NCBI RefSeq assembly: GCF_003264855.1
Contig: NZ_NFZS01000001.1
Location: 124,001-188,000, forward strand
Reading direction: 5' to 3'
Source of the DNA: Dyella jiangningensis
GTDB taxonomy: Bacteria > Pseudomonadota > Gammaproteobacteria > Xanthomonadales > Rhodanobacteraceae
Length of the DNA stretch: 64,000 nt
The first letter of the stretch is position 1; every line of letters begins with the position of its first letter. The position numbers and the translations under genes are program-made. A model generated the notes under the pieces. The model was given only the letters and a program-made list of their open reading frames with translations, ran no database searches and was not told the origin of the DNA. Positions 1-64,000 of the stretch are shown in pieces.

Positions 1-887
1 AGCCGCGCGGCAAATTCCGCCGAGATCCAATCGATGAATACGCGTACTCGCGGTGAAAGCTGACGGTTCTGCGGATAGAGCACGTACACCGGGGACGGGG
101 ATGGCGGGTGACTGGCGAGCACCTCCACCAGGCTGCCTCGGGCCAGATCCTCCTGCGCGCGGTAACGCGGCACCTGGATCAGGCCCATGCCCAGCCGGGC
201 CAGGGAGACATACATCTCCGCACCCGCCACGCTGACGGCGTGCGGCAGCGCGAGCTGCCGCAACGCGCCATCGACCTGGAATTCCAGCGGAATCACGCTG
301 CCCGAGGCCGACGACACGAAGCCGATCATGGCGTGGTCCTTGAGATCGTCCGGCGACGTCGGCACGCCGTGGCGTTCCAGATAGGCAGGGCTGGCGTACG
401 TGCCTTCGTCCAGCACGGCGATCCGCCGGCCGATCATGCTGCTGTCGGTCGGCTTGCCCACGCGCAGCACGCAGTCGACACCTTCGCGCACCAGGTCGAC
501 ATAGCGATCGCCTTCGCCGATGCGCAACTGGATATCCGGATAGCGTTCCAGGAAGCCGGGCAGCCCCGGCAGCATGAAATGGCGGGCGAGCGTGCCGTGC
601 ACGTCCACCCGCAACAGGCCCGCGGGCCGGGCGCCGGTGAAGGCGGCTTCGGCCTCCTCGATCTCGGCGAGGATCGCCAGGCAGCGCTGGTAATAGGCCT
701 CGCCGTCCAGGGTGGGGCGCACCTGGCGCGTGGTGCGTTCCAGCAGGCGTACGCCGAGCCTCGCCTCCAGCTTCTTCACCACCTCGGTGACGGTGGAGCG
801 GGGCAGTTCCAGGTCCTGGGCGGCCCGCGTGAAGCTGCGGCGCTCCACGATGCGGGCGAACAGGCGCATGGCGTCGACCTTGTCCAC
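1..887 (-). CDS. LysR-family transcriptional regulator (C-terminus cut by window edge)
   Basis: A LysR-type DNA-binding regulator; 295 codons are visible with no stop before the window edge, close to the usual 300 residues. The N-terminal winged helix-turn-helix (about residues 5-65) contains 'SFTRAAQDLELPRSTVTE'. The rest is the LysR substrate-binding domain, ending in 'FIDWISAEFAAR', typical of the last few residues. The GTG at 887 gives the family-like start MDKVDAMRLF; an in-frame ATG at 869 is an alternative. It is divergent from the short-chain dehydrogenase at 1005 with a 117-bp gap, the usual arrangement for a LysR protein controlling its neighbour. The inducer is unknown. Confidence 0.9.
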   Translation of the reverse strand, partial: MDKVDAMRLFARIVERRSFTRAAQDLELPRSTVTEVVKKLEARLGVRLLERTTRQVRPTLDGEAYYQRCLAILAEIEEAEAAFTGARPAGLLRVDVHGTLARHFMLPGLPGFLERYPDIQLRIGEGDRYVDLVREGVDCVLRVGKPTDSSMIGRRIAVLDEGTYASPAYLERHGVPTSPDDLKDHAMIGFVSSASGSVIPLEFQVDGALRQLALPHAVSVAGAEMYVSLARLGMGLIQVPRYRAQEDLARGSLVEVLASHPPSPSPVYVLYPQNRQLSPRVRVFIDWISAEFAAR

Positions 888-1004
888 GGCATTGTTCCCG
901 ATATCCGAATGATGTTGGCGAATTTCAGCAGATTATCCGTGAAGGGCAAAAGACCATCCTTTGCACACGCCGGCACCGCGCCGGTTCTCCCAGAGGATGT
1001 TTCC

Positions 1005-1745
1005 ATGTCTGCCAACACTTCCAAGGTCGCCATCGTCACTGGTGCTTCCCGCGGCATCGGCGCCGCCGTGGCCGAACGCCTGGCCCACGATGGCTTTACC
1101 GTGGTCATCAACTACGCCGGCGATGCCGCCTCCGCCGAGGCGCTGGCGGGCAAGATCGAAGCGGCCGGTGGCCGTGCGGTGACCGCCCAGGCCGACGTGG
1201 CCGACCCGGCGGCGGTGCGCCGCCTGTTCGATGCGGCCGAAACCGCCTTTGGCGGCGTCGACGTGCTGGTCAACAATGCCGGGGTCATGCAGCTGGCGCC
1301 GCTGGCCGGCACCGACGACGAGCTGTTCGACCGCACCATCGCCATCAACCTCAAAGGCAGCTTCAACGCCATGCGCGAAGCAGGCAAGCGCATGCGCGAC
1401 GGCGGTCGCATCATCAATTTCTCCACCAGCATCGTCGGCACGCTGCTGCCCACGTATGGCGTCTATGCCGCCACCAAGGCCGGCGTGGAGGCGATGACGC
1501 ACATCATGGCGAAGGAGCTGCGCGGCCGCTCCATCACGGTAAACGCGGTGGCGCCGGGGCCGACGGCCACCGATCTGTTCCTCAAGGGCAAGACGCCCGA
1601 GCTGATCGATCAGCTGGCGAAGGTGGCGCCGCTGGAGCGCCTGGGCCAGCCCGAGGACATCGCCAACGTCGTGTCCTTCCTCGCCAGCCCGGAGGGCGGC
1701 TGGGTCAACGGCCAGGTATTGCGCGCCAACGGCGGCATGGTCTGA
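1005..1745 (+). CDS. SDR-family oxidoreductase
   Basis: Classical short-chain dehydrogenase/reductase, 246 residues. The NAD(P)-binding motif TGASRGIG is at residues 12-19, NNAG around 90, and the catalytic YxxxK (YAATK) at 154-158, with an upstream serine in 'INFSTS'. The C-terminal 'ANGGMV' is common among FabG-like quinone or ketone reductases. The start ATG at 1005 follows AGAGGA at a proper distance; longer in-frame readings to the left overlap the LysR gene on the other strand and are unlikely. It is divergent from the LysR gene, so LysR control is likely. The substrate cannot be told from sequence. Confidence 0.93.
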   Translation: MSANTSKVAIVTGASRGIGAAVAERLAHDGFTVVINYAGDAASAEALAGKIEAAGGRAVTAQADVADPAAVRRLFDAAETAFGGVDVLVNNAGVMQLAPLAGTDDELFDRTIAINLKGSFNAMREAGKRMRDGGRIINFSTSIVGTLLPTYGVYAATKAGVEAMTHIMAKELRGRSITVNAVAPGPTATDLFLKGKTPELIDQLAKVAPLERLGQPEDIANVVSFLASPEGGWVNGQVLRANGGMV

Positions 1746-1813
1746 ACCGGCACGCCCCTTCCTTCTTGGTCAAAGCGCTTCGCCGCGAGCGGTGAAGCCT
1801 CCTGGAGATTCCC

Positions 1814-2713
1814 ATGCAGAACATCATCGTGATTACCGGCGCGTCGAGCGGCTTTGGCCTGATGACGGCGCGCGCTCTCGCCCATGCGGGCCATACGGTC
1901 TATGCAGGCATGCGCGAAACCGCGGGACGCAACGCGCCGCGCGTCGCTGAGATGCAGCAGTACGCGAGCGAGCAGGGTATCGACCTGCGCCCCATCGAGA
2001 TGGATGTCGCTTCGCAGGCGTCGGTGGATGCCGCCATCGCGCAGATCGTCGCGGCGCATGAGCGTCTCGACGTGGTGGTGCACAACGCGGGGCACATGTC
2101 GTACGGGCCGGCGGAAGCGTTCACGCCCGAGCAGTTCGCCGCGCTCTACGACGTCAACGTGCTGAGCACGCAGCGCGTGAATCGTGCCGCGTTGCCGCAG
2201 CTGCGCAAGCAGGGGCGCGGCCTGGTGGTGTGGGTGTCGTCGAGCAGCACGCGTGGCGGCACGCCGCCGTATCTGGCGCCGTATTTCGCCGCCAAGGCGG
2301 GCATGGACGCGCTGGCGGTGAGTTATGCGGGCGAGCTGGCGCGCTGGGGTATCGAGACCTCCATCGTCGTGCCTGGCGCCTTCACCCAGGGCACCAATCA
2401 TTTCGCCCACGCCGGTGCCCCGGCCGACGAGGCGGTGGCGAAAGCGTATGCGGAAGGCCCGACTTCCGATTTCAGCGAGGTCGCCTTCAAGGGGCTGGCC
2501 GCGCTGGAACCGGCCGATGCCGATCCGCAGGCGGTGGCCGATGCGATCGTCGCCGTGGTCGATGCGCCGTTCGGCAGGCGGCCGTTCCGTGTGCATGTCG
2601 ACCCTTCGCAGGACGGCGCCGAAATCGTCAACGGTGTGGCCGACCGTGTGAGGGCGGAACTGCTGCGCCGCATCGGGCTGGAGGACATCCTCCATCCCCG
2701 CGTGGTGGCCTGA
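1814..2713 (+). CDS. SDR-family oxidoreductase, 299 residues
   Basis: A second classical short-chain dehydrogenase, not closely similar to its upstream neighbour. Visible motifs are TGASSGFG (8-15), HNAG in place of NNAG (about 92), and YFAAK as the YxxxK catalytic pair (157-161), with a serine run 'VSSSS' before it. The C-terminal region is longer than in FabG-type enzymes and resembles broad SDRs annotated as oxidoreductases acting on hydroxy compounds. It starts 68 bp after the preceding SDR gene, behind CCTGGAG, and the two probably share a transcript. A CCTCTCCC-type repeat follows the gene. Substrate unknown. Confidence 0.9.
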   Translation: MQNIIVITGASSGFGLMTARALAHAGHTVYAGMRETAGRNAPRVAEMQQYASEQGIDLRPIEMDVASQASVDAAIAQIVAAHERLDVVVHNAGHMSYGPAEAFTPEQFAALYDVNVLSTQRVNRAALPQLRKQGRGLVVWVSSSSTRGGTPPYLAPYFAAKAGMDALAVSYAGELARWGIETSIVVPGAFTQGTNHFAHAGAPADEAVAKAYAEGPTSDFSEVAFKGLAALEPADADPQAVADAIVAVVDAPFGRRPFRVHVDPSQDGAEIVNGVADRVRAELLRRIGLEDILHPRVVA

Positions 2714-2720
2714 TGATTTA

Positions 2721-2888
2721 GCCCCTCTCCCGTCGGCGACCCGAAGGTAGTCCCTGTGGGAGAGAGGGGTTGGGGAGAGGGTGCGGGGCTTGCGTAGCCT
2801 GACAAGGTTCGCTCCGCCCGCACCCTCATCCGGCTGCGATCGAAGGGAGTCCCCGTGGGGCCGCCACCTTCTCCCAGCGGGAGAAGGG
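2721..2888. repeat. CCCTCTCCC/GGGAGAGGG intergenic repeat element (copy A)
   Basis: A roughly 168-bp element filling most of the gap between the SDR gene and coaBC. It is built of short inverted blocks: CCCTCTCCC near 2723 against GGGAGAGAGG near 2758, then a 'GGTTGGGGAGAGGG' core, and at the far end CCTTCTCCC against GGGAGAAGG (2867-2887). A related copy with the same 'TTGGGG(T)GAGGG' then 'GGGGCTTGCG' order lies at 52688-52816. It is non-coding here and carries no transposase. Elements of this kind are common between genes in this bacterial group. Confidence 0.7.
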
Positions 2889-2974
2889 TTCACACGCTGG
2901 CCCGCGCCTCTGTCACCGAGCCACACTGACGATTCCGGTAAGCTACCAGCCATAACGTTTGTCAGGCCTACACC

Positions 2975-4180
2975 ATGAGTCTTGCCCAACGCCGCATCCT
3001 GCTGGGCGTATCCGGCGGCATTGCCGCCTACAAGTCCTGCGAACTGGTCCGTCGCCTGCGCGATCTCGGTGCCGAGGTGCGCGTGGTGATGACCGAAGGC
3101 GCCACGCATTTCGTCAGCGCCACCACCTTCCAGGCGCTGTCCGGCCAACCCGTGCGCATGAGTCTGTGGGATGCGGAAGCCGAAGCGGCGATGGGCCATA
3201 TCGAACTGGCGCGCTGGGCCGAGCGCATCCTGATCGCTCCGGCCAGCGCCGATCTCATCGCACGCCTCGCCCATGGCCTCGCCAATGACCTGCTGACCAC
3301 CGTCTGCCTTGCCAGCGCGGCGCCGCTCTATGTGGCGCCGGCGATGAACCAGCAGATGTGGGCGCATCCGGCCGTGCAGGCCAACGTCGATACGCTGCGC
3401 CAGCGCGGCGTGCACCTGCTCGGCCCCGCCTCCGGCGACCAGGCCTGCGGTGACATCGGTTCGGGCCGCATGCTGGAGCCGATGGAGCTGCGCGAAGCGA
3501 TGGTCGCGTCGTTAGGCCATGCCGTGCTGCGTGGACGCAAGGTGGTGGTGAGCGCGGGGCCGACCTATGAAGACATCGATCCCGTCCGCTTCATCGGCAA
3601 CCGCAGTTCGGGCCGCATGGGCTTCGCCGTGGCCGAGGCCGCGGCGCAGGCCGGCGCCGAGGTGACGCTGGTGGCCGGTCCGGTGAGCTTGGCCACGCCA
3701 CCGGGCGTGGCGCACCGCGTCGACGTACGCAGCGCGACCCAGATGCGTGACGCGGTGGTAGCCGCCACCGCGAATGCCGACATCTATATCGGCGCCGCCG
3801 CCGTGGGCGACTACCGCCCCGCCGAAGTGTCCGATCACAAGATCAAGAAGCGCGACGGCGCCGCCCTGGAACTGAGCCTGGCCGAGAATCCGGACATCCT
3901 CGGCACGCTGGCCGCGCAAACCGTGCGCCCCTTCTTGGTCGGATTCGCCGCGGAAACGCATGATGTGGAGCGCTACGCCCGCGACAAGCTCGCGCGCAAA
4001 GGATTGGACATGATCGCCGCCAACCAGGTCGGCGGCGGCCTCGGCTTCGAGGCCGCCGACAACGCACTCACCCTGTATGGTCCCGAGGGCGCCATCGAAT
4101 TGCCGCGTGCCTCCAAGACGGAGCTGGCGCGCCAGCTGGTCGCGAAGATCGCCGAGCGTTACGCGGCGGTGCGCGGATGA
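2975..4180 (+). CDS. coaBC: Bifunctional phosphopantothenoylcysteine decarboxylase / phosphopantothenate-cysteine ligase
   Basis: CoaBC (Dfp) joins cysteine to 4'-phosphopantothenate and then decarboxylates the product to 4'-phosphopantetheine in coenzyme A synthesis. Its 401 residues match the family. The N-terminal flavoprotein (CoaC) half shows '[11 protein letters not shown]' (about 12-22) and 'PAMNQQMW'; the C-terminal CoaB half starts with '[19 protein letters not shown]' and includes the lysine-rich 'DHKIKKRDG' loop expected of the ligase. The stop overlaps the start of dut by four bases (ATGA), implying translational coupling. The coaBC-dut-algC order is conserved in many Gammaproteobacteria. 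Confidence 0.97.
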
Positions 4181-4632
4181 TTGATGTCGAACTGAAGATC
4201 CTCGATCCGCGCCTGGGCGACACCATCGAACTGCCGCAAGCAGCCACCGCCGGCAGCGCGGGCATGGACCTGCGCGCCGCCCTCGAGGCGCCGCTGACCC
4301 TGCAGCCGGGCGAAAGCGTACTGGTGCCCAGCGGCATGGCCATCCATATTGGCGATCCGGGCTGGTGCGCGCTCATCGTGCCGCGCTCGGGCCTGGGCCA
4401 TAAGCACGGCCTGGTGATGGGCAACCTGGTCGGCGTGATCGACGCCGACTACCAGGGGCCGCTGATGATCTCGTGCTGGAACCGCGGCACCCAGCCCTAC
4501 ACCATCGCGGTGGGCGATCGCATTGCCCAGCTGCTGCTGGTGCCGGTGGCGCAGGCGCGATTGAAAGTGGTACAGGAATTCGCGCCATCGCAGAGGGGCG
4601 AGGGCGGTTTTGGTTCGACCGGAGTCAACTAG
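4177..4632 (+). CDS. dut: Deoxyuridine 5'-triphosphate nucleotidohydrolase
   Basis: Trimeric dUTPase that hydrolyses dUTP to dUMP, keeping uracil out of DNA and feeding dTMP synthesis. At 151 residues it is the standard length. All five family motifs are present in order: 'GMDLRA' (motif 1), '[10 protein letters not shown]' (2), '[11 protein letters not shown]' with the catalytic aspartate (3), '[11 protein letters not shown]' (4) and the C-terminal glycine-rich '[10 protein letters not shown]' (5). It overlaps the end of coaBC by four bases and is followed 46 bp later by algC, so the three genes are probably one operon. Confidence 0.97.
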
Positions 4633-4678
4633 TTCCGCGCCACGGTGCGGAACCCGACAACCTGTGCGGGGACAGGGC

Positions 4679-7009
4679 ATGGCGAAATTCATCAGCTTGG
4701 GCGGACAACCGCTGGCTGGACCGATCGACTGGCGACGCCTGCTGCCGTTGGCGGCAGGTACCTTGCTGCTGCTGCTCGGCCTGGGCTGCCTGTGGCAGAC
4801 CTGGTTGATCGCGGACGAAAACAGCGCCATCGATCGCGTGCACGCCGCGCAAAAGCATGCCGCCGAAGCCGTGGCCGCCGAGGTCGCCGCCGAGCGTGGC
4901 CACATCGAAGCGGCAGTGAAGGCGTCCGATCCCGCCGCCCTGATGACCGACCCGGTCCAGGGCGCCGCAGCACTGCATCAATTGATTCCCCAGGCGCTCG
5001 CCGTGGACGTGTACAGCGGCAGCCTGGACGAAGTGCTGCATGCCAATTACCGCCAGTTCGGTTACGGCAAGGCCGCGCAGCTCATGGCTGCACAAACGGC
5101 GGATGGCAAACCGCTGGCCCAGACGCTGCCGGACAAGAATGGCCGCCTGCTGGGCCTGGTCGTGCCCGTCGGGCGGCCTGAGCATCCTCAGGGTTGGGTC
5201 TGGGTCGCGATGCCTTTTGCGCCGGTGCAGGAGCGCTTCGAATCCGTCCCCCCGGCGGGTGGTCGCCTGGAGCTGCGCCAAGGCGATGACCGCGGCGACC
5301 TGCGATTGCTCGCCTCCGGCAATCCGAGTGCCGAGCGCGAAGCGACGGGCCTGCCCATCGCGGAAACCACGCTTAGCGTGGTGGCCGCGTTGCCGCGCGC
5401 CTATATCGTGCTGCCGCGTGTCTGGCCACTGACTGGACTGTTGGCTCTGCTGTGCCTTGGCGGCGGTGTGTACCTGCTGTGGATGCGCAACCGCCTGGGC
5501 GTCCGTCGCGTGGTGGACACCGACGAACCGGTGTTCGCGGATCTCATCGAGAACCCGCCCGAACCTCCGCCGTCCGCTCCGGCCCGGCTCGCCGCCATCA
5601 AGGCAGCTGCGGCGCCGGCCGCGCCCGCGACGATCGATCCCACGATCTTCCGCACCTACGACGTGCGCGGCATCGTCGGCAAATCGCTGACGGTCGATGT
5701 GGCGCGCCTGCTGGGCCAGGCCATCGGCACGGTGATGCGTGAAAAGGGCCTGCACGAGATCGTGGTCGGCCGCGATGGCCGGACTTCCGGCCCGGAGCTG
5801 GCGGCGTCCCTCGCCGAAGGCCTGCGCACGGCGGGCATCGATGTGATCGACCTGGGAGCCGTGCCCACGCCCGTGGTGTATTTCGCCGCGTACCGTTTCA
5901 ACACCGGCTGCGGCGTGGCGGTCACCGGCAGCCACAACCCGCCGGAATACAACGGCTTCAAGATCGTGGTCGGCGGCGAGACGTTGTCCGAAGGCGCCAT
6001 CCAGGATCTCTACCAGCGCATCACGTCCGACCAGCTCTCGCGCGGCGAGAAGGGCGGCCTGCGCCACGTCGACGTCATTCCCGACTATGTCGATCGCGTC
6101 ACCTCCGACGTGCAGGCGGAGCGCCGCCTCAAGGTGGTGATCGATGCCGGCAACGGCATCGCCGGCGCGGTGGCGCCGCAGGTGCTGGAAGGCATCGGCT
6201 GCGACGTGATTCCGCTCTACTGCGATGTGGACGGCAGCTTCCCGAACCATCACCCCGATCCGTCCGATCCGCACAACCTCGAAGACCTGATCTTCGCGGT
6301 GAAGCAGACCGGCGCCGATCTGGGCATCGCCTTCGACGGCGATGGCGATCGCCTGGGCGTGGTGACCAAGGCCGGCGAGATCATCTTCCCGGACCGCACG
6401 CTGATGCTGTTCGCGCGCGACGTGCTGTCGCGCCAGCCGGGCGCCACGGTCATCTACGACGTGAAGTGCACCGGCCATCTCAAGGGCGTCATTCTCGATG
6501 CCGGCGGCAGCCCGCTGATGTGGCGCACCGGCCATTCGCTGATGAAGGCGAAGATGCGCGAGACCGATGCGGAACTCGCGGGCGAGATGAGTGGCCACTT
6601 CTTCTTCAAGGAGCGCTGGTACGGCTTCGATGACGGCATCTATGCCGGCGCGCGACTGATGGAGATCCTGGCCGGCGACCTGGAAGAGCGCACGCCGGAA
6701 GAGATCTTCGCCACCTGTCCCAAGGGCGTGTCCACGCCGGAGCTGAAGGTGGAGATGCGCGAAGGCGAGCATTACCGTTTCATCGACGCGTTCCGCCAGA
6801 AGGCCGTGTTCGGCGACGCCACCCTCACCACCATCGACGGCGTGCGCGCCGACTGGCCGGATGGCTGGGGCCTCGTGCGCCCCTCCAATACCACGCCCGT
6901 CCTGGTGCTGCGCTTCGATGCGGACAACGAAGCGGCGCTCAAGCGCATCCAGGGCCTGTTCCGCTCGCAGCTGTTGGCGATCGATCCGTCGCTGAAGTTG
7001 CCGTTCTGA
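4679..7009 (+). CDS. algC: Phosphomannomutase/phosphoglucomutase with membrane-anchored N-terminal domain
   Basis: The C-terminal 450 or so residues are a full alpha-D-phosphohexomutase (AlgC/XanA type) that interconverts the 1- and 6-phosphates of mannose or glucose for LPS and exopolysaccharide precursors. It starts near 'FRTYDVRGIVGKSL' and has the phosphoserine loop 'TGSHNPPEYNGFK' (about 416-428), the metal loop 'FDGDGDRLG' (about 551), the sugar-binding 'GEMSGHFFF' and the phosphate-binding 'RPSNTTP' (734-740). Ahead of it lie about 320 residues with two hydrophobic helices (about 21-43 and 247-266) bracketing a roughly 200-residue, presumably periplasmic domain, then a Pro/Ala-rich linker. 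The 776-residue size is well above the 450-460 of plain AlgC. ATG 4679 follows GGGGACAGGG; an in-frame start inside dut is possible but less likely. Confidence 0.93.
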   Translation: MAKFISLGGQPLAGPIDWRRLLPLAAGTLLLLLGLGCLWQTWLIADENSAIDRVHAAQKHAAEAVAAEVAAERGHIEAAVKASDPAALMTDPVQGAAALHQLIPQALAVDVYSGSLDEVLHANYRQFGYGKAAQLMAAQTADGKPLAQTLPDKNGRLLGLVVPVGRPEHPQGWVWVAMPFAPVQERFESVPPAGGRLELRQGDDRGDLRLLASGNPSAEREATGLPIAETTLSVVAALPRAYIVLPRVWPLTGLLALLCLGGGVYLLWMRNRLGVRRVVDTDEPVFADLIENPPEPPPSAPARLAAIKAAAAPAAPATIDPTIFRTYDVRGIVGKSLTVDVARLLGQAIGTVMREKGLHEIVVGRDGRTSGPELAASLAEGLRTAGIDVIDLGAVPTPVVYFAAYRFNTGCGVAVTGSHNPPEYNGFKIVVGGETLSEGAIQDLYQRITSDQLSRGEKGGLRHVDVIPDYVDRVTSDVQAERRLKVVIDAGNGIAGAVAPQVLEGIGCDVIPLYCDVDGSFPNHHPDPSDPHNLEDLIFAVKQTGADLGIAFDGDGDRLGVVTKAGEIIFPDRTLMLFARDVLSRQPGATVIYDVKCTGHLKGVILDAGGSPLMWRTGHSLMKAKMRETDAELAGEMSGHFFFKERWYGFDDGIYAGARLMEILAGDLEERTPEEIFATCPKGVSTPELKVEMREGEHYRFIDAFRQKAVFGDATLTTIDGVRADWPDGWGLVRPSNTTPVLVLRFDADNEAALKRIQGLFRSQLLAIDPSLKLPF

Positions 7010-7014
7010 CGGCA

Positions 7015-7041
7015 AAAGGCCTCGGGGTCACCGAGGCCTTT
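7015..7041. terminator. Hairpin between convergent algC and DUF4124 gene
   Basis: A perfect 11-bp stem, AAAGGCCTCGG against CCGAGGCCTTT, with a 5-nt loop, sits 5 bp after the algC stop. A and T runs on its two flanks suit termination in both directions, though the T-tract is short. Confidence 0.75.
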
Positions 7042-7079
7042 GTGGTTCGAAAGCGTTCTTCCGCCGGGCGGAATGCTGC

Positions 7080-7733
7080 TTACAGGCCCGAACGTTCCTT
7101 TTCCTTCGCGGCCTTCACGTCGCGATAGTGCTTCAGATCGTCGCCATTCTTCTTCTCGGCCGCGTCGCGTGCATTCAATTCACGCTCCAGCGTATCGCGC
7201 TGCTGCGTGACTACGTTGCGCTGCTTGGCGATGCTGTCGTTGAGCACTTTCGGCACCGGCTGCTTCGCACGTTCCAGGTCGCCGGCGCGCGTGAGCAGGT
7301 CGGTCAGCGCCTTTTCCTGGCTGCGCAGGTTGACGCGCGTGGTGCCGATCTGCTGGTCGAGGTTGTCCAGGCTCTGCTTCAGCGAGGTCGCATAGTCGTC
7401 CTCGGTGGGATAGGCGGCCAGCATCTGCGAATCGACGCGCGCGCGCTCCTGCGCCGCGCGCTGGTCGGCGGCCTGCTGATCGGCGACCTTCTTCGCCGCG
7501 GCGCGCTCCTCCGGATTGAGCTGGCGGTCGACGTGCTGCACCACCAGGCCACGATCGTTGACCAGGTCGTACCCGTACTTCAGCGCATCGGACGTCAGGC
7601 TGTCGCTGTAGTGCGGCAGCCCCGACGCGTCCTTCCAGCGGTAGCGGTAGCTGCTGGACGACGTCTTCTGTGCCTGCGCCTGCGCGCCGGCGGTCAGCGC
7701 GAGGACCGCGATGACGAGTAGTGCTTTACGCAT
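7080..7733 (-). CDS. DUF4124-domain secreted protein
   Basis: A 217-residue exported protein of unknown function. Residues 1-22 ('MRKALLVIAVLALTAGAQAQ') form a clear Sec signal peptide. A DUF4124 domain follows, with the characteristic 'YRWKDASGLPHYSDSL' (about 32-47). The remainder, about 75-217, is rich in Ala, Gln, Lys and Arg and looks like a long coiled coil ('EERAAAKKVADQQAADQR'). The ATG at 7733 is chosen because it begins the signal peptide; longer readings lead into pyrE. It lies on the same strand as pyrE, 109 bp downstream. Confidence 0.85.
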   Translation of the reverse strand: MRKALLVIAVLALTAGAQAQAQKTSSSSYRYRWKDASGLPHYSDSLTSDALKYGYDLVNDRGLVVQHVDRQLNPEERAAAKKVADQQAADQRAAQERARVDSQMLAAYPTEDDYATSLKQSLDNLDQQIGTTRVNLRSQEKALTDLLTRAGDLERAKQPVPKVLNDSIAKQRNVVTQQRDTLERELNARDAAEKKNGDDLKHYRDVKAAKEKERSGL

Positions 7734-7842
7734 GGAATTCCCCCTTGTGGGCGGAAGTATATCCAGCCGCATGGCGAGACCATGACGTTGCCACGGCTTC
7801 GCTGTCTCCAATGTGACCGGAGTCGCTGGGCTGCCGCGAGGT

Positions 7843-8490
7843 TCAGGCGTTGATGCCGTAGTGCTGGCGGTAGGCCACCAGCTTGGCGTGCTCGGCGGCG
7901 AGTTCGGGGCGCTCGCCCGCATAGGCCAGTACATCGCCCAGGCTGGTGATGGCGATGACAGGGATGCCGAATTCGGCGGTCACTTCCTGCGCCGCCGACA
8001 TGGCACCCTGGCCGCGTTCCTGGCGATCGAGCGCGATCAGCACGCCGGCCGGCGTGGCGCCCTGTGCGCGGATCAACGCCAGCGATTCGCGCACGGCGGT
8101 GCCGGCGGTCATCACGTCGTCGACGATCAGCACGCGACCCTTCAGTGGCGCGCCGACCAGCACGCCGCCCTCGCCGTGGTCCTTGGCTTCCTTGCGGTTG
8201 TACGCCCAGGGCAGGTCGCGGTCGTGCGCGTCCGCCAGCGCGATGGCGGTGGCCGCGGCCAGTGCGATGCCCTTGTAGGCGGGGCCAAACAACATGTCGA
8301 CCTCGATGCCCGAGTTCACCACTGCCGCGGCATAGGCGCGACCCAGCTGGGCCAGCGCGGCGCCGGAGTCGATGCGACCCATATTGAAGAAGTACGGGCT
8401 CTGGCGGCCGGACTTCAGCGTGAAGTCGCCGAAGCGCAGCACGTCGCGCTGCAGGGTGAGTTCGATGAAATCGCGCTGGTAATCGTGCAC
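7843..8490 (-). CDS. pyrE: Orotate phosphoribosyltransferase
   Basis: PyrE adds orotate to PRPP to form orotidine 5'-monophosphate in de novo pyrimidine synthesis. Its 215 residues match the bacterial enzyme. It has the family opening '[20 protein letters not shown]', the catalytic lysine/arginine loop '[13 protein letters not shown]', and the PRPP-binding motif '[17 protein letters not shown]'. The start is GTG at 8490, giving MHDYQRDF as in relatives. The GNAT gene lies 22 bp upstream on the same strand and may be co-transcribed. Confidence 0.96.
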
Positions 8491-8512
8491 GGCGGTGTTC
8501 TCTCGATCGGGT

Positions 8513-9010
8513 TCAAAGGGGCAGGGCGCACAGCATCACGTGCTGCGGCCCCGAGCGCCCGCCATGGTACAGCCCACCGGTCTCCCGGAAGCCGGCGCGC
8601 CGGTAGAGCGCGAGGGCCGCCGTGTTGCGCAGGTTCACGGTCAGCACCACGTCGCGCATCTGCGGGTGGCGCTGCGCGAGATCGGCCAGGGCGGCGGCAA
8701 GCGCCCGTGCACCCAGGCCCTGGCCTTGCCAGCGCGCATCGATGAAGAACGAGCGCAGGCCCACCGTGGCGCGCTCGAAATCCATGTCGGCGATGCTGCG
8801 TGGCCGGTATTCCAGGCGATAGAAACCGATCGGTGCGCCATCGCGCAGTATCGCCATGGGCTCGCTGCCTTCGCAGGCCTCCGCGTCCACCAGCGACACC
8901 GCGATAGGGCCGACGAAATCGTACTGCGCCTCGTGCACCGCCAGTTCGAGCAGGGCGGAACGCAGGGACGCGTCGATGGGCTGGACGCGGATATCGGGAT
9001 GGTCAGGCAT
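8513..9010 (-). CDS. GNAT-family N-acetyltransferase
   Basis: A 165-residue protein of the Gcn5-related acetyltransferase superfamily. The acetyl-CoA pyrophosphate-binding motif A is clear at '[17 protein letters not shown]', and the C-terminal motif B region is seen in '[17 protein letters not shown]'. The acceptor substrate is unknown. ATG 9010 is chosen because longer readings run through the promoter region shared with the divergent exonuclease III gene (start 9057). It precedes pyrE by 22 bp on the same strand. Confidence 0.88.
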
Positions 9011-9056
9011 GGTTGCTATGATGGCGCATCCACCGTACGTGAAGGACACGCCCGAC

Positions 9057-9827
9057 ATGCGCATCATCAGCCTCAACGCCAACGGCATCCGTTCGGCCGG
9101 CACCAAGGGCGTGTTCGAGTGGCTTCGCCAGCAGAAGGCCGACGTGGTCTGCCTGCAGGAAACCAAGTCGCAGGAAGACCAGCTCAGCGACCCGATGTTC
9201 CGCCCTGACGGCCACCATTGCTTCTATCGCGATGCCAGCAGCAAGAAGGGCTACAGCGGCGTGGCCATCTACGCCAAGCGTGAGCCGGACGAGGTGCGCA
9301 CCGCGCTGGGCTGGGAACCGTTCGATTGCGAAGGTCGCTACATCGAAGCACGCTTCGGCAAGCTCAGCGTCGTGTCGCTGTACGTGCCGTCGGGTTCCTC
9401 CGGCGAAGAGCGCCAGACCTTCAAGTTCAAGGTGATGGACTGGATCGCGCCGGTCTTCGCCGAGTGGATGAAGAGCGGCCGCGACTACGTGCTGTGCGGT
9501 GACTGGAACATCGTGCGCAGCGAGCTGGACATCAAGAACTGGCGCTCCAACCAGAAGAACTCCGGCTGCCTGCCCGAAGAGCGCGCGTGGCTCAACGACC
9601 TGGTCGACAAGCACGGCTGGGTCGACAGTTACCGCACGCTGCATCCCAACGGCCAGGATTACACCTGGTGGTCCAATCGTGGCAACGCGCGCGCCAACGA
9701 CGTGGGTTGGCGCATCGACTACCAGATCGTCACGCCGTCGCTGCGCGATCGCCTGAAGCGCTGCTCGATCTATCGCGACCAGCGCTTCTCCGACCATGCA
9801 CCGTTCACGGTCGACTATGCCGACTGA
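9057..9827 (+). CDS. xth: Exodeoxyribonuclease III (AP endonuclease)
   Basis: An ExoIII/APE1-type nuclease of 256 residues that cuts DNA at abasic sites and removes 3' blocking groups in base-excision repair. Family landmarks are 'SLNANGIRSA' at the N-terminus, the metal-binding glutamate in 'LQETKSQ' (E35), 'CGDWNIV' and the C-terminal catalytic 'RFSDHAPF'. The start at 9057 gives the typical MRIISLNANGIR; open frame upstream overlaps the divergent GNAT gene. Its last 11 bases overlap the start of the AmpG-like permease gene, so the two are likely co-translated. Confidence 0.94.
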   Translation: MRIISLNANGIRSAGTKGVFEWLRQQKADVVCLQETKSQEDQLSDPMFRPDGHHCFYRDASSKKGYSGVAIYAKREPDEVRTALGWEPFDCEGRYIEARFGKLSVVSLYVPSGSSGEERQTFKFKVMDWIAPVFAEWMKSGRDYVLCGDWNIVRSELDIKNWRSNQKNSGCLPEERAWLNDLVDKHGWVDSYRTLHPNGQDYTWWSNRGNARANDVGWRIDYQIVTPSLRDRLKRCSIYRDQRFSDHAPFTVDYAD

Positions 9828-11142
9828 GGCACAGCCGGCGGGCAAGCCGGCCAAGCTGCCTATCTGGCACGCGTTTGCCCAACCCGCCGCCTGGACCATG
9901 TTCCTGTTCGGTTTCTCGTCGGGGCTGCCGTTCCTGCTGGTCTCTTACACGGTGGCCATCTGGCTGAAAAAGCATGGCATCGTGCTCAAAGAGATCACGA
10001 TGATCGCAAGCGCGGGCATGTTCTACGCGCTGAAGTTCCTGTGGGCGCCCTTGCTCGACCACGTGAAATTGCCGGGCGCGCTCGGGCGGCTGGGACAGCG
10101 GCGCAGCTGGCTGCTGCTCGCACAGGTCGCGGTGATGGCCGGCCTGGTGGCCATGGCCAACCTCACGCCCACGCAGCTGCCGCTATTCGTGGGGGCAACG
10201 CTGGTCGTGGCCTTCTTCGGGGCCACCCAAGACATTGCAGTGGATGCCTATCGCATCGAAATCGCGCCGACCTCCGACCAGGGCGCACTGGTGGCGACGT
10301 ACTCGCTGGGGTATCGCATCGCGCTGATTGTCACGGGCGCCGGTGCGCTGATCCTCGCGGATCATTTCTCGTGGCCGATGATCTACGTGGTGTTTGCGTT
10401 GGCCATGCTGGTGCCGATCCTGGCAACGTTTGGTGCGCGCGAACCCGAGGTGGTGCGGACCACGCCGCGCAACTGGCGTGCCGCGATGCAGCTGAGCGTG
10501 ATCGATCCGTTTGCGGATTTCTTCCGCCGCTACGGCTGGTTGCTGGCGAGCATCACGCTGCTCTTCATCCTGCTGTTCAAGATCCCCGAACAGGCGACGG
10601 TCGGTGGCGTAATGGGGCCGTTCTATCTCGACATGGGATTCACGACCACTCAAATCGGCGCCATTACGAAACTGTGGGGCGTGTGGATCGGCATCCTTGG
10701 CGTGTTCGTCGGTGGCGCCGCCGTGGCTCGCTGGGGCGCGTGGCGCAGCCTGGGCGTTTCGATGGTGCTGGCCGGCGCAAGCAACCTCGGCTACCTGTGG
10801 CTCATCGTGCATCCGGGCAATCTGGCGGTGCTGACGGCCGTCATTTCGGTGGAGAACTTCACGCTCGGTGTCCTCGGCCCGCCGATCGTGGCGTTTCTTT
10901 CCTCGCTGGTGAGCCGCGAGCACACGGCGACGCAGTACGCGCTGCTCAGCTCCATGGTCAACCTGCCCGGCAAGGTGCTCGGGTTCTTTGCCGGCGGCAT
11001 CGCCATGGCGACGGGCTACGGCGGCTATTTCGTACTCACGGTGGTTTCCATCATTCCGGCCACGCTGCTCTTCGCCTACCTCTGGCCCCGTTTCAGCAAG
11101 GACCGCCCCGGCGACGCCAAGTCGGAAGAAACTGCGGCCTGA
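9817..11142 (+). CDS. ampG: AmpG-like MFS muropeptide permease
   Basis: A 441-residue membrane protein of the major facilitator superfamily with about 12 hydrophobic segments. Similarity is to AmpG, which imports anhydromuropeptides released from peptidoglycan. AmpG-like stretches include 'GFSSGLPFLLVSYTVAIWL' near the N-terminus and 'FFGATQDIAVDAYRIE' in the middle, with the acidic/charged residues usual for the family. AnmK and an M23 endopeptidase nearby support a peptidoglycan-recycling role, but the specificity is inferred. ATG 9817 lies inside the end of xth; an ATG at 9796 is also in frame. Confidence 0.85.
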   Translation: MPTEAQPAGKPAKLPIWHAFAQPAAWTMFLFGFSSGLPFLLVSYTVAIWLKKHGIVLKEITMIASAGMFYALKFLWAPLLDHVKLPGALGRLGQRRSWLLLAQVAVMAGLVAMANLTPTQLPLFVGATLVVAFFGATQDIAVDAYRIEIAPTSDQGALVATYSLGYRIALIVTGAGALILADHFSWPMIYVVFALAMLVPILATFGAREPEVVRTTPRNWRAAMQLSVIDPFADFFRRYGWLLASITLLFILLFKIPEQATVGGVMGPFYLDMGFTTTQIGAITKLWGVWIGILGVFVGGAAVARWGAWRSLGVSMVLAGASNLGYLWLIVHPGNLAVLTAVISVENFTLGVLGPPIVAFLSSLVSREHTATQYALLSSMVNLPGKVLGFFAGGIAMATGYGGYFVLTVVSIIPATLLFAYLWPRFSKDRPGDAKSEETAA

Positions 11143-11228
11143 ATCGGCCAAGAGGTCGATACATTCCCTCTTGCCCCTGTGCCAAGATAATTCGCACAGG
11201 GGGCTTATGACTGTGGAAGGGGGAGTCC

Positions 11229-11528
11229 ATGCCGGACCTCGTCATTCGCCATATCGACAATCTCATGGCCGAGCGCATCAAGGCGCTGGCCAAGGAGCGG
11301 CAGTGGTCGATCAATGACGTGGTGCTGCATGCACTGCGGCATGGCCTGGGCATGGCCGCGACCAACCTGTTTGCCGAAACCATGCTCGATCCGGGCGAGC
11401 TCACCACCTTGGCAGGCCAATGGGATGCGGGCGAAAAGGCGGCCTTCCAGGAAGCCGTGCTGGCGCTCTCACGCACCACGCCGACCCAGCTGGCGCCGGT
11501 GCATCGGGTTCTCGACGACGAGAATTAA
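11229..11528 (+). CDS. Small ribbon-helix-helix-like protein, 99 residues
   Basis: A 99-residue protein. Its first 45 residues ('DLVIRHIDNLMAERIKALAK' then 'ERQWSINDVVLHALRHGL') have the strand-helix-helix pattern of Arc/FitA-type ribbon-helix-helix DNA-binding proteins, often antitoxins or small regulators. No toxin-like gene adjoins it, so an independent regulatory role is as likely. GGAAGGGGGAG provides a strong ribosome binding site before ATG 11229. An imperfectly placed palindrome (11174-11202, CCCCTGTGC against GCACAGGGG) precedes it and might be its operator. It converges on anmK, overlapping by four bases. Confidence 0.75.
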   Translation: MPDLVIRHIDNLMAERIKALAKERQWSINDVVLHALRHGLGMAATNLFAETMLDPGELTTLAGQWDAGEKAAFQEAVLALSRTTPTQLAPVHRVLDDEN

Positions 11529-12643
11529 CGCGGCGCGGGATACACCGCGCCCAGCACGCGCGGACCGCGCGCGCCCGTGACCGCCGGCAGGTTGCCGGGC
11601 AATCCGAGCAAACGCTGGCGAGCTAGCCACGCAAAGGCAGTGGCCTCCAGATAATCGGGATCGATCCCATGCTCGGCCGTGGTGGTGACGTCGCGCGTCG
11701 GCATCAGCTCGCCCAGCCGTCGCATCAGTACACCGTTGTGGACGCCGCCGCCGCAGGCGAGTACGTCGCCGGCGTCCGGCGCATGGCGTTCGATCGCATC
11801 GGCGATGCTGCGCGCGGAAAGCTCCAGCAAGGTGGCCTGCACATCGGCCGGCGCAAGGACTGCCACGCGTTCATGCGCGTCGAGCCAGGCGAGATGGAAA
11901 TGCTCGCGGCCCGTGCTCTTGGGGGGCGCCATCGCGAAGTAGGTATCGGCGAGGAGCGCGGAAAGCAGCGCGTCATCCGTCTGCCCCGAGGCTGCGAAAG
12001 CACCCTCCGCGTCGTAAGCCAGGCCACGATGGCGCAGGCACCACGCATCCATCAGGCCATTGGCCGGGCCCGTGTCGAAGCCGAACACACGACCGTCCGC
12101 ATCCAGCACGGTGATATTGGCGATGCCGCCGAGGTTCAGCACGACCCGCGTCCGTCCCGGCCGCGCCAGCAACATGGCATGCACGGCCGGCAACAGCGGC
12201 GCACCCTGGCCGCCTGCAGCGACATCTGCGCGCCGGAAATCCGCAACCACGTCGACGCCGCAACGCTCCGCAATCACCGCCGGGTCGCCGACCTGCAAGG
12301 TGAAGGGATGCTCGCCGGTGGGCCGATGGCGCAGCGTCTGTCCGTGCGAGCCGATCGCACGCACCGCAGAGGCATGTTGCGCATGGCGGGCAAGCAGGGC
12401 CTGCGCGGCATCGGCGAAGCACTGGCCGATCGCGACGTCGAGGCGCCCATAGGCATCCAGATCCAGCCGCGTTTCATCCTGCGCCACGGCGAGAATGCGC
12501 GCACGCAACTCCGCCGGCCAGGGGTGCGCCAAGGCATCGATCAGTTGTGGCTTGTCGTCCTCGAAACGCACCAGCGCGGCATCGATGCCGTCGGCGCTGG
12601 TGCCCGAGATCAGGCCGAGATAAAGCGCCGAGGCGTCGTCCAC
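11525..12643 (-). CDS. anmK: Anhydro-N-acetylmuramic acid kinase
   Basis: AnmK phosphorylates and opens 1,6-anhydro-MurNAc recovered from peptidoglycan, giving MurNAc-6-phosphate. The 372 residues match the family. The ASKHA-type phosphate-binding opening 'GLISGTSADGID' (about 10-21), 'IGSHGQTLRHRP', 'NLGGIANITV' and 'GFDTGPANGLMD' are all AnmK signatures. The start lies 6 bp after the M23 endopeptidase stop on the same strand, forming an operon. The M23-anmK pair next to tyrS is a conserved arrangement in Gammaproteobacteria. Confidence 0.96.
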   Translation of the reverse strand: MDDASALYLGLISGTSADGIDAALVRFEDDKPQLIDALAHPWPAELRARILAVAQDETRLDLDAYGRLDVAIGQCFADAAQALLARHAQHASAVRAIGSHGQTLRHRPTGEHPFTLQVGDPAVIAERCGVDVVADFRRADVAAGGQGAPLLPAVHAMLLARPGRTRVVLNLGGIANITVLDADGRVFGFDTGPANGLMDAWCLRHRGLAYDAEGAFAASGQTDDALLSALLADTYFAMAPPKSTGREHFHLAWLDAHERVAVLAPADVQATLLELSARSIADAIERHAPDAGDVLACGGGVHNGVLMRRLGELMPTRDVTTTAEHGIDPDYLEATAFAWLARQRLLGLPGNLPAVTGARGPRVLGAVYPAPR

Positions 12644-12649
12644 GGATGA

Positions 12650-14089
12650 TCAGTCGTCGGTGCGCGTATTGCCGCTGGCGCGGGCCATCTTGATGTTGGT
12701 GTCCAGCGTCTTCAGGCGCGCCAGCTGCGGCTGCACCACCTGCGACTTGAACCTGGCCAGCTGCGCGGCGGGCAGCGGCTCGGGCTTGGGCAGCGTCACC
12801 GTCTGCGGATCGCGCTGCACGTCGTTGACGCGGAATTCGTAATGCAGATGCGGGCCGGTGGCGAGGCCGGTCATGCCGACGTAGCCGATCACCTGGCCCT
12901 GGCTCACGCGCTGGCCCACCTTTTCATTGGCGAACTTCGACATGTGGCCATAAGCGGTGCTGATCGAACCGTTGTGCTGCACGATCACGAAGTTGCCGTA
13001 ACCGTTCATCCAGCCCTTGTACTTGATCACGCCATCGCCGGCCGCATGGATCGGCGTGCCGGTCGGTGCCGCGTAATCCACGCCCTTGTGCGCGCGCATC
13101 AGCCCCAGCACCGGATGCATGCGCGCGGCGCTGAACTGCGAAGAGATGCGGGTGAAATCCACCGGAATGCGCAGGAACGATTTCTGGATCGGGCGGCCGT
13201 CTTCGCTGAACCAGCCGTAGCTGCCGTCTTCCTTCTTGAAGCGATAGGCGGTGTAGCGCTGGCCCTGGTTGACGAACTCCGCCGCCACGATGTCGCCTTC
13301 GCGCAGGTAGGCGCCGTCGCGATACACGTCGTCGTAGATCACCGTGAAGCTGTCGCCTTCGCGCAGGTCCTGCACGAAGTCGATGTCGTATTTGAAGAGG
13401 TCGGCGAGCTTGAGCACCATCTGGTTCGTCATGCCGGCCTTCGAGGCCGCGGCGAACAGCGAGCTGTCGATGGTGCCGTGCGCGACGTGCTCGCGGCGAT
13501 CCACCTCGCGTGCCTGCGCCGTCACCGTGGCCTTGTCGCCGTCGAAGCGCATGATGGTGCGGTTCGCTTCGTCCTTGTCGAAGCGGATGCCCTTCAGGCT
13601 GCCGTCGCTGTCGAGCAGGAAGTCGAACTCCTGACCCGGGCTGATATGGTGCAGCGCCTTCGCGTCGCCCGACTGATCCACCACATGCTGCACGTCGGTG
13701 AGGCTCAGGCCCTGGCTCTGGAACAGATCCGACAGCGTCTGGCCCGGCTGCACCTGCACGATGTGCCAGTCTTCGACGTCAGGCGTGTGGGCGATGTCGG
13801 GCGCGGCCTTGGGCAAGGCGAGCGGCAACATCGCATGCGCGGTGGACACCGTGTCCGGGCGCATCGCGCTGGCCCACGCGGGAATAAGGAAGCCGGAAAC
13901 CGCCGTGATCAGCAGCGCCGTACCTGCCAGCATCCAGCGTTCGCGATGCCAGCGGATCGGCTCCGCTTCACCATGGCAACCAAACGACCAATGGGCACAA
14001 CGCTCATAAAAGTGAGAGTGGCGACGCTGCGCCTTGCGACGCATGGCCAATTTGCGCGCTGAACGCGCGGTCGTGTTCCTCTCACCCAT
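12650..14089 (-). CDS. M23-family murein endopeptidase with LysM/OapA-like domain (MepM-like)
   Basis: A 479-residue envelope metallopeptidase likely to cut peptidoglycan cross-links (MepM/YebA type). A basic cytoplasmic N-terminus is followed by one membrane helix (about 53-72, 'MLAGTALLITAVSGFLIPAW'), a LysM/OapA-like domain ('VQPGQTLSDLFQSQGLSL', about 112-130), and a C-terminal LytM domain. The zinc ligands are visible as 'HKGVDYA' (about 333-339) and 'GPHLHYEF' (about 410-417), so the catalytic site looks intact. It is the first gene of a two-gene unit with anmK and is divergent from tyrS. The extra-long basic N-terminus could mean a later start. Confidence 0.92.
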   Translation of the reverse strand: MGERNTTARSARKLAMRRKAQRRHSHFYERCAHWSFGCHGEAEPIRWHRERWMLAGTALLITAVSGFLIPAWASAMRPDTVSTAHAMLPLALPKAAPDIAHTPDVEDWHIVQVQPGQTLSDLFQSQGLSLTDVQHVVDQSGDAKALHHISPGQEFDFLLDSDGSLKGIRFDKDEANRTIMRFDGDKATVTAQAREVDRREHVAHGTIDSSLFAAASKAGMTNQMVLKLADLFKYDIDFVQDLREGDSFTVIYDDVYRDGAYLREGDIVAAEFVNQGQRYTAYRFKKEDGSYGWFSEDGRPIQKSFLRIPVDFTRISSQFSAARMHPVLGLMRAHKGVDYAAPTGTPIHAAGDGVIKYKGWMNGYGNFVIVQHNGSISTAYGHMSKFANEKVGQRVSQGQVIGYVGMTGLATGPHLHYEFRVNDVQRDPQTVTLPKPEPLPAAQLARFKSQVVQPQLARLKTLDTNIKMARASGNTRTDD

Positions 14090-14272
14090 GCCCGGTGTTC
14101 CCCAGGTACCAAAATTCTAATTGGCGCGTACCATAGCGGCCTTGTGTAAAGAGCGTCAACGCCTTTTCCATCAATGAGTTGCGATATTTTTTTGGTTAAC
14201 GCACACTTAACGGAACCGCCCCGGAAACCGTGATTTCCGCCGCAGTCCAGACAACGAAAATTTGAGGAATAC

Positions 14273-15484
<1,212 letters not shown>

Positions 15485-15528
15485 GTCGAACGCGGCGGCG
15501 CAACGTCGTCGCGATGCGTCGATGAAGC

Positions 15529-15566
15529 GATGTTTCGCGTGAGAACAACGTCTTACGCGAAACATC
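15529..15566 (+). terminator. Inverted repeat after tyrS, probable terminator
   Basis: Perfect 12-bp arms GATGTTTCGCGT and ACGCGAAACATC, extendable to 15 pairs with one G-T, enclose a short loop about 45 bp after the tyrS stop. The downstream sequence is A-rich rather than T-rich, so it is a weak intrinsic terminator at best on this strand. It directly abuts the AT-rich region upstream of the rRNA promoter. Confidence 0.45.
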
Positions 15567-15587
15567 AAAAATAAATTCAAAAATGGC

Positions 15588-15616
15588 TTGTCAAAGGTGG
15601 GGTGCCTCCCTATTAT
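15588..15616 (+). promoter_or_regulatory. rRNA operon promoter P1
   Basis: TTGTCA (15588-15593), 17-bp spacer, TATTAT (15611-15616). The 30 bp upstream are A-rich ('CATCAAAAATAAATTCAAAA'), as in an UP element, and a G+C-rich discriminator (CGCCTCCCGCC) follows, the pattern of stringently controlled rrn P1 promoters. Confidence 0.8.
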
Positions 15617-15684
15617 TCGCCTCCCGCCGCTGGCATCGCCCTCCGGACGGCAACATCGAAAGCAAAAATTCTTCGCTAGCGGTG

Positions 15685-15712
15685 TTGACGGACAGGAAAA
15701 ACGATGTAAGAT
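15685..15712 (+). promoter_or_regulatory. rRNA operon promoter P2
   Basis: TTGACG (15685-15690), 16-bp spacer, TAAGAT (15707-15712), about 95 bp after P1 and followed by a G+C-rich stretch (GAGCGGCTC). The position between P1 and the boxA-like site fits a second rrn promoter. Confidence 0.7.
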
Positions 15713-15774
15713 GAGCGGCTCACTCGGAACGAAATGTTCCAACGCGGTAACGGCAACGGCCCGCAAGTGATTGA

Positions 15775-15785
15775 GATCTTTGACA
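15775..15785 (+). promoter_or_regulatory. boxA-like antitermination site in rRNA leader
   Basis: GATCTTTGACA resembles the rrn boxA core (GCTCTTTAACA) that loads NusB/NusE. It lies after P2 and just before the 16S processing stem. A second copy is at 17926-17936. Confidence 0.6.
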
Positions 15786-15793
15786 GTGTGCGC

Positions 15794-15819
15794 AGGTGAC
15801 TTGTGTGGGCGCCTTGCGG
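15794..15819 (+). other. Upstream arm of 16S precursor processing stem
   Basis: This 26-nt segment is complementary to 17505-17530 beyond the 16S 3' end, with one G-U pair and two mismatches. Together they would form the long helix cut by RNase III that releases pre-16S RNA. Confidence 0.75.
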
Positions 15820-15939
15820 TGGATGACTGAATGTCAAACATATGCAAGCGTCTAACCTAAGAGTCAATTCAAAAGCTTGACGTTTATGGTTAGGACATAC
15901 GCTTCAGAAAGATAGATCAGCTTCGGTTGATCGAAAACT

Positions 15940-17484
<1,545 letters not shown>

Positions 17485-17504
17485 CGAGATCGACATCTTT
17501 CTCC

Positions 17505-17530
17505 CCGCAAGACGTCCACACAAGACACCT
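17505..17530 (+). other. Downstream arm of 16S precursor processing stem
   Basis: Partner of 15794-15819, placed about 20 nt after the mature 16S 3' end and before tRNA-Ile. The pairing includes the uninterrupted stretch CACACAAG in this arm. Confidence 0.75.
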
Positions 17531-17631
17531 GCACTTCAATTTTCACGCGACATCCGCGCCGCCACGGTCTGGGATTCGGTCACGCTTCAACGAAGCGGGC
17601 CGCCAGGACGGCGGCCTGGACATATGCTCCC

Positions 17632-17708
<77 letters not shown>

Positions 17709-17772
17709 TCACCGGACGCCGATCCATCGGCAAGAGCCCGACCATCCCTGGTCGGACTTTTCACCAAGCCCT

Positions 17773-17848
17773 GGGGCCATAGCTCAGCTGGGAGAGCACC
17801 TGCTTTGCAAGCAGGGGGTCGTCAGTTCGATCCTGACTGGCTCCACCA
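17773..17848 (+). tRNA. tRNA-Ala (TGC anticodon)
   Basis: A 76-nt tRNA with anticodon loop TTTGCAA (TGC) and encoded CCA. The acceptor GGGGCCA/TGGCTCC contains the G3-U70 pair that identifies tRNA-Ala. It is the second spacer tRNA of the operon. Confidence 0.98.
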
Positions 17849-17925
17849 TTTGGTGACACGACGTGAAATGAAGGCAGCGCACACATAAAGATTTAGAAAC
17901 GAGGCGGCACTGTGGCCGTTCTTGT

Positions 17926-17936
17926 GTTCTTTGAAA
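17926..17936 (+). promoter_or_regulatory. boxA-like site before 23S
   Basis: GTTCTTTGAAA matches the boxA core in the spacer, immediately before the 23S processing stem, as in other rrn operons. Confidence 0.55.
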
Positions 17937-17938
17937 AT

Positions 17939-17957
17939 GTAAACGAGTGACAAGCGT
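17939..17957 (+). other. Upstream arm of 23S precursor processing stem
   Basis: Nineteen bases perfectly complementary to 21044-21062 downstream of the 23S gene. The helix would bring the two ends of pre-23S together for RNase III cleavage. Confidence 0.75.
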
Positions 17958-18049
17958 TTTGGTTCGAAACCGAACCGAGATGTGTCGTTGAGGCAATTAA
18001 GCGAACGCGTTGTTTGGAAATATCATCCCGAGGCGACTTGGGGTTATAT

Positions 18050-20928
<2,879 letters not shown>

Positions 20929-21043
20929 ATAACCCCAAGACGCTTTGTTTAACGCGCTTTCCCTGCGCAGAAAGCAGCCATCCCTGGCTGCACTCCTCAG
21001 GAAAAGCACGCTTCAACGAACCATCTCGAAAGAATTTCACCAG

Positions 21044-21062
21044 ACGCTTGTCACTCGTTTAC
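21044..21062 (+). other. Downstream arm of 23S precursor processing stem
   Basis: Perfect 19-nt partner of 17939-17957, about 115 nt after the 23S end and about 45 nt before 5S. Confidence 0.75.
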
Positions 21063-21105
21063 CCCTTTGCGGAACTGGCGCATCACTGCGCTGTTCCCAC
21101 CCTTT

Positions 21106-21220
21106 CCCTGGCGGCTATAGCGCTGTGGTCCCACCCGATCCCATCCCGAACTCGGAAGTGAAACGCAGCTGCGCCGATGGTAGTGTGAATCCTCATGCAA
21201 GAGTAGGTCACCGCCAGGGG
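21106..21220 (+). rRNA. rrf: 5S ribosomal RNA
   Basis: A 5S rRNA of about 115 nt. The ends CCCTGGCGG and CCGCCAGGG form the terminal helix, and the conserved 'CCCGAACTCGGAAGTGAAAC' and 'GCGCCGATGGTAGTGTG' lie inside. It is the last gene of the operon, followed by a terminator 11 bp later. Confidence 0.97.
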
Positions 21221-21231
21221 CTTTATCCCTC

Positions 21232-21265
21232 AAACGCCTTCCCACCCGGGAAGGCGTTTGTCTTT
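21232..21265 (+). terminator. rRNA operon terminator
   Basis: A 12-bp perfect stem, AAACGCCTTCCC against GGGAAGGCGTTT (21232-21243 and 21248-21259), followed by GTCTTT. It lies directly after 5S. Confidence 0.85.
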
Positions 21266-21675
21266 GCGCGAAAGGAAAAGCAGCGACCATCGGCGCCACG
21301 GTCGTGCGGAAACCGATCGCCAGGCACGTGCACGGCACAGACATCGCACGTCGACGCACAGCCGCGGTGAACCATCACGTGTCAGCCTGGCCGCGAGGTT
21401 TATCGCGCACAGGGTGCGCTCCTACAGAGTCAACGCTCGGCGGAAACGCGCGATGCGCCGCCAAACGCTACGATCCGCCGCGAAGGCGTGAGGGTATGAC
21501 CACCGAGCGCGGTCGCAGCAAGCACGTCCGTCTGCACTCCGCGGGGCAACCGCCGCTCGTGTCCGGGATCCGCTGTGACGTTCATCGACCTTCCGGTGCG
21601 ATGCGCAGCGACACCTGTCGTGGATCACCTATGATGCAAGTCCAATCAGGCCGGTAGCCGGCGGAGCGTCCATCC
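21260..21675. other. Intergenic region between rRNA operon and rhomboid gene
   Basis: About 415 bp without a convincing gene. Short open frames have no family resemblance and poor start context. A single REP half-unit sits at 21403-21425. The promoter of the rhomboid gene should lie near the right end. Confidence 0.6.
21403..21425 (-). repeat. Single REP unit
   Basis: Reverse-strand copy of the 23-bp REP (TCGCGCACAGGGTGCGCTCC then TAC), of the ACAGGGT variant also found at 54780-54859. No inverted partner is visible nearby. Confidence 0.7.
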
Positions 21676-22359
21676 GTGTTCGTCCATGTCGAAACCCGTC
21701 GTCGTCACCATGTGCAGTGGGCCACTGCACTGCTGGTGGTTGTCTGCGTGATCAGTTTCGTCGGACTGGCCCTGATGCCCGCGCCACAGCGCACATCCAT
21801 GTGGCTGGAATGGGGTACGGTGCCGGCCAACATCTTCGACGCGAAGCAGCCCATTCTTCCGCAATTGCATGATCCGGCGCTGTTGCGCCTGTTCACGGCA
21901 TTGTTCATCCACCTGGCGTGGCTGCATCTCCTGGGCAATTTGTTGTTCCTGGTGATCTTCGGCATCCCTGCCGAGCGAGCGCTGGGCTCGCTGCGCTTCC
22001 TGCTGCTCTTCATCTTCGGTGGCATCGTGGCCAACCTGGTCGGCGCGTTGTCGTTGGCGGGTGTGCGATCGCCGATCATCGGATGCAGTGGGGCTGTGTC
22101 CGCGGTATTGGGTACGTATATCGCGCTTTTTCCTCGTGCCCGGCTGGGTCTCGTGGTGCCGCTGGGGTTGTATCTGGAATTCGTGCGCATGCCGGCGTTC
22201 CTCTTGATCGGCATCTGGGTGCTGCTGCAGTTGCTCTTCAGCTATGCCGGGCCGAGCTATGGCGCGGTGGTGTGGTGGACGCACATTGCCGGGTTCCTGT
22301 TTGGCGTGGTGTTCGCGTTGTTTTCGCGCGATGACATCGCCCGACGGCTGCGCGGCTAA
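21676..22359 (+). CDS. Rhomboid-family intramembrane serine protease
   Basis: A 227-residue membrane protein with about six hydrophobic helices. The rhomboid signature is complete: 'HLAWLHLLGN' (H84, N88), the nucleophile in 'GCSGAVSAVLG' (S138) and the catalytic histidine in 'WWTHIAGFLFG' (H203). It should cut substrates within the membrane; its targets are unknown. The start is GTG at 21676, giving a short cytoplasmic segment before the first helix; I see no good ribosome binding site for a later start. The DUF1820 gene follows 9 bp downstream. Confidence 0.9.
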   Translation: MFVHVETRRRHHVQWATALLVVVCVISFVGLALMPAPQRTSMWLEWGTVPANIFDAKQPILPQLHDPALLRLFTALFIHLAWLHLLGNLLFLVIFGIPAERALGSLRFLLLFIFGGIVANLVGALSLAGVRSPIIGCSGAVSAVLGTYIALFPRARLGLVVPLGLYLEFVRMPAFLLIGIWVLLQLLFSYAGPSYGAVVWWTHIAGFLFGVVFALFSRDDIARRLRG

Positions 22360-22368
22360 AATGCCGCA

Positions 22369-22692
22369 ATGCGCAACAAGAAACTCTACAAGGTCACCTT
22401 CCTCCACCTGGGCAAGTGCTACGAGCTCTATGCCCGACATGTGGCGTCCAGCCATCTGTGGGGCTTCACCGAAGTTGGTGAACTGGTGTTCGAGCCGGTA
22501 GGCGAAGGCATCCTTGTCGATCCGACGGAAGAGCGCCTCCGCGAAGAATTCAAGGACACGCGCGTGCTGCATCTGCCGATGCAGTCCGTCGTTCGCGTCG
22601 AGGAAGTGGAGAGCAAGGGCGCCCTGGTGATCCGCGACGCGGCTGATGGCCAGAAGATCACGCCGTTCCCGATGCCGCCGCGAGGACGCTGA
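22369..22692 (+). CDS. DUF1820-family protein
   Basis: A 107-residue protein matching DUF1820, a small conserved family in Gammaproteobacteria with no known function. The characteristic opening is 'LYKVTFLHLGKCYELYARHV', with 'GFTEVGELVF' and 'TRVLHLPMQSVVRVEEV' later. It has no signal peptide or membrane helix and is probably cytoplasmic. It begins 9 bp after the rhomboid stop, so the two are likely co-transcribed, and it converges with the RMD1-like gene. Confidence 0.85.
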   Translation: MRNKKLYKVTFLHLGKCYELYARHVASSHLWGFTEVGELVFEPVGEGILVDPTEERLREEFKDTRVLHLPMQSVVRVEEVESKGALVIRDAADGQKITPFPMPPRGR

Positions 22693-22697
22693 CGCCG

Positions 22698-23822
22698 CTA
22701 TACGTGGCGGATCATGGCGATCACGATCTCCACGGCGATCAGTGCGATGATCGCCAGCTCCATCAACTCGCCCCGCTTGCTCGAGGCTTCTTCATAGAGG
22801 GCCGTGTAACTGTCGCGGATGATGGCGAGCTTGCGATCGACGGCCTTGCCCACATGGGGTACGCGGAACAGGTCCAGCGCTGCCGCATAGACGCGGGCGA
22901 GATAGACGTCTTCGGTCACCTGCAGCGCGTTGTCGACCTTTTCCGTTACCTCGGTGACTTCGGCCACCAGGGTTTGCAACCGCCGAGCAAGGTCGGCGTA
23001 GCGTCGTGCCGCAAAAGGGTTGGCGACGGTGCGCGTCGCTTCGATCAGGTCGTACATCCGGGGCAGCTCGGCGTCGAGCAATTCGTCGTAGTAACGCAGC
23101 TCCAGCAACTGTGCGTTGGCCACCTCGAGTACGTCGAGAACGTCGGAGTCGTCGCGCGGTTCGACAATGAAGGCGCGATCCCAGGTAAGCACGACCAGGT
23201 CGTCGGTGTAATACGAATAGCGCTGCCGCAACAGATCCTGCGTGGCCTGCTCGGACAGTGCGCGCGATTCGCCCGAAAGCATCGGCACGAGGTCGAGCTC
23301 CTCATGCAGCGTCGCCGTACTGGTGACGCCATCGAGCGCGTGCACCAGGCCCAGCAGATAGTCTTCGTATAGCGGTTCGGCGCTCGGCCGGATGAAGGCG
23401 GGCCGTAGCACTCCCGTGACTTGCGTCATCAGCGTGGCCCACAGATCGCTGCCGGAAGCGATGCCCAGGGCGGCATCCACCGCGTTCACGCGCGCACTGA
23501 AATCTGCCCACGACAGATCGTCCGCCGCCACGCGCAAGGAGAAGGCGACGACGCCGAACTCGTAGAAGCGCGCCATCACCGCTGCCTGCATGGGCGCGCC
23601 ACCAATGATGACAGTCACCGATTCCAAGGCGAGCTCGACCGGCGGCACGCCGAAGCTCATCGCCTTGGGCGATGTCGTGATCAGGCGGCTGCGCGATGGC
23701 AGGGTGCGTGCGTGTCGCGCCCATCGTGCTTCCACCTCGGCCAGATCGATGGTGTCTGCGATATCGACCAGTCGCATGGCGATGACCGATGCGCGGTGCA
23801 CGTGCGGCTGCATTTTGCCCAT
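22698..23822 (-). CDS. RMD1/DUF155-like membrane-anchored protein
   Basis: A 374-residue protein with the layout of the RMD1/SIF2 (DUF155) family: a central 'MARFYEFGVVAFSLRVA', the motif 'YTDDLVVLTWDRAFIVEP', a long helical region that may form coiled coil ('LVAEVTEVTEKVDNALQVTE'), and one C-terminal membrane helix ('LAIIALIAVEIVIAMI'). Eukaryotic relatives act at mitochondrial membranes; the bacterial role is unknown. ATG 23822 is preferred because GAGGA lies 7-11 bases before it; an in-frame ATG at 23837 lacks this. Family assignment is by eye. Confidence 0.72.
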   Translation of the reverse strand: MGKMQPHVHRASVIAMRLVDIADTIDLAEVEARWARHARTLPSRSRLITTSPKAMSFGVPPVELALESVTVIIGGAPMQAAVMARFYEFGVVAFSLRVAADDLSWADFSARVNAVDAALGIASGSDLWATLMTQVTGVLRPAFIRPSAEPLYEDYLLGLVHALDGVTSTATLHEELDLVPMLSGESRALSEQATQDLLRQRYSYYTDDLVVLTWDRAFIVEPRDDSDVLDVLEVANAQLLELRYYDELLDAELPRMYDLIEATRTVANPFAARRYADLARRLQTLVAEVTEVTEKVDNALQVTEDVYLARVYAAALDLFRVPHVGKAVDRKLAIIRDSYTALYEEASSKRGELMELAIIALIAVEIVIAMIRHV

Positions 23823-23908
23823 GGAGCCCGTCCTCATCCGAGGGATGCCGCGCCGAACGATCGGCCGCTACCCCGGTCTGATTCTAGGCACCCACGATGA
23901 CGGGAATG

Positions 23909-24631
23909 TCAGCCCGCGGCGAGTCCGTGGTGCCGGGAGAACTGGCGGAATAGGCGGCGCGCCAAGGGCGTGGGTGCGACCTGGCGAAACGTATGGTGAG
24001 GGTCGAAGCCTTCGCGCCGCATGTCGTGATGCTTGCGGTCGATATAGGCGCGCATCACGTCGGCATTGAATTCCGGATGGAACTGCGCGCTCATCGCGCG
24101 GGCGCCGTAGCGCACGAGATGGTGCGGATCGCGCGACGAACGGGCCAGCACCGTCGCGCCCTTGGGCAGCTCGAGCACGCTCTGCTCGTGCGTGGCGTGG
24201 GCACGAAATTCCGCGGGCAGCGTGTCGGTCAGCGGATCGTTCCTTGCCGCATCGAGCATCTGGATCGTTACCGTGCCGATCTCGCGGCCGCCCGGCAGGT
24301 AGTCGACGCGGCCGCCCAGCGCGTGCGCCATCAGCTGGTGGCTGTAGCAGACGCCGAACATGGGCAGCTCGACATCCATGGCCTCGCGAATCCAGCCGGC
24401 CGTGCGTTCGCTCCATGCCGCGCGCTCGGTCACCATCGCCGCCGATCCGGTAATCAGTGCTCCCGCGAATTCACTTGGGGGTGGCAGGCTCTCGCCGGCT
24501 TCCACATCGATGACGCGTATGCGTTGAGGCTCGAGCTGGGCACCCAGGCGGAACCAGTGCGGGAAATCACCATGGCGTGCGCGAATCGGAGCAGGTGCGC
24601 GGCCGGTGCGGATGATCAGGACAGGCTTCAT
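23909..24631 (-). CDS. Class I glutamine amidotransferase-like protein
   Basis: A 240-residue stand-alone class I glutamine amidotransferase domain resembling the GMP-synthase-like group. The nucleophile elbow is 'FGVCYSHQ' (C95), and the His-Glu pair is in 'AQFHPEFNAD' (H185, E187), so the triad looks intact. No synthetase domain is attached. Such proteins are usually annotated as glutamine amidotransferases; some hydrolyse gamma-glutamyl compounds. It lies 39 bp downstream of the GspE-like ATPase gene on the same strand. Confidence 0.87.
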   Translation of the reverse strand: MKPVLIIRTGRAPAPIRARHGDFPHWFRLGAQLEPQRIRVIDVEAGESLPPPSEFAGALITGSAAMVTERAAWSERTAGWIREAMDVELPMFGVCYSHQLMAHALGGRVDYLPGGREIGTVTIQMLDAARNDPLTDTLPAEFRAHATHEQSVLELPKGATVLARSSRDPHHLVRYGARAMSAQFHPEFNADVMRAYIDRKHHDMRREGFDPHHTFRQVAPTPLARRLFRQFSRHHGLAAG

Positions 24632-24670
24632 GTGGCTAATAGTGAGTGTTCAAGAAGACATCATGCGCAT

Positions 24671-26482
24671 TCACGCTGAACCGTGCTCGATGGGCGGTAT
24701 CACCGTCAGCACCTCCTGCACGGTGGTCAAGCCGCGAGCGACTTGCGAGGCGGCCGAGATGCGCAACGGGCGCATGCCTTCGGCCAGCGCCGCATGACCG
24801 AAGTGGCCGAGGTCGAGTTGCGCCGAGATAAGGCCGCGCAGGCGCGAAGACAACACCATCATCTCGTAGATGCCGGTGCGTCCCATGAAACCGGTGTTGC
24901 GGCATTCAAGGCAGCCGACCGGCTTGTATACCCTGTCGGGCAGCGGCAATGTCCAGCCGTGCGTGAGTGCGGTCCACTCGTGCGGATCCTGCGTTGTCTC
25001 AGCCTTGCAGTGCGGACACAGCGTGCGCACCAGTCGCTGCGCAACCACGCCGGTCAGCGTGGACTGGATCAGGTAATGCGGCACGCCGAGATCGAGCAGG
25101 CGCGTGACGGCGCTGGGCGCGTCGTTGGTATGCAACGTGGACAGCACCAGGTGGCCGGTGAGCGAGGCCTGCACGGCCATCTGCGCTGTGCTCAGGTCGC
25201 GGATTTCGCCGACCATGATGATGTCCGGATCCTGGCGCAGCAGCGTGCGCACGCCCGCTGCGAAATCCAGGTCGATCGCCGTCTGCACCTGCATCTGGTT
25301 GAACTCGGGGCTGACCATCTCGATCGGGTCTTCCACCGTGCACACGTTCAACTCGGGCGTGGCGAGATGTTTCAGCGTGGAATACAGCGTCGTGGTCTTG
25401 CCCGAACCGGTGGGACCGGTGACCAGTACGATGCCGTGCGGGCGTTCCACCATCGAACGCCAGATGGCGTCTTCCTCGACGGCGAAGCCCAGCTGCGCGA
25501 AGTCCTTCGCGACGATATCCGGGTCGAAGATACGCATCACCACCTTTTCACCGAACGCGGTCGGCATGGTGGAGATGCGCAGTTCCACTTCTCGTCCGCC
25601 GCCGGAGCGCGTCTTGATGCGGCCGTCCTGCGGGCGGCGCTTCTCGGCCACGTCCATGCGCGAAAGGATCTTGATGCGCGCCGTCACCGCGGTCATCACC
25701 GGCGGCGGCAACTCGAATACCTTGTGCATCACGCCATCGATGCGAAAACGCATCTGGCCCGCGTCGCGTCGCGGCTCCAGGTGGATGTCCGACGCGCGCT
25801 GCTCGAACGCGTACTGCAGCAGCCAGTCCACGATGTGGACGACGTGGCGGTCGTCGGCGCCGACTTCGCCGCCCTTGCCCAGCTCCACCAGCTGCTCGAA
25901 GTTGAGGATGGCGGAGGAGTCGTAGCCGGTGTTCTTGGCGTCCTGGGCGAGCTGGATCGAGCGCTGGACGCCGTAGAACTCGAGCAGGTAGCGATTGATG
26001 TCGATCGGATTGGACACCACGCGCTTCACGTCCCGACGCAGCATGTGCGCGAGGTCGGCGGCCCAGGCGTTGTCGAAGGGTTCGCACGTGGCGAAGGTGA
26101 CTTCACCCGGCGCGACGGCCACGGGCAGGATGCGATGACGTTCCGCGTAGGCGCGGCTGACCACCTGGGTCACCGCGGCCGCGTTGATCTTCATCGGATC
26201 GATCTTGAGATAGGGCAACTTCGCGTGGCCTGCGAGCCACTCGGTCAGCGTCTCCATGGCCAGCGGGCGTCCGGGATCGCGCTGGTTGGCCAGCCGTGCG
26301 TTGGCCACCAGCACCAGCGGATGCAACTCCACCGTGGCGCGGCCGCTGCGCGAGCCCATGCGCACCTGCTTGGCGTCTTCGGCCAAGAGGTAACCGTCCA
26401 CCACGAGCGCGGCGAGCAGTTCTTCGAGGCCGAGGCGGGCACGACGGCCCAGCAAGGACACGGTTTGCGGTGAAGCTGCCAT
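24671..26482 (-). CDS. GspE/PilB-family secretion ATPase (orphan)
   Basis: A 603-residue hexameric AAA-type ATPase of the type II secretion/type IV pilus family. It has an N-terminal GspE/MshE-like domain (about 10-150), then the core with Walker A 'GPTGSGKTTTLYST' (about 354), the Asp box, Walker B 'RQDPDIIMVGEIRD', a His box and a zinc-type CxxC pair ('CPHC' and 'CLEC', about 488 and 526). All catalytic elements look intact. No other secretion or pilus assembly gene is next to it; the minor pilins are 32 kb away. It is divergent from glyQ. Confidence 0.92.
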   Translation of the reverse strand: MAASPQTVSLLGRRARLGLEELLAALVVDGYLLAEDAKQVRMGSRSGRATVELHPLVLVANARLANQRDPGRPLAMETLTEWLAGHAKLPYLKIDPMKINAAAVTQVVSRAYAERHRILPVAVAPGEVTFATCEPFDNAWAADLAHMLRRDVKRVVSNPIDINRYLLEFYGVQRSIQLAQDAKNTGYDSSAILNFEQLVELGKGGEVGADDRHVVHIVDWLLQYAFEQRASDIHLEPRRDAGQMRFRIDGVMHKVFELPPPVMTAVTARIKILSRMDVAEKRRPQDGRIKTRSGGGREVELRISTMPTAFGEKVVMRIFDPDIVAKDFAQLGFAVEEDAIWRSMVERPHGIVLVTGPTGSGKTTTLYSTLKHLATPELNVCTVEDPIEMVSPEFNQMQVQTAIDLDFAAGVRTLLRQDPDIIMVGEIRDLSTAQMAVQASLTGHLVLSTLHTNDAPSAVTRLLDLGVPHYLIQSTLTGVVAQRLVRTLCPHCKAETTQDPHEWTALTHGWTLPLPDRVYKPVGCLECRNTGFMGRTGIYEMMVLSSRLRGLISAQLDLGHFGHAALAEGMRPLRISAASQVARGLTTVQEVLTVIPPIEHGSA

Positions 26483-26540
26483 GCGGAGATCTCCCTGTCG
26501 GGTTTTCGCCTGAAAATCCAGCGGCGAAAGCGGTCCCGGC

Positions 26541-26546
26541 TATACT
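26541..26546 (+). promoter_or_regulatory. Candidate -10 element for glyQS
   Basis: TATACT lies 31 bp before the glyQ start. No good -35 hexamer is seen 16-18 bp upstream, so this is only a candidate. Confidence 0.4.
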
Positions 26547-26576
26547 AACCCGCTTTATTGAAGCCCACGGAAAGCC

Positions 26577-27488
26577 ATGTCCGCGCGCACCTTCCAGGAT
26601 GTGATCCAGACCCTCAACCGCTACTGGGCGGCCCAGGGTTGTGTCTTGCTGCAGCCCCTCGATACCGAGGTCGGCGCCGGCACCTTCCACCCCGCGACGT
26701 TCCTGCGTTCGCTCGGTCCCGAGCCGTGGTCGGCCGCGTACGTGCAGCCTTCGCGCCGCCCCACCGACGGCCGCTACGGCGAAAACCCCAACCGCCTGCA
26801 GCATTACTACCAGTACCAGGTGGTGATGAAGCCCAACCCGGACAACATCCTGGACCTGTACATCGGTTCGCTGAAGGAGCTGGGCCTGGACCCGCTCGTG
26901 CACGACCTGCGCTTCGTTGAGGACAACTGGGAATCGCCGACGCTCGGCGCCTGGGGCCTCGGCTGGGAAGTGTGGTTGAACGGCATGGAGGTGACGCAGT
27001 TCACCTATTTCCAGCAGGCCGGTGGCCTCGAATGCCGTCCCGTGACCGGTGAGATCACCTACGGTCTCGAGCGCCTGGCGATGTACCTGCAGAACGTGGA
27101 CAACGTCTACGACCTGGTGTGGACCGAAGGTCCGCACGGTACGGTGACCTATGGCGACGTGTTCCACCAGAACGAAGTGGAGCAGAGCACCTACAACTTC
27201 GAGCACGCCAATGTGCCGGAGCTGCTGCGCTGGTTCGATGTGTGCGAGGGCGAGGCCAACAAGCTGATCGCCGCGAACCTGCCGCTGCCGGCCTACGAGC
27301 AGGTAATGAAGGCCAGCCACACCTTCAACCTGCTGGATGCGCGTCGCGCCATCAGCGTGACCGAGCGCCAGCGCTACATCCTGCGCGTGCGCACGCTCGC
27401 TCGCGCAGTGGCGGAAACCTATGTGGCGCAGCGCGAAAAGCTCGGTTTCCCTGGCCTGAAGAAGAACCTCAAGGAGCAGGCCGCATGA
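26577..27488 (+). CDS. glyQ: Glycyl-tRNA synthetase alpha subunit
   Basis: The catalytic subunit of the heterotetrameric bacterial glycyl-tRNA synthetase, 303 residues, which activates glycine. Strong family segments are '[18 protein letters not shown]', '[20 protein letters not shown]', '[17 protein letters not shown]' and '[12 protein letters not shown]'. The stop overlaps the glyS start (ATGA), ensuring coupled production of the two subunits. It is divergent from the secretion ATPase gene. Confidence 0.98.
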
Positions 27489-29632
27489 GCGCCGCCAAGC
27501 CGTTGTTGATCGAACTGGGCACCGAAGAGCTGCCGCCCAAGGCGCTGGATGAACTCGCTTCGGCGTTCCTGCGCGGCGTGTGCGATGGCCTCGCCAAGCG
27601 TGGCGTGGAGGCAGCACTGGATTCGGCGAAGCTGTTTGCATCGCCGCGCCGTTTGGCCGTCCATATCCCGTCGGTGGCCGTGAACCAGCCCGAGCAGAGC
27701 ATCGAGCGTCGCGGTCCGGCGGTGAATGCCGCGCTCGATGCGAATGGCCAGCCGAGCAAGGCGCTGCAGGGTTTCGCGCAGTCGTGTGGCGTGAGCGTCG
27801 AGCAGCTGGAAAAGCTCGAAACGGACAAGGGCTCGTGGTTCGTGTTCCGCGCCGTGAAGCCGGGCCAGCCGCTGGCTGCGTTGCTTCCGGAAATCGTGGA
27901 CGAAGCGCTCAAGGGCCTGCCCATTCCCAAGCCGATGCGTTGGGGCGATCACGACTATACGTTCGTGCGTCCGGCGCATTGGCTGGTCATGCTGCATGGC
28001 GCGGACATCATCGATGGCGACGTGCTCGGCCTGAAGAGCGGCCGCAAGTCGCGTGGCCATCGGTTCATGCATGCGCACCCGGTGCATGTGGTGGACGCCG
28101 ACAGCTGGGCCGATGCGATGCGCGCGGCCAAGGTGTTGGCCGATCCTGTCGAGCGTCGCGAGAAGATCCGCGATGAAATCGCTCGCGCCGCGAAGGAAAC
28201 CGGTGGCGTGCCGCAGCTCGATGATGCGTTGCTCGATGAGATCGCCAACCTCACCGAATGGCCCGTGGCGATCGCCTGCCAGTTCGATCGCGAGTTCCTC
28301 GCCGTGCCACCCGAAGCGCTGGTCACCACCATGGAGACCAACCAGAAATTCGTGCCGGTGTTCGACGCCGACGGCAGGCTCACCGAGCATTTCATCGGCG
28401 TGGCCAACATCGAGAGCAAGCAGCCGTCGGAGATCCGCAAGGGCTATGAGCGCGTGATCCGTCCGCGCTTCGCCGATGCGAAGTTCTTCTGGGACGAAGA
28501 CCTGAAGACGCCGCTGGCCGGCTACCAGGACCAGCTGAAGAACGTAACCTACCAGCAGGCGCTGGGCAGCCTGTGGGACAAGAGCGTGCGGGTCGCCGAA
28601 CTGGCCCGCATCATTGCCAACCGCGTCGACGTGGACGCGGGCGAGGCGACGCGCGCCGCGGCGTTGAGCAAGTGCGATCTGCTGACGCGCATGGTTGGCG
28701 AGTTCCCCGAACTGCAGGGCGTGATGGGCCGTTACTACGCGGCGCATCACGGCGAGGCCAGGGAAGTGGCCGATGCGCTGGACGGCTATTACCAGCCGCG
28801 TTTTGCCGGCGACGCGATCGCCGCGGGCCGCGTGGGCCGCGTGCTCGCGGTCGCCGATCGCCTCGATACGTTGGCCGGTATCTTCGCCGTCGGGCTCAAG
28901 CCCAGCGGCAACAAGGATCCGTTCGCCCTGCGTCGTGCGGCGCTGGGCCTGGCGCGCACCCTGGTGGAAGGCGGCCTGGACCTGGACCTGCGTGCGACCT
29001 TCGTTGAAGCGCTCGAACTGTTGCCTGAAGCCGCGCTCGCGGCGGGTCTCAAGCCGGGCAAGGATGGCAAGGCGCCGGCGCTGGATGCCGGCAAGCGCCG
29101 CGCCGCGCTCACCGACGAACTGGTCGACTTCGTGTTCGAGCGCCTGCGCGGCTATTACGCCGAGCAGGGCTTTACCGGCGAACAGTTCGAAGCCGTGCTC
29201 GCGGTGACGCCGGCGACGCTGGTCGATTTCGATCGTCGCCTGCGCGCGGTGGCCGAGTTCGGTCGCCGTCCGGAAGCACTGAGCCTGGCTGCCGCCAACA
29301 AGCGCGTGGCCAATATCCTGCGCAAGCAGGCGGAAGAAGCTGGCGCATCGCCGGTGGGCTCGGTGGTGGATCCCGCACACTTCGAGGCGGACGCCGAGCG
29401 GACCCTGGCTGCCGCGTTGGACAGTGCGCGTGCCGATACATCCGCGCCGCTGGAAACGGGCGACTACGCCGCCGTGCTGACGCGCCTCGCGCAACTGCAG
29501 GCGCCGGTCGACGCCTTCTTCGACAGCGTGCTGGTCAATGCGGAGAACCCCGCCGTGCGAGCCAACCGCCTGGCCTTGCTGGGTCAGCTGAAGGCGCAGT
29601 TCGGCGCGATCGCAGACATCGCCCGCCTGTAA
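27485..29632 (+). CDS. glyS: Glycyl-tRNA synthetase beta subunit
   Basis: The tRNA-binding beta subunit, 715 residues, close to the usual 690-700. It opens with the diagnostic '[15 protein letters not shown]', then 'RFMHAHPV', '[13 protein letters not shown]' and the HD-like region '[20 protein letters not shown]', and ends with a DALR-type anticodon-binding region ('[20 protein letters not shown]'). The ATG at 27485 overlaps the glyQ stop. A strong bidirectional terminator follows 22 bp after the stop. Confidence 0.98.
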
Positions 29633-29654
29633 CGGCGCGGCGATCGTCCCTATG

Positions 29655-29683
29655 AAAACGGCAGCCCTCGGGCTGCCGTTTTT
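29655..29683. terminator. Bidirectional terminator between glyS and XRE gene
   Basis: A perfect 13-bp stem, AAAACGGCAGCCC against GGGCTGCCGTTTT, with a 2-nt gap and flanking A and T runs. It would stop both glyS and the convergent regulator gene. Confidence 0.9.
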
Positions 29684-29691
29684 CTATACCG

Positions 29692-30258
29692 TCAGGCGAT
29701 AGCCTGGCGACCGCGCTTCACGCGCTCATGGAGGCGCTGGTTGAAGGCCACCATTTCGCCGGCATCCACATCCGAACCGCCCGGGCCGAGGATCTCGTAG
29801 AGGTCGGCCAGCATGTCGGCGTTGTCGGCCAGGGTCAGGCGGCTCTCGGCCAGGTCGAGTTCCGACTGCAGGATGCGCAGCGCGGTGTTGAGGCGCTGCG
29901 GATCCATCGCCATGCCGCTCGCATGCAGCGTATCGGCCGCCGTGCGCAACTTGGAGCGATGCCGGTTGGCCGAAGCCTCTGCATTCGGCAGCTCCTCGCC
30001 CGAGGCGATCGCATCCGCCTGGATCGAACCTTCGCCGGCCACCAGCCACACCAGCGAAATGCCAAGGGTCTTGGCCAGCGTGACGCAGCGCGCGCGCGAA
30101 GGGTCGGTATTGCCGTCGCGCCAGCTGCGCACGACGCCCTCGGAGAAGCCGCACATACGCGCGATCTCCGTGACGCTGCCCACGCGCTGGATCAGCACCT
30201 TGATGCGATCCGCGAAGGTATTTGAGGGCTCGTTGGGCGAAATTTTTTGCATGTTCAT
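29692..30258 (-). CDS. XRE-family helix-turn-helix regulator
   Basis: A 188-residue regulator. The N-terminal Cro/CI-type helix-turn-helix is at about residues 15-75: 'FADRIKVLIQRVGSVTEIAR', then 'FSEGVVRSWRDGNTDPSR' and 'LGISLVWLVAGEG'. The C-terminal part is helical and has no recognised effector domain. ATG 30258 is chosen for its upstream AGGAA; nine further in-frame residues are possible. It is divergent from the TonB-dependent receptor across a 351-bp region with direct repeats, so it may control that receptor and itself. Confidence 0.85.
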   Translation of the reverse strand: MNMQKISPNEPSNTFADRIKVLIQRVGSVTEIARMCGFSEGVVRSWRDGNTDPSRARCVTLAKTLGISLVWLVAGEGSIQADAIASGEELPNAEASANRHRSKLRTAADTLHASGMAMDPQRLNTALRILQSELDLAESRLTLADNADMLADLYEILGPGGSDVDAGEMVAFNQRLHERVKRGRQAIA

Positions 30259-30314
30259 CGCAGTTTCCTGACGGATGGCGACCAATTTGGGGAGCGTGAA
30301 CCCGAGTTCGAGAT

Positions 30315-30352
30315 GTCAGCGTGAAGCAAGCGTCGCGTCAGCGTGAAGCAAG
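30315..30352. repeat. Two 16-bp direct repeats upstream of TonB-receptor promoter
   Basis: GTCAGCGTGAAGCAAG occurs identically at 30315-30330 and 30337-30352, 22 bp apart start to start (about two helical turns). The pair ends 13 bp before the candidate -35. The spacing and position suit a dimer or tandem-dimer regulator site, possibly for the neighbouring XRE protein. Confidence 0.7.
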
Positions 30353-30365
30353 TGTTAGGAATTTG

Positions 30366-30395
30366 TTGACACTCGCAAGATTTCTCTACTAGGTT
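30366..30395 (+). promoter_or_regulatory. Candidate promoter of TonB-dependent receptor gene
   Basis: A consensus -35 TTGACA (30366-30371) and TAGGTT (30390-30395) with an 18-bp spacer. The start of transcription would be near 30402, giving a leader of about 208 nt. Confidence 0.55.
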
Positions 30396-30544
30396 CGTAA
30401 ATTCTTGATGGGCCCGCGTTCCTCTGGGGAAGACGCCGGCCGTGTCCAGACAACGCAATTGTCGTTGATTGGTGATCAAGAACACGCCGGCCCGTTCAGC
30501 CGGCAGACAGCAAGCGTCGACGGGCAGAACCCTCGACGCTGCAT

Positions 30545-30567
30545 CTCGCCCCGAAGGCGAGTTTTTT
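30545..30567 (+). terminator. Intrinsic terminator inside TonB-receptor leader (attenuator candidate)
   Basis: CTCGCC and GGCGAG with a 5-nt loop, followed by six T residues, end 43 bp before the receptor start codon. The hairpin AGCGTCGA/TCGACGCT lies just ahead of it. In this position it would stop most transcripts unless it is prevented from folding. Confidence 0.65.
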
Positions 30568-30609
30568 CGACGCCGGTTGGGGCCGGGGTCATTTATCTGG
30601 GGAGAAGAC

Positions 30610-33501
30610 ATGCAGTTCCGCAAGATGCTCGACAACAAACTTACGGTCGCCGTACGTATTGCGCTGTCCGTAGGTACTTTCGCCATCGTTGGTCCCGCCC
30701 TGGCGCAGGACGCCACCGGCCCGGCCAGCCAGGACAACGCCAAGAAGCTCGAGACGGTGACCGTCACCGGTTCGCGCATTCCGCGCGTCGATATCGAAAC
30801 CGCCCAGCCGGTCGTGACCATCGACCGCAAGCAGATCGAAAACCAGGGCTTCACCTCGGTCGCCGATATCCTGCAGAACCTGACCGAAGTCGGCACGCCG
30901 CCGATCAGCCGCGCCAACGCGCTGTCGTCGGGCGAAGACGTGGGCGGCTACTACATCGACCTGCGTAACCTGGGCGCCAACCGCACCCTGATCCTGGTCA
31001 ACGGCAAGCGCCTGGGTGCCAATACCTCCGGCCTGCAGGACCTCGGCCAGATCCCGGTGTCCACCATCGAGCGGATCGAAGTGCTCAAGGACGGCGGCTC
31101 GTCGATCTACGGTTCGGACGCCATCGCCGGCGTGGTGAACGTGATCACCCGCAGCAACTTCACCGGCGCCGAAGCCAACGCCTACGTGGGCGAATACGAC
31201 CAGGGCGACGGCAAGAAGCAGAGCTACGACTTCACCTTCGGTACGGCGAACGATCGCGGCTCCATCATGGTGAGCGCGCAGTACCAGAAGGAAGATCCGG
31301 TATGGGCGAAGGACCGTGATTTCAGCGCCTATCCGTCGGGTCCGAACCATCCGACCGCCGGCTGGAGCGGCGTGAGCCAGAATGGCTCGTTCACCGGCCC
31401 GTGCGGCCCGGGGGGCAAGTCGGCCACCTGTACCCTTACCCACGGTACTGATCCGCGCAACATCGCGAACTACCACCCGATCACGTCGGCCGAGTACGCC
31501 AACTCGAACGAGCAGATGACGCTGCAGACCGGTACCGAGCGCACCTCGCTGTTTGCCGCCGGCAAGTACAACCTGTCCGACAACATCGCGTTCAAGACCG
31601 ACTTCCTCTACAACAAGCGCAGCACGCTCCAGCAGATCGCGGGTTATCCGTATCAGTCGAGTTCGTGGAATCCGAAGACGCCGCTGTCCGGCCAGAGCTA
31701 CTTCAACCCGCTGGGCAAGGATCTGCAGTTCGCCCGTCGTGGCTGGGAAATGCCGCGTACCACCGACAGCGAACTGGAGACCTACCGCTGGACGGCTGGC
31801 TTTGAAGGTTACTTCGAGCTGGGCGGCCGTACGTGGAACTGGGACGTCGGCGCGATGACCAATCGCAACGACATGACCAAGACCGGCCACGGCGACTTCA
31901 GCCTGGTCGCAGCCGGCAAGGCGCTGGGCCCCTCCTTCATGGGTTCGGACGGCAAGGTCCATTGCGGCACCGCCGCCAATCCGATCGCCGGCTGCGTGCC
32001 GTGGAATCCGCTGCTGCCGTACGGCCAGGCGGGCGCCGGTTCACTGGCCGATTCTGACCTGCAGTCGTTCCTGTTCCCGGAATTCCATGATCTCGGCAAG
32101 ACCACCACGACCGACTACACCGCCAACATCGCGGGCACGCTGTTCGCCCTGCCGGCAGGTGAGATCGGCGTGGCCGCAGGCGTGGAACACCGCCAGGAAG
32201 ACGGTCGTTTCGTGCCGGACGCCTTCAACCAGGCGGGCCTGAGCTCGGGCCTGGCAGCGACCACCACCAAGGGCAAGTACTCGGTGGACGAGGCCTACAT
32301 CGAGTTCGACGTGCCGCTTCTGAAGGACATGACGATGGCTCGCGAGCTGTCGGTCGACGTGGCTACCCGCTACTCGAACTACGACAACTTCGGCAGCACC
32401 ACCAACAGCAAGGCCAGCCTGAAGTGGAAGCCGATCGACGACCTGCTCGTGCGCGGCAGCTGGGCGCAGGGTTTCCGTGCTCCCACCATTTCCGACCTGT
32501 ACGGCGGCGCGGGCAGCAGCTTCGAGTCGTACATCGACCCGTGCGATACCAAGAGCGGCGCGGCGAAGGGTAACCCGGCCGTGGCGGCGCGTTGCACCGG
32601 CGGCTTCGGCGGCCAGACGCCGGTCGCCGCGAACTTCGTGCAGCTGGGCCAGGCGGGCATTGCTTGCACGACCTATCCGTGCCAGACCAACTACGCCTTC
32701 ACCAACGGTTCGAACGCCAACCTCACGCCGGAAACGGCCACCACCCGTACGCTGGGCCTGATCTACAGCCCGCACTACGTGGAAGGCTTCGACGTCTCGC
32801 TGGACTGGTACAAGATCCGCATCGAGAACGTGATCAGCACCGACTCCGTGCAGAACATCCTGGACGACTGCTACCAGGCCGGCATCGCGTCGCGTTGCTC
32901 GGGCTTCAGCCGCGACGCGTCCACCGGCGTCATCACCAACATGTTCTACGGCCTGACCAACAAGGGTTGGGAAGAGACGGCAGGTTACGACTTCGGCGTG
33001 AACTACCGCTTCTCGTTTGACTCGATCGGCCAGTTCGCGACGCGTTGGAACACCACGTACGTCGATTACCTCAACGTGAAGTCGGACAACAATCCGAGCA
33101 CGAAGGTGCAGCCGTTCACGGGCATGGGTGCGAACTTCCGCGTGCGTTCCAACCTCACGGTCGACTGGACCCGCGGCATCTTCGGCGCGAGCTGGACCGT
33201 GCGCTACTACTCGGGCATGACCGAGAAGTGCGTGGCCGTGGCGATGGCCGAGTGCAACGACCCGAACCACATCGATCCGTTCTACGGCGTGCAGCCGATG
33301 CGCCATGTCGCCAGCACCACGTTCAATGACGTGCAGTTCCGCTGGACCTTGCCGTGGAAGGGCATCGTGTCGGTCGGCGCGAACAACGTGTTCGACAAGG
33401 AAGGTCCGATCATGTACTCGAAGCCGAACAGCTCGTTCGTGTACTACGGTGGCTTCGACATCGGTCGCTTCTACTACCTGAAGTACACGCAGCGTTTCTA
33501 A
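30610..33501 (+). CDS. TonB-dependent outer-membrane receptor
   Basis: A 963-residue TonB-dependent receptor that would import a ligand across the outer membrane using TonB/ExbBD energy. It has a signal peptide (about 1-32, ending 'GPALAQ'), a likely TonB box in '[14 protein letters not shown]', a plug domain (about 60-175, with '[20 protein letters not shown]'), and a long beta-barrel ending in 'YYLKYTQRF' with the terminal Phe needed by BAM. The cysteine-containing loops and large size resemble the group abundant in Xanthomonadales. ATG 30610 follows GGGGAGAAGAC. Ligand unknown. The leader contains a terminator. Confidence 0.95.
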
Positions 33502-33522
33502 GCTGTATCGAAGGTGTTACAG

Positions 33523-33547
33523 GGGGCCCGGAAACGGGCCCCTTTTT
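33523..33547 (+). terminator. Terminator after TonB-dependent receptor
   Basis: GGGGCCCG, loop GAAA, CGGGCCCC, then TTTTT. A strong intrinsic terminator 21 bp after the stop. Confidence 0.92.
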
Positions 33548-33717
33548 GTTTATCGGACATTTAGACGCCTAAACCCGCGGCATACGGTCGCGCATGGGCC
33601 AACTTTTACAAGCCTTTGATTTTGGGCTATCCTGCGTGCTTCCCCCGTGTAGAGTCGAGGCGTGTTGGGCGCCTGTTGGTTCTCGCGTTAAGTCCTGACA
33701 GTCGATAGAGGTTTCCC

Positions 33718-34605
33718 ATGCGCAGGTTGGTTTGGTCGCTGATGTCGGTCGCGGCACTGGCTCTCGCCGGTTGCGGCAATTCTTCCGATTCTTCCCAGAG
33801 CGCCACGCAGGGCGGCGAAACCGCTGCCGCGCCCGGTTCGGCTGCTACGCCGGCGGCCGCGCCCGCCAAGGCCAATGCCATCACCGGTCAGGTGACGCTG
33901 CGCGATGCCGCCCAGGTGTCCGCCGACGCCAAGCTGCAGCTGACCCTGGTCGACGTGTCGACGCAGGACGCCGCGCCGCTGGCCACCAAGACGGTGCAGC
34001 CCGCCAACACCTTCCCGCTGACGTTCGAGCTGGAGTTCAACGCGCCCGACGTGAACCCCAATGGCCTGTACGTGCTGAAGGCCGACCTGGTCGACGGCGA
34101 CCGCCATTACACCCCGCCGCTGCAGACCCAGGTGCTGACCAAGGGCGCCCCGACGCAGGTGAACATCCAGCTGGTGGCCGAGCAGACCGCCGGCGAGAAG
34201 GAACTGGCTGCCTTCACCGCCGTGCAGAAGCAGATCGGCGGCATGAAGATCAGCAACGGCACCAAGCTCGAAGACAAGGTCTCCCGCGGTTGGCAGGTGT
34301 TCCGCGAAGCAGGTGAAGTGAAGTTCATCCGCGAGCAGGTCGACTACGGCGACAAGGGCTTCACCAGCACCGACTTTGCCTACAAGGATGGCAAGCCGTG
34401 GGTGGTCGTGCAGCAGAAGAAGTCCAGCAAGGACGCCAAGCCGAACGAAACCGATCGCGCCGCCTGGGGCCAGGATGGTCAGCTGGTGCTGAAGACCGTC
34501 GAGGCTGGCGGCAAGACCTCGCCGCTCGGCGATGATGCCGCCGCCGACCTGCAGAAGCAGGCCGAGGCGATCCTCAAGCTCGCGACCAACGGCAAGGGCA
34601 AGTAA
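33718..34605 (+). CDS. YbaY-family lipoprotein
   Basis: A 295-residue lipoprotein. The signal peptide ends in the lipobox 'LALAGC' (cysteine about residue 19), followed by an Ala/Ser/Pro-rich linker. Residues about 53-160 match the YbaY-type domain: 'ITGQVTLRDAAQVSADAKLQ', 'LTLVDVSTQD' and 'FELEFNAPDVNPNGLYVLKA'. The C-terminal 130 residues are not recognised. It is probably lipid-anchored in the envelope; the function is unknown. The gene has its own terminator (34630-34653). Confidence 0.82.
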   Translation: MRRLVWSLMSVAALALAGCGNSSDSSQSATQGGETAAAPGSAATPAAAPAKANAITGQVTLRDAAQVSADAKLQLTLVDVSTQDAAPLATKTVQPANTFPLTFELEFNAPDVNPNGLYVLKADLVDGDRHYTPPLQTQVLTKGAPTQVNIQLVAEQTAGEKELAAFTAVQKQIGGMKISNGTKLEDKVSRGWQVFREAGEVKFIREQVDYGDKGFTSTDFAYKDGKPWVVVQQKKSSKDAKPNETDRAAWGQDGQLVLKTVEAGGKTSPLGDDAAADLQKQAEAILKLATNGKGK

Positions 34606-34629
34606 GTCCAGCCATCGCCGCAACGAAAG

Positions 34630-34653
34630 AGCCGCCCATGAGGCGGCTTTTTT
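34630..34653 (+). terminator. Terminator after YbaY-like lipoprotein gene
   Basis: AGCCGCC and GGCGGCT around a 5-nt loop, followed by a run of T residues (34648-34653). Confidence 0.88.
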
Positions 34654-34737
34654 GTGCCCGTCGTTTGGCCATCCAGACGGCCATTGCCGGCAGTTCGTTC
34701 CCACGCTGGGCGCCTGCCAGCGGCATGCATGCAAAGA

Positions 34738-34767
34738 AAAGGCCGCCCACTTGCGCAGGCGGCCTTT
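34738..34767 (-). terminator. Terminator of the autotransporter esterase gene
   Basis: AAAGGCCGCC and GGCGGCCTTT form a 10-bp stem 18 bp beyond the esterase stop; read on the minus strand the stem is followed by TTTCTTTG. Confidence 0.8.
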
Positions 34768-34785
34768 CAACGCGATGCCGTTGCC

Positions 34786-36810
34786 TCAGAAGGCGTACTT
34801 CAGGCCGACATTCACGCTGTTGTACTTCTGGCTGTTGTCGCTGAAGCGACCGCTGTAGCCGAGCCAGCCGCTGAGCGTCTGGGTGAACTGCGCAGCCACG
34901 CCCAGGTCGGCGGTGCCCCAGGTCTTGTCGGGCGTGAAGCCCACCATCGAGAACGTGCCGGGCATGCCGTTGAGGCCGGCGGTGACTTCGCGCGGATCCG
35001 CCTTGCTGTCGTGGTTGAAGGCGACTTCGGCGTACGGCGTGAGCATCGTGTTGCCCGCCTGCCAGTGGCCTTCCAGGCGCCAGCCCAGCGTGGAGATGAG
35101 TGCGTCGCGCTGCTGGCGGCCGAACCACATCGCCGTGCTGTCGCTACCGTTCTCGCTGTAGCCGTTGACCTTGATGGACTGCCATTCGAAGGTGGCGAAC
35201 GGGCCGGTGCGGAGGCTGGAGAAGTCGAACCACCAGCCGCCGGTGACGCCGCCGCCCACGTGGTTGCCGTCGGCCTTGGCGGTTTCGCCGCGCTGCGCGG
35301 CGCCGATCTGGATGCGACGCTCGATGTCGGAGAAGTTGTCCTGGCCGAAATCGAGGTAACCGCCGATGTAGCCGCCGCCCTGGTGATAGGTCAGGTAACC
35401 CAGGCCCGAGATGTCCTGCAGTTTGTAGCCGCCGCCGCCCTGGTAATCGGCATTGTGCTGGCCGATGTTCATGGCCACGCCGCCGGACAGGTTCTCGTTG
35501 AAGCGCACATCCGCACCCAGGGTGAGGTTGACGTTGTTGCTGGTGGTCTTGGGCGAACCGCTGCTGGCGTCGAAACGCTGGTCGCCGTAATCCACGTTGG
35601 CGAACACGCGGGTATCGCTGCCCTGGCCATCGGCCAGCATCTGGTTGCGGATCGCGCGGTTCTGCGCCGAAATCGACGCGAGCGGTGCTTCGGCAAGCAG
35701 CGAGGCATAACCCGGCGCGCTCAGGATCGACACCACGTACTGGCCCAGCATTACGTCTGCACCGGTCGTCGGATGCACGCCATCGGCAAACAGATAGGTC
35801 TGGTTGGTGCCGGCCGCATAGGTGTACGGCAGGCCCGAGCCCTGCGGGCCGCACTGCACCGAACTGGAGCCCACGCCGCAGGCTTCGTTGGTGACGTTGG
35901 TGAATCCGTACAGCGACGGGTTTGCGACCACTTCATTGAGCAGGCTGTAGGTGTCGACCGGGATGATGCCCTTGCCCAACGTTGCGATGCCGGCGTTGAG
36001 CTGGCCGTTGAACACGAGGCTGAGCGCCGTGAGCGAGGATGCGGCGGAGGCACCCTGTTCCAGGCCCGAAGGCGTCAGGCCGATATTGGGCAGGTTGAAC
36101 ACCAGGATGTTCTTGGCGCCGGCCGCCTGCAGCTGGCCGATGAGCTTCACTTCCTGCTGCGCGGCGGCGGCGATGGACGCCTGCGCCTGGTCCGCGGTCA
36201 TGAAGCCCGAGACGCCCGCTGCGGCGAGCACCTGCTGGGTGACGGCAGCGGTGACGGCCTGGGTGATCGCCGGCGTCATGGCGGCGATCTGGGCGGGCGG
36301 GACGTTGGCGGCCTGCAGCTGCGCGATCTGTGCGGCGACGTTCTGCTGGATCAGCTGCTGGGCCGTCGCGCCTGCACCGGCGGCGGTGGCGGCGTAGAAG
36401 ATGTCATTGGCGCCGCCCCAGATGGAATAGAGCGCCTTGCCGTCGACCTTGCCGGTGGCGAGGTAGTAGTTCACCTGCGTCGAGAGGGTCGGCACGGCCG
36501 ATGGCGTGCCCGGCGAATTGGTAAGCACACCGGCGCCGCCCCAGGCGAAGTCGCTACCACCCGCCTGCGATGCCGTCAGGTTGTAGCCGTAGTGGCTTGC
36601 CACGTTCTGGACGGTCACCGCGCCCGGGTTGGTGGTGAACTCCAGCGGCGGCTGGATGCTGGGGGCCGTCGCCAGCGAGATATTGCCCGCATCGCTGAGG
36701 CTGTCACCAAAGGCGATGACGTTGCTGAACTGCGAATTGGCCGCCATGGCGGACGAGCTGAAAATCAGGGCGGCGGTAATGGCGCCGGCAATAAGGCGAG
36801 TACGGGGCAT
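34786..36810 (-). CDS. GDSL-family autotransporter esterase/lipase (EstA-like)
   Basis: A 674-residue type Va autotransporter with a GDSL hydrolase passenger. It has a signal peptide (1-23, ending 'SSSAMAAN'), block I 'VIAFGDSLSDAGN' (nucleophile Ser about 35), 'WGGANDIFYA' with the GxND block III, and the Asp-His pair in 'LFADGVHPTT'. From about residue 400 the C-terminus is an outer-membrane autotransporter beta-barrel ending in 'NVGLKYAF' with terminal Phe. It likely displays a lipase/esterase on the cell surface, as Pseudomonas EstA does. ATG 36810 follows CAGGAGCGTC; a longer reading adds 21 residues but spoils the signal peptide. Confidence 0.94.
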   Translation of the reverse strand: MPRTRLIAGAITAALIFSSSAMAANSQFSNVIAFGDSLSDAGNISLATAPSIQPPLEFTTNPGAVTVQNVASHYGYNLTASQAGGSDFAWGGAGVLTNSPGTPSAVPTLSTQVNYYLATGKVDGKALYSIWGGANDIFYAATAAGAGATAQQLIQQNVAAQIAQLQAANVPPAQIAAMTPAITQAVTAAVTQQVLAAAGVSGFMTADQAQASIAAAAQQEVKLIGQLQAAGAKNILVFNLPNIGLTPSGLEQGASAASSLTALSLVFNGQLNAGIATLGKGIIPVDTYSLLNEVVANPSLYGFTNVTNEACGVGSSSVQCGPQGSGLPYTYAAGTNQTYLFADGVHPTTGADVMLGQYVVSILSAPGYASLLAEAPLASISAQNRAIRNQMLADGQGSDTRVFANVDYGDQRFDASSGSPKTTSNNVNLTLGADVRFNENLSGGVAMNIGQHNADYQGGGGYKLQDISGLGYLTYHQGGGYIGGYLDFGQDNFSDIERRIQIGAAQRGETAKADGNHVGGGVTGGWWFDFSSLRTGPFATFEWQSIKVNGYSENGSDSTAMWFGRQQRDALISTLGWRLEGHWQAGNTMLTPYAEVAFNHDSKADPREVTAGLNGMPGTFSMVGFTPDKTWGTADLGVAAQFTQTLSGWLGYSGRFSDNSQKYNSVNVGLKYAF

Positions 36811-36965
36811 GAATGACGCTCCTGGGACCGGGATGGTCTTTGTTATTCCGTTGTTACGGTAATGCATGCCCATACGTCAGCGCATGCTGCGGTGCATCGC
36901 AGCATTTCGGGCGCGAACAGGGGAGCTTGATGCGGCTCCGGCCGCCGATGCCGGGGTGCCGGGGT

Positions 36966-37006
36966 CGCCCGATGGGGAAGCTCAGAACAAGCCTCCTCAT
37001 CGGGCG
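36966..37006 (-). terminator. Inverted repeat after tex, possible terminator
   Basis: CGCCCGATG and CATCGGGCG enclose a 23-nt loop within 55 bp of the tex stop. There is no T-tract, so termination would need Rho or the repeat has another role. Confidence 0.35.
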
Positions 37007-37020
37007 GGTGGGTCATCCAC

Positions 37021-39369
37021 TCAGCGCTTCATCGCCTTCGCCAACGCGTCGGCAAACGCGTTGTTGGCCGGGGCGGCCGCGGGCTTGGGCGCACCGCCGC
37101 CGGGACGCGGGCCGCGGTTGTCGCGCGGGCCGCCGCCACGGGCCTCGTTGCCGCTGGCCGCCGGACGACCGCCGCGGGCCTGCTGGCCGGGTTCGTCGTC
37201 CAAGCGCATCGACAGGCCGATGCGCTGGCGCGGGATGTCGACCTCCATCACCTTCACCTTGACGATATCGCCCGCCTTCACCGCGTCGCGCGGATCCTTC
37301 ACGAAGGTATGCGAGAGCGCCGAGACGTGCACGAGGCCGTCCTGGTGCACGCCGATGTCCACGAAGGCACCGAACGCGGCTACGTTGGTCACGCGGCCTT
37401 CCAGCACCATGCCGGGGCGCAGGTCCTTCAGGTCTTCCACGCCTTCGGCGAAGCTGGGCGCGACGAATTCCGGGCGCGGGTCGCGGCCGGGCTTTTCCAG
37501 TTCCTTGAGGATGTCGCGCACGGTCGGCAGGCCGAACGTCTCGTCGGTGTACTGCTCGGCCTTGAGGCCACGCAGGAAGGCGGTGTCGCCGATGATGGAG
37601 CGCACCTCGCGGCCGCACTGCGCGATGATGCGCTCGACCACCGGATAGGCCTCCGGATGCACCGCGCTGGCGTCCAGCGGGTTGTCACCGCTGGGTACGC
37701 GCAGGAAGCCGGCGCACTGCTCGAACGCCTTGTCGCCCAGGCGCGGCACCTTGAGCAGGGCCTTGCGGTTGGCGAACGGACCGTTGGCATCGCGATGCTT
37801 CACCACGTTCTCCGCCACGCTGGCGGAAAGGCCGGCGACGCGCGAGAGCAGGGCGGCGGAAGCGGTGTTCACGTCCACGCCGACGGCGTTCACGCAGTCC
37901 TCGACCTTGGCGTCGAGTGCGCGCGCCAGCTTCACCTGGTTCACGTCGTGCTGGTACTGGCCGACGCCGATCGCCTTGGGCTCGATCTTCACCAGTTCCG
38001 CCAGCGGATCCTGCAGGCGGCGCGCGATCGAGACGGCGCCGCGCAGGCTCACGTCGAGATCGGGGAACTCCCTGGCGGCGGTTTCGGAGGCCGAATACAC
38101 CGACGCGCCTGCTTCGCTCACCACCACCTTCGACAGCTTGTGGTCCGGATGCGTCTTGGCCAGGCCCTTGATCAGTTCACCGGCCAGCTTGTCGGTTTCG
38201 CGCGATGCCGTGCCGTTGCCGATCGCGATCAGGTCCACGCCGTGCTTCTGGCACAGCCGTGCCAGCGCGGCCAGCGATTCGTTCCACTGCCTGCGCGGCT
38301 CGTGCGGATAGATCGTGTCGGTGGCGAGCAGCTTGCCCGTCGCGTCGACCACGGCGACCTTCACGCCGGTGCGGATGCCCGGGTCCAGGCCCATCACGGT
38401 CTTGGCGCCGGCCGGCGCCGCGAGCATCAGGTCCTTGAGGTTGTCGCCGAACACGCGGATCGCTTCGTCTTCGGCGCCCTCGCGCACGCGGCCGAACAGG
38501 TCCAGCGTGAGGTGCAGATGCAGCTTCACCCGCCAGGTGAGGCGCACCGTTTCGCGCAGCCATGCATCGGCGGCACGACCGCGATCGAGGATGCCGGCGC
38601 GCGCGGCCACGCGGCCTTCGCCTTCCTGGTGACCCTGCTCCATGTCGAGAGCGGGCGAGAGTTCCAGTTCGATCACGCCCTCGTTGCGCGCACGCATCAG
38701 TGCCAGCAGGCGATGCGAGGGAATCTTGCCGATCGGCTCGACGTGATCGAAGTAGTCGCGGAACTTCGCGCCTTCGTTCTCCTTGCCTTCCACCACCTTG
38801 GCGCGGATCTGGCCCTTCTCCCACAGCCAGTCGCGCAGCTCGCCGACGAGCGTGGCGTCTTCGGCGATGCTTTCCATCAGGATGGCGCGCGCGCCATCGA
38901 GCGCGGCGCGCACGTCGGGCACGCCCTTTTCCGCATCCACGAATGCGGCGGCGAATGCCTCGGGTGACTGCGTGGGATCCTCGCGCAGGCCGATGGCCAG
39001 CGGCTCGAGCCCGGCCTCGCGCGCGATCTGCGCCTTGGTGCGACGCTTGGGCTTGTAGGGAAGGTACAGGTCTTCCAGGCGTGCCTTGGTGTCGGCGCTG
39101 AGGATGTCGCCCTTCAGCGCATCGGTCATCTTGCCCTGTTCCTCGATGCTGGCGAGGATCGCGTCGCGGCGCTCTTCGAGCTCGCGCAGGTAGCGCAGGC
39201 GCTCTTCCAGCAGGCGCAGTTGCGTGTCGTCGAGACCGCCGGTGGCTTCCTTGCGGTAGCGCGCGATGAACGGCACGGTGGCGCCGCCGTCGAGCAATTC
39301 CACCGCGGCATGGACCTGGTCCGGCTTGGCGGCGATGTCCTGGGCAATACGTTGTTCGATGCTGAGCAT
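37021..39369 (-). CDS. tex: Tex-family RNA-binding transcription accessory protein
   Basis: A 782-residue Tex protein, a conserved nucleic-acid-binding factor linked to transcription. The N-terminal helical region starts '[20 protein letters not shown]' and includes '[16 protein letters not shown]'; the central YqgF-like nuclease fold is at '[18 protein letters not shown]'; a helix-hairpin-helix region follows; and the S1 RNA-binding domain ('[20 protein letters not shown]') is near residue 650. A Gly/Arg/Pro-rich tail ends the protein. The start at 39369 gives the family's MLSIEQ opening. Confidence 0.96.
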
Positions 39370-39461
39370 GAGGCTGAAACGATTCCTTGGCGTTCGACGA
39401 TGAATGCGCCACACCGCGGCGGCGCATCGAACCATCGATGATAGCAAGATGGCCGTCGCGC

Positions 39462-40208
39462 TCAGTCGCGGGCGGCGGGAGCCTGTTCAGGGCGGACGTG
39501 AAGATAGGCGCCGCCTTCAGCTGGCGCCGGCTCGCGGTGGGCGCTCGGGTAACGGATGGCGATGCGGCGGGCATGGGGCCAGCGCCTGGCGTGAGCGGAC
39601 TGCGCGCTGGCCGCGTGGATGAAGGGCAGCACCACGACCGCCGGCTGCGGCGTCGCACGCGGCGCACGAGCCTGGTCACGCGGCGGATGCCACAGGCTTG
39701 CCGCAGCGAGCATCGCCACGATGGCGGCGACCATGATCACCGCCGCCAGCCACGGCAAGGGCGGTGGCTCAGGACGTGCCGAAGGCCGGTCCCGGGGCAA
39801 GGCAATGACATCGGGTCGCGCGCCGGGAGCCGCCGCCTCAGGAGGCATGGCGAACGTGGCGGAGGGTGGGGCGACACGCTGCACGTCGCCGATGAAGCGA
39901 TAGCCGAGCGTGTGTACGGTGGCTATGTAGCGAGGGTTGCCGGCGCAATCGCCCAGCGTGTGGCGTAGTTGCGAGATGACGCGCGTGAGCACGCCGGGCG
40001 TAACGTGCCGGTGACCCCACGCCGCATCCAGCAGTTCATCCTTGCCGACGACTTCGCCGGCTTGCTGCAGCAACACCACCAGCACGGCGAAAGCCTTCGG
40101 CTCCACCGAAAGAGCGACGCCTGCGCGTTCGAGGCGATGTGCACGCGGCTCGACCACAATGTCTTCGCACTGATAGATCCAGCCGTCATCAGGTTGGGGA
40201 TGGGCCAT
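39462..40208 (-). CDS. Membrane-bound winged-helix regulator, short (CadC/ToxR-type DNA-binding domain)
   Basis: A 248-residue protein. Residues about 10-105 are an OmpR/PhoB-type winged helix ('[20 protein letters not shown]', '[15 protein letters not shown]', '[16 protein letters not shown]') with no receiver domain. A Pro/Ala-rich linker leads to one membrane helix (about 152-172, '[20 protein letters not shown]'). Relatives of this layout usually carry a large periplasmic sensor or TPR region opening with a 'VVVLPF'-like strand. Here only about 55 mostly basic residues follow 'PAVVVLPF', so the sensor seems lost or reduced. It lies 92 bp upstream of tex on the same strand. Confidence 0.75.
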
Positions 40209-40541
40209 GACCTTGCCAGGTGAGGCCCCCTGCAATGACGAGAATGCGCTCTTGCGGCGTGCCTGCGCATCCGCCATAGGTCATAACGTGGCGATGTCCT
40301 CGCAGGGCGACGGCGAATGCGCATGCCAGGCGCGTACACATCGAACATGCGTCATGCGTGCGCGATCAAGCGCGTGTGTTCGCCTTGTGTCGAGCAAGTG
40401 CGAGCGCGCCGTAAACGGTGCGTGCTGATGACGTCATGCCGCAGGGCGCGGCGCATGCAGAATCGCGTGTCGCGATCGCTCGTGCTTTCGTTCTACATGC
40501 GTGGAAAGCGCGCGCCGCGACGGCCGGCGCGCGTCCGCTCT
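40209..40541. other. Intergenic region between RDD gene and winged-helix gene
   Basis: About 330 bp with no gene I can support. A G+C-only inverted repeat (GCGCGCCG/CGGCGCGC, 40510-40532) close to the RDD stop, followed on the minus strand by CTTTCC, may be a weak terminator. The rest is rich in GCGC/TGCG words but has no clear structure. Confidence 0.5.
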
Positions 40542-41318
40542 TCACGCGCTGAGCGAGCCCTGGTCGCGGGAGGATGGCGTCGGCCGCGAGGGCTGCTCAC
40601 CCGGGCGGCCGTTGAGCACCAGCGTTTGCGCGAGCATGTCGTGCAGGCCTTGCTTGCGCTGTGTCCACGCGACCATGAGGAAGCCGAAGCACAGGATGAA
40701 GGCGCTGATCAGCTTGCCGAAATAACGCCCGGTGGCGCGCAGGAAGCTGATGCGCGCGCCGGTGAGATCGGTCACACGGATGCCGAGTGCACGCTTGCCC
40801 AGCGTGCCTTGCCAGGCGGAGCTTTCGCACAGCGCGAAGTACAGCCAGGTCACCACGGTCTGCGCCATCAGTGCCGGACCGAGCGCATGAAGATAGGTAT
40901 CGAACGCCTGCAAGGCCAACTGTGGATCGCTGCCCGCGACGAGCTTGGCTTGCAGATAGGTTTCCGCCGCTTCGTTCGCGCCGAGCATGCCGCTCAGCAG
41001 CATGTTGGGAATCCACAGCACCAGCGCATCGAGGATGTACGCGGCGACGCGTTTCCAGAAACCGGCGTAGTCGGTCAATGCGGCCGATGCATCGGTCGCG
41101 CGCAGGCCGGCATCGTACGGCGGTGCTGGTGGCGTGAAGGCAGGTGGCGCGGCGTGGACTTCATCGGGAAACAGCACCGACAGCGGCTGCCAGTCGGCCA
41201 GGCCTTCGTACCAGCCCAGGTCTTGCGGACTCACCTGGCCGCTACGCAACCATTGGCGCACGTCCACTTCCTTGTAGGGGCCGTGTCGCTCGCCATCCCG
41301 ACCGATCCAGACTTCCAT
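40542..41318 (-). CDS. GYF_2- and RDD-domain membrane protein
   Basis: A 258-residue protein. Residues about 1-50 are a GYF_2-type domain ('WIGRDGERHGPYKEVDVRQW', 'DLGWYEGLADWQPL'), then a proline-rich linker, then an RDD domain with about three membrane helices ('AGFWKRVAAYILDALVLW' holding the Arg and Asp of the name, and 'GTLGKRALGIRVTD'). The role of RDD proteins is mostly unknown; some aid ion transport. ATG 41318 is preferred, with GGAG upstream. Confidence 0.85.
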   Translation of the reverse strand: MEVWIGRDGERHGPYKEVDVRQWLRSGQVSPQDLGWYEGLADWQPLSVLFPDEVHAAPPAFTPPAPPYDAGLRATDASAALTDYAGFWKRVAAYILDALVLWIPNMLLSGMLGANEAAETYLQAKLVAGSDPQLALQAFDTYLHALGPALMAQTVVTWLYFALCESSAWQGTLGKRALGIRVTDLTGARISFLRATGRYFGKLISAFILCFGFLMVAWTQRKQGLHDMLAQTLVLNGRPGEQPSRPTPSSRDQGSLSA

Positions 41319-41440
41319 ACGTGCCGCTCCACAGATCAATGGCGTGCATGATGCCATGGGTGGCGATGATTTCCCTCTCGCGGTGCATGTGCGAAGGGAG
41401 CGTGGTGCCCATCATCCAATGGCCGGGCACACGGAGGATG

Positions 41441-43315
41441 TCAGGCCGCCGAGCGCTTGAGATGCACTAGCAGCAGCGAGATCGCGGCCGGCGTCACGCC
41501 GCTGATGCGCGCAGCCTGGCCGATGGTTTCCGGTTGCACGCGCTTGAGCTTGAGCAGCACTTCGGCCGACAGGCCGCGCACCTTGTCGTAATCGAAACTG
41601 CCGGGAATGGCCGTCTGCTCGTGGCGACGCTGGCGCGCGATCTCTTCGCGCTGCCGATCGAGATAGCCGGCGTACTTGGTCTGCACTTCCACCTGTGCCG
41701 CGACATCGTCGTCGTCCACGGCCGGGCCGACGCCGTTGACGGATGTCAGCTTCGTGTAGTCCAGCTCCGGGCGACGAAGCAGGTCGAGCGCGCTCGTCTC
41801 GCGACTGAGTGTGATACCAAGCTGCTGTTGGATGGCCGCACCCAGCGCATTGGCCGGCGCGGCCCAGATCGCACCCAGGCGCTGCGTTTCGCGCTCCACC
41901 GCCTCCCGCTTCGCGCACAGCGCGTCATAACGCGCCTGCGGCACCACGCCAAGCCGATGGCCGGATTCGGTGAGGCGAAGATCGGCATTGTCCTCGCGCA
42001 GGTGCAGACGATATTCCGCGCGCGACGTGAACATGCGATAGGGCTCGATCGTGCCATTGCTGGTGAGATCGTCGATCAGTACGCCGATATAGGCCTCGTC
42101 GCGTCGCGGATACCACGGCGACTCGCCCTTGACGGCGAGCGCGGCGTTGAGTCCGGCGATCAGTCCTTGCGCGCCCGCTTCCTCATAGCCGGTGGTGCCG
42201 TTGATCTGCCCGGCGAAATACAGGCCGGGGATCGTCTTGGTTTCCAGCCACGGGTGCAGGCCGCGCGGATCGAAGTAGTCGTACTCGATCGCATAGCCCG
42301 GTCGCGTGATGTGCGCGTTCTCGAAACCCTTGATCGAGCGCACCAGCGCGAGCTGCACGTCGTACGGCAGCGAGGTGGAAATGCCGTTGGGGTAGACCTC
42401 GAAGGTGTCCAGGCCTTCGGGTTCGATGAAGATCTGGTGCGAGCTCTTCTCCGCGAAGCGCACCACCTTGTCTTCGATCGACGGACAATAGCGCGGGCCG
42501 ACGCCTTCGATCTGGCCGCTGTAGAGCGGCGATCGATCGAGCGAGCCACGGATGAGCTCGTGGGTGTGCTCGCTGGTGTGCGTGATCCAGCAGCTCACCT
42601 GGCGCGGATGCTCGGCCCGCGAGCCGAGATAGGAGAACACCGGCGCCGGATCGTCGCCGGGCTGTTCTTCCAGTCCGGTGAAGTCGATGCTGCGCAGGTC
42701 GATGCGCGGCGGCGTACCGGTCTTCAGGCGCTCGGCCGCCACCGGCAGTTCGCGCAGGCGCTGGGCGAGCGTGCTGGCCGGCGGATCGCCGGCACGGCCG
42801 CCGGCGTATTGCGCGGGTCCAATATGGATCTTGCCTGCGAGGAAGGTACCCGCGGTAAGCACCACGGAGCGGGCCCGGAACTTCAGGCCCATCTGGGTCA
42901 CCACGCCGGTGACGCGATCGCCTTCCAGGATCAGGTCGTCCACCGCCTGCTGGAACAGCTCCAGGTTCGGCTGGGTCTCGACGATCCGGCGGATCGCGGC
43001 CTTGTAGAGCGCGCGATCGGCCTGGCAGCGGGTGGCGCGCACCGCCGGGCCCTTGGAGGCGTTGAGCGTGCGCCACTGGATGCCGGCGAGGTCGGCTGCA
43101 TGCGCCATGGCGCCGCCGAGGGCATCGATCTCCTTCACCAGATGGCCCTTGCCGATGCCGCCGATGGCCGGGTTGCAGCTCATCTGCCCGATCGTCTCGA
43201 TGTTGTGGCTCAGCAGCAGCGTGCGCGCACCGGTCCGGGCCGAAGCGAGCGCGGCCTCGGTGCCGGCATGGCCGCCGCCGATCACGATGACGTCGTAATG
43301 AGTGGGATGAAACAT
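41441..43315 (-). CDS. mnmG: tRNA uridine-5-carboxymethylaminomethyl modification enzyme MnmG
   Basis: MnmG (GidA), 624 residues, works with MnmE to place cmnm5 at uridine 34 of certain tRNAs, using FAD, folate and glycine. The FAD-binding '[20 protein letters not shown]' is at about 8-27, followed by '[20 protein letters not shown]' and '[10 protein letters not shown]'. Mid-protein '[20 protein letters not shown]' and C-terminal '[17 protein letters not shown]' are typical. Its start faces the sigma-54/sRNA region, which runs on the opposite strand. Confidence 0.97.
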
Positions 43316-43400
43316 GGGAGCTGCCCTGAGAACTTGCCCTGCAAGCGCAGGAATGGACCAAATACGACGCTATGGTACTGCCACGGCGGCGTCCTGGCCG

Positions 43401-43419
43401 CTGGCACGCTTCCTGCTTT
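43401..43419 (+). promoter_or_regulatory. Sigma-54-type promoter 1
   Basis: CTGGCACGCTTCCTGCTTT matches the RpoN consensus YTGGCACG-N4-TTGCW at all but one conserved base, with GG (43403-43404) and GC (43415-43416) exactly 10 nt apart. Transcription would begin near 43427. Confidence 0.6.
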
Positions 43420-43426
43420 ACTCTTC

Positions 43427-43547
43427 ACGCACTTTCCACGGGCAGAAGCTGCGCGACAACGCGCGCCGAGATCAAGCGACAGGGGCTTGATCGCGTGCCG
43501 GGGAGAGGAAGCAAGACGGCGCCCCTCGGGGCGCCGTCGTTTTTTTT
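43427..43547 (+). ncRNA. Candidate sigma-54-dependent small RNA
   Basis: About 120 nt between a sigma-54-like promoter and a strong intrinsic terminator, with no start codon giving a sensible frame. Predicted parts: CACG/CGTG closing pair (43437-43440 with 43493-43496), hairpin GCGCG-ACAA-CGCGC (43451-43464), hairpin GATCAAGC/GCTTGATC with loop GACAGGG (43470-43492), a purine-rich single strand 'GGGGAGAGGAAGCAA', and the terminator. I do not recognise it as a named RNA family. The 5' end is inferred from the promoter. Confidence 0.5.
43515..43547 (+). terminator. Strong intrinsic terminator of the candidate sRNA
   Basis: An 11-bp stem GACGGCGCCCC/GGGGCGCCGTC with a 2-nt loop, followed by GTTTTTTTT. 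No protein gene on this strand precedes it, which is what draws attention to an RNA gene here. Confidence 0.9.
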
Positions 43548-43586
43548 GGCCTTGCCCAAGCGTGGGCTTTTCGGGCCTAGATAAGA

Positions 43587-43649
43587 TCTGGCGCCCGGCG
43601 GTCTCAGGAACAGGGGGAATCCAGGATGACCGTGTTGCCGGGCGCCAGA
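43587..43649. repeat. 13-bp inverted repeat with 37-nt loop
   Basis: TCTGGCGCCCGGC (43587-43599) and its perfect complement GCCGGGCGCCAGA (43637-43649). It has no transposase and no second copy seen in the window. It could be an RNA hairpin or the remnant of a small mobile element. Confidence 0.6.
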
Positions 43650-43770
43650 AACCGGAGATTCGGTGGCTGGCAGCGAGGTTTTATGTCGCTGTGCGTGGGG
43701 TGGATATTCGGGCCTGCAGCGTGAACGTGGAGTGACTAAAACGCCTGTTTGTGCCGAGTCTTGGCAGGAG

Positions 43771-43787
43771 ATGACGTACAGCGTCAT
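43771..43787. promoter_or_regulatory. Palindrome upstream of sigma-54 promoter 2 (possible enhancer site)
   Basis: ATGACG, five bases, CGTCAT. Its centre is about 54 bp upstream of the -24 GG of promoter 2, roughly -79 from the predicted start, in the range where enhancer-binding proteins bind. Confidence 0.4.
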
Positions 43788-43830
43788 TTCGTGATCGAAG
43801 ACCATTTTGCATGTGAGCCGCATCACATTG

Positions 43831-43849
43831 CTGGCATGGCCGTTGCATT
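43831..43849 (+). promoter_or_regulatory. Sigma-54-type promoter 2
   Basis: CTGGCATGGCCGTTGCATT fits YTGGCACG-N4-TTGCW with a single C-to-T change; GG (43833-43834) and GC (43845-43846) are 10 nt apart. The start would be near 43858, leaving a 37-nt leader before the 61-residue gene. Confidence 0.65.
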
Positions 43850-43894
43850 TCCAAACAGTGCCGACAAGACACATCGTTTTTGGAGGAGCCAGCC

Positions 43895-44080
43895 ATGGAT
43901 TTCAGCTTCGATTTCCAACCCGTTTATCCGCATCACGACCTGCTGATCGAGCTCGGTCGCGTCGAGATGGCGATGGAACATCTGGATGCCCGCAGCGAAG
44001 ACGAGCGTCAGGTGCTTCGCCCGCGCCTGATGTCGCGCATCAGCCGCTTGCGTGACGAATTGCAGAGCCTGGAAGTCTGA
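43895..44080 (+). CDS. Unrecognised 61-residue protein behind a sigma-54-like promoter
   Basis: A small protein I do not recognise. The sequence begins MDFSFDFQPVYPHHDLLIE and is acidic and mostly helical, with leucine/isoleucine spacing in the last 25 residues ('MSRISRLRDELQSLEV') that could support a short coiled coil. It has no signal peptide, membrane helix or cysteine. GGAGGAG (43882-43888) is an almost perfect ribosome binding site six bases before ATG 43895, supporting real translation; ATG 43880 is in frame but lacks one. It is alone on its strand, between mnmG and pepN. Confidence 0.75.
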   Translation: MDFSFDFQPVYPHHDLLIELGRVEMAMEHLDARSEDERQVLRPRLMSRISRLRDELQSLEV

Positions 44081-44127
44081 TCACGCAGGCGACGCATCCG
44101 CTTCATCGCCCTTGGACGTCCAAACGT

Positions 44128-44175
44128 CGATGGGCGGCCCGAGCGAAGATGGACGAGAAGCCTCGGCGCCCATCG
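44128..44175 (+). other. Long imperfect hairpin after the 61-residue gene
   Basis: CGATGGGCG pairs with CGCCCATCG and, after a two-base bulge, CCGAG pairs with CTCGG. It starts 47 bp after the stop codon and may stabilise or end the transcript. No T-tract follows. Confidence 0.5.
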
Positions 44176-44222
44176 GCGTGACCATTCCGCCGGATCGGTC
44201 CATCCCTCGCTGATCGAGATTA

Positions 44223-44261
44223 CGCCCGGGTGCCCCGTCATGGACGGGCCGCACTCGGGCG
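44223..44261 (+). terminator. Hairpin with T-rich tail between the 61-residue gene and pepN
   Basis: CGCCCGGGTGC pairs with GCACTCGGGCG (one G-T) around an inner CCCGTC/GACGGG stem; TTGTTATTT follows. It is a likely terminator for the plus-strand transcript and lies 45 bp beyond the pepN stop on the other strand. Confidence 0.6.
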
Positions 44262-44305
44262 TTGTTATTTGCGGGACATCCAAGACCGGGATGCCCGCGA
44301 AGCCC

Positions 44306-46963
44306 TCAGCTATGCAGCATGCTCTGCACGATCTCGTTGAGATTGCGCGACAGGGCTGCGTGCGCCGCTACCGATTCGATGGCGCTGCGTGCCAGCGCGC
44401 GGCGTCCGGGCTCCAGCCGTTGCCAGCCGTTGAACGCGGTGGCCATGCGCGCCGCGACCTGTGGATTGAGCGCGTCGAGCTGCTTCAGTCGTTCGGCGAG
44501 CAACTGGTAGCCGCTGCCGTCGGGTCGATGGAAGCCATCCGGATTGTTGCGCGCCCACGCGCCGAACAGCGAATTGACGCGGTTGGGATTCTTCAGCGTG
44601 AACGCCTCGTCCGCTTCGAGCGCGCGTACGCGATCGAGTACGAGTTCGCCGGGCAACTGCGTCTGCACCGAGAACCACTTGTCCATCGCGAGCGGGTTGT
44701 CCGCATAGCGTTCGCGGAAATGCGCCAGTGCCGCGTGCGCCTGCGAAGCGTTGCCACGCACGAGCACGGCCAGCGCCGCGAGGCGATCGGTCATGCTGGG
44801 CGCGTTGTCGTATTGCAAGGTGGCCTGCGCATGCGCGGTCCAGGGATCGATACGCGAGAGCAATTCGAGCACGCGCCGCTTGAGCCGGCGCCGCGCCTGG
44901 TTGCTGGCGTCGAGCTGGAGACTGGCATGCGCCGCCAGCGACTCGTAACGATGCTGCAGGGTGGACTGGCCGATGCGCAACGCAAGGTGTTCCTGCAGCT
45001 GCTGGCGCAACGCATGGACATGCGAAGGGTCGACCTGGCGCTCGCGCTCGGCGAGTTCGATTTCGCCGGGCGGCGTGAGCAGGTCGGCCAGCAGCGCGGG
45101 ATCCATGGCACCGTCGTTGAACAGCGCCTCGAGCGCGTCGCACCACGCATCCAGCGCGCTGGTCTCGTTGCCCTCGCGCAGGTTGTCGTAGGCGCGTGCG
45201 GCGAGCTGCTGGCCCGCTTCCCAGCGATTGAAGCCGTCGGGATCATGGCGCAGCAACAGGGCGAGATCGGCCGGCTCGTAGGCGCACTCGAGGATCACCG
45301 GCGCGGAGAAGCCCCGCAGCAGCGAGGGCACCGGTGCCTCGGTTATCTGCTGGAACACGAACGCCTGCTCGGCGCGGTCGAGCACCACGACACGCTCGGT
45401 GGCGCCCGATGTCTCCGCGCTGTCGTCGGTGAGGTGCAGCGGCATTATCTGTCCGGCGCGGTCGAACAGCGCCAGCTTCACCGGAATCGGCAGCGGCTGC
45501 TTGTGCGGCTGGTGCGGTGTCGGCGGCGTGTGCTGCGAAAGCGTGAGCGTGTAGGTGCGGTGCGCGGCATCGTAGAGGCCGCGAGCGGAAAGGCGCGGCG
45601 TGCCCGCCTGCGCGTACCACGCGAGGTACGGCATGAGGTCGATGCCGTTGGCTTCGCCCAGCGCGCCGAGGAAGTCTTCGAGCGTGGCGGCTTGCCCGTC
45701 GTTGCGTGCGAAGTAGCGATCCATGCCGCGGCGAAAGCCGTCGCGCCCGAGACGGCCGGCGACCATGCGCACCAGCTCCGAGCCCTTCTCGTAGACGGTG
45801 GCCGTGTAGAAGTTGTTGATCTCGCTGTACTGGGCCGGACGCACCGGATGGGCGAGCGGGCCGGCGTCTTCCGGGAACTGGGCGCGGCGCAGCAGGGCGA
45901 CGTCCTCGATGCGCTTGAGCGCGGCCGAATTCATGTCCGCCGAGAACTGCTGTTCGCGGAATACCGTGAGCCCCTCCTTCAGCGACAGCTGGAACCAGTC
46001 GCGGCAGGTCACGCGATTGCCGCTCCAGTTGTGGAAGTACTCGTGCGCCACCACCGCTTCCACTGCGCGGTATTCGTCGTCGGTGCTGGAATCAGGGTCG
46101 GCCAGCAGGTATTTCGCGTTGAAGATGTTGAGACCCTTGTTCTCCATCGCGCCCATGTTGAAGTCGTGCGTGGCGACGACATGGAACACGTCCAGATCGT
46201 ACTCGCGGCCGTAGGCTTCCTCGTCCCAGCGCATGGAGCGCTCCAGCGCATCCATGGCGTAACCGCACTGGCCGATCGCGTCGGGCTCGGCCCAGATCAC
46301 CAGTTTCACCGCGCGGCCGCCGCCGGTGGCGTAATCGCGCTCGATCTTCTGCAGGCGGCCGGCCACCAGGGCGAACAGGTAGCTGGGCTTGGGATGCGGA
46401 TCGACGAAGCGCGCCCAGTGACGGCCGCCTTCCAGCTCGCCTTGGCCGTCCGGATTGCCGCCGGCCAGCAGCACCGGAAAGCGGTCGCGGTCGGCGCACA
46501 GGGTGACGGTGTAGCTCGCCAGCACGTCGGGGCGATCGGGGAAGAAGGTGATGTGGCGGAAGCCTTCGGCCTCGCATTGGGTGAGCAGGAAGCCGCGCTC
46601 GCGCGGGCCGGAGAGGTACAAGCCTTCCAGCGCCGTATTGGCCGCCGGGCGCAGGCACACGCGCGTCTCCAGCACGCTGCCGTCGCGGGCGCCATCCACT
46701 TCGAGCACGTTGTCCGCGTAGCGCCAGGCGTCACCGGCAAGCGGTTCGCCATCCAGGGCGATCGACAGCAGCTCCAGGCCTTCGCCATCCAGCCGCAGCG
46801 GTGCATCTTGCGCAGGGTCGCGCTGGAGGTGGAGGCGGGAGGTGACCTCGGTGGTGTCGATGCCGAGGTCGAAGGTGAGTTCCACCTGCGAAACGCGCCA
46901 TGCAGGGGCGCGATATTCGCTGAGCCGGACCAGGGTAGGAGAGGTGTCGCTTCGGTTGTTCAT
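44306..46963 (-). CDS. pepN: Aminopeptidase N (M1 family)
   Basis: A zinc aminopeptidase of 885 residues that trims N-terminal residues from cytoplasmic peptides. The exopeptidase motif GAMEN lies in 'HDFNMGAMENKGLNIFN' (about 265-282) and the zinc site HExxH in 'VVAHEYFHNWSGN' (about 304-316), with the third ligand Glu in 'SLKEGLTVFREQQF'. The order of the four M1 domains and the length fit E. coli PepN. It is divergent from the epimerase-like gene across 66 bp. Confidence 0.97.
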   Translation of the reverse strand: MNNRSDTSPTLVRLSEYRAPAWRVSQVELTFDLGIDTTEVTSRLHLQRDPAQDAPLRLDGEGLELLSIALDGEPLAGDAWRYADNVLEVDGARDGSVLETRVCLRPAANTALEGLYLSGPRERGFLLTQCEAEGFRHITFFPDRPDVLASYTVTLCADRDRFPVLLAGGNPDGQGELEGGRHWARFVDPHPKPSYLFALVAGRLQKIERDYATGGGRAVKLVIWAEPDAIGQCGYAMDALERSMRWDEEAYGREYDLDVFHVVATHDFNMGAMENKGLNIFNAKYLLADPDSSTDDEYRAVEAVVAHEYFHNWSGNRVTCRDWFQLSLKEGLTVFREQQFSADMNSAALKRIEDVALLRRAQFPEDAGPLAHPVRPAQYSEINNFYTATVYEKGSELVRMVAGRLGRDGFRRGMDRYFARNDGQAATLEDFLGALGEANGIDLMPYLAWYAQAGTPRLSARGLYDAAHRTYTLTLSQHTPPTPHQPHKQPLPIPVKLALFDRAGQIMPLHLTDDSAETSGATERVVVLDRAEQAFVFQQITEAPVPSLLRGFSAPVILECAYEPADLALLLRHDPDGFNRWEAGQQLAARAYDNLREGNETSALDAWCDALEALFNDGAMDPALLADLLTPPGEIELAERERQVDPSHVHALRQQLQEHLALRIGQSTLQHRYESLAAHASLQLDASNQARRRLKRRVLELLSRIDPWTAHAQATLQYDNAPSMTDRLAALAVLVRGNASQAHAALAHFRERYADNPLAMDKWFSVQTQLPGELVLDRVRALEADEAFTLKNPNRVNSLFGAWARNNPDGFHRPDGSGYQLLAERLKQLDALNPQVAARMATAFNGWQRLEPGRRALARSAIESVAAHAALSRNLNEIVQSMLHS

Positions 46964-47029
46964 CGGGACGGCTGGGGTGGAAGGGACCAGTCAGGCTAAC
47001 ATGCGGCCCTTTCCAGGCAGGACAAGTCG

Positions 47030-48034
47030 ATGGCCGATTATCTGGCGGAACGTACCCAACTGGAGGGCCACGAACTGGCGGTGCTGACCGACGTGGCCCA
47101 TGGCCGACGCGTTCGCATTGCCCGGCGTGGCGCCACGCTGTTGAGCTTCGAAGTACCGGCGCCGGATGGCGCGTGGGATATCGCGGACGGATACCGCGAT
47201 GCGGAGGAACTGGACGCGCGTCCCAGCTCGCGCTTCGCGGTCATGGTTCCGTTCGCCAACCGCATCGCCGATGCGCGATACCAGTTCGAAGGCAAGTCGT
47301 ACGACCTGCAGCCGGGCGTGGAAGGCGACGCGCGTGCAGCACGCCACGGTTTCGTGCGCGGGGTGGATTTCGAGCTCGCTGACCTTTCCGCCGACGCCCA
47401 GTCGGCGCGCGCGACCTTCAGCACGCAGGCGATCCGGCCCGGCCTGCATGCCGGCTATCCGTTCGCGATCGACCTCACGGTGACCTACACGCTCGATGCC
47501 GCCGGCCTCACGCTGGAGGCGGTCATGCGCAACGTGGGTGATCAGACGGCGCCATGCTTCTTCGGCTGGCATCCGTATTTCCGGCTGAGCGAGCTGCCCA
47601 TCGAAAGCTGGGAGCTGCAGATCCCCGCCGACAGCGTCGTGCGCACCGGCACCGACTTCATCCCGTTGCCGGCGGAGAGCGGTCGTCTCTCGATCGACCA
47701 CGCACCGGAAGTCGACTTCCGCGAACGGCAGCCGATCGGTCCGCGTGAACTCAACCACGCCTTCGCCGACCTGCGTTTCGATACGGACGGCCGTACGCGT
47801 ACGCGACTGCGCGATCCCGACAGCGGATTGGCCATCGCGGTGTGGCAGACCTCCGGCGTCATGCTGGCCTTCACCGCCGACACGGTGACGCGCGATGTGC
47901 GCCGGTCGGTGGCGCTGGAACCGATGGAAAGCTGGGCCGATGCGTTCAACCGGCCCGATTGCGCCGACACCATCCGGCTCGAACCCGGCGCCGAGCGGCG
48001 CTTCTTCTGCGGCGTGGAGATCGAAAGCTCATGA
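47030..48034 (+). CDS. Aldose 1-epimerase-family protein (GalM-like)
   Basis: A 334-residue beta-sandwich sugar mutarotase-like protein. Recognised positions are 'MVPFANRIADARYQFEGKSY', 'ARHGFVRGVDFEL' with the catalytic-type His, 'CFFGWHPYFRL' with the second His, and a late acidic residue region 'VALEPMESWADAFN'. Whether it is a true GalM or a D-hexose-6-phosphate or other epimerase-like protein cannot be told. The stop overlaps the next start (ATGA), so it is coupled with the dehydratase gene. Confidence 0.87.
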   Translation: MADYLAERTQLEGHELAVLTDVAHGRRVRIARRGATLLSFEVPAPDGAWDIADGYRDAEELDARPSSRFAVMVPFANRIADARYQFEGKSYDLQPGVEGDARAARHGFVRGVDFELADLSADAQSARATFSTQAIRPGLHAGYPFAIDLTVTYTLDAAGLTLEAVMRNVGDQTAPCFFGWHPYFRLSELPIESWELQIPADSVVRTGTDFIPLPAESGRLSIDHAPEVDFRERQPIGPRELNHAFADLRFDTDGRTRTRLRDPDSGLAIAVWQTSGVMLAFTADTVTRDVRRSVALEPMESWADAFNRPDCADTIRLEPGAERRFFCGVEIESS

Positions 48035-48996
48035 GTGCCACGATGAATCGCGCGGCCTTGCCGACGTTTGCACAGGTGCAGGAAGCCGCTGCGCGCATTG
48101 CGCCTTATGCAGTGAAAACGCCCGTGTTGCGCAACACGACGTTGAATGCGCTCGCCGGCGCCGATCTGTATTTCAAATGCGAGAACCTGCAGCGTGGCGG
48201 TGCGTTCAAGTTCCGTGGCGCATGCAACGCGGTGTGGTCGATGGACGATGCCATGGCGACGAGCGGCGTGGTCACGCACTCTTCCGGCAACCATGGCAAT
48301 GCGCTGGCATTGGCAGCGGCCACGCGCGGCATTCCCGCGCATGTGGTCGTTCCCGAGGACGCCGTGCGCACCAAGCTGGAGGCCATCGAACGCGCGGGCG
48401 CGATCCTGCACCGCTGCGTGGCCACGCAAGCCGCGCGCGAAGCGAAGGCGGATGAAGTGCAGCGCGCCACCGGTGCGGAGCTGGTCCATCCGTTCTCCGA
48501 TACCCGCGTGATGGCAGGCCAGGGCACCGCGGTGCTCGAACTGCTGGAGCAGTCGGGCGGTCTCGATGCCGTCATCACGCCGGTCGGCGGCGGTGGCCTG
48601 ATCGCGGGCACGGCCATCGCCGCGCATGGCGTGGCGCCGCAGATCGAGGTGCACGGCGCGGAGCCCGCTGGCGCGGACGACGCGGCGCGCTCGCTCGCAC
48701 AAGGTCAGCGCGTGGGTCCGTTCACGCCGGACACGATCTGCGACGGCCTGCGCACGCTGATCGGGGAGACCAATTTCGAAGCGTTGCGCATGCATCGCGT
48801 CGAGGTAACGACCGTGAGCGACGATGAGGTCGTCGCCGCCATGCGGTTGCTGTGGAACGAGCTGAAGATCGTGGTCGAGCCCTCCAGCGCGACAGTGCTG
48901 GCGGCCGTGCTGAAACGCCCGGAGCGCTTCAAGGGCAAGCGCGTGGGCTTGATCCTCACCGGTGGCAACGTCGATCTCGACGCACTGCCCTGGTAG
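48031..48996 (+). CDS. PLP-dependent threonine/serine dehydratase-like enzyme
   Basis: A fold-type II PLP enzyme of 321 residues that probably deaminates threonine or serine, or racemises serine. The Schiff-base lysine is in 'GGAFKFRGACNAV' (about residue 58), the phosphate cup is 'PVGGGGLIAGTAIA', and 'SSGNHGNALALAA' is the substrate loop. No C-terminal ACT or regulatory domain is present, so it is of the catabolic or serine-racemase type, not IlvA. The last codons, stop and downstream REP are duplicated in tandem (see 48952-49249). Confidence 0.87.
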   Translation: MSATMNRAALPTFAQVQEAAARIAPYAVKTPVLRNTTLNALAGADLYFKCENLQRGGAFKFRGACNAVWSMDDAMATSGVVTHSSGNHGNALALAAATRGIPAHVVVPEDAVRTKLEAIERAGAILHRCVATQAAREAKADEVQRATGAELVHPFSDTRVMAGQGTAVLELLEQSGGLDAVITPVGGGGLIAGTAIAAHGVAPQIEVHGAEPAGADDAARSLAQGQRVGPFTPDTICDGLRTLIGETNFEALRMHRVEVTTVSDDEVVAAMRLLWNELKIVVEPSSATVLAAVLKRPERFKGKRVGLILTGGNVDLDALPW

Positions 48997-49009
48997 AGAA
49001 GGCTCGACC

Positions 49010-49090
49010 GTAGGAGCGCACCCAGTGCGCGACCGCGGCGTTTCGTCGTTGCCTCTCCGTAGGCTTTCGCGCACTGGGTGCACCCCTGCA
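49010..49090. repeat. Inverted REP pair (copy 1)
   Basis: REP unit at 49010-49032 (GTAGGAGCGCACCCAGTGCG...) and its inverted partner at 49068-49090, the latter degenerate at its outer end. Confidence 0.85.
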
Positions 49091-49158
49091 GATGGCGGAA
49101 TCCTCACTGGTGGCAACGTCGATCTCGACGCGCTGCCCTGGTAGTGAAGGGCCCCACG

Positions 49159-49238
49159 GTAGGAGCGCACCCAGTGCGCGACCGCGCGTTTCGTCGTTGC
49201 CTCTCCGTAGGCTTTTCGCGCACTGGGTGCGCTCCTAC
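49159..49238. repeat. Inverted REP pair (copy 2)
   Basis: Perfect 23-bp arms at 49159-49181 and 49216-49238, between the dehydratase gene and the convergent EamA gene, where a large hairpin could act as an mRNA end for both. Confidence 0.9.
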
Positions 49239-49251
49239 AAAAAAGGCGGAT

Positions 49252-50133
49252 TCAGGCCTTGCGCAGACGCAGCCCGCTCACCGCCACCAGCCCCAGCAAC
49301 ACGAAGCCGATACCAAGCCATTCCATCGCGCTCGGCTGCTCGTGCAGGATCATCCACGCCAGCAGCACGCTCATGATCGGCACGCCCAGGCTGGCGAGGC
49401 TCGCGACCGCGGTAGGCAGGCGCTGCAGCACGACCAGCCACAGGCCCCAGGCGATGCTGGAGGCCATCACCACGCTGTAGGCCAGGCCGCCGATGAACTG
49501 CCAGTTCCACTCGATGCTTCGCTGCGGAACGAACAACGCAATCACCACCAGCATCAGCGCACCGAACAGCATCTGCCATGCGGTGAGGTTGAGCGGAGTA
49601 GGCGCATGGCGGAGAAACACGCGCTTGCTGAGCACGGTGCCCATCGCCCACGCCGCGCCCGCGCCGATCGCGAGCAGGGTGCTGGTCGTGTTGCCGAGAC
49701 CGTGCCAGGGCTCGATGATGCATACGAGGCCGACGGCGGCGAGGCCAAGGCCGAGCCAACGCCTCGGCGTGAGCCGTTCGTGCAGGATCACCCAGGCCAG
49801 CAGCACCGCCCAGAACGGCATGGTGTAGGCCAGCAGGGCCACTCGGCCGGCACCGCCGCTGACCAGCGCCCACTGTCCCAACCCCTGGAACGCGGTGGTC
49901 TGGCACAGGCCGATCATCAACGTCGGCAGCAACGGCGGCGGGCGCAGCGGCTGACGCATGACCAGCAGCGCACCGAACAACACCAGGGCGCCCAGCACGT
50001 AGCGGATCGCGGCGAAGTCGAATGGGCCCGCGTGCTGCAACACCTGCTTCATCACCACCCAGCTGTACGCCCAGATGACGATGGTGGCGAGTAACGCGAG
50101 CACGGCGCCGCGCGAGTGCGAAGTGGCAGTCAT
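49252..50133 (-). CDS. EamA-family (DMT) transporter
   Basis: A 293-residue inner-membrane protein with ten predicted helices arranged as two EamA repeats ('IVIWAYSWVVMKQVL' in the first, 'AIGAGAAWAMGTVLSKRVF' in the second). DMT exporters move amino acids or other small metabolites; the substrate cannot be read from the sequence. The N-terminus MTATSHSRGAVL is short and basic, as usual. The stop lies 13 bp from the REP pair shared with the convergent dehydratase gene. Confidence 0.9.
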   Translation of the reverse strand: MTATSHSRGAVLALLATIVIWAYSWVVMKQVLQHAGPFDFAAIRYVLGALVLFGALLVMRQPLRPPPLLPTLMIGLCQTTAFQGLGQWALVSGGAGRVALLAYTMPFWAVLLAWVILHERLTPRRWLGLGLAAVGLVCIIEPWHGLGNTTSTLLAIGAGAAWAMGTVLSKRVFLRHAPTPLNLTAWQMLFGALMLVVIALFVPQRSIEWNWQFIGGLAYSVVMASSIAWGLWLVVLQRLPTAVASLASLGVPIMSVLLAWMILHEQPSAMEWLGIGFVLLGLVAVSGLRLRKA

Positions 50134-50335
50134 CAGGATTCACATGGGGGCGAGGATGCGTCCGGCAGGGCGTGCCCTTGTTCCATACGCATGGGTGGGA
50201 TAGCGTCGTTGCTCGCCTGCCAAGTTACAAGAGGTGTGCGCGGCATGCAGCGCATCCGCGGCCCGTGCTGGCTGGCACCCACATCGGTTTTCCACGGCAA
50301 CGCGGGACGTCCGCGTCATCAGCAGGGATAGGAAC

Positions 50336-50914
50336 ATGGCAACGAGTTCGGCAAAGCCCCTGAAACGCTGCGCTTGGGGCAACAGCCCCGACATGCACGA
50401 CTACCACGACACCGAATGGGGTACGCCGCTGCACGACGACCAGATGCTGTTCGAGTTCCTGTGCCTGGAAGGCGCGCAGGCGGGACTGTCGTGGCGCACC
50501 ATCCTGCTCAAGCGCGAGCACTATCGCCGCGTGTTCCACCAGTTCGATATCGAGCGCGTCGCCGCGATGAAGGATCGGGAGCTGGAGAAGGCATTGCTCG
50601 ATCCCGGCATCGTGCGCAACCGCCTGAAGGTGTTCGCCGCGCGCGACAACGCGGTCGCATCGCTGAAAGTGATCGGCGAGCACGGCAGCCTGGATCGCTA
50701 CCTGTGGTCGTTCGTGGACGGCAAGCCGATCCGCAACCGCTGGACCGGGCAGGGCGACGTGCCGGCCAGCACGCCCGTGTCCGATCGCATGAGCAAGGAC
50801 CTGAAGAAGCGCGGCTTCCGCTTCGTCGGCACCACCATCTGCTACGCCTTCATGCAGGCGACCGGCATGGTCAACGATCACACGGTGAGTTGCTTCCGCT
50901 ACAAGCAGGTGTAG
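50336..50914 (+). CDS. tag: DNA-3-methyladenine glycosylase I
   Basis: Tag removes 3-methyladenine from alkylated DNA. Its 192 residues match the family. The zinc-binding and substrate residues are in 'RCAWGNSPDMHDYHDTEWG', followed by 'FEFLCLEGAQAGLSW' and the HhH-like 'LDPGIVRNRLKV', and a C-terminal 'GTTICYAFMQATGMVNDH'. ATG 50336 follows AGGGATAGGAAC; upstream in-frame readings have no family similarity. An inverted REP pair follows 20 bp after the stop. Confidence 0.94.
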   Translation: MATSSAKPLKRCAWGNSPDMHDYHDTEWGTPLHDDQMLFEFLCLEGAQAGLSWRTILLKREHYRRVFHQFDIERVAAMKDRELEKALLDPGIVRNRLKVFAARDNAVASLKVIGEHGSLDRYLWSFVDGKPIRNRWTGQGDVPASTPVSDRMSKDLKKRGFRFVGTTICYAFMQATGMVNDHTVSCFRYKQV

Positions 50915-50933
50915 CGAGCGGCCAGGAGCTCTT

Positions 50934-51014
50934 GTAGGAGCGCACCCAGTGCGCGAAAAGCCTGCGAAGCGGTGAAGACGTGACTCCGCGATCGCGCACT
51001 GGGTGCGCTCCTAC
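50934..51014. repeat. Inverted REP pair between tag and bioC
   Basis: Arms at 50934-50956 and 50992-51014, perfect complements, between two convergent genes. Confidence 0.9.
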
Positions 51015-51030
51015 AGGAAAGGCAGAGGCG

Positions 51031-51912
51031 TTACCGCCGACGCGAGCCGCGCAGGCTGTCGATCGAAAAACTCGCGATTTCGCCGCCGCCCGCCATTCGA
51101 CGCGACTGTCCCGGCGGCGGGCCCCAGGCGTGGGCGGTGACGACTTCCCATGTCGCGGGAATGCGGCCATCGACGCGCATGGTTTCGTAGGCTTCGAGCA
51201 TGCGCTGGTAGTGGCGCTTGCCGAGCAGGTGGCGTTCGCGTTCGCGATCGGCGTTGGTGGCGCCCAGGCCTTGCAGCTCCTTGAGCAGCATGCGCGGTTC
51301 GCTGTAGGTGAGCGTGTAATGGTCCACGTCGAGCACGGGGTCGCGCAGGCCCGCGTTGATCATGGCGTCGCCCAGATCGTGCATGTCGAGGAAGCGGCTC
51401 ACGTGCGGCTGCTGGTCAGCGTGTGCCCAGGCGGCACGCAACTCCTTCAGTGTGTCGGGGCCGAAGGTGGAATACACCAGGAGTCCACCAGGCTTGAGTA
51501 CGCGCACGCATTCGCCGAACAGCGCCGGCAGGTCGTCGACCCACTGGAAGCACAGGTTGGAGTGCAGCACGTCCACGCTGTGGTCGGGCAGCGGCAGCGC
51601 GGTCGCTTCGGCGCACACGCGCTGGAACGGCTTGAGCCAGCTCACGTGCTTCTTCGCCGCGCGCAGCATCGGCAGCGCGAGATCCATCGCGACCACCTGC
51701 GCCTTCGGATAACGCTTGCGCAGCAGCGCCGTGCCGCGCCCGGTGCCGGCGCCCACGTCGATGACGCGCTCGGGTGTTTCCAGGTAGAAGCCCAGGCGGT
51801 CGAGCAGCAGCGTCTGCACTTCCTGTTGCAGGGCATCGTGCTTTTCGTAGGTGGCGGCGGCGCGGCCGAAGTTGCGGCGCACCTGGCGCTGGTCGAAGTG
51901 CGATGAACTCAT
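51031..51912 (-). CDS. bioC: Malonyl-ACP O-methyltransferase BioC
   Basis: A SAM-dependent methyltransferase of 293 residues that methylates malonyl-ACP so that the fatty-acid machinery can make the pimeloyl chain of biotin. The opening 'DQRQVRRNFGRAAATYEKHD' is diagnostic of BioC; the SAM motif is 'VIDVGAGTGRGTALL' and 'LHSNLCFQWVDDLPALFGE' follows. The ATG at 51912 overlaps the bioH stop by four bases, so the two are coupled. The last biotin gene of the minus-strand cluster. Confidence 0.95.
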   Translation of the reverse strand: MSSSHFDQRQVRRNFGRAAATYEKHDALQQEVQTLLLDRLGFYLETPERVIDVGAGTGRGTALLRKRYPKAQVVAMDLALPMLRAAKKHVSWLKPFQRVCAEATALPLPDHSVDVLHSNLCFQWVDDLPALFGECVRVLKPGGLLVYSTFGPDTLKELRAAWAHADQQPHVSRFLDMHDLGDAMINAGLRDPVLDVDHYTLTYSEPRMLLKELQGLGATNADRERERHLLGKRHYQRMLEAYETMRVDGRIPATWEVVTAHAWGPPPGQSRRMAGGGEIASFSIDSLRGSRRR

Positions 51913-52679
51913 GAGTACGTATCCAGCAGCGGCGCCAGGGCGTCGTAGACCGCGCCGGCATAGCCGAAGAACGGCGCGTGTCCGGCGTGCGCGATCTCGT
52001 GATAGCTGCCGTGCGCTCGCTCGGCGGACCACGCCATCGCGGGCGGTGGCACCAGGCGATCGCGGTGACCGGCAATCCAGGCGTTCGGCACGGCCATCGA
52101 GGCGAGCTCGTCGCGGCGATCGGTGGTTTCCAGGATGCGGATGCCTTCCTGCAGCACGCGCAGGTTCGGCTCGCCGCGCTGGAACATCAGGTTGCGCAAG
52201 TGGCGAAGTTCAGCGCGCGGATCGGGGCTGCCCATTGCCTCGAGCGCGATGAAGCGCTCCAGCGTGGCGTGGTAGTCCGTCTCCAGGTCATCGGCAAGCT
52301 GGCGCACCAGTTTCGGATCGCTGCCATAGGGCCAGCCTTCGTCACGCGAGAACTTCGGCGTGCCGCAGATGACGCCGAGTGCGCGTGCGTGTTGTGGATT
52401 TTCGAGCGCCGCGGTCATGGCGATCAGTCCGCCCAGCGACCAGCCGATCCAGATTGCCGGCGGCGTGCGCTCGGCGATCGCCTGCACGCAGGCCGATGGC
52501 TCCAGCGGCAGCGTGCTGTCGCGCGAATAGCCGTGCCCGGGCAGGTCGACCACATGCAGAGAACAACGATCCGCCAGCACCTCGCACAGCGGCTCCATCA
52601 TGCCGCCATGCATGGCCCAGCCGTGCAGGATCACCACGGGGATGTCGCCGCGGCCGTGGGTTTCGATGTGGAGGGTCAT
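51909..52679 (-). CDS. bioH: Pimeloyl-ACP methyl ester carboxylesterase BioH
   Basis: An alpha/beta hydrolase of 256 residues that removes the methyl group from pimeloyl-ACP methyl ester, ending the fatty-acid detour of biotin synthesis. The nucleophile is in '[12 protein letters not shown]' (S81), with '[10 protein letters not shown]' before it and the Asp and His in 'GHRDRLVP' and 'HAGHAPFF'. It overlaps bioC downstream and TrhO upstream by four bases each, so ribosomes can pass straight through. Confidence 0.94.
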
Positions 52680-53545
52680 GCTCGGATTTCTCCCTCTCCC
52701 CTGTGGGGAGAGGGTTGGGGTGAGGGGGTGGGGCTTGCGAAAACATCGCTTGTCGCGGGGCTATCGCAAGATTGGCCCCTCACCCCGGCCCTCTCCCCAA
52801 CGGGGAGAGGGAGAAGTGGGGCGGGCGCGAGGCTCTTGTCCACCGCACCACGCTCATCAAACACGAAACAATCGCCGCGCCAATGCGTGCCATCGGTTTC
52901 CTCGAAGTACTTAAGGATGCCGCCTTCCAGCTGGTAGACGTGCTGCATGCCGATGTCCTGCATGTGCAGCACGGCCTTTTCACAGCGGATGCCGCCGGTG
53001 CAGTACGACACCACGGTCTTGCCGTCGTAGCGCGCGCGATCGGCGGCGATGGCCTCGGGAAATTCCGTGAAGCTGGCGATGCGGTAGTCCACCGCGTCGT
53101 TGAAAAGGCCCACGTCGGTTTCGTAGTCGTTGCGCGTATCCAGCAGCACGATCTCGCGGCCGTCGTCGTCGTGGCCCTGCGCCAACCAGCGCTGCAATGT
53201 CGCCGGCGCCACCGACGGCGCACGCGCGCCTTCCGGACGGATCGCCGGCATGCGCATGGTGATGATCTCCTTCTTCAGGCGCACGCGCATGCGGCCGAAC
53301 GGCACCTCGTCGGAGATCGACTCCTTCGGTTCCAGCCCGGCGAAGCGCGGGTCTTCGCGCAACCAGTGCATGAACGCATCGATGGGTTGGCGTGGGCCGG
53401 CCAGGAACAGGTTGATGCCTTCGGGCGCGAGCAGGATGGTGCCTTTCAATTCCAGCGCCATGCAGCGCTCGAGCACGCGTTCGCGCAGGCGTGGCAGGTC
53501 GTCCAGGCTGACGAAGCGATAGGCGGAGAGGTTGACGATGGACAT
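52676..53545 (-). CDS. trhO: tRNA uridine(34) hydroxylase TrhO (rhodanese-like) with repeat-derived tail
   Basis: A 289-residue rhodanese-domain protein of the YceA/TrhO family, which hydroxylates U34 of certain tRNAs. Family segments: '[16 protein letters not shown]', '[16 protein letters not shown]', and the rhodanese active site '[16 protein letters not shown]'. The normal C-terminus ends near '[15 protein letters not shown]'; here about 49 more residues ('[14 protein letters not shown]', '[16 protein letters not shown]') come from a CCCTCTCCC repeat. The stop overlaps bioH. ATG 53545 is preferred because a TATAAT (53574-53579, minus strand) lies just upstream, making the in-frame ATG at 53575 likely untranscribed from that promoter. 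Confidence 0.87.
52688..52816. repeat. CCCTCTCCC/GGGAGAGGG repeat element (copy B), within trhO
   Basis: Related to 2721-2888. CCCTCTCCCC against GGGGAGAGGG at each end and 'GGTTGGGGTGAGGG' inside. Here it is in frame and read as the C-terminal tail of TrhO. Confidence 0.8.
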
Positions 53546-53574
53546 GGAGGGATGCGGGTACGACAAGGTCGCCA

Positions 53575-54759
53575 TTATACGGGCTGCCCCGCCGGCAGCC
53601 GGGACAGGGCTTCCAGCAGGCGGTCCACGTCGCCTTCCTCATGCATCGCCGACAGCGTGATGCGCAGGCGTGATTTGCCCTGGGGCACGGTGGGCGGGCG
53701 GATCGCTGTGACGAGGAAACCCTGCCGTTCCAGGGATGCGGCGGCATGCATGGCAGCCTGTGCGTCACCCAGCAGCAGCGGCTGGATGGCCGTGGCGGAT
53801 GGCATCAGCGGCAGGCCGAGCTCGTGCGCGCCATGACGAAAACGGGCGATCAGCGCGCGCAGCTTCTCGCGCCGCCAGGTTTCCGTCTGCGCCAGCCGCA
53901 CCGCGGCCAGGGTGGCCGCCGCGAGCGCGGGTGGCATCGCCGTCGTGTAGATGTAGGTGCGCGCGAACTGCACGAGGCCGTCGATCAGGGCCACGGAACC
54001 GGCGACGAAGGCACCGCTGCAGCCCACCGCCTTGCCCAGCGTGGCCATCAGCACGGGCACATCGTCCGCGCCCAAACCCGCCTCAGGCACGGCGCCTTCG
54101 CCACGCGCACCAAGCACGCCCAGGCCGTGCGCGTCGTCGACCATCAGCGTGGTGCCTTCGCGACGGCACAGCGCGGCGAGCTCCGCCAGCGGCGCGATAT
54201 CGCCGTCCATGCTGAAGACGCCGTCGGTGGCGAGCAGCGCGGGTGCATCGCCGCGGTGCGCCAGTTGGCGTGCGGCCGCTTCCACGTCGGCGTGCGGATA
54301 GCGCTTGAGTTCCGCGCCCGCGAGTTGCGCGCCGTCGAGCAGGCACGCATGGTTGAGCTTGTCCTGCACGCACAGGTCGCCGCGTTCGAGCAGGGCCTGC
54401 ATCACGCCGAGGTTGGCCATGTAGCCGGTGGAGAACAGCATGGCGCGTTCGCGTCCAGTCCATTCGGCGAGAGCTTCTTCCAGTGCGGCATGCGCCGTGC
54501 GATGACCGGCGATGAGATGGGCCGAGCCGCTGCCCACGCCGTCGTCGTCCGCAGCTTGCTTCAAGGCCGCGACCAGCGCGGGATGCTGGGCCAGGCCGAG
54601 ATAGTCGTTGCTGCAGAAGGAGAGCAGGCGGCGGCCGCCGCGTTCGATCCACGGCCCATCGACACGATCGATCGTGTGCAGGCGTCGGCGCAAATTCGCC
54701 TGCTCACGCTGTTGCGTGTGCAGGGCGAGGCGGGCGAGCAGGTCGGGACGTGGGGTCAT
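53575..54759 (-). CDS. bioF: 8-amino-7-oxononanoate synthase
   Basis: A PLP enzyme of 394 residues that condenses pimeloyl-ACP with L-alanine in biotin synthesis. Characteristic stretches are '[19 protein letters not shown]', '[20 protein letters not shown]', '[11 protein letters not shown]', '[12 protein letters not shown]' and the PLP lysine in '[17 protein letters not shown]'. It is downstream of bioB, separated by an inverted REP pair, and the trhO start follows 29 bp after its stop. Confidence 0.96.
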
Positions 54760-54779
54760 GCGAGCGACAACCTTTTTTT

Positions 54780-54859
54780 GTGGGAGCGCACCCTGTGCGC
54801 GACAACCGGGCGAAGTGGTAAACCCTCGGGTCGCGGTCGCGCACAGGGTGCGCTCCTAC
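54780..54859. repeat. Inverted REP pair between bioB and bioF
   Basis: ACAGGGT variant: arms at 54780-54802 and 54837-54859, one mismatch near the outer end. A large mRNA hairpin here could lower expression of the bio genes downstream of bioB. Confidence 0.88.
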
Positions 54860-54873
54860 AAAGAGCGGTGACG

Positions 54874-55879
54874 TCAGGCCGCGCAGTGCTCGAGGATGTC
54901 CGCGTGCACGGTGCCCGAGGTCTCCACCACTTCCAGCGGGTGCAGGTCTAGGCGCTTGAAGAGCTGGCGGTCGTGTTCCACGTCGGGGTTGCCGGTGGTG
55001 AGCAGTTTTTCGCCGTAGAAGATCGAGTTGGCGCCGGCGAGGAAGCACAGCGCCTGCAGCGCGTCGTCGAGCTGTTCGCGGCCGGCCGACAGTCGCACCA
55101 TCGCCGTCGGCATCGTGATGCGCGCCACCGCGATCGTGCGCACGAATTCGAACGGATCGAGCGGCGCGGTGCCGGCGAGCGGCGTGCCTTCGACTTGCGA
55201 CCAGATTGTTGATCGGCACCGATTCCGGATGTTCCGGCAGGTTGGCCAGCGTCTGCAGCAGGCCGGCGCGCTGGTCGCGCGATTCGCCCATGCCGACGAT
55301 GCCGCCGCAGCAGGTCTTCAGGCCCGCTTCGCGCACGTGCTCCAGCGTGTCCAGGCGATCCTGGTACTGGCGCGTGTGGATGATCTCGCCGTAGAACTCC
55401 GGCGCGGTGTCGAGATTGTGGTTGTAGTAGTCCAGGCCGGCCTGCTTGAGCGTGGCGGCCTGGTTGCCGTCGAGCATGCCCAGCGTGGCGCAGGTTTCGA
55501 GCCCCAGGCCCTTCACCGCGCTCACGATCTCGGCGACCTTCGCCACGTCGCGATCCTTCGGGCTGCGCCACGCCGCGCCCATGCAGAAGCGCGAGGCGCC
55601 GGCATCCTTCGCCGCCTGCGCGCGCGCCACCACCGCTTCCACGCTCATCAGCTTCTGCGCCTGCACGCCGGTGTCGTAGCGCGCGGCCTGCGGGCAGTAG
55701 GCACAGTCTTCCGGGCAGCCGCCGGTCTTGATCGACAGCAGCGTGGAGACCTGCACCGCGTTCGGGTCGTGGTGCTCGCGGTGCACCGAGTGTGCCTCAT
55801 GGAGCAGTTCGTTGAACGGCAGGGCGAACAATGCGGCGACTTCGGCTCGGGTCCAGTCGTGACGGATCGGGTGGGCCAT
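54874..55879 (-). pseudogene. bioB: Biotin synthase, frameshifted as read
   Basis: A radical-SAM enzyme that inserts sulphur into dethiobiotin. The first 227 codons are normal, with the cluster cysteines in '[19 protein letters not shown]' (C55, C59, C62) and '[15 protein letters not shown]'. After 'VPINNLV' the frame shifts: one extra base at 55198 (or beside it) turns the expected [18 protein letters not shown] into nonsense. The correct C-terminus, ending '[18 protein letters not shown]', continues in the other frame to 54874. Removing one base gives 334 residues, a standard BioB. It is either a real inactivating insertion or a sequence error; the rest shows no decay. Confidence 0.88.
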
Positions 55880-55932
55880 GGCGACAGCTCTGGGTGGGGA
55901 GTGGGCGACAGTGTGGCAGCGGGTTCCGCCCT

Positions 55933-55962
55933 GTCAACTTTCGATGTACATGTAAAGTTGAC
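55933..55962. promoter_or_regulatory. Palindromic operator candidate upstream of bioB
   Basis: Perfect 9-bp arms GTCAACTTT and AAAGTTGAC flank a 12-bp centre that itself contains ATGTACAT. It lies 54 bp before bioB, and TTGACA of the left arm (minus strand) could be the bioB -35. Position and symmetry suit a biotin regulator such as BirA, though the arms differ from the E. coli site. Confidence 0.55.
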
Positions 55963-56022
55963 GATGCGTCGCCGTATGGCTGGCGCTACCATCGATCTTC
56001 CACTCTTCGGGAGCCTTGAGGC

Positions 56023-56229
56023 ATGAGTGCAGGACAGGGCAGCGCGGGCAACGTGCTCGCCGCCATCTGCAGTTTCTTCATCCCCGGCCTGGGCCAACTG
56101 GTGCAGGGCCGTTTCTGGATCGCGCTGGTGATGTTCGTGCTGGCGGCGATCCTGTGGATCGTGTGGCTGGGCTGGATCATCCACCTGTGGTCGATCCTCG
56201 ACGCGGCGATGTTCAAACCCAAGGCCTGA
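56023..56229 (+). CDS. Small TM2-like membrane protein, 68 residues
   Basis: A 68-residue protein that is almost entirely two hydrophobic helices: 'NVLAAICSFFIPGLGQLVQG' and 'FWIALVMFVLAAILWIVWLG', ending 'HLWSILDAAMFKPKA'. The 'FIPGLGQL..G' turn between helices is typical of TM2-type and related small membrane proteins. Function unknown. ATG 56023 follows CTTGAGGC. It precedes comF by 15 bp and is divergent from bioB. Confidence 0.78.
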   Translation: MSAGQGSAGNVLAAICSFFIPGLGQLVQGRFWIALVMFVLAAILWIVWLGWIIHLWSILDAAMFKPKA

Positions 56230-56244
56230 GCGAGGTACCGGCGC

Positions 56245-56967
56245 ATGGAGGCGCTTTCCTGGTGGCACACGGCGAAGGATTCGCTGCAACGTTTCGTCCT
56301 GCCCCATCGCTGCCTGCTGTGCGGTGGCGAAGGCGCCGACAGCATGGACCTGTGCCGCGATTGCGCCGCCGAGCTGCCGCGCAATCAGCGCTGCTGCGCG
56401 CGCTGCGCCCTGCCGTTGGCTGAGCCGGCGGCGCTGTGTGGCCAATGCCAGCGCCAGCCGCCTCCCTGGGATGCCGCGTGGGTGCCATTCCGCTATGCAT
56501 GGCCGCTGGACCGGCTGGAAACACGCTTCAAGTTCGGCGCGGACCTCGCGGCTGGCCGCGTACTGTCGATGCTATGGCTGCGCGAGATGCCCTGGGCGGC
56601 ACGGCCGGACCTGATCGTGCCGGTGCCCCTGCATCCTCATCGGCTGCGGGTTCGCGGCCATAACCAGGCGCTCGAGCTGGCCCGTCCGCTGGCCCGGGCG
56701 ATGGACGTGCCCCTGCAGGTCGCCTGGCTGTCGCGCGAACGGGGCACGGCGGCACAGACCGAGCTGGGCGCGGTGGCGCGCCGTCGGAACGTACGGCGCG
56801 CGTTTGCGGCAAAGACCAGCGCGGCCTGGCCTGGACACGTTGTCCTGCTCGACGACGTGATGACTACCGGCGCGACGTTGGGCGAATGCAGCCGCGTGTT
56901 GCGCCAGGCCGGGGTCGAGCGCATCGATGTGTGGGCACTCGCCCGCGCACCGATCACCCATCGCTGA
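56245..56967 (+). CDS. comF: ComF-family phosphoribosyltransferase-like protein
   Basis: A 240-residue ComF protein, required for DNA uptake in competent bacteria and otherwise of unclear biochemistry. The N-terminal zinc site shows four CxxC pairs ('CLLCGG', 'CRDCAA', 'CARCAL', 'CGQCQ'), and the C-terminal type I PRTase domain has 'VVLLDDVMTTGATLGECSRV' for PRPP binding. comF next to bioB is conserved in Gammaproteobacteria. It may support natural transformation together with type IV pili such as the ones at the right end. Confidence 0.93.
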   Translation: MEALSWWHTAKDSLQRFVLPHRCLLCGGEGADSMDLCRDCAAELPRNQRCCARCALPLAEPAALCGQCQRQPPPWDAAWVPFRYAWPLDRLETRFKFGADLAAGRVLSMLWLREMPWAARPDLIVPVPLHPHRLRVRGHNQALELARPLARAMDVPLQVAWLSRERGTAAQTELGAVARRRNVRRAFAAKTSAAWPGHVVLLDDVMTTGATLGECSRVLRQAGVERIDVWALARAPITHR

Positions 56968-57058
56968 GCGGCCGGCGCACGTCACCCGGGCCACACGCCG
57001 CCCGGCGCAGCATGGTCGTCCCGCGCGCAGCGGACTTCCCTTTGCCGAGGAAACGCCC

Positions 57059-57403
57059 ATGCTCAACTGGCCCGACTATCGCAAGGAACTCGTGTCCCGC
57101 ATCGGTGATATCGGCAAGCTCAGTCCCGATACCGTCGCCGGTTACCAGACCCTGTCGAATGCCGCGAAGAAGACGGGCAAGCTCGATGCGAAGACGCGCG
57201 AGCTGATCGCACTCGCCGTGGCCGTCACCACGCGCTGCGATGGCTGCATCACCGTGCACACCGCCGAAGCGCTCAAACAGGGCGCGAGCCATGAGGAAAT
57301 CGCCGAGGCGCTGGGCGTGGCGGTGGCGCTCAATGCCGGCGCGGCGCTGGTGTATTCGGCACGCGTGATCGACGCCGTCGGTGCGTACGAAAGCAAGTCA
57401 TAG
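57059..57403 (+). CDS. AhpD-like / carboxymuconolactone decarboxylase-family protein
   Basis: A 114-residue helical protein of the carboxymuconolactone decarboxylase/AhpD superfamily. The peroxidase-type CxxCxxxH motif is 'TTRCDGCITVHTAEAL' (C60, C63, H67), followed by 'GASHEEIAEALGVAVALNAG', as in stand-alone AhpD-like alkylhydroperoxidases. It probably reduces peroxides or helps a peroxiredoxin, but no ahpC is nearby. ATG 57059 follows GAGGAAACGCCC; longer open frame upstream overlaps comF. Confidence 0.87.
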   Translation: MLNWPDYRKELVSRIGDIGKLSPDTVAGYQTLSNAAKKTGKLDAKTRELIALAVAVTTRCDGCITVHTAEALKQGASHEEIAEALGVAVALNAGAALVYSARVIDAVGAYESKS

Positions 57404-57975
57404 CGGCGTGGCGTCCGCGGGCCTGCCGATGGGTGTCGCTTGCCCCGGGGCGGGAAGACGTGTGCCCGGCTCGCAGGAAAACGCGCAATGACGCCCCAGG
57501 CTCGAAGCTTCCAAAAAACGTCACCCTTTAAAAGAATCCCCCTATTTACCTCGGTTAATAACGTAAGCATGGCGCCAGATTTGCATAAGCGTCCGCTAAG
57601 GTTTCTGTAAGGCGCTCGAAAGACAATGTCGATCGGGTACGAGTTTCGGAAAAACCACCCTCTTCCCTTCCACCACGTGCCGCTTTTTTTGGTGCGGCGA
57701 ATATCGCTTTTCCGAAAAAGCCCTCGCACGGGCCGCCATGGCACGAAACTCGCTTCAAATGCCTTGAATACAGGGATTGCGACCGCGTCCGGGACGCGCG
57801 TCGAGTGCCGCGTTCCGCGATGCCGTTCGGGCACGCGTCGGCAGAAAAAAACGCCGGCGACAAAATCCGGGCTAACGGCGTTTGATTAGGACCCTATTAC
57901 GGACGGAATAGAACCTGCCAGGCTAATGCTCGATAAAGCGTCGAAAATCGCGGTAAGTTCTTGTTTGCACTCAAA

Positions 57976-57991
57976 TGTGAACTGTTTCACA
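57976..57991. promoter_or_regulatory. CRP/Clp-type binding site upstream of pilin operon
   Basis: TGTGAACTGTTTCACA fits TGTGA-N6-TCACA exactly. It ends two bases before a TTGACA (57994-57999). Confidence 0.6.
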
Positions 57992-57993
57992 AA

Positions 57994-58022
57994 TTGACAG
58001 TCCTGCATTAATCGCCTTACGC
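57994..58022 (+). promoter_or_regulatory. Candidate promoter of minor-pilin operon
   Basis: Consensus -35 TTGACA (57994-57999) with a weak -10 (TTACGC or TACGCT) 17-18 bp later. The CRP-like site just upstream could make up for the poor -10. Confidence 0.4.
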
Positions 58023-58111
58023 TTAATTCAGGGGATTCCAACATCGCGTCCATTTTCGCGCGACGCTATTCATCCCAATGTCGAAACGTTGCCTGATAGC
58101 GGGGGAGCATC

Positions 58112-58576
58112 ATGGGCAGGGGTTACTGGCGCCACTCGGTTCCGCCGTTGCGTGGATTGCGCACGCTTCGTGGTGCGCACGCCGCGGGCTTCACCTTGAT
58201 CGAGCTGGTGATCGTCGTGGCGATCGTGGCGATTCTTGCCGCCATCGCCGTTCCCAGCTACCGGCGCTATGTCATGCACGGCAACCGCGAAGCTGCCGAG
58301 AGCCTGATGCTGGAAATCGCCAGCGCGCAGGAGCGCTACATGGTCGACAACCGCGGATACGCGCCGGACGCGGGAACCTTGGGTTATGGCCCCACCGCGC
58401 AGCCCTCGGGTGTTTCCGCCAACTATGACGTCGCGGTGGCGACCAGTACCGCATTGCCTCCCAGCTACTCGATCACGGCGACGCCCAAGGCGGGAAGCCC
58501 GCAGGCCAACGACAGCTGCGGCACGCTCACTCTCGGCGGCGATGGCAGCAAGCAGCCGGCCGGCTGCTGGAAATGA
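58112..58576 (+). CDS. pilE: Type IV pilin-like protein (PilE family)
   Basis: A 154-residue type IV prepilin-like protein. The prepilin peptidase site is 'HAAG^FTLIELVIVVAIVAIL' with Glu at +5, followed by a PilE-type N-terminal helix and a globular domain with a C-terminal disulfide pair ('DSCGTLTLGG', 'AGCWK'). The basic leader is long at 26 residues. It is the first gene of a six-gene operon and has the strong ribosome binding site GGGGGAG. It may be a minor pilin or a pilus subunit. Confidence 0.88.
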   Translation: MGRGYWRHSVPPLRGLRTLRGAHAAGFTLIELVIVVAIVAILAAIAVPSYRRYVMHGNREAAESLMLEIASAQERYMVDNRGYAPDAGTLGYGPTAQPSGVSANYDVAVATSTALPPSYSITATPKAGSPQANDSCGTLTLGGDGSKQPAGCWK

Positions 58577-58580
58577 CGCC

Positions 58581-59045
58581 ATGACCAAGCACCGACAGCA
58601 CGGGTTCACCCTGGTCGAGCTGGTGATGACCATCACGATCTTCGTGGTGCTCACCTTGATCGCCGTGCCGTACCTGGGGACCTTCGTCCAATCGCAGCGC
58701 GTGAAGAACGCCGCGATGGACATGTCGTCCTCGGTGATCTTTGCGCGCAGCGAGGCCATCAAACGCAACGCGCAGATCGACATGACAGCCAACACAGGCG
58801 GGTGGTCCAACGGCTGGCGAGTGTTGAGCGCCGGCGCCAGCCTGCGTAGTTACGACGGCTACATAAACCTCAAGGTCACCGCAAAGAACGGCAGCGCGAC
58901 GCTCTCGTTCGGTGGCGACGGACGCATGGTGACCGCTGCGGATTCGTTCCAGGTGCAGCCCACCGAAGCCAATACGAAACAGCAGCCGCTCTGCGTGGCG
59001 GTGGGCACAAGCGGGCGGGTGGCGACAACAGGAGGGCCGTGCTGA
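58581..59045 (+). CDS. fimT: FimT/GspH-family minor pilin
   Basis: A 154-residue pseudopilin. The cleavage site 'RQHG^FTLVELVMTITIF' comes 9 residues in; the rest matches the GspH/FimT fold ('SSSVIFARSEAIKRNAQIDM', 'GWSNGWRVL'). A C-terminal Cys pair ('QPLCVAVG', 'GGPC') may form a disulfide. Minor pilins prime pilus assembly; FimT of some species binds DNA in transformation. The stop and the pilV start overlap by one base. Confidence 0.88.
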   Translation: MTKHRQHGFTLVELVMTITIFVVLTLIAVPYLGTFVQSQRVKNAAMDMSSSVIFARSEAIKRNAQIDMTANTGGWSNGWRVLSAGASLRSYDGYINLKVTAKNGSATLSFGGDGRMVTAADSFQVQPTEANTKQQPLCVAVGTSGRVATTGGPC

Positions 59046-59602
59046 TGAACAACCAACGCGGCATGCTGCTGATCGAGGTGCTCGTGTCCATCTTCGTCGC
59101 GGCCATCGCGTTGCTGGGCACCGTCACCATGATGGCCAAGTCGACGCGCACCGAGATGGAGTCCTACCAGCGCGTGCAGGCGCTGACGCTGGTGCAGGAC
59201 ATGGTCTCGCGCATCAATGCCAATCGCCAGGTCGCCGACTGCTACTCCAACGGCACCACCGGTCTCACCGCGGGCAACGTCGCCACCGCCTTGCCGATAT
59301 GTGCTTCCGGCACGACAGCGCAATCGGCCACGGCCAACAACGATCTCACCGCCTGGCAGAACAGCTTGCGCGGTGCCGCCGAGGTCAGCAACGGCTCCAA
59401 GGTCGGCGCGATGATCGGTGCAGTCGGCTGTATCGAACGCATCGGTACGATCGTGCAGGTCTATCGCGTTACAGTTGCATGGCAGGGGATGGCGGCGACC
59501 AAGGCGCCAGCGGGCCTGGCGTGCGGAAAGGACCAGTTCGGTCTCGATACTTTCCGGCGCGCCGTCAGCGTCGAGATCCAGATAGCGAATCTTTCGACAT
59601 GA
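59045..59602 (+). CDS. pilV: Minor pilin PilV
   Basis: A 185-residue prepilin of the PilV type. The cleavage site 'NQRG^MLLIEVLVSIFVAAI' has a very short leader and Glu at +5. PilV-like features are 'LTLVQDMVSRINANRQVADC' and the conserved 'YRVTVAWQGMAATKAP'. ATG 59045 is chosen with GGAGGG nine bases upstream; an in-frame GTG at 59039 is too close to it. It overlaps fimT by one base and pilW by four. Confidence 0.87.
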   Translation: MNNQRGMLLIEVLVSIFVAAIALLGTVTMMAKSTRTEMESYQRVQALTLVQDMVSRINANRQVADCYSNGTTGLTAGNVATALPICASGTTAQSATANNDLTAWQNSLRGAAEVSNGSKVGAMIGAVGCIERIGTIVQVYRVTVAWQGMAATKAPAGLACGKDQFGLDTFRRAVSVEIQIANLST

Positions 59603-60654
59603 CCGCCGCCCAGCCCTCTGCCATCTCACTGCGCCGCCAAGCGGGCCTTTCGCTCATCGAGCTGATGGTCGGCATGGCCATCGGCCTGGTGCTGCTCGCC
59701 GCGCTGGGTTCGCTCTATGTGTCGAGCAGCAAGGCACGCGCCGAATTCAACAAGACGTCCGAACAGGTGGAGAACGGGCGATATGCGCTCGAGTCCGTCG
59801 TGCGCGATGTGGAGATGGCCGGCTTCTGGGGACAGGCCAACCTGGGCAGTTCGATCAACTACATCGTTCCCGATCCATGCGCCGTCGTCAAAGCCTCCAT
59901 GGGCTTCGACACCTCGGCCGGCCTGCAGGTGCCCGTTGGCGTGGCGGGTCTCCCCACGACGGCGGCCGCGCCGACGTGCCTTCCCAATATCGTGGCCAAT
60001 TCCGAAGTGCTGACGGTGCGGTACGCGTCGAGCATCTCGGCCGCCGCCGTTTCGGGCAATGACTATTTCCTCCAGCTCTCGCGTTGTCGTCTCGACGCCG
60101 TGCCCCTGGTGTATGACAACGCGACCACCAGCTTCACCCTGCAGACGCGCACATGCAGCGGCGCGTACACGGAAATCCGCAAATACGTGATGCGCACGTA
60201 CTACCTCGCTTCATGCGACGACTGCACCAAGAACGATGGCATTCCCACGCTCAAGGTCGCGGAGTTCAATGGCGGCGCGATCACGAGCACTTCCCTGGTC
60301 ACCGGTATCCAGGACGTCCATTACAGCTATGGCGTCGATACCGACAAGAACGGTGCGCCCGATTGCTATGTCGACAATCCCGCGGTCGACAATTCCGCCG
60401 GCGGCACCAACCAATGCCCCAACGGCGGTGCCTACAGCTGGGCGTCATCGGCGGCCAACTGGGCCAACGTCACCGCGGTAAGGATAAGCGTGCTGTCGCG
60501 CAACCTCGCCAGCAGCACGGGCTGGGTCGACAAGCGGACGTATGACCTTGGCCGCGCCACGGTCAGCGGGCCCTACAACGACAGCTACAAGCGCCACGTC
60601 TACAACAGCACGGCACGCGTCTGGAATATCGGCGGCCAGCGGGAGATCCAGTGA
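59599..60654 (+). CDS. pilW: Minor pilin PilW
   Basis: A 351-residue prepilin, the largest of the minor pilins, as expected for PilW. The cleavage site is 'RQAG^LSLIELMVGMAIGL' with Glu at +5, then 'FNKTSEQVENGRYALESVVR', a PilW signature, and 'DVEMAGFWGQ'. The C-terminal domain contains 'VTAVRISVLSRN' common to the family. ATG 59599 lies in the pilV stop (ATGA) and pilX starts at its own stop. Confidence 0.9.
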   Translation: MTAAQPSAISLRRQAGLSLIELMVGMAIGLVLLAALGSLYVSSSKARAEFNKTSEQVENGRYALESVVRDVEMAGFWGQANLGSSINYIVPDPCAVVKASMGFDTSAGLQVPVGVAGLPTTAAAPTCLPNIVANSEVLTVRYASSISAAAVSGNDYFLQLSRCRLDAVPLVYDNATTSFTLQTRTCSGAYTEIRKYVMRTYYLASCDDCTKNDGIPTLKVAEFNGGAITSTSLVTGIQDVHYSYGVDTDKNGAPDCYVDNPAVDNSAGGTNQCPNGGAYSWASSAANWANVTAVRISVLSRNLASSTGWVDKRTYDLGRATVSGPYNDSYKRHVYNSTARVWNIGGQREIQ

Positions 60655-61205
60655 TGAGCAGGCTTCGTTCTACGCGACGTCAGCGCGGCTTCACGCTGGT
60701 CACCACCTTGGTGTTCCTCGCGATCTTCCTGATCTTCGCGATCTCGATGGTGGGCTCCAGCACGGTGAACACCAAGGTGGTCAGCAACCAGCAGTTCCGC
60801 CTGGAAGCCAAGACCGTTGCCCAGCAAGGCATCGAACAGGTGCTCAGCCAGCCGTTCACCTCGGTGCCGATCACCGGCGTCACCAGTGTCGACGTGGACG
60901 TCAACGGCGACGGCAACAAGGACTTCACCGCGAAGGTGGATGCACCCGTTTGCACCGGCACCAAGCCGGTGCTCAACCAGGACCTGGATCCTACCAATGC
61001 GAACGATGTCGGCTGCATGTTCAGCGGCTCGGGCCAGAACACCGGCATCCTGCTGCCGAACGCGGGTGCGGTGCCCGCGCCGCCCTGCCAGGCGACGCAG
61101 TGGGACGTGAAATCCAGTGTTACCGATCCCAACAACACCGCTGCATCGGTCACCGTACACCAGGGTGTGGCAGTGCGCGCGCTCAACGGCGCCAGCTGTC
61201 CCTGA
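60654..61205 (+). CDS. pilX: Minor pilin PilX
   Basis: A 183-residue prepilin-like protein of the PilX type. The site is 'RQRG^FTLVTTLVFLAIFLI': position +5 is Thr instead of Glu, which is usual for PilX/GspK-like subunits that sit at the pilus tip. The body has a Cys pair ('APVCTGTKP', 'DVGCMFSG'). ATG 60654 overlaps the pilW stop by one base; GTG 60651 is also in frame. PilX is followed by the pilY1 gene 31 bp later. Confidence 0.88.
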   Translation: MSRLRSTRRQRGFTLVTTLVFLAIFLIFAISMVGSSTVNTKVVSNQQFRLEAKTVAQQGIEQVLSQPFTSVPITGVTSVDVDVNGDGNKDFTAKVDAPVCTGTKPVLNQDLDPTNANDVGCMFSGSGQNTGILLPNAGAVPAPPCQATQWDVKSSVTDPNNTAASVTVHQGVAVRALNGASCP

Positions 61206-61236
61206 CCTCTCATTACGCATCCACGGATACGCCGCC

Positions 61237-64000
61237 ATGACCCTTAAGCGTTCACCGCTGAGCCGCCTGCTCTCCGCGCTGGCTTGCAGCACGCTACTGC
61301 TCACGTTGCCAGGGCTGGCGCTGGGTGACGACATCGACCTGTACACCGGCGCGCCCGCGAACGGCGGCAAGCCCAATGTGCTGCTGGCGATCGACAATGC
61401 CGCAGCGTGGGATGCCACCGTGTCGATCCCTGCCGCTGCCAACTGCCCCAGCTGGATCACGGGCACGAAAGACGCCGACTTCATCCGCTGCGGCCTCTAC
61501 AAGGCGGTGACTGGCCTGGGCACGAATCCGTTGCTCGCAGGCAAGATCAACATGGGCCTCATGATGTTTGCCTTGAGCCCGTTGAATGGCGGCCAGTTCT
61601 ACTATCCGGCGAATACGCCGCCGACGCCGCCGGGTGCGCTCCCCTTGATGGATGCCACCGGCGTGGCCGCCTTCCAGAGCGCCATCCAGAACAACCTGAG
61701 CGTCGCCAACAAGTCGAACAGCAACAAGGTCGACGAAGAGATGCAAGAGGTCTGGGCATACTTCGCCGGCAAGCAGGGCCTGTCCGGCACCAAGTACAAC
61801 TCGCCGTTGCAGCCGTGCCAGAAGAGCTTCGTGATCTATATCGCGAATGCCGTCAACAACAACGATCCCAAGACGCCGAACGGTAGCCCGCCTTCGTACA
61901 CGGCGCTACAGAGTGCGGGCGCCACCAGCGCGCAGCTGACCACGATCACCATTCCGCCGCCGTACAAGAACGCAAACAAGGGCAACGCCGATCAGGGCAA
62001 CTGGGCCGACGAGTGGACCCGGTTCATGTACCAGACCGACCTGTCCAACGGCACCAACGTCAACAAGCAGAACATCGTCACCTATACCATCGCGATGTCC
62101 GATGGCAGCAATCCTGACTACGTGCAGTTCGTGGGCAGCATGGCATCCAACGGTGGCGGCAAGGCGTTCGTGATCGATATCACCAACCCCGGCGCGCTCG
62201 ACCAGCTCGTGGCCGATCTCACGCAGATCTTCAACGAAGTGCAGGCGGTCAACAGCGTGTTCGCCTCGGTCAGCTTGCCGGTCAGCGTGAACGGCCAGGG
62301 CAGCTACCTCAACCAGATCTACGTCGGCATGTTCCGCCCCGACGCCAACGGCCTGCCGCGCTGGATGGGCAACCTCAAGCAGTACCAGCTCGGTTTCACG
62401 GACAGCACCAATACCAGCGTCCAGATGGAAGACGCCGCCGGCCAGCCGGCCATCAGCAGCGCGGGCACGGGATTCGTTTCGCCCAATGCGACCAGCTTCT
62501 GGACGTCCGACACATCGGCTTCCGGCGATGGGCCGTTCCTGTTCGCCAACAACACCATGACCACCAACCCGGTGCCGAACTGGCCGACCGCGGGCTTCTG
62601 GAGCGCACCGGCGAGCACCAACGCGCCCGCGCCTGCCTCGGGCGTGGGTGGTGCCTACGACGCGCCTGACGGCGAAATCGTGGAGAAGGGCGGCGTGGGC
62701 GAATCGATGCGCATCGATTACCTGGTCGACCAGTCCAAGCGCACGGTCTACACCTGCAGCACCATCAGCAACTGCGCGACGACATTCCCGATGGAGTCGT
62801 TCGCCACCTCCAACACCGCGTTGAGCGGCACGGCGCTCGGCAGCACCACGACGACCCCCACCGCCGCCAACCTGATCAACTGGGTGCGCGGCACCGACAA
62901 TGCGGGCAATGAGACCGAACCCGGCCCGGGCGGCCTGGTGACCGTGCGTCCGTCCATCCATGGCGATGTGCTGCATTCACGCCCCGCGGTGGTCAACTAC
63001 GGCGGCAGCACCGGTGTGGTCGTGTATTACGGTTCGAACGATGGCATGTTCCACGCCATCAACGGCAACCAGCCTTCGACCAGCGCCACCGCGCCGCAGG
63101 GCATTGGCGGCGTACGGCCTGGTGGCGAGCTGTGGTCTTTCGTGGCACCGGAGTTCTTCGGCAAGTTCCAGCGCCTGTACAACAACAATCCGAAGATCAA
63201 GCTCTATGGCTCCACCGATCCCACGGCGACGCCCAAGGACTACTTCTTCGACGGCACGGCGACGGTCTACCAGGACCTGCGCGTCGCCAACAGCCCCAAG
63301 GTCTATATCTTCCTGTCCGCGCGCCGTGGTGGCCGCTTCGTCTACGCGTTTGACGTGACGGACCCGACGAAGCCGAAATTCGTATGGAAGATCACCAACA
63401 CGGATATCCCGGAGCTGGGCCAGACCTGGTCGCAGCCCAAGGTGGCGCTGGTCAAGGGATACACCAATCCCGTGATCATCATGGGCGGCGGCTATGACCC
63501 CGCCGAGGACAGTGACCCGGCGCCCGCCGCGGATACGCAGGGCCGCGCGATCGTGGTGCTGGATGCGCTCAGCGGCAGTGTCGTGTGGACGGCATCGCCC
63601 ACGTGCCCGACGGGATCGACCACCTGCAAGACCGTGGCCGGCATGACGCGCTCGATCCCGGCGGATATCACGCTGCTCGATCGCAATTCGGACGGCTATA
63701 TCGATCGCCTGTACGCGGCGGATGTGGGCGGCAACATCTGGCGCGTCGACCTGGAGCCCAATGGCGCCACCGCGCCTTCGGGCTGGGCGGTCACCCAGCT
63801 CGCCAGCCTGGGCGGGACGGGCAACAACGCGCGCAAGTTCTTCTATCCGCCGGATGTGACGCCGACCAGTTCGTTCGATGCGGTGACGGCTGCGAGCGGT
63901 GACCGCGAGCACCCGCTGTATTCGTCCTCGACCACCGCGGGCACGGCGTACAACGTGGTGAACCGGTTCTACATGCTCAGGGACACGAATACGGGCACGA
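61237..64000 (+). CDS. pilY1: Type IV pilus tip-associated protein PilY1 (runs off window)
   Basis: The first 921 codons of a PilY1 protein, open to the window edge, of the 1100-1300 usual. It has a signal peptide (about 1-29, 'LLTLPGLALG'), a von Willebrand factor A-like N-terminal region ('NVLLAIDNAAAWD') whose MIDAS is degenerate, and a C-terminal beta-propeller. The propeller has 'HGDVLHSRPAVVNYGG', 'YYGSNDGMFHAINGNQ' and the calcium loop DRNSDGYID (815-823). PilY1 caps the pilus with minor pilins and affects adhesion and twitching. It is the last visible gene of the operon. Confidence 0.93.
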   Translation, partial: MTLKRSPLSRLLSALACSTLLLTLPGLALGDDIDLYTGAPANGGKPNVLLAIDNAAAWDATVSIPAAANCPSWITGTKDADFIRCGLYKAVTGLGTNPLLAGKINMGLMMFALSPLNGGQFYYPANTPPTPPGALPLMDATGVAAFQSAIQNNLSVANKSNSNKVDEEMQEVWAYFAGKQGLSGTKYNSPLQPCQKSFVIYIANAVNNNDPKTPNGSPPSYTALQSAGATSAQLTTITIPPPYKNANKGNADQGNWADEWTRFMYQTDLSNGTNVNKQNIVTYTIAMSDGSNPDYVQFVGSMASNGGGKAFVIDITNPGALDQLVADLTQIFNEVQAVNSVFASVSLPVSVNGQGSYLNQIYVGMFRPDANGLPRWMGNLKQYQLGFTDSTNTSVQMEDAAGQPAISSAGTGFVSPNATSFWTSDTSASGDGPFLFANNTMTTNPVPNWPTAGFWSAPASTNAPAPASGVGGAYDAPDGEIVEKGGVGESMRIDYLVDQSKRTVYTCSTISNCATTFPMESFATSNTALSGTALGSTTTTPTAANLINWVRGTDNAGNETEPGPGGLVTVRPSIHGDVLHSRPAVVNYGGSTGVVVYYGSNDGMFHAINGNQPSTSATAPQGIGGVRPGGELWSFVAPEFFGKFQRLYNNNPKIKLYGSTDPTATPKDYFFDGTATVYQDLRVANSPKVYIFLSARRGGRFVYAFDVTDPTKPKFVWKITNTDIPELGQTWSQPKVALVKGYTNPVIIMGGGYDPAEDSDPAPAADTQGRAIVVLDALSGSVVWTASPTCPTGSTTCKTVAGMTRSIPADITLLDRNSDGYIDRLYAADVGGNIWRVDLEPNGATAPSGWAVTQLASLGGTGNNARKFFYPPDVTPTSSFDAVTAASGDREHPLYSSSTTAGTAYNVVNRFYMLRDTNTGT

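Follow-up and report, generated by a model that had tools for sequence, protein, structure and literature searches.

A putative sigma-54-dependent counterpart of the small RNA asX1 and a convergent C-loop hairpin beside mnmG in Dyella

A stretch of 64,000 nucleotides from Dyella jiangningensis (hereafter the window) carries, beside mnmG, what is probably a form of the small RNA asX1 under sigma-54 control, together with a convergent partner that displays a C-rich loop, the two RNAs probably being mutually antagonistic by loop-loop pairing. This reading draws on what can be seen in the DNA itself, namely the promoter element, the fold, the synteny, the selection of the partner as a minus-strand RNA and the complementarity of the two loops. 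The initial annotation had proposed a sigma-54-driven gene for a non-coding RNA at this place, and the conservation of promoter, hairpins and terminator in relatives, together with compensatory base changes, argues for that proposal. The features on the plus strand, with the neighbouring gene, are as follows.

43315-41441: mnmG, divergent neighbour of the small RNA gene
43402-43417, plus strand: sigma-54 (-24/-12) promoter TGGCACGCTTCCTGCT, with no other exact match in the window and with nearly constant spacing in relatives
43429-43547, plus strand: asX1-like small RNA, judged from conservation, fold and a full-length sub-threshold match to RF02235
43432-43437, plus strand: 5' arm of the outer stem, CUUUCC, in the MFE structure; columns 5-8 of alignment A1 covary with columns 84-87
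43448-43466, plus strand: hairpin 1, in the MFE structure; columns 25-26 and 41-42 changed on two sides
43470-43492, plus strand: hairpin 2, GAUCAAGC-loop-GCUUGAUC, in the MFE structure; two-sided changes in 6 of 6 pairs
43480-43485, plus strand: CAGGGG motif at the loop of hairpin 2, seen by eye in 29 of 29 loci of the first set
43501-43507, plus strand: 3' arm of the outer stem, GGGAGAG, from the MFE structure and covariation; most of the stretch earlier called exposed
43515-43547, plus strand: intrinsic terminator with a 10-bp stem, a tetraloop and eight T (stem 43515-43538, T run 43540-43547)

The sigma-54 promoter

The -24/-12 consensus is TGGCACGN5TGCW. Its only exact match in the 64-kb window is the site at 43402-43417, and four matches with one mismatch were observed against 4.6 expected; because this is chance level, the promoter motif alone would be weak evidence. 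We scored the stretch between mnmG and a downstream inverted repeat (element 2, see below) in 92 loci for sites that keep the GG and GC and agree with the consensus at 10 or more of its 12 positions. Such a site is present in 87 loci; dinucleotide shuffling produced one in 63 of 3680 cases, and the opposite strand in 0 of 92. The remaining five loci score 9 (L031, L032, L106, and L109) or 8 (L111), and no convincing sigma-54 site was found in L111. In 132 of the 152 sites parsed, the CAC of the RNA follows after 12 or 13 nt; the 152 take in some small-ORF promoters and spurious sites. In relatives the -24/-12 box, the RNA, its hairpins and the terminator are kept, while the bases that separate promoter from RNA drift. 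What had been described as a sigma-54-like promoter with GG and GC 10 nt apart is thus a perfect -24/-12 site, and both promoter and hairpins are kept beside mnmG in Dyella and its relatives. As is typical of a sigma-54 gene, a conserved GG-N10-GC element stands at a set distance from the predicted start, and the genome holds rpoN (one match) as well as enhancer-binding proteins (seven strong matches), an inventory that is consistent with the switching by an enhancer-binding protein suggested at the outset.

A 61-aa ORF at 43895-44080 (plus strand) has its own -24/-12 site at 43832-43847, which reaches at least 10 of 12 positions in 45 of 45 loci (28 of 1800 shuffles). The ORF had no match in Pfam or NCBIfam; 136 relatives were found at E<=0.001, hypothetical where named, and one source assigned DUF465. 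The promoters of the asX1-like RNA and of this ORF may share one enhancer-binding protein. Upstream of the ORF promoter lie a CRP/Clp-like TGTGA-N6-TCACA and a TGACG-N5-CGTCA palindrome (43812-43827 and 43772-43786), both conserved by eye in 20 loci of the Dyella group and possible activator sites. A TGTGA-N6-TCACA was also seen by eye ahead of the asX1 sigma-54 promoter in L031 and L032, two Xanthomonadaceae loci. Among genomes of the order with no rpoN match, 19 of the 20 listed belong to the family that we label f9 (15 further genomes stand beyond these 20), and f9 had neither asX1 nor element 2 among the matches listed.

Structure of the plus-strand RNA

The structured RNA starts 12 nt past the promoter, with a predicted 5' end at 43428-43430 and its 3' end at the T run. 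The folding energy of 43427-43547 is -65.4 kcal/mol (z -5.1), which was equalled by 0 of 200 shuffles. The fold is a three-way junction made of an outer stem, hairpin 1 and hairpin 2 with its CAGGGG loop, followed by a GGAAGC/GGACGC linker and the terminator. Both hairpins of the initial annotation are found in the MFE structure (43448-43466 and 43470-43492), enclosed by the outer stem, which was absent from that description and in which GGGAGAG (43501-43507) pairs with CUUUCC and C43439 (43432-43439). Of the terminator described as 11 bp with eight T, the T residues stand, and steric constraints limit the stem to 10 bp, closed by a CUCG tetraloop. The stretch GGGGAGAGGAAG had been regarded as exposed and as a ribosome-binding-site mimic or a sequestering motif; most of it lies in the outer stem, and the covariation of the GGGAGAG stem speaks against an exposed mimic, the exposed motif being CAGGGG.

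Compensatory changes, looked for in related genomes as the initial annotation had suggested, are many and include both hairpins. They were counted in two alignments, A1 (53 sequences of Rhodanobacteraceae and neighbours) and A2 (19 asX1-type sequences), whose input was filtered for CAGGGG and thinned to less than 93% likeness (73 of 131 kept, 72 used, with L184, a small-ORF promoter, left out and L256 trimmed). In A1, 93.3% of the pairs are standard over 15 paired positions, 13 of which show two-sided changes, and 0 of 500 shuffles matched both the pairing and the two-sided changes. The corresponding figure for A2 is 14 of 20 pairs with two-sided changes, again with 0 of 500 shuffles. Read on the plus strand, A1 contains 115 G.U cells against 18 C.A cells, and this excess fits a plus-strand RNA. 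A1 and A2, being filtered for CAGGGG, cannot show this motif to be invariant. Among the parsed sites it is present in 137 of 152, some of the 137 being small-ORF sites (L184 and L253). Four of the 15 sites without it (L056, L181, L195, and L260) are RNAs with CAGGG and another base, and the others resemble small-ORF promoters or spurious sites; further exceptions are L113 and L134 (CAGGAG), L126 (CAGGGU), and L042 (CAGGGA). At L110, L112, L141, L142 and L250, all that is left of the sigma-54 RNA is a GUCAGGGGG-type segment with a terminator, which may represent a minimal version of it.

The linker brings to mind an RNA that titrates RsmA/CsrA through GGA motifs, since GGA is present there, and Xanthomonas has an RsmA-sequestering small RNA of a different kind, RsmU, as described in the excerpt of PMC7694677 at hand. 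The several conserved GGA motifs in hairpin loops that would mark such an RNA were not found in the Rhodanobacteraceae forms, whose loop reads CAGGGG and whose GGGAGAG stretch lies in a stem, and we give this explanation almost no weight.

Relation to asX1

A query of 166 bases matched 31 of 61 genomes; 30 loci were fetched and the whole unit was found in 29, L030 being dropped as a match to the terminator only. No Rfam family besides rRNA and tRNA reaches its cut-off in the 64-kb window. At a relaxed threshold the best match is asX1 (RF02235), over its full length at 43430-43547, with 27.3 bits (E 0.05 over 601 bases), below the gathering cut-off of 70 bits; taken alone this match is weak. 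Only two of 11 related loci matched RF02235 in Rfam, at 38.6 and 33.7 bits, also below the cut-off.

The relation is better judged from distribution and context. asX1 was found in 34 of 200 genomes of the order, all of them in the sister family Xanthomonadaceae (f2), and in 0 of 14 control genomes. All 30 asX1 loci that were fetched have mnmG as divergent neighbour, and so do 28 of the 29 Rhodanobacteraceae loci; at the 29th (L005) the contig begins 317 bases upstream, and that piece holds no mnmG match. A -24/-12 site, with a score of 9-11, lies directly upstream in all 30 fetched asX1 loci. In the reverse direction, we trained a covariance model on 35 sequences of the Dyella/Rhodanobacter type and ran it on 23 Xanthomonadaceae loci. 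It matched at the asX1 coordinates in 20 of them at E<=1, nine of these below E 0.01, and missed three; chance matches to this model, up to 19.7 bits, are as strong as the weaker asX1 matches. Judging from the restriction of asX1 to Xanthomonadaceae, the mnmG synteny, the upstream -24/-12 sites and the reverse model matches, which point to homology, we regard the window RNA as a divergent Rhodanobacteraceae counterpart of asX1. Common to both are the position divergent to mnmG, the CAC 5' end, the three-way junction, the CAGGGG loop, the GGAAGC-type linker, the terminator, the -24/-12 site and the adjacent element 2, whereas the Dyella form falls below the Rfam cut-off in sequence and its terminator and outer-stem sequences differ. 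The Rfam entry of asX1 names neither sigma-54 nor a partner.

The original report of asX1 is that of Schmidtke (2012), to which both of the following papers refer. Expression of asX1 has been described in X. campestris (PMC4652430) and in Xylella cells (PMC12189769), and small RNAs of its set have been linked to virulence (PMC12189769); the excerpts of these two papers give no mechanism for asX1. The RNA is not named in the excerpts of the sX13 paper (PMC3771888) and of a Xanthomonas small RNA screen. None of the papers in the library searched mentions asX1 together with RpoN, and a wider search gave no title on them among the matches listed.

The second element and its strand

The features assigned to the minus strand are as follows.

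43515-43538, minus strand: back of the small RNA terminator, with the minus tail UCUUGCUUCC, a possible 3' end of the partner in Dyella
43588-43649, minus strand: partner hairpin (element 2) with a 12-bp outer stem, a short inner stem and a large loop
43607-43622, minus strand: partner loop block GGAUUCCCCCUGUUCC, in which CCCCUGU (43610-43616) complements ACAGGGG of the small RNA

Element 2 is a nearly invariant inverted repeat that starts 40 nt past the T run. It has one match in the genome of the window, which rules out a repeat family. Among the matches listed it occurs in 60 of 61 genomes of the family of the window, and it was also found in 10 genomes of families f3, f4, f6 and f12; of 16 further loci fetched, 14 lie beside mnmG and the two f3 loci do not. 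A pattern scan returned at least 119 stretches in named genomes, and the 80 listed are mostly from Rhodanobacteraceae/Lysobacterales. A form with a different stem is present in 30 of 30 asX1 loci. In a set of 274 genomes of the class, three matched, namely the genome of the window itself and two weak matches that have neither mnmG nor a hairpin. The partner region gave nothing above the Rfam cut-offs.

The 16-base loop block (GGAACAGGGGGAATCC in plus view) is identical in 29 of 29 loci of the first set and 14 of 14 further loci, which were not chosen by the loop block. It varies in Xanthomonadaceae, where 28 of 30 loci carry a single A-to-G change, and in f3, where both loci have one extra A. 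The changes in the stem bear on the strand. Read on the plus strand, 142 sequences (selected by the exact loop block, and hence uninformative on its invariance) contain 27 C.A, two G.U and 10 other mismatches, and the stem of the Xanthomonadaceae form gives 32 C.A against two G.U in 25 sequences; such cells across sequences are not independent events. A cruder choice of stem in longer windows, with 50 distinct arm pairs, gave 52 C.A against 16 G.U, which is weaker and in the same direction. Since C.A on one strand is G.U on the other, the selected RNA is that of the minus strand. Pairing on this strand was also counted in 32 diverse sequences, hand-picked for alignment and including two with wrong ends (L022 and L024): 99.2% of the outer stem and 85.6% of the inner stem are paired, with two-sided changes in nine of the 12 outer pairs. 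From this pattern of substitution we conclude that selection acts on element 2 as a hairpin in a minus-strand RNA.

A plus-strand reading had first been favoured, because some lineages lack the preceding terminator and show terminator-like plus-strand hairpins after element 2 (by eye); in loci without the asX1 terminator, a plus transcript could run through it (by eye). The reading of element 2 as a plus-strand part of the small RNA transcript was rejected on the single changes in the stem, mostly C.A on plus. A short coding sequence (W-I-P-P-V-P on the minus strand) was likewise rejected, as non-triplet indels surround the loop and start codons are not conserved (by eye).

On the minus strand, 71 of 137 loci, among them 19 of the 30 from Xanthomonadaceae, have a terminator-like structure after the partner, as do 36 of 1370 shuffles; none was found in the other 66 loci. 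Many Rhodanobacter and Xanthomonadaceae loci have a separate minus-strand terminator hairpin within about 10 nt of the partner. A TTGNNN-N17-19-NANNCT box, a pattern written after viewing the loci, lies 82-101 nt upstream of the partner in 23 of 30 Xanthomonadaceae loci (39 of 1500 shuffles), and no convincing minus-strand promoter for the partner was found in Dyella. These structures suggest that the partner is transcribed.

Since element 2 is on the same strand as mnmG, the locus might instead serve the control of mnmG in cis, with the sigma-54 promoter overlapping the mnmG promoter region, or with element 2 as a far leader of mnmG and asX1 as its antisense RNA. The maintained divergent placement would suit this, as would a conserved minus-strand TACCATA that resembles a -10 element and, in Dyella, is some 25-30 nt away from the -24 box (by eye). 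It is opposed by the terminator-like structures that separate element 2 from mnmG in the 71 loci, by the apparent presence of a proximal promoter of mnmG's own, and by the maintenance of a specific structure and loop in asX1, which plain antisense action does not need; we judge cis control to be quite improbable.

Loop-loop complementarity

The loop of the convergent partner that we favour is complementary to that of the small RNA. In Dyella, ACAGGGG faces CCCCUGU over 7 nt; in Xanthomonadaceae, GGAACAGGGG of asX1 faces CCCCUGUUCC of the partner over 10 nt; and in three loci of f12, where the sigma-54 RNA is reduced to little beyond the loop motif and a terminator, CAGGGGGAAUC faces GAUUCCCCCUG over up to 11 nt. 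The extension beyond the shared core thus falls on different sides in different lineages, and in every case it runs into complement of the partner. With accessibility included, and with no account taken of kissing geometry, the pairing in Dyella is estimated at -8.2 kcal/mol. No shuffled partner hairpin out of 100 came as low; with a 131-nt partner one of 100 did, and of shuffled asX1 sequences five of 100. Over 29 genomes, which are those with both asX1 and sX13 loci (G031 and G127 were left out, having no parsed RNA), 22 of 870 shuffled partner hairpins equalled the real pairing. The real pairing also exceeded a reversed control in 40 of 40 loci (47 hand-chosen loci, minus five with no parsed RNA and two with no exact loop block within 900 bases). 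As the loop of the partner is nearly without variation, covariation between the loops gives no direct test of the pairing.

A different C-rich RNA has to be weighed as the counterpart of the CAGGGG loop. asX1 might be a sponge for the small RNA sX13, with element 2 unrelated to it, a candidate that was drawn from a 9-nt match (GGGGAGAGG/CCUCUCCCC). sX13 was matched in 70 of 200 genomes of the order including that of the window, 37 of them over the cut-off, and one of 14 control genomes matched below it; its loops carry UCCCCUG-type runs complementary to CAGGGG, and the excerpt of PMC3771888 describes action through C-rich loops on G-rich motifs, with repressed mRNAs rich in GGGG. The asX1-sX13 estimate goes down to -8.8 kcal/mol in some Xanthomonadaceae genomes; it is -4.2 kcal/mol in the genome of the window, where it was equalled after shuffling sX13 in 24 of 100 cases and after shuffling asX1 in 50 of 100. 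In the same 29 genomes, 359 of 870 shuffled sX13 sequences equalled the real one, as opposed to the 22 of 870 for the partner hairpin, and the 9-nt match uses a stretch of asX1 that is paired and varies apart from sX13 (by eye). The shuffles thus gave the sponge no support, and we set it aside as highly improbable.

Most described small RNAs act on mRNAs. An asX1 that pairs in trans with CCCCUG-holding mRNAs, the partner hairpin being an independent RNA, would fit this usual mode of action, and its hairpin loop is both exposed and conserved. A seed shared with mRNAs would not explain why the complementarity to the partner outgrows CAGGGG on lineage-specific sides, and this reading seems to us unlikely.

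Proposed mechanism and comparison with known systems

We infer that both RNAs are transcribed and that they pair, and the direction of the effect and the downstream targets are inferred with them. Sigma-54 RNA polymerase would transcribe 43429-43547 from 43402-43417 once an enhancer-binding protein is active, and the RNA would fold into its three-way junction and terminator and display the CAGGGG loop. A second small RNA, placed tail to tail on the opposite strand, would display the C-rich loop GGAUUCCCCCUGUUCC from the hairpin at 43588-43649, and the two loops would pair into a loop-loop complex. Upon sigma-54 activation, asX1 would then sequester the partner RNA or trigger its decay. The partner would otherwise repress mRNAs with G-rich ribosome-binding sites, by analogy with sX13, CJnc190 and RepG. 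Judging from sX13 (PMC3771888) and CJnc190 (PMC8687705), as presented in excerpts of these papers, the C-loop partner is a likelier mRNA repressor than asX1.

CJnc180/CJnc190 of Campylobacter jejuni are antisense-encoded, perfectly complementary and processed by RNase III, and the excerpt of PMC8687705 mentions no sigma-54 control; the proposed Dyella pair, in contrast, is arranged tail to tail, and its complementarity is limited to the loops. sX13 of Xanthomonas (RF02232) has a C-rich loop like that of the partner hairpin, but it lies at another locus and has three C-rich loops, with no convergent partner mentioned in the excerpt of PMC3771888. The genome of the window has an sX13-like small RNA of its own (L118, G000:C1:453345-453463), at 42.7 bits with an Rfam cut-off of 50.

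Like the Dyella RNA as proposed here, the sigma-54-dependent quorum regulatory RNA of Vibrio fischeri (PMC10162802) is a small RNA driven by sigma-54 and enhancer-binding proteins. This RNA, which we take to be Qrr1, has unrelated targets.

Implications

Within the literature that we searched, three points are new: that asX1 occurs outside Xanthomonadaceae, that its sigma-54 promoter is conserved, and that it has a convergent partner. The conserved promoter provides a candidate regulator for asX1 and the complementary partner a candidate target. Element 2 brings to the mnmG neighbourhood a further structured RNA that Rfam does not match, and the several families in which it occurs include crop pathogens as well as soil bacteria. 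It is possible, though we put it forward tentatively, that the two RNAs form a switch encoded side by side in Rhodanobacteraceae, Xanthomonadaceae and parts of f4 and f12. Its C-loop RNA would broadly repress G-rich ribosome-binding sites, and a sigma-54 signal would relieve this repression by loop-loop pairing.
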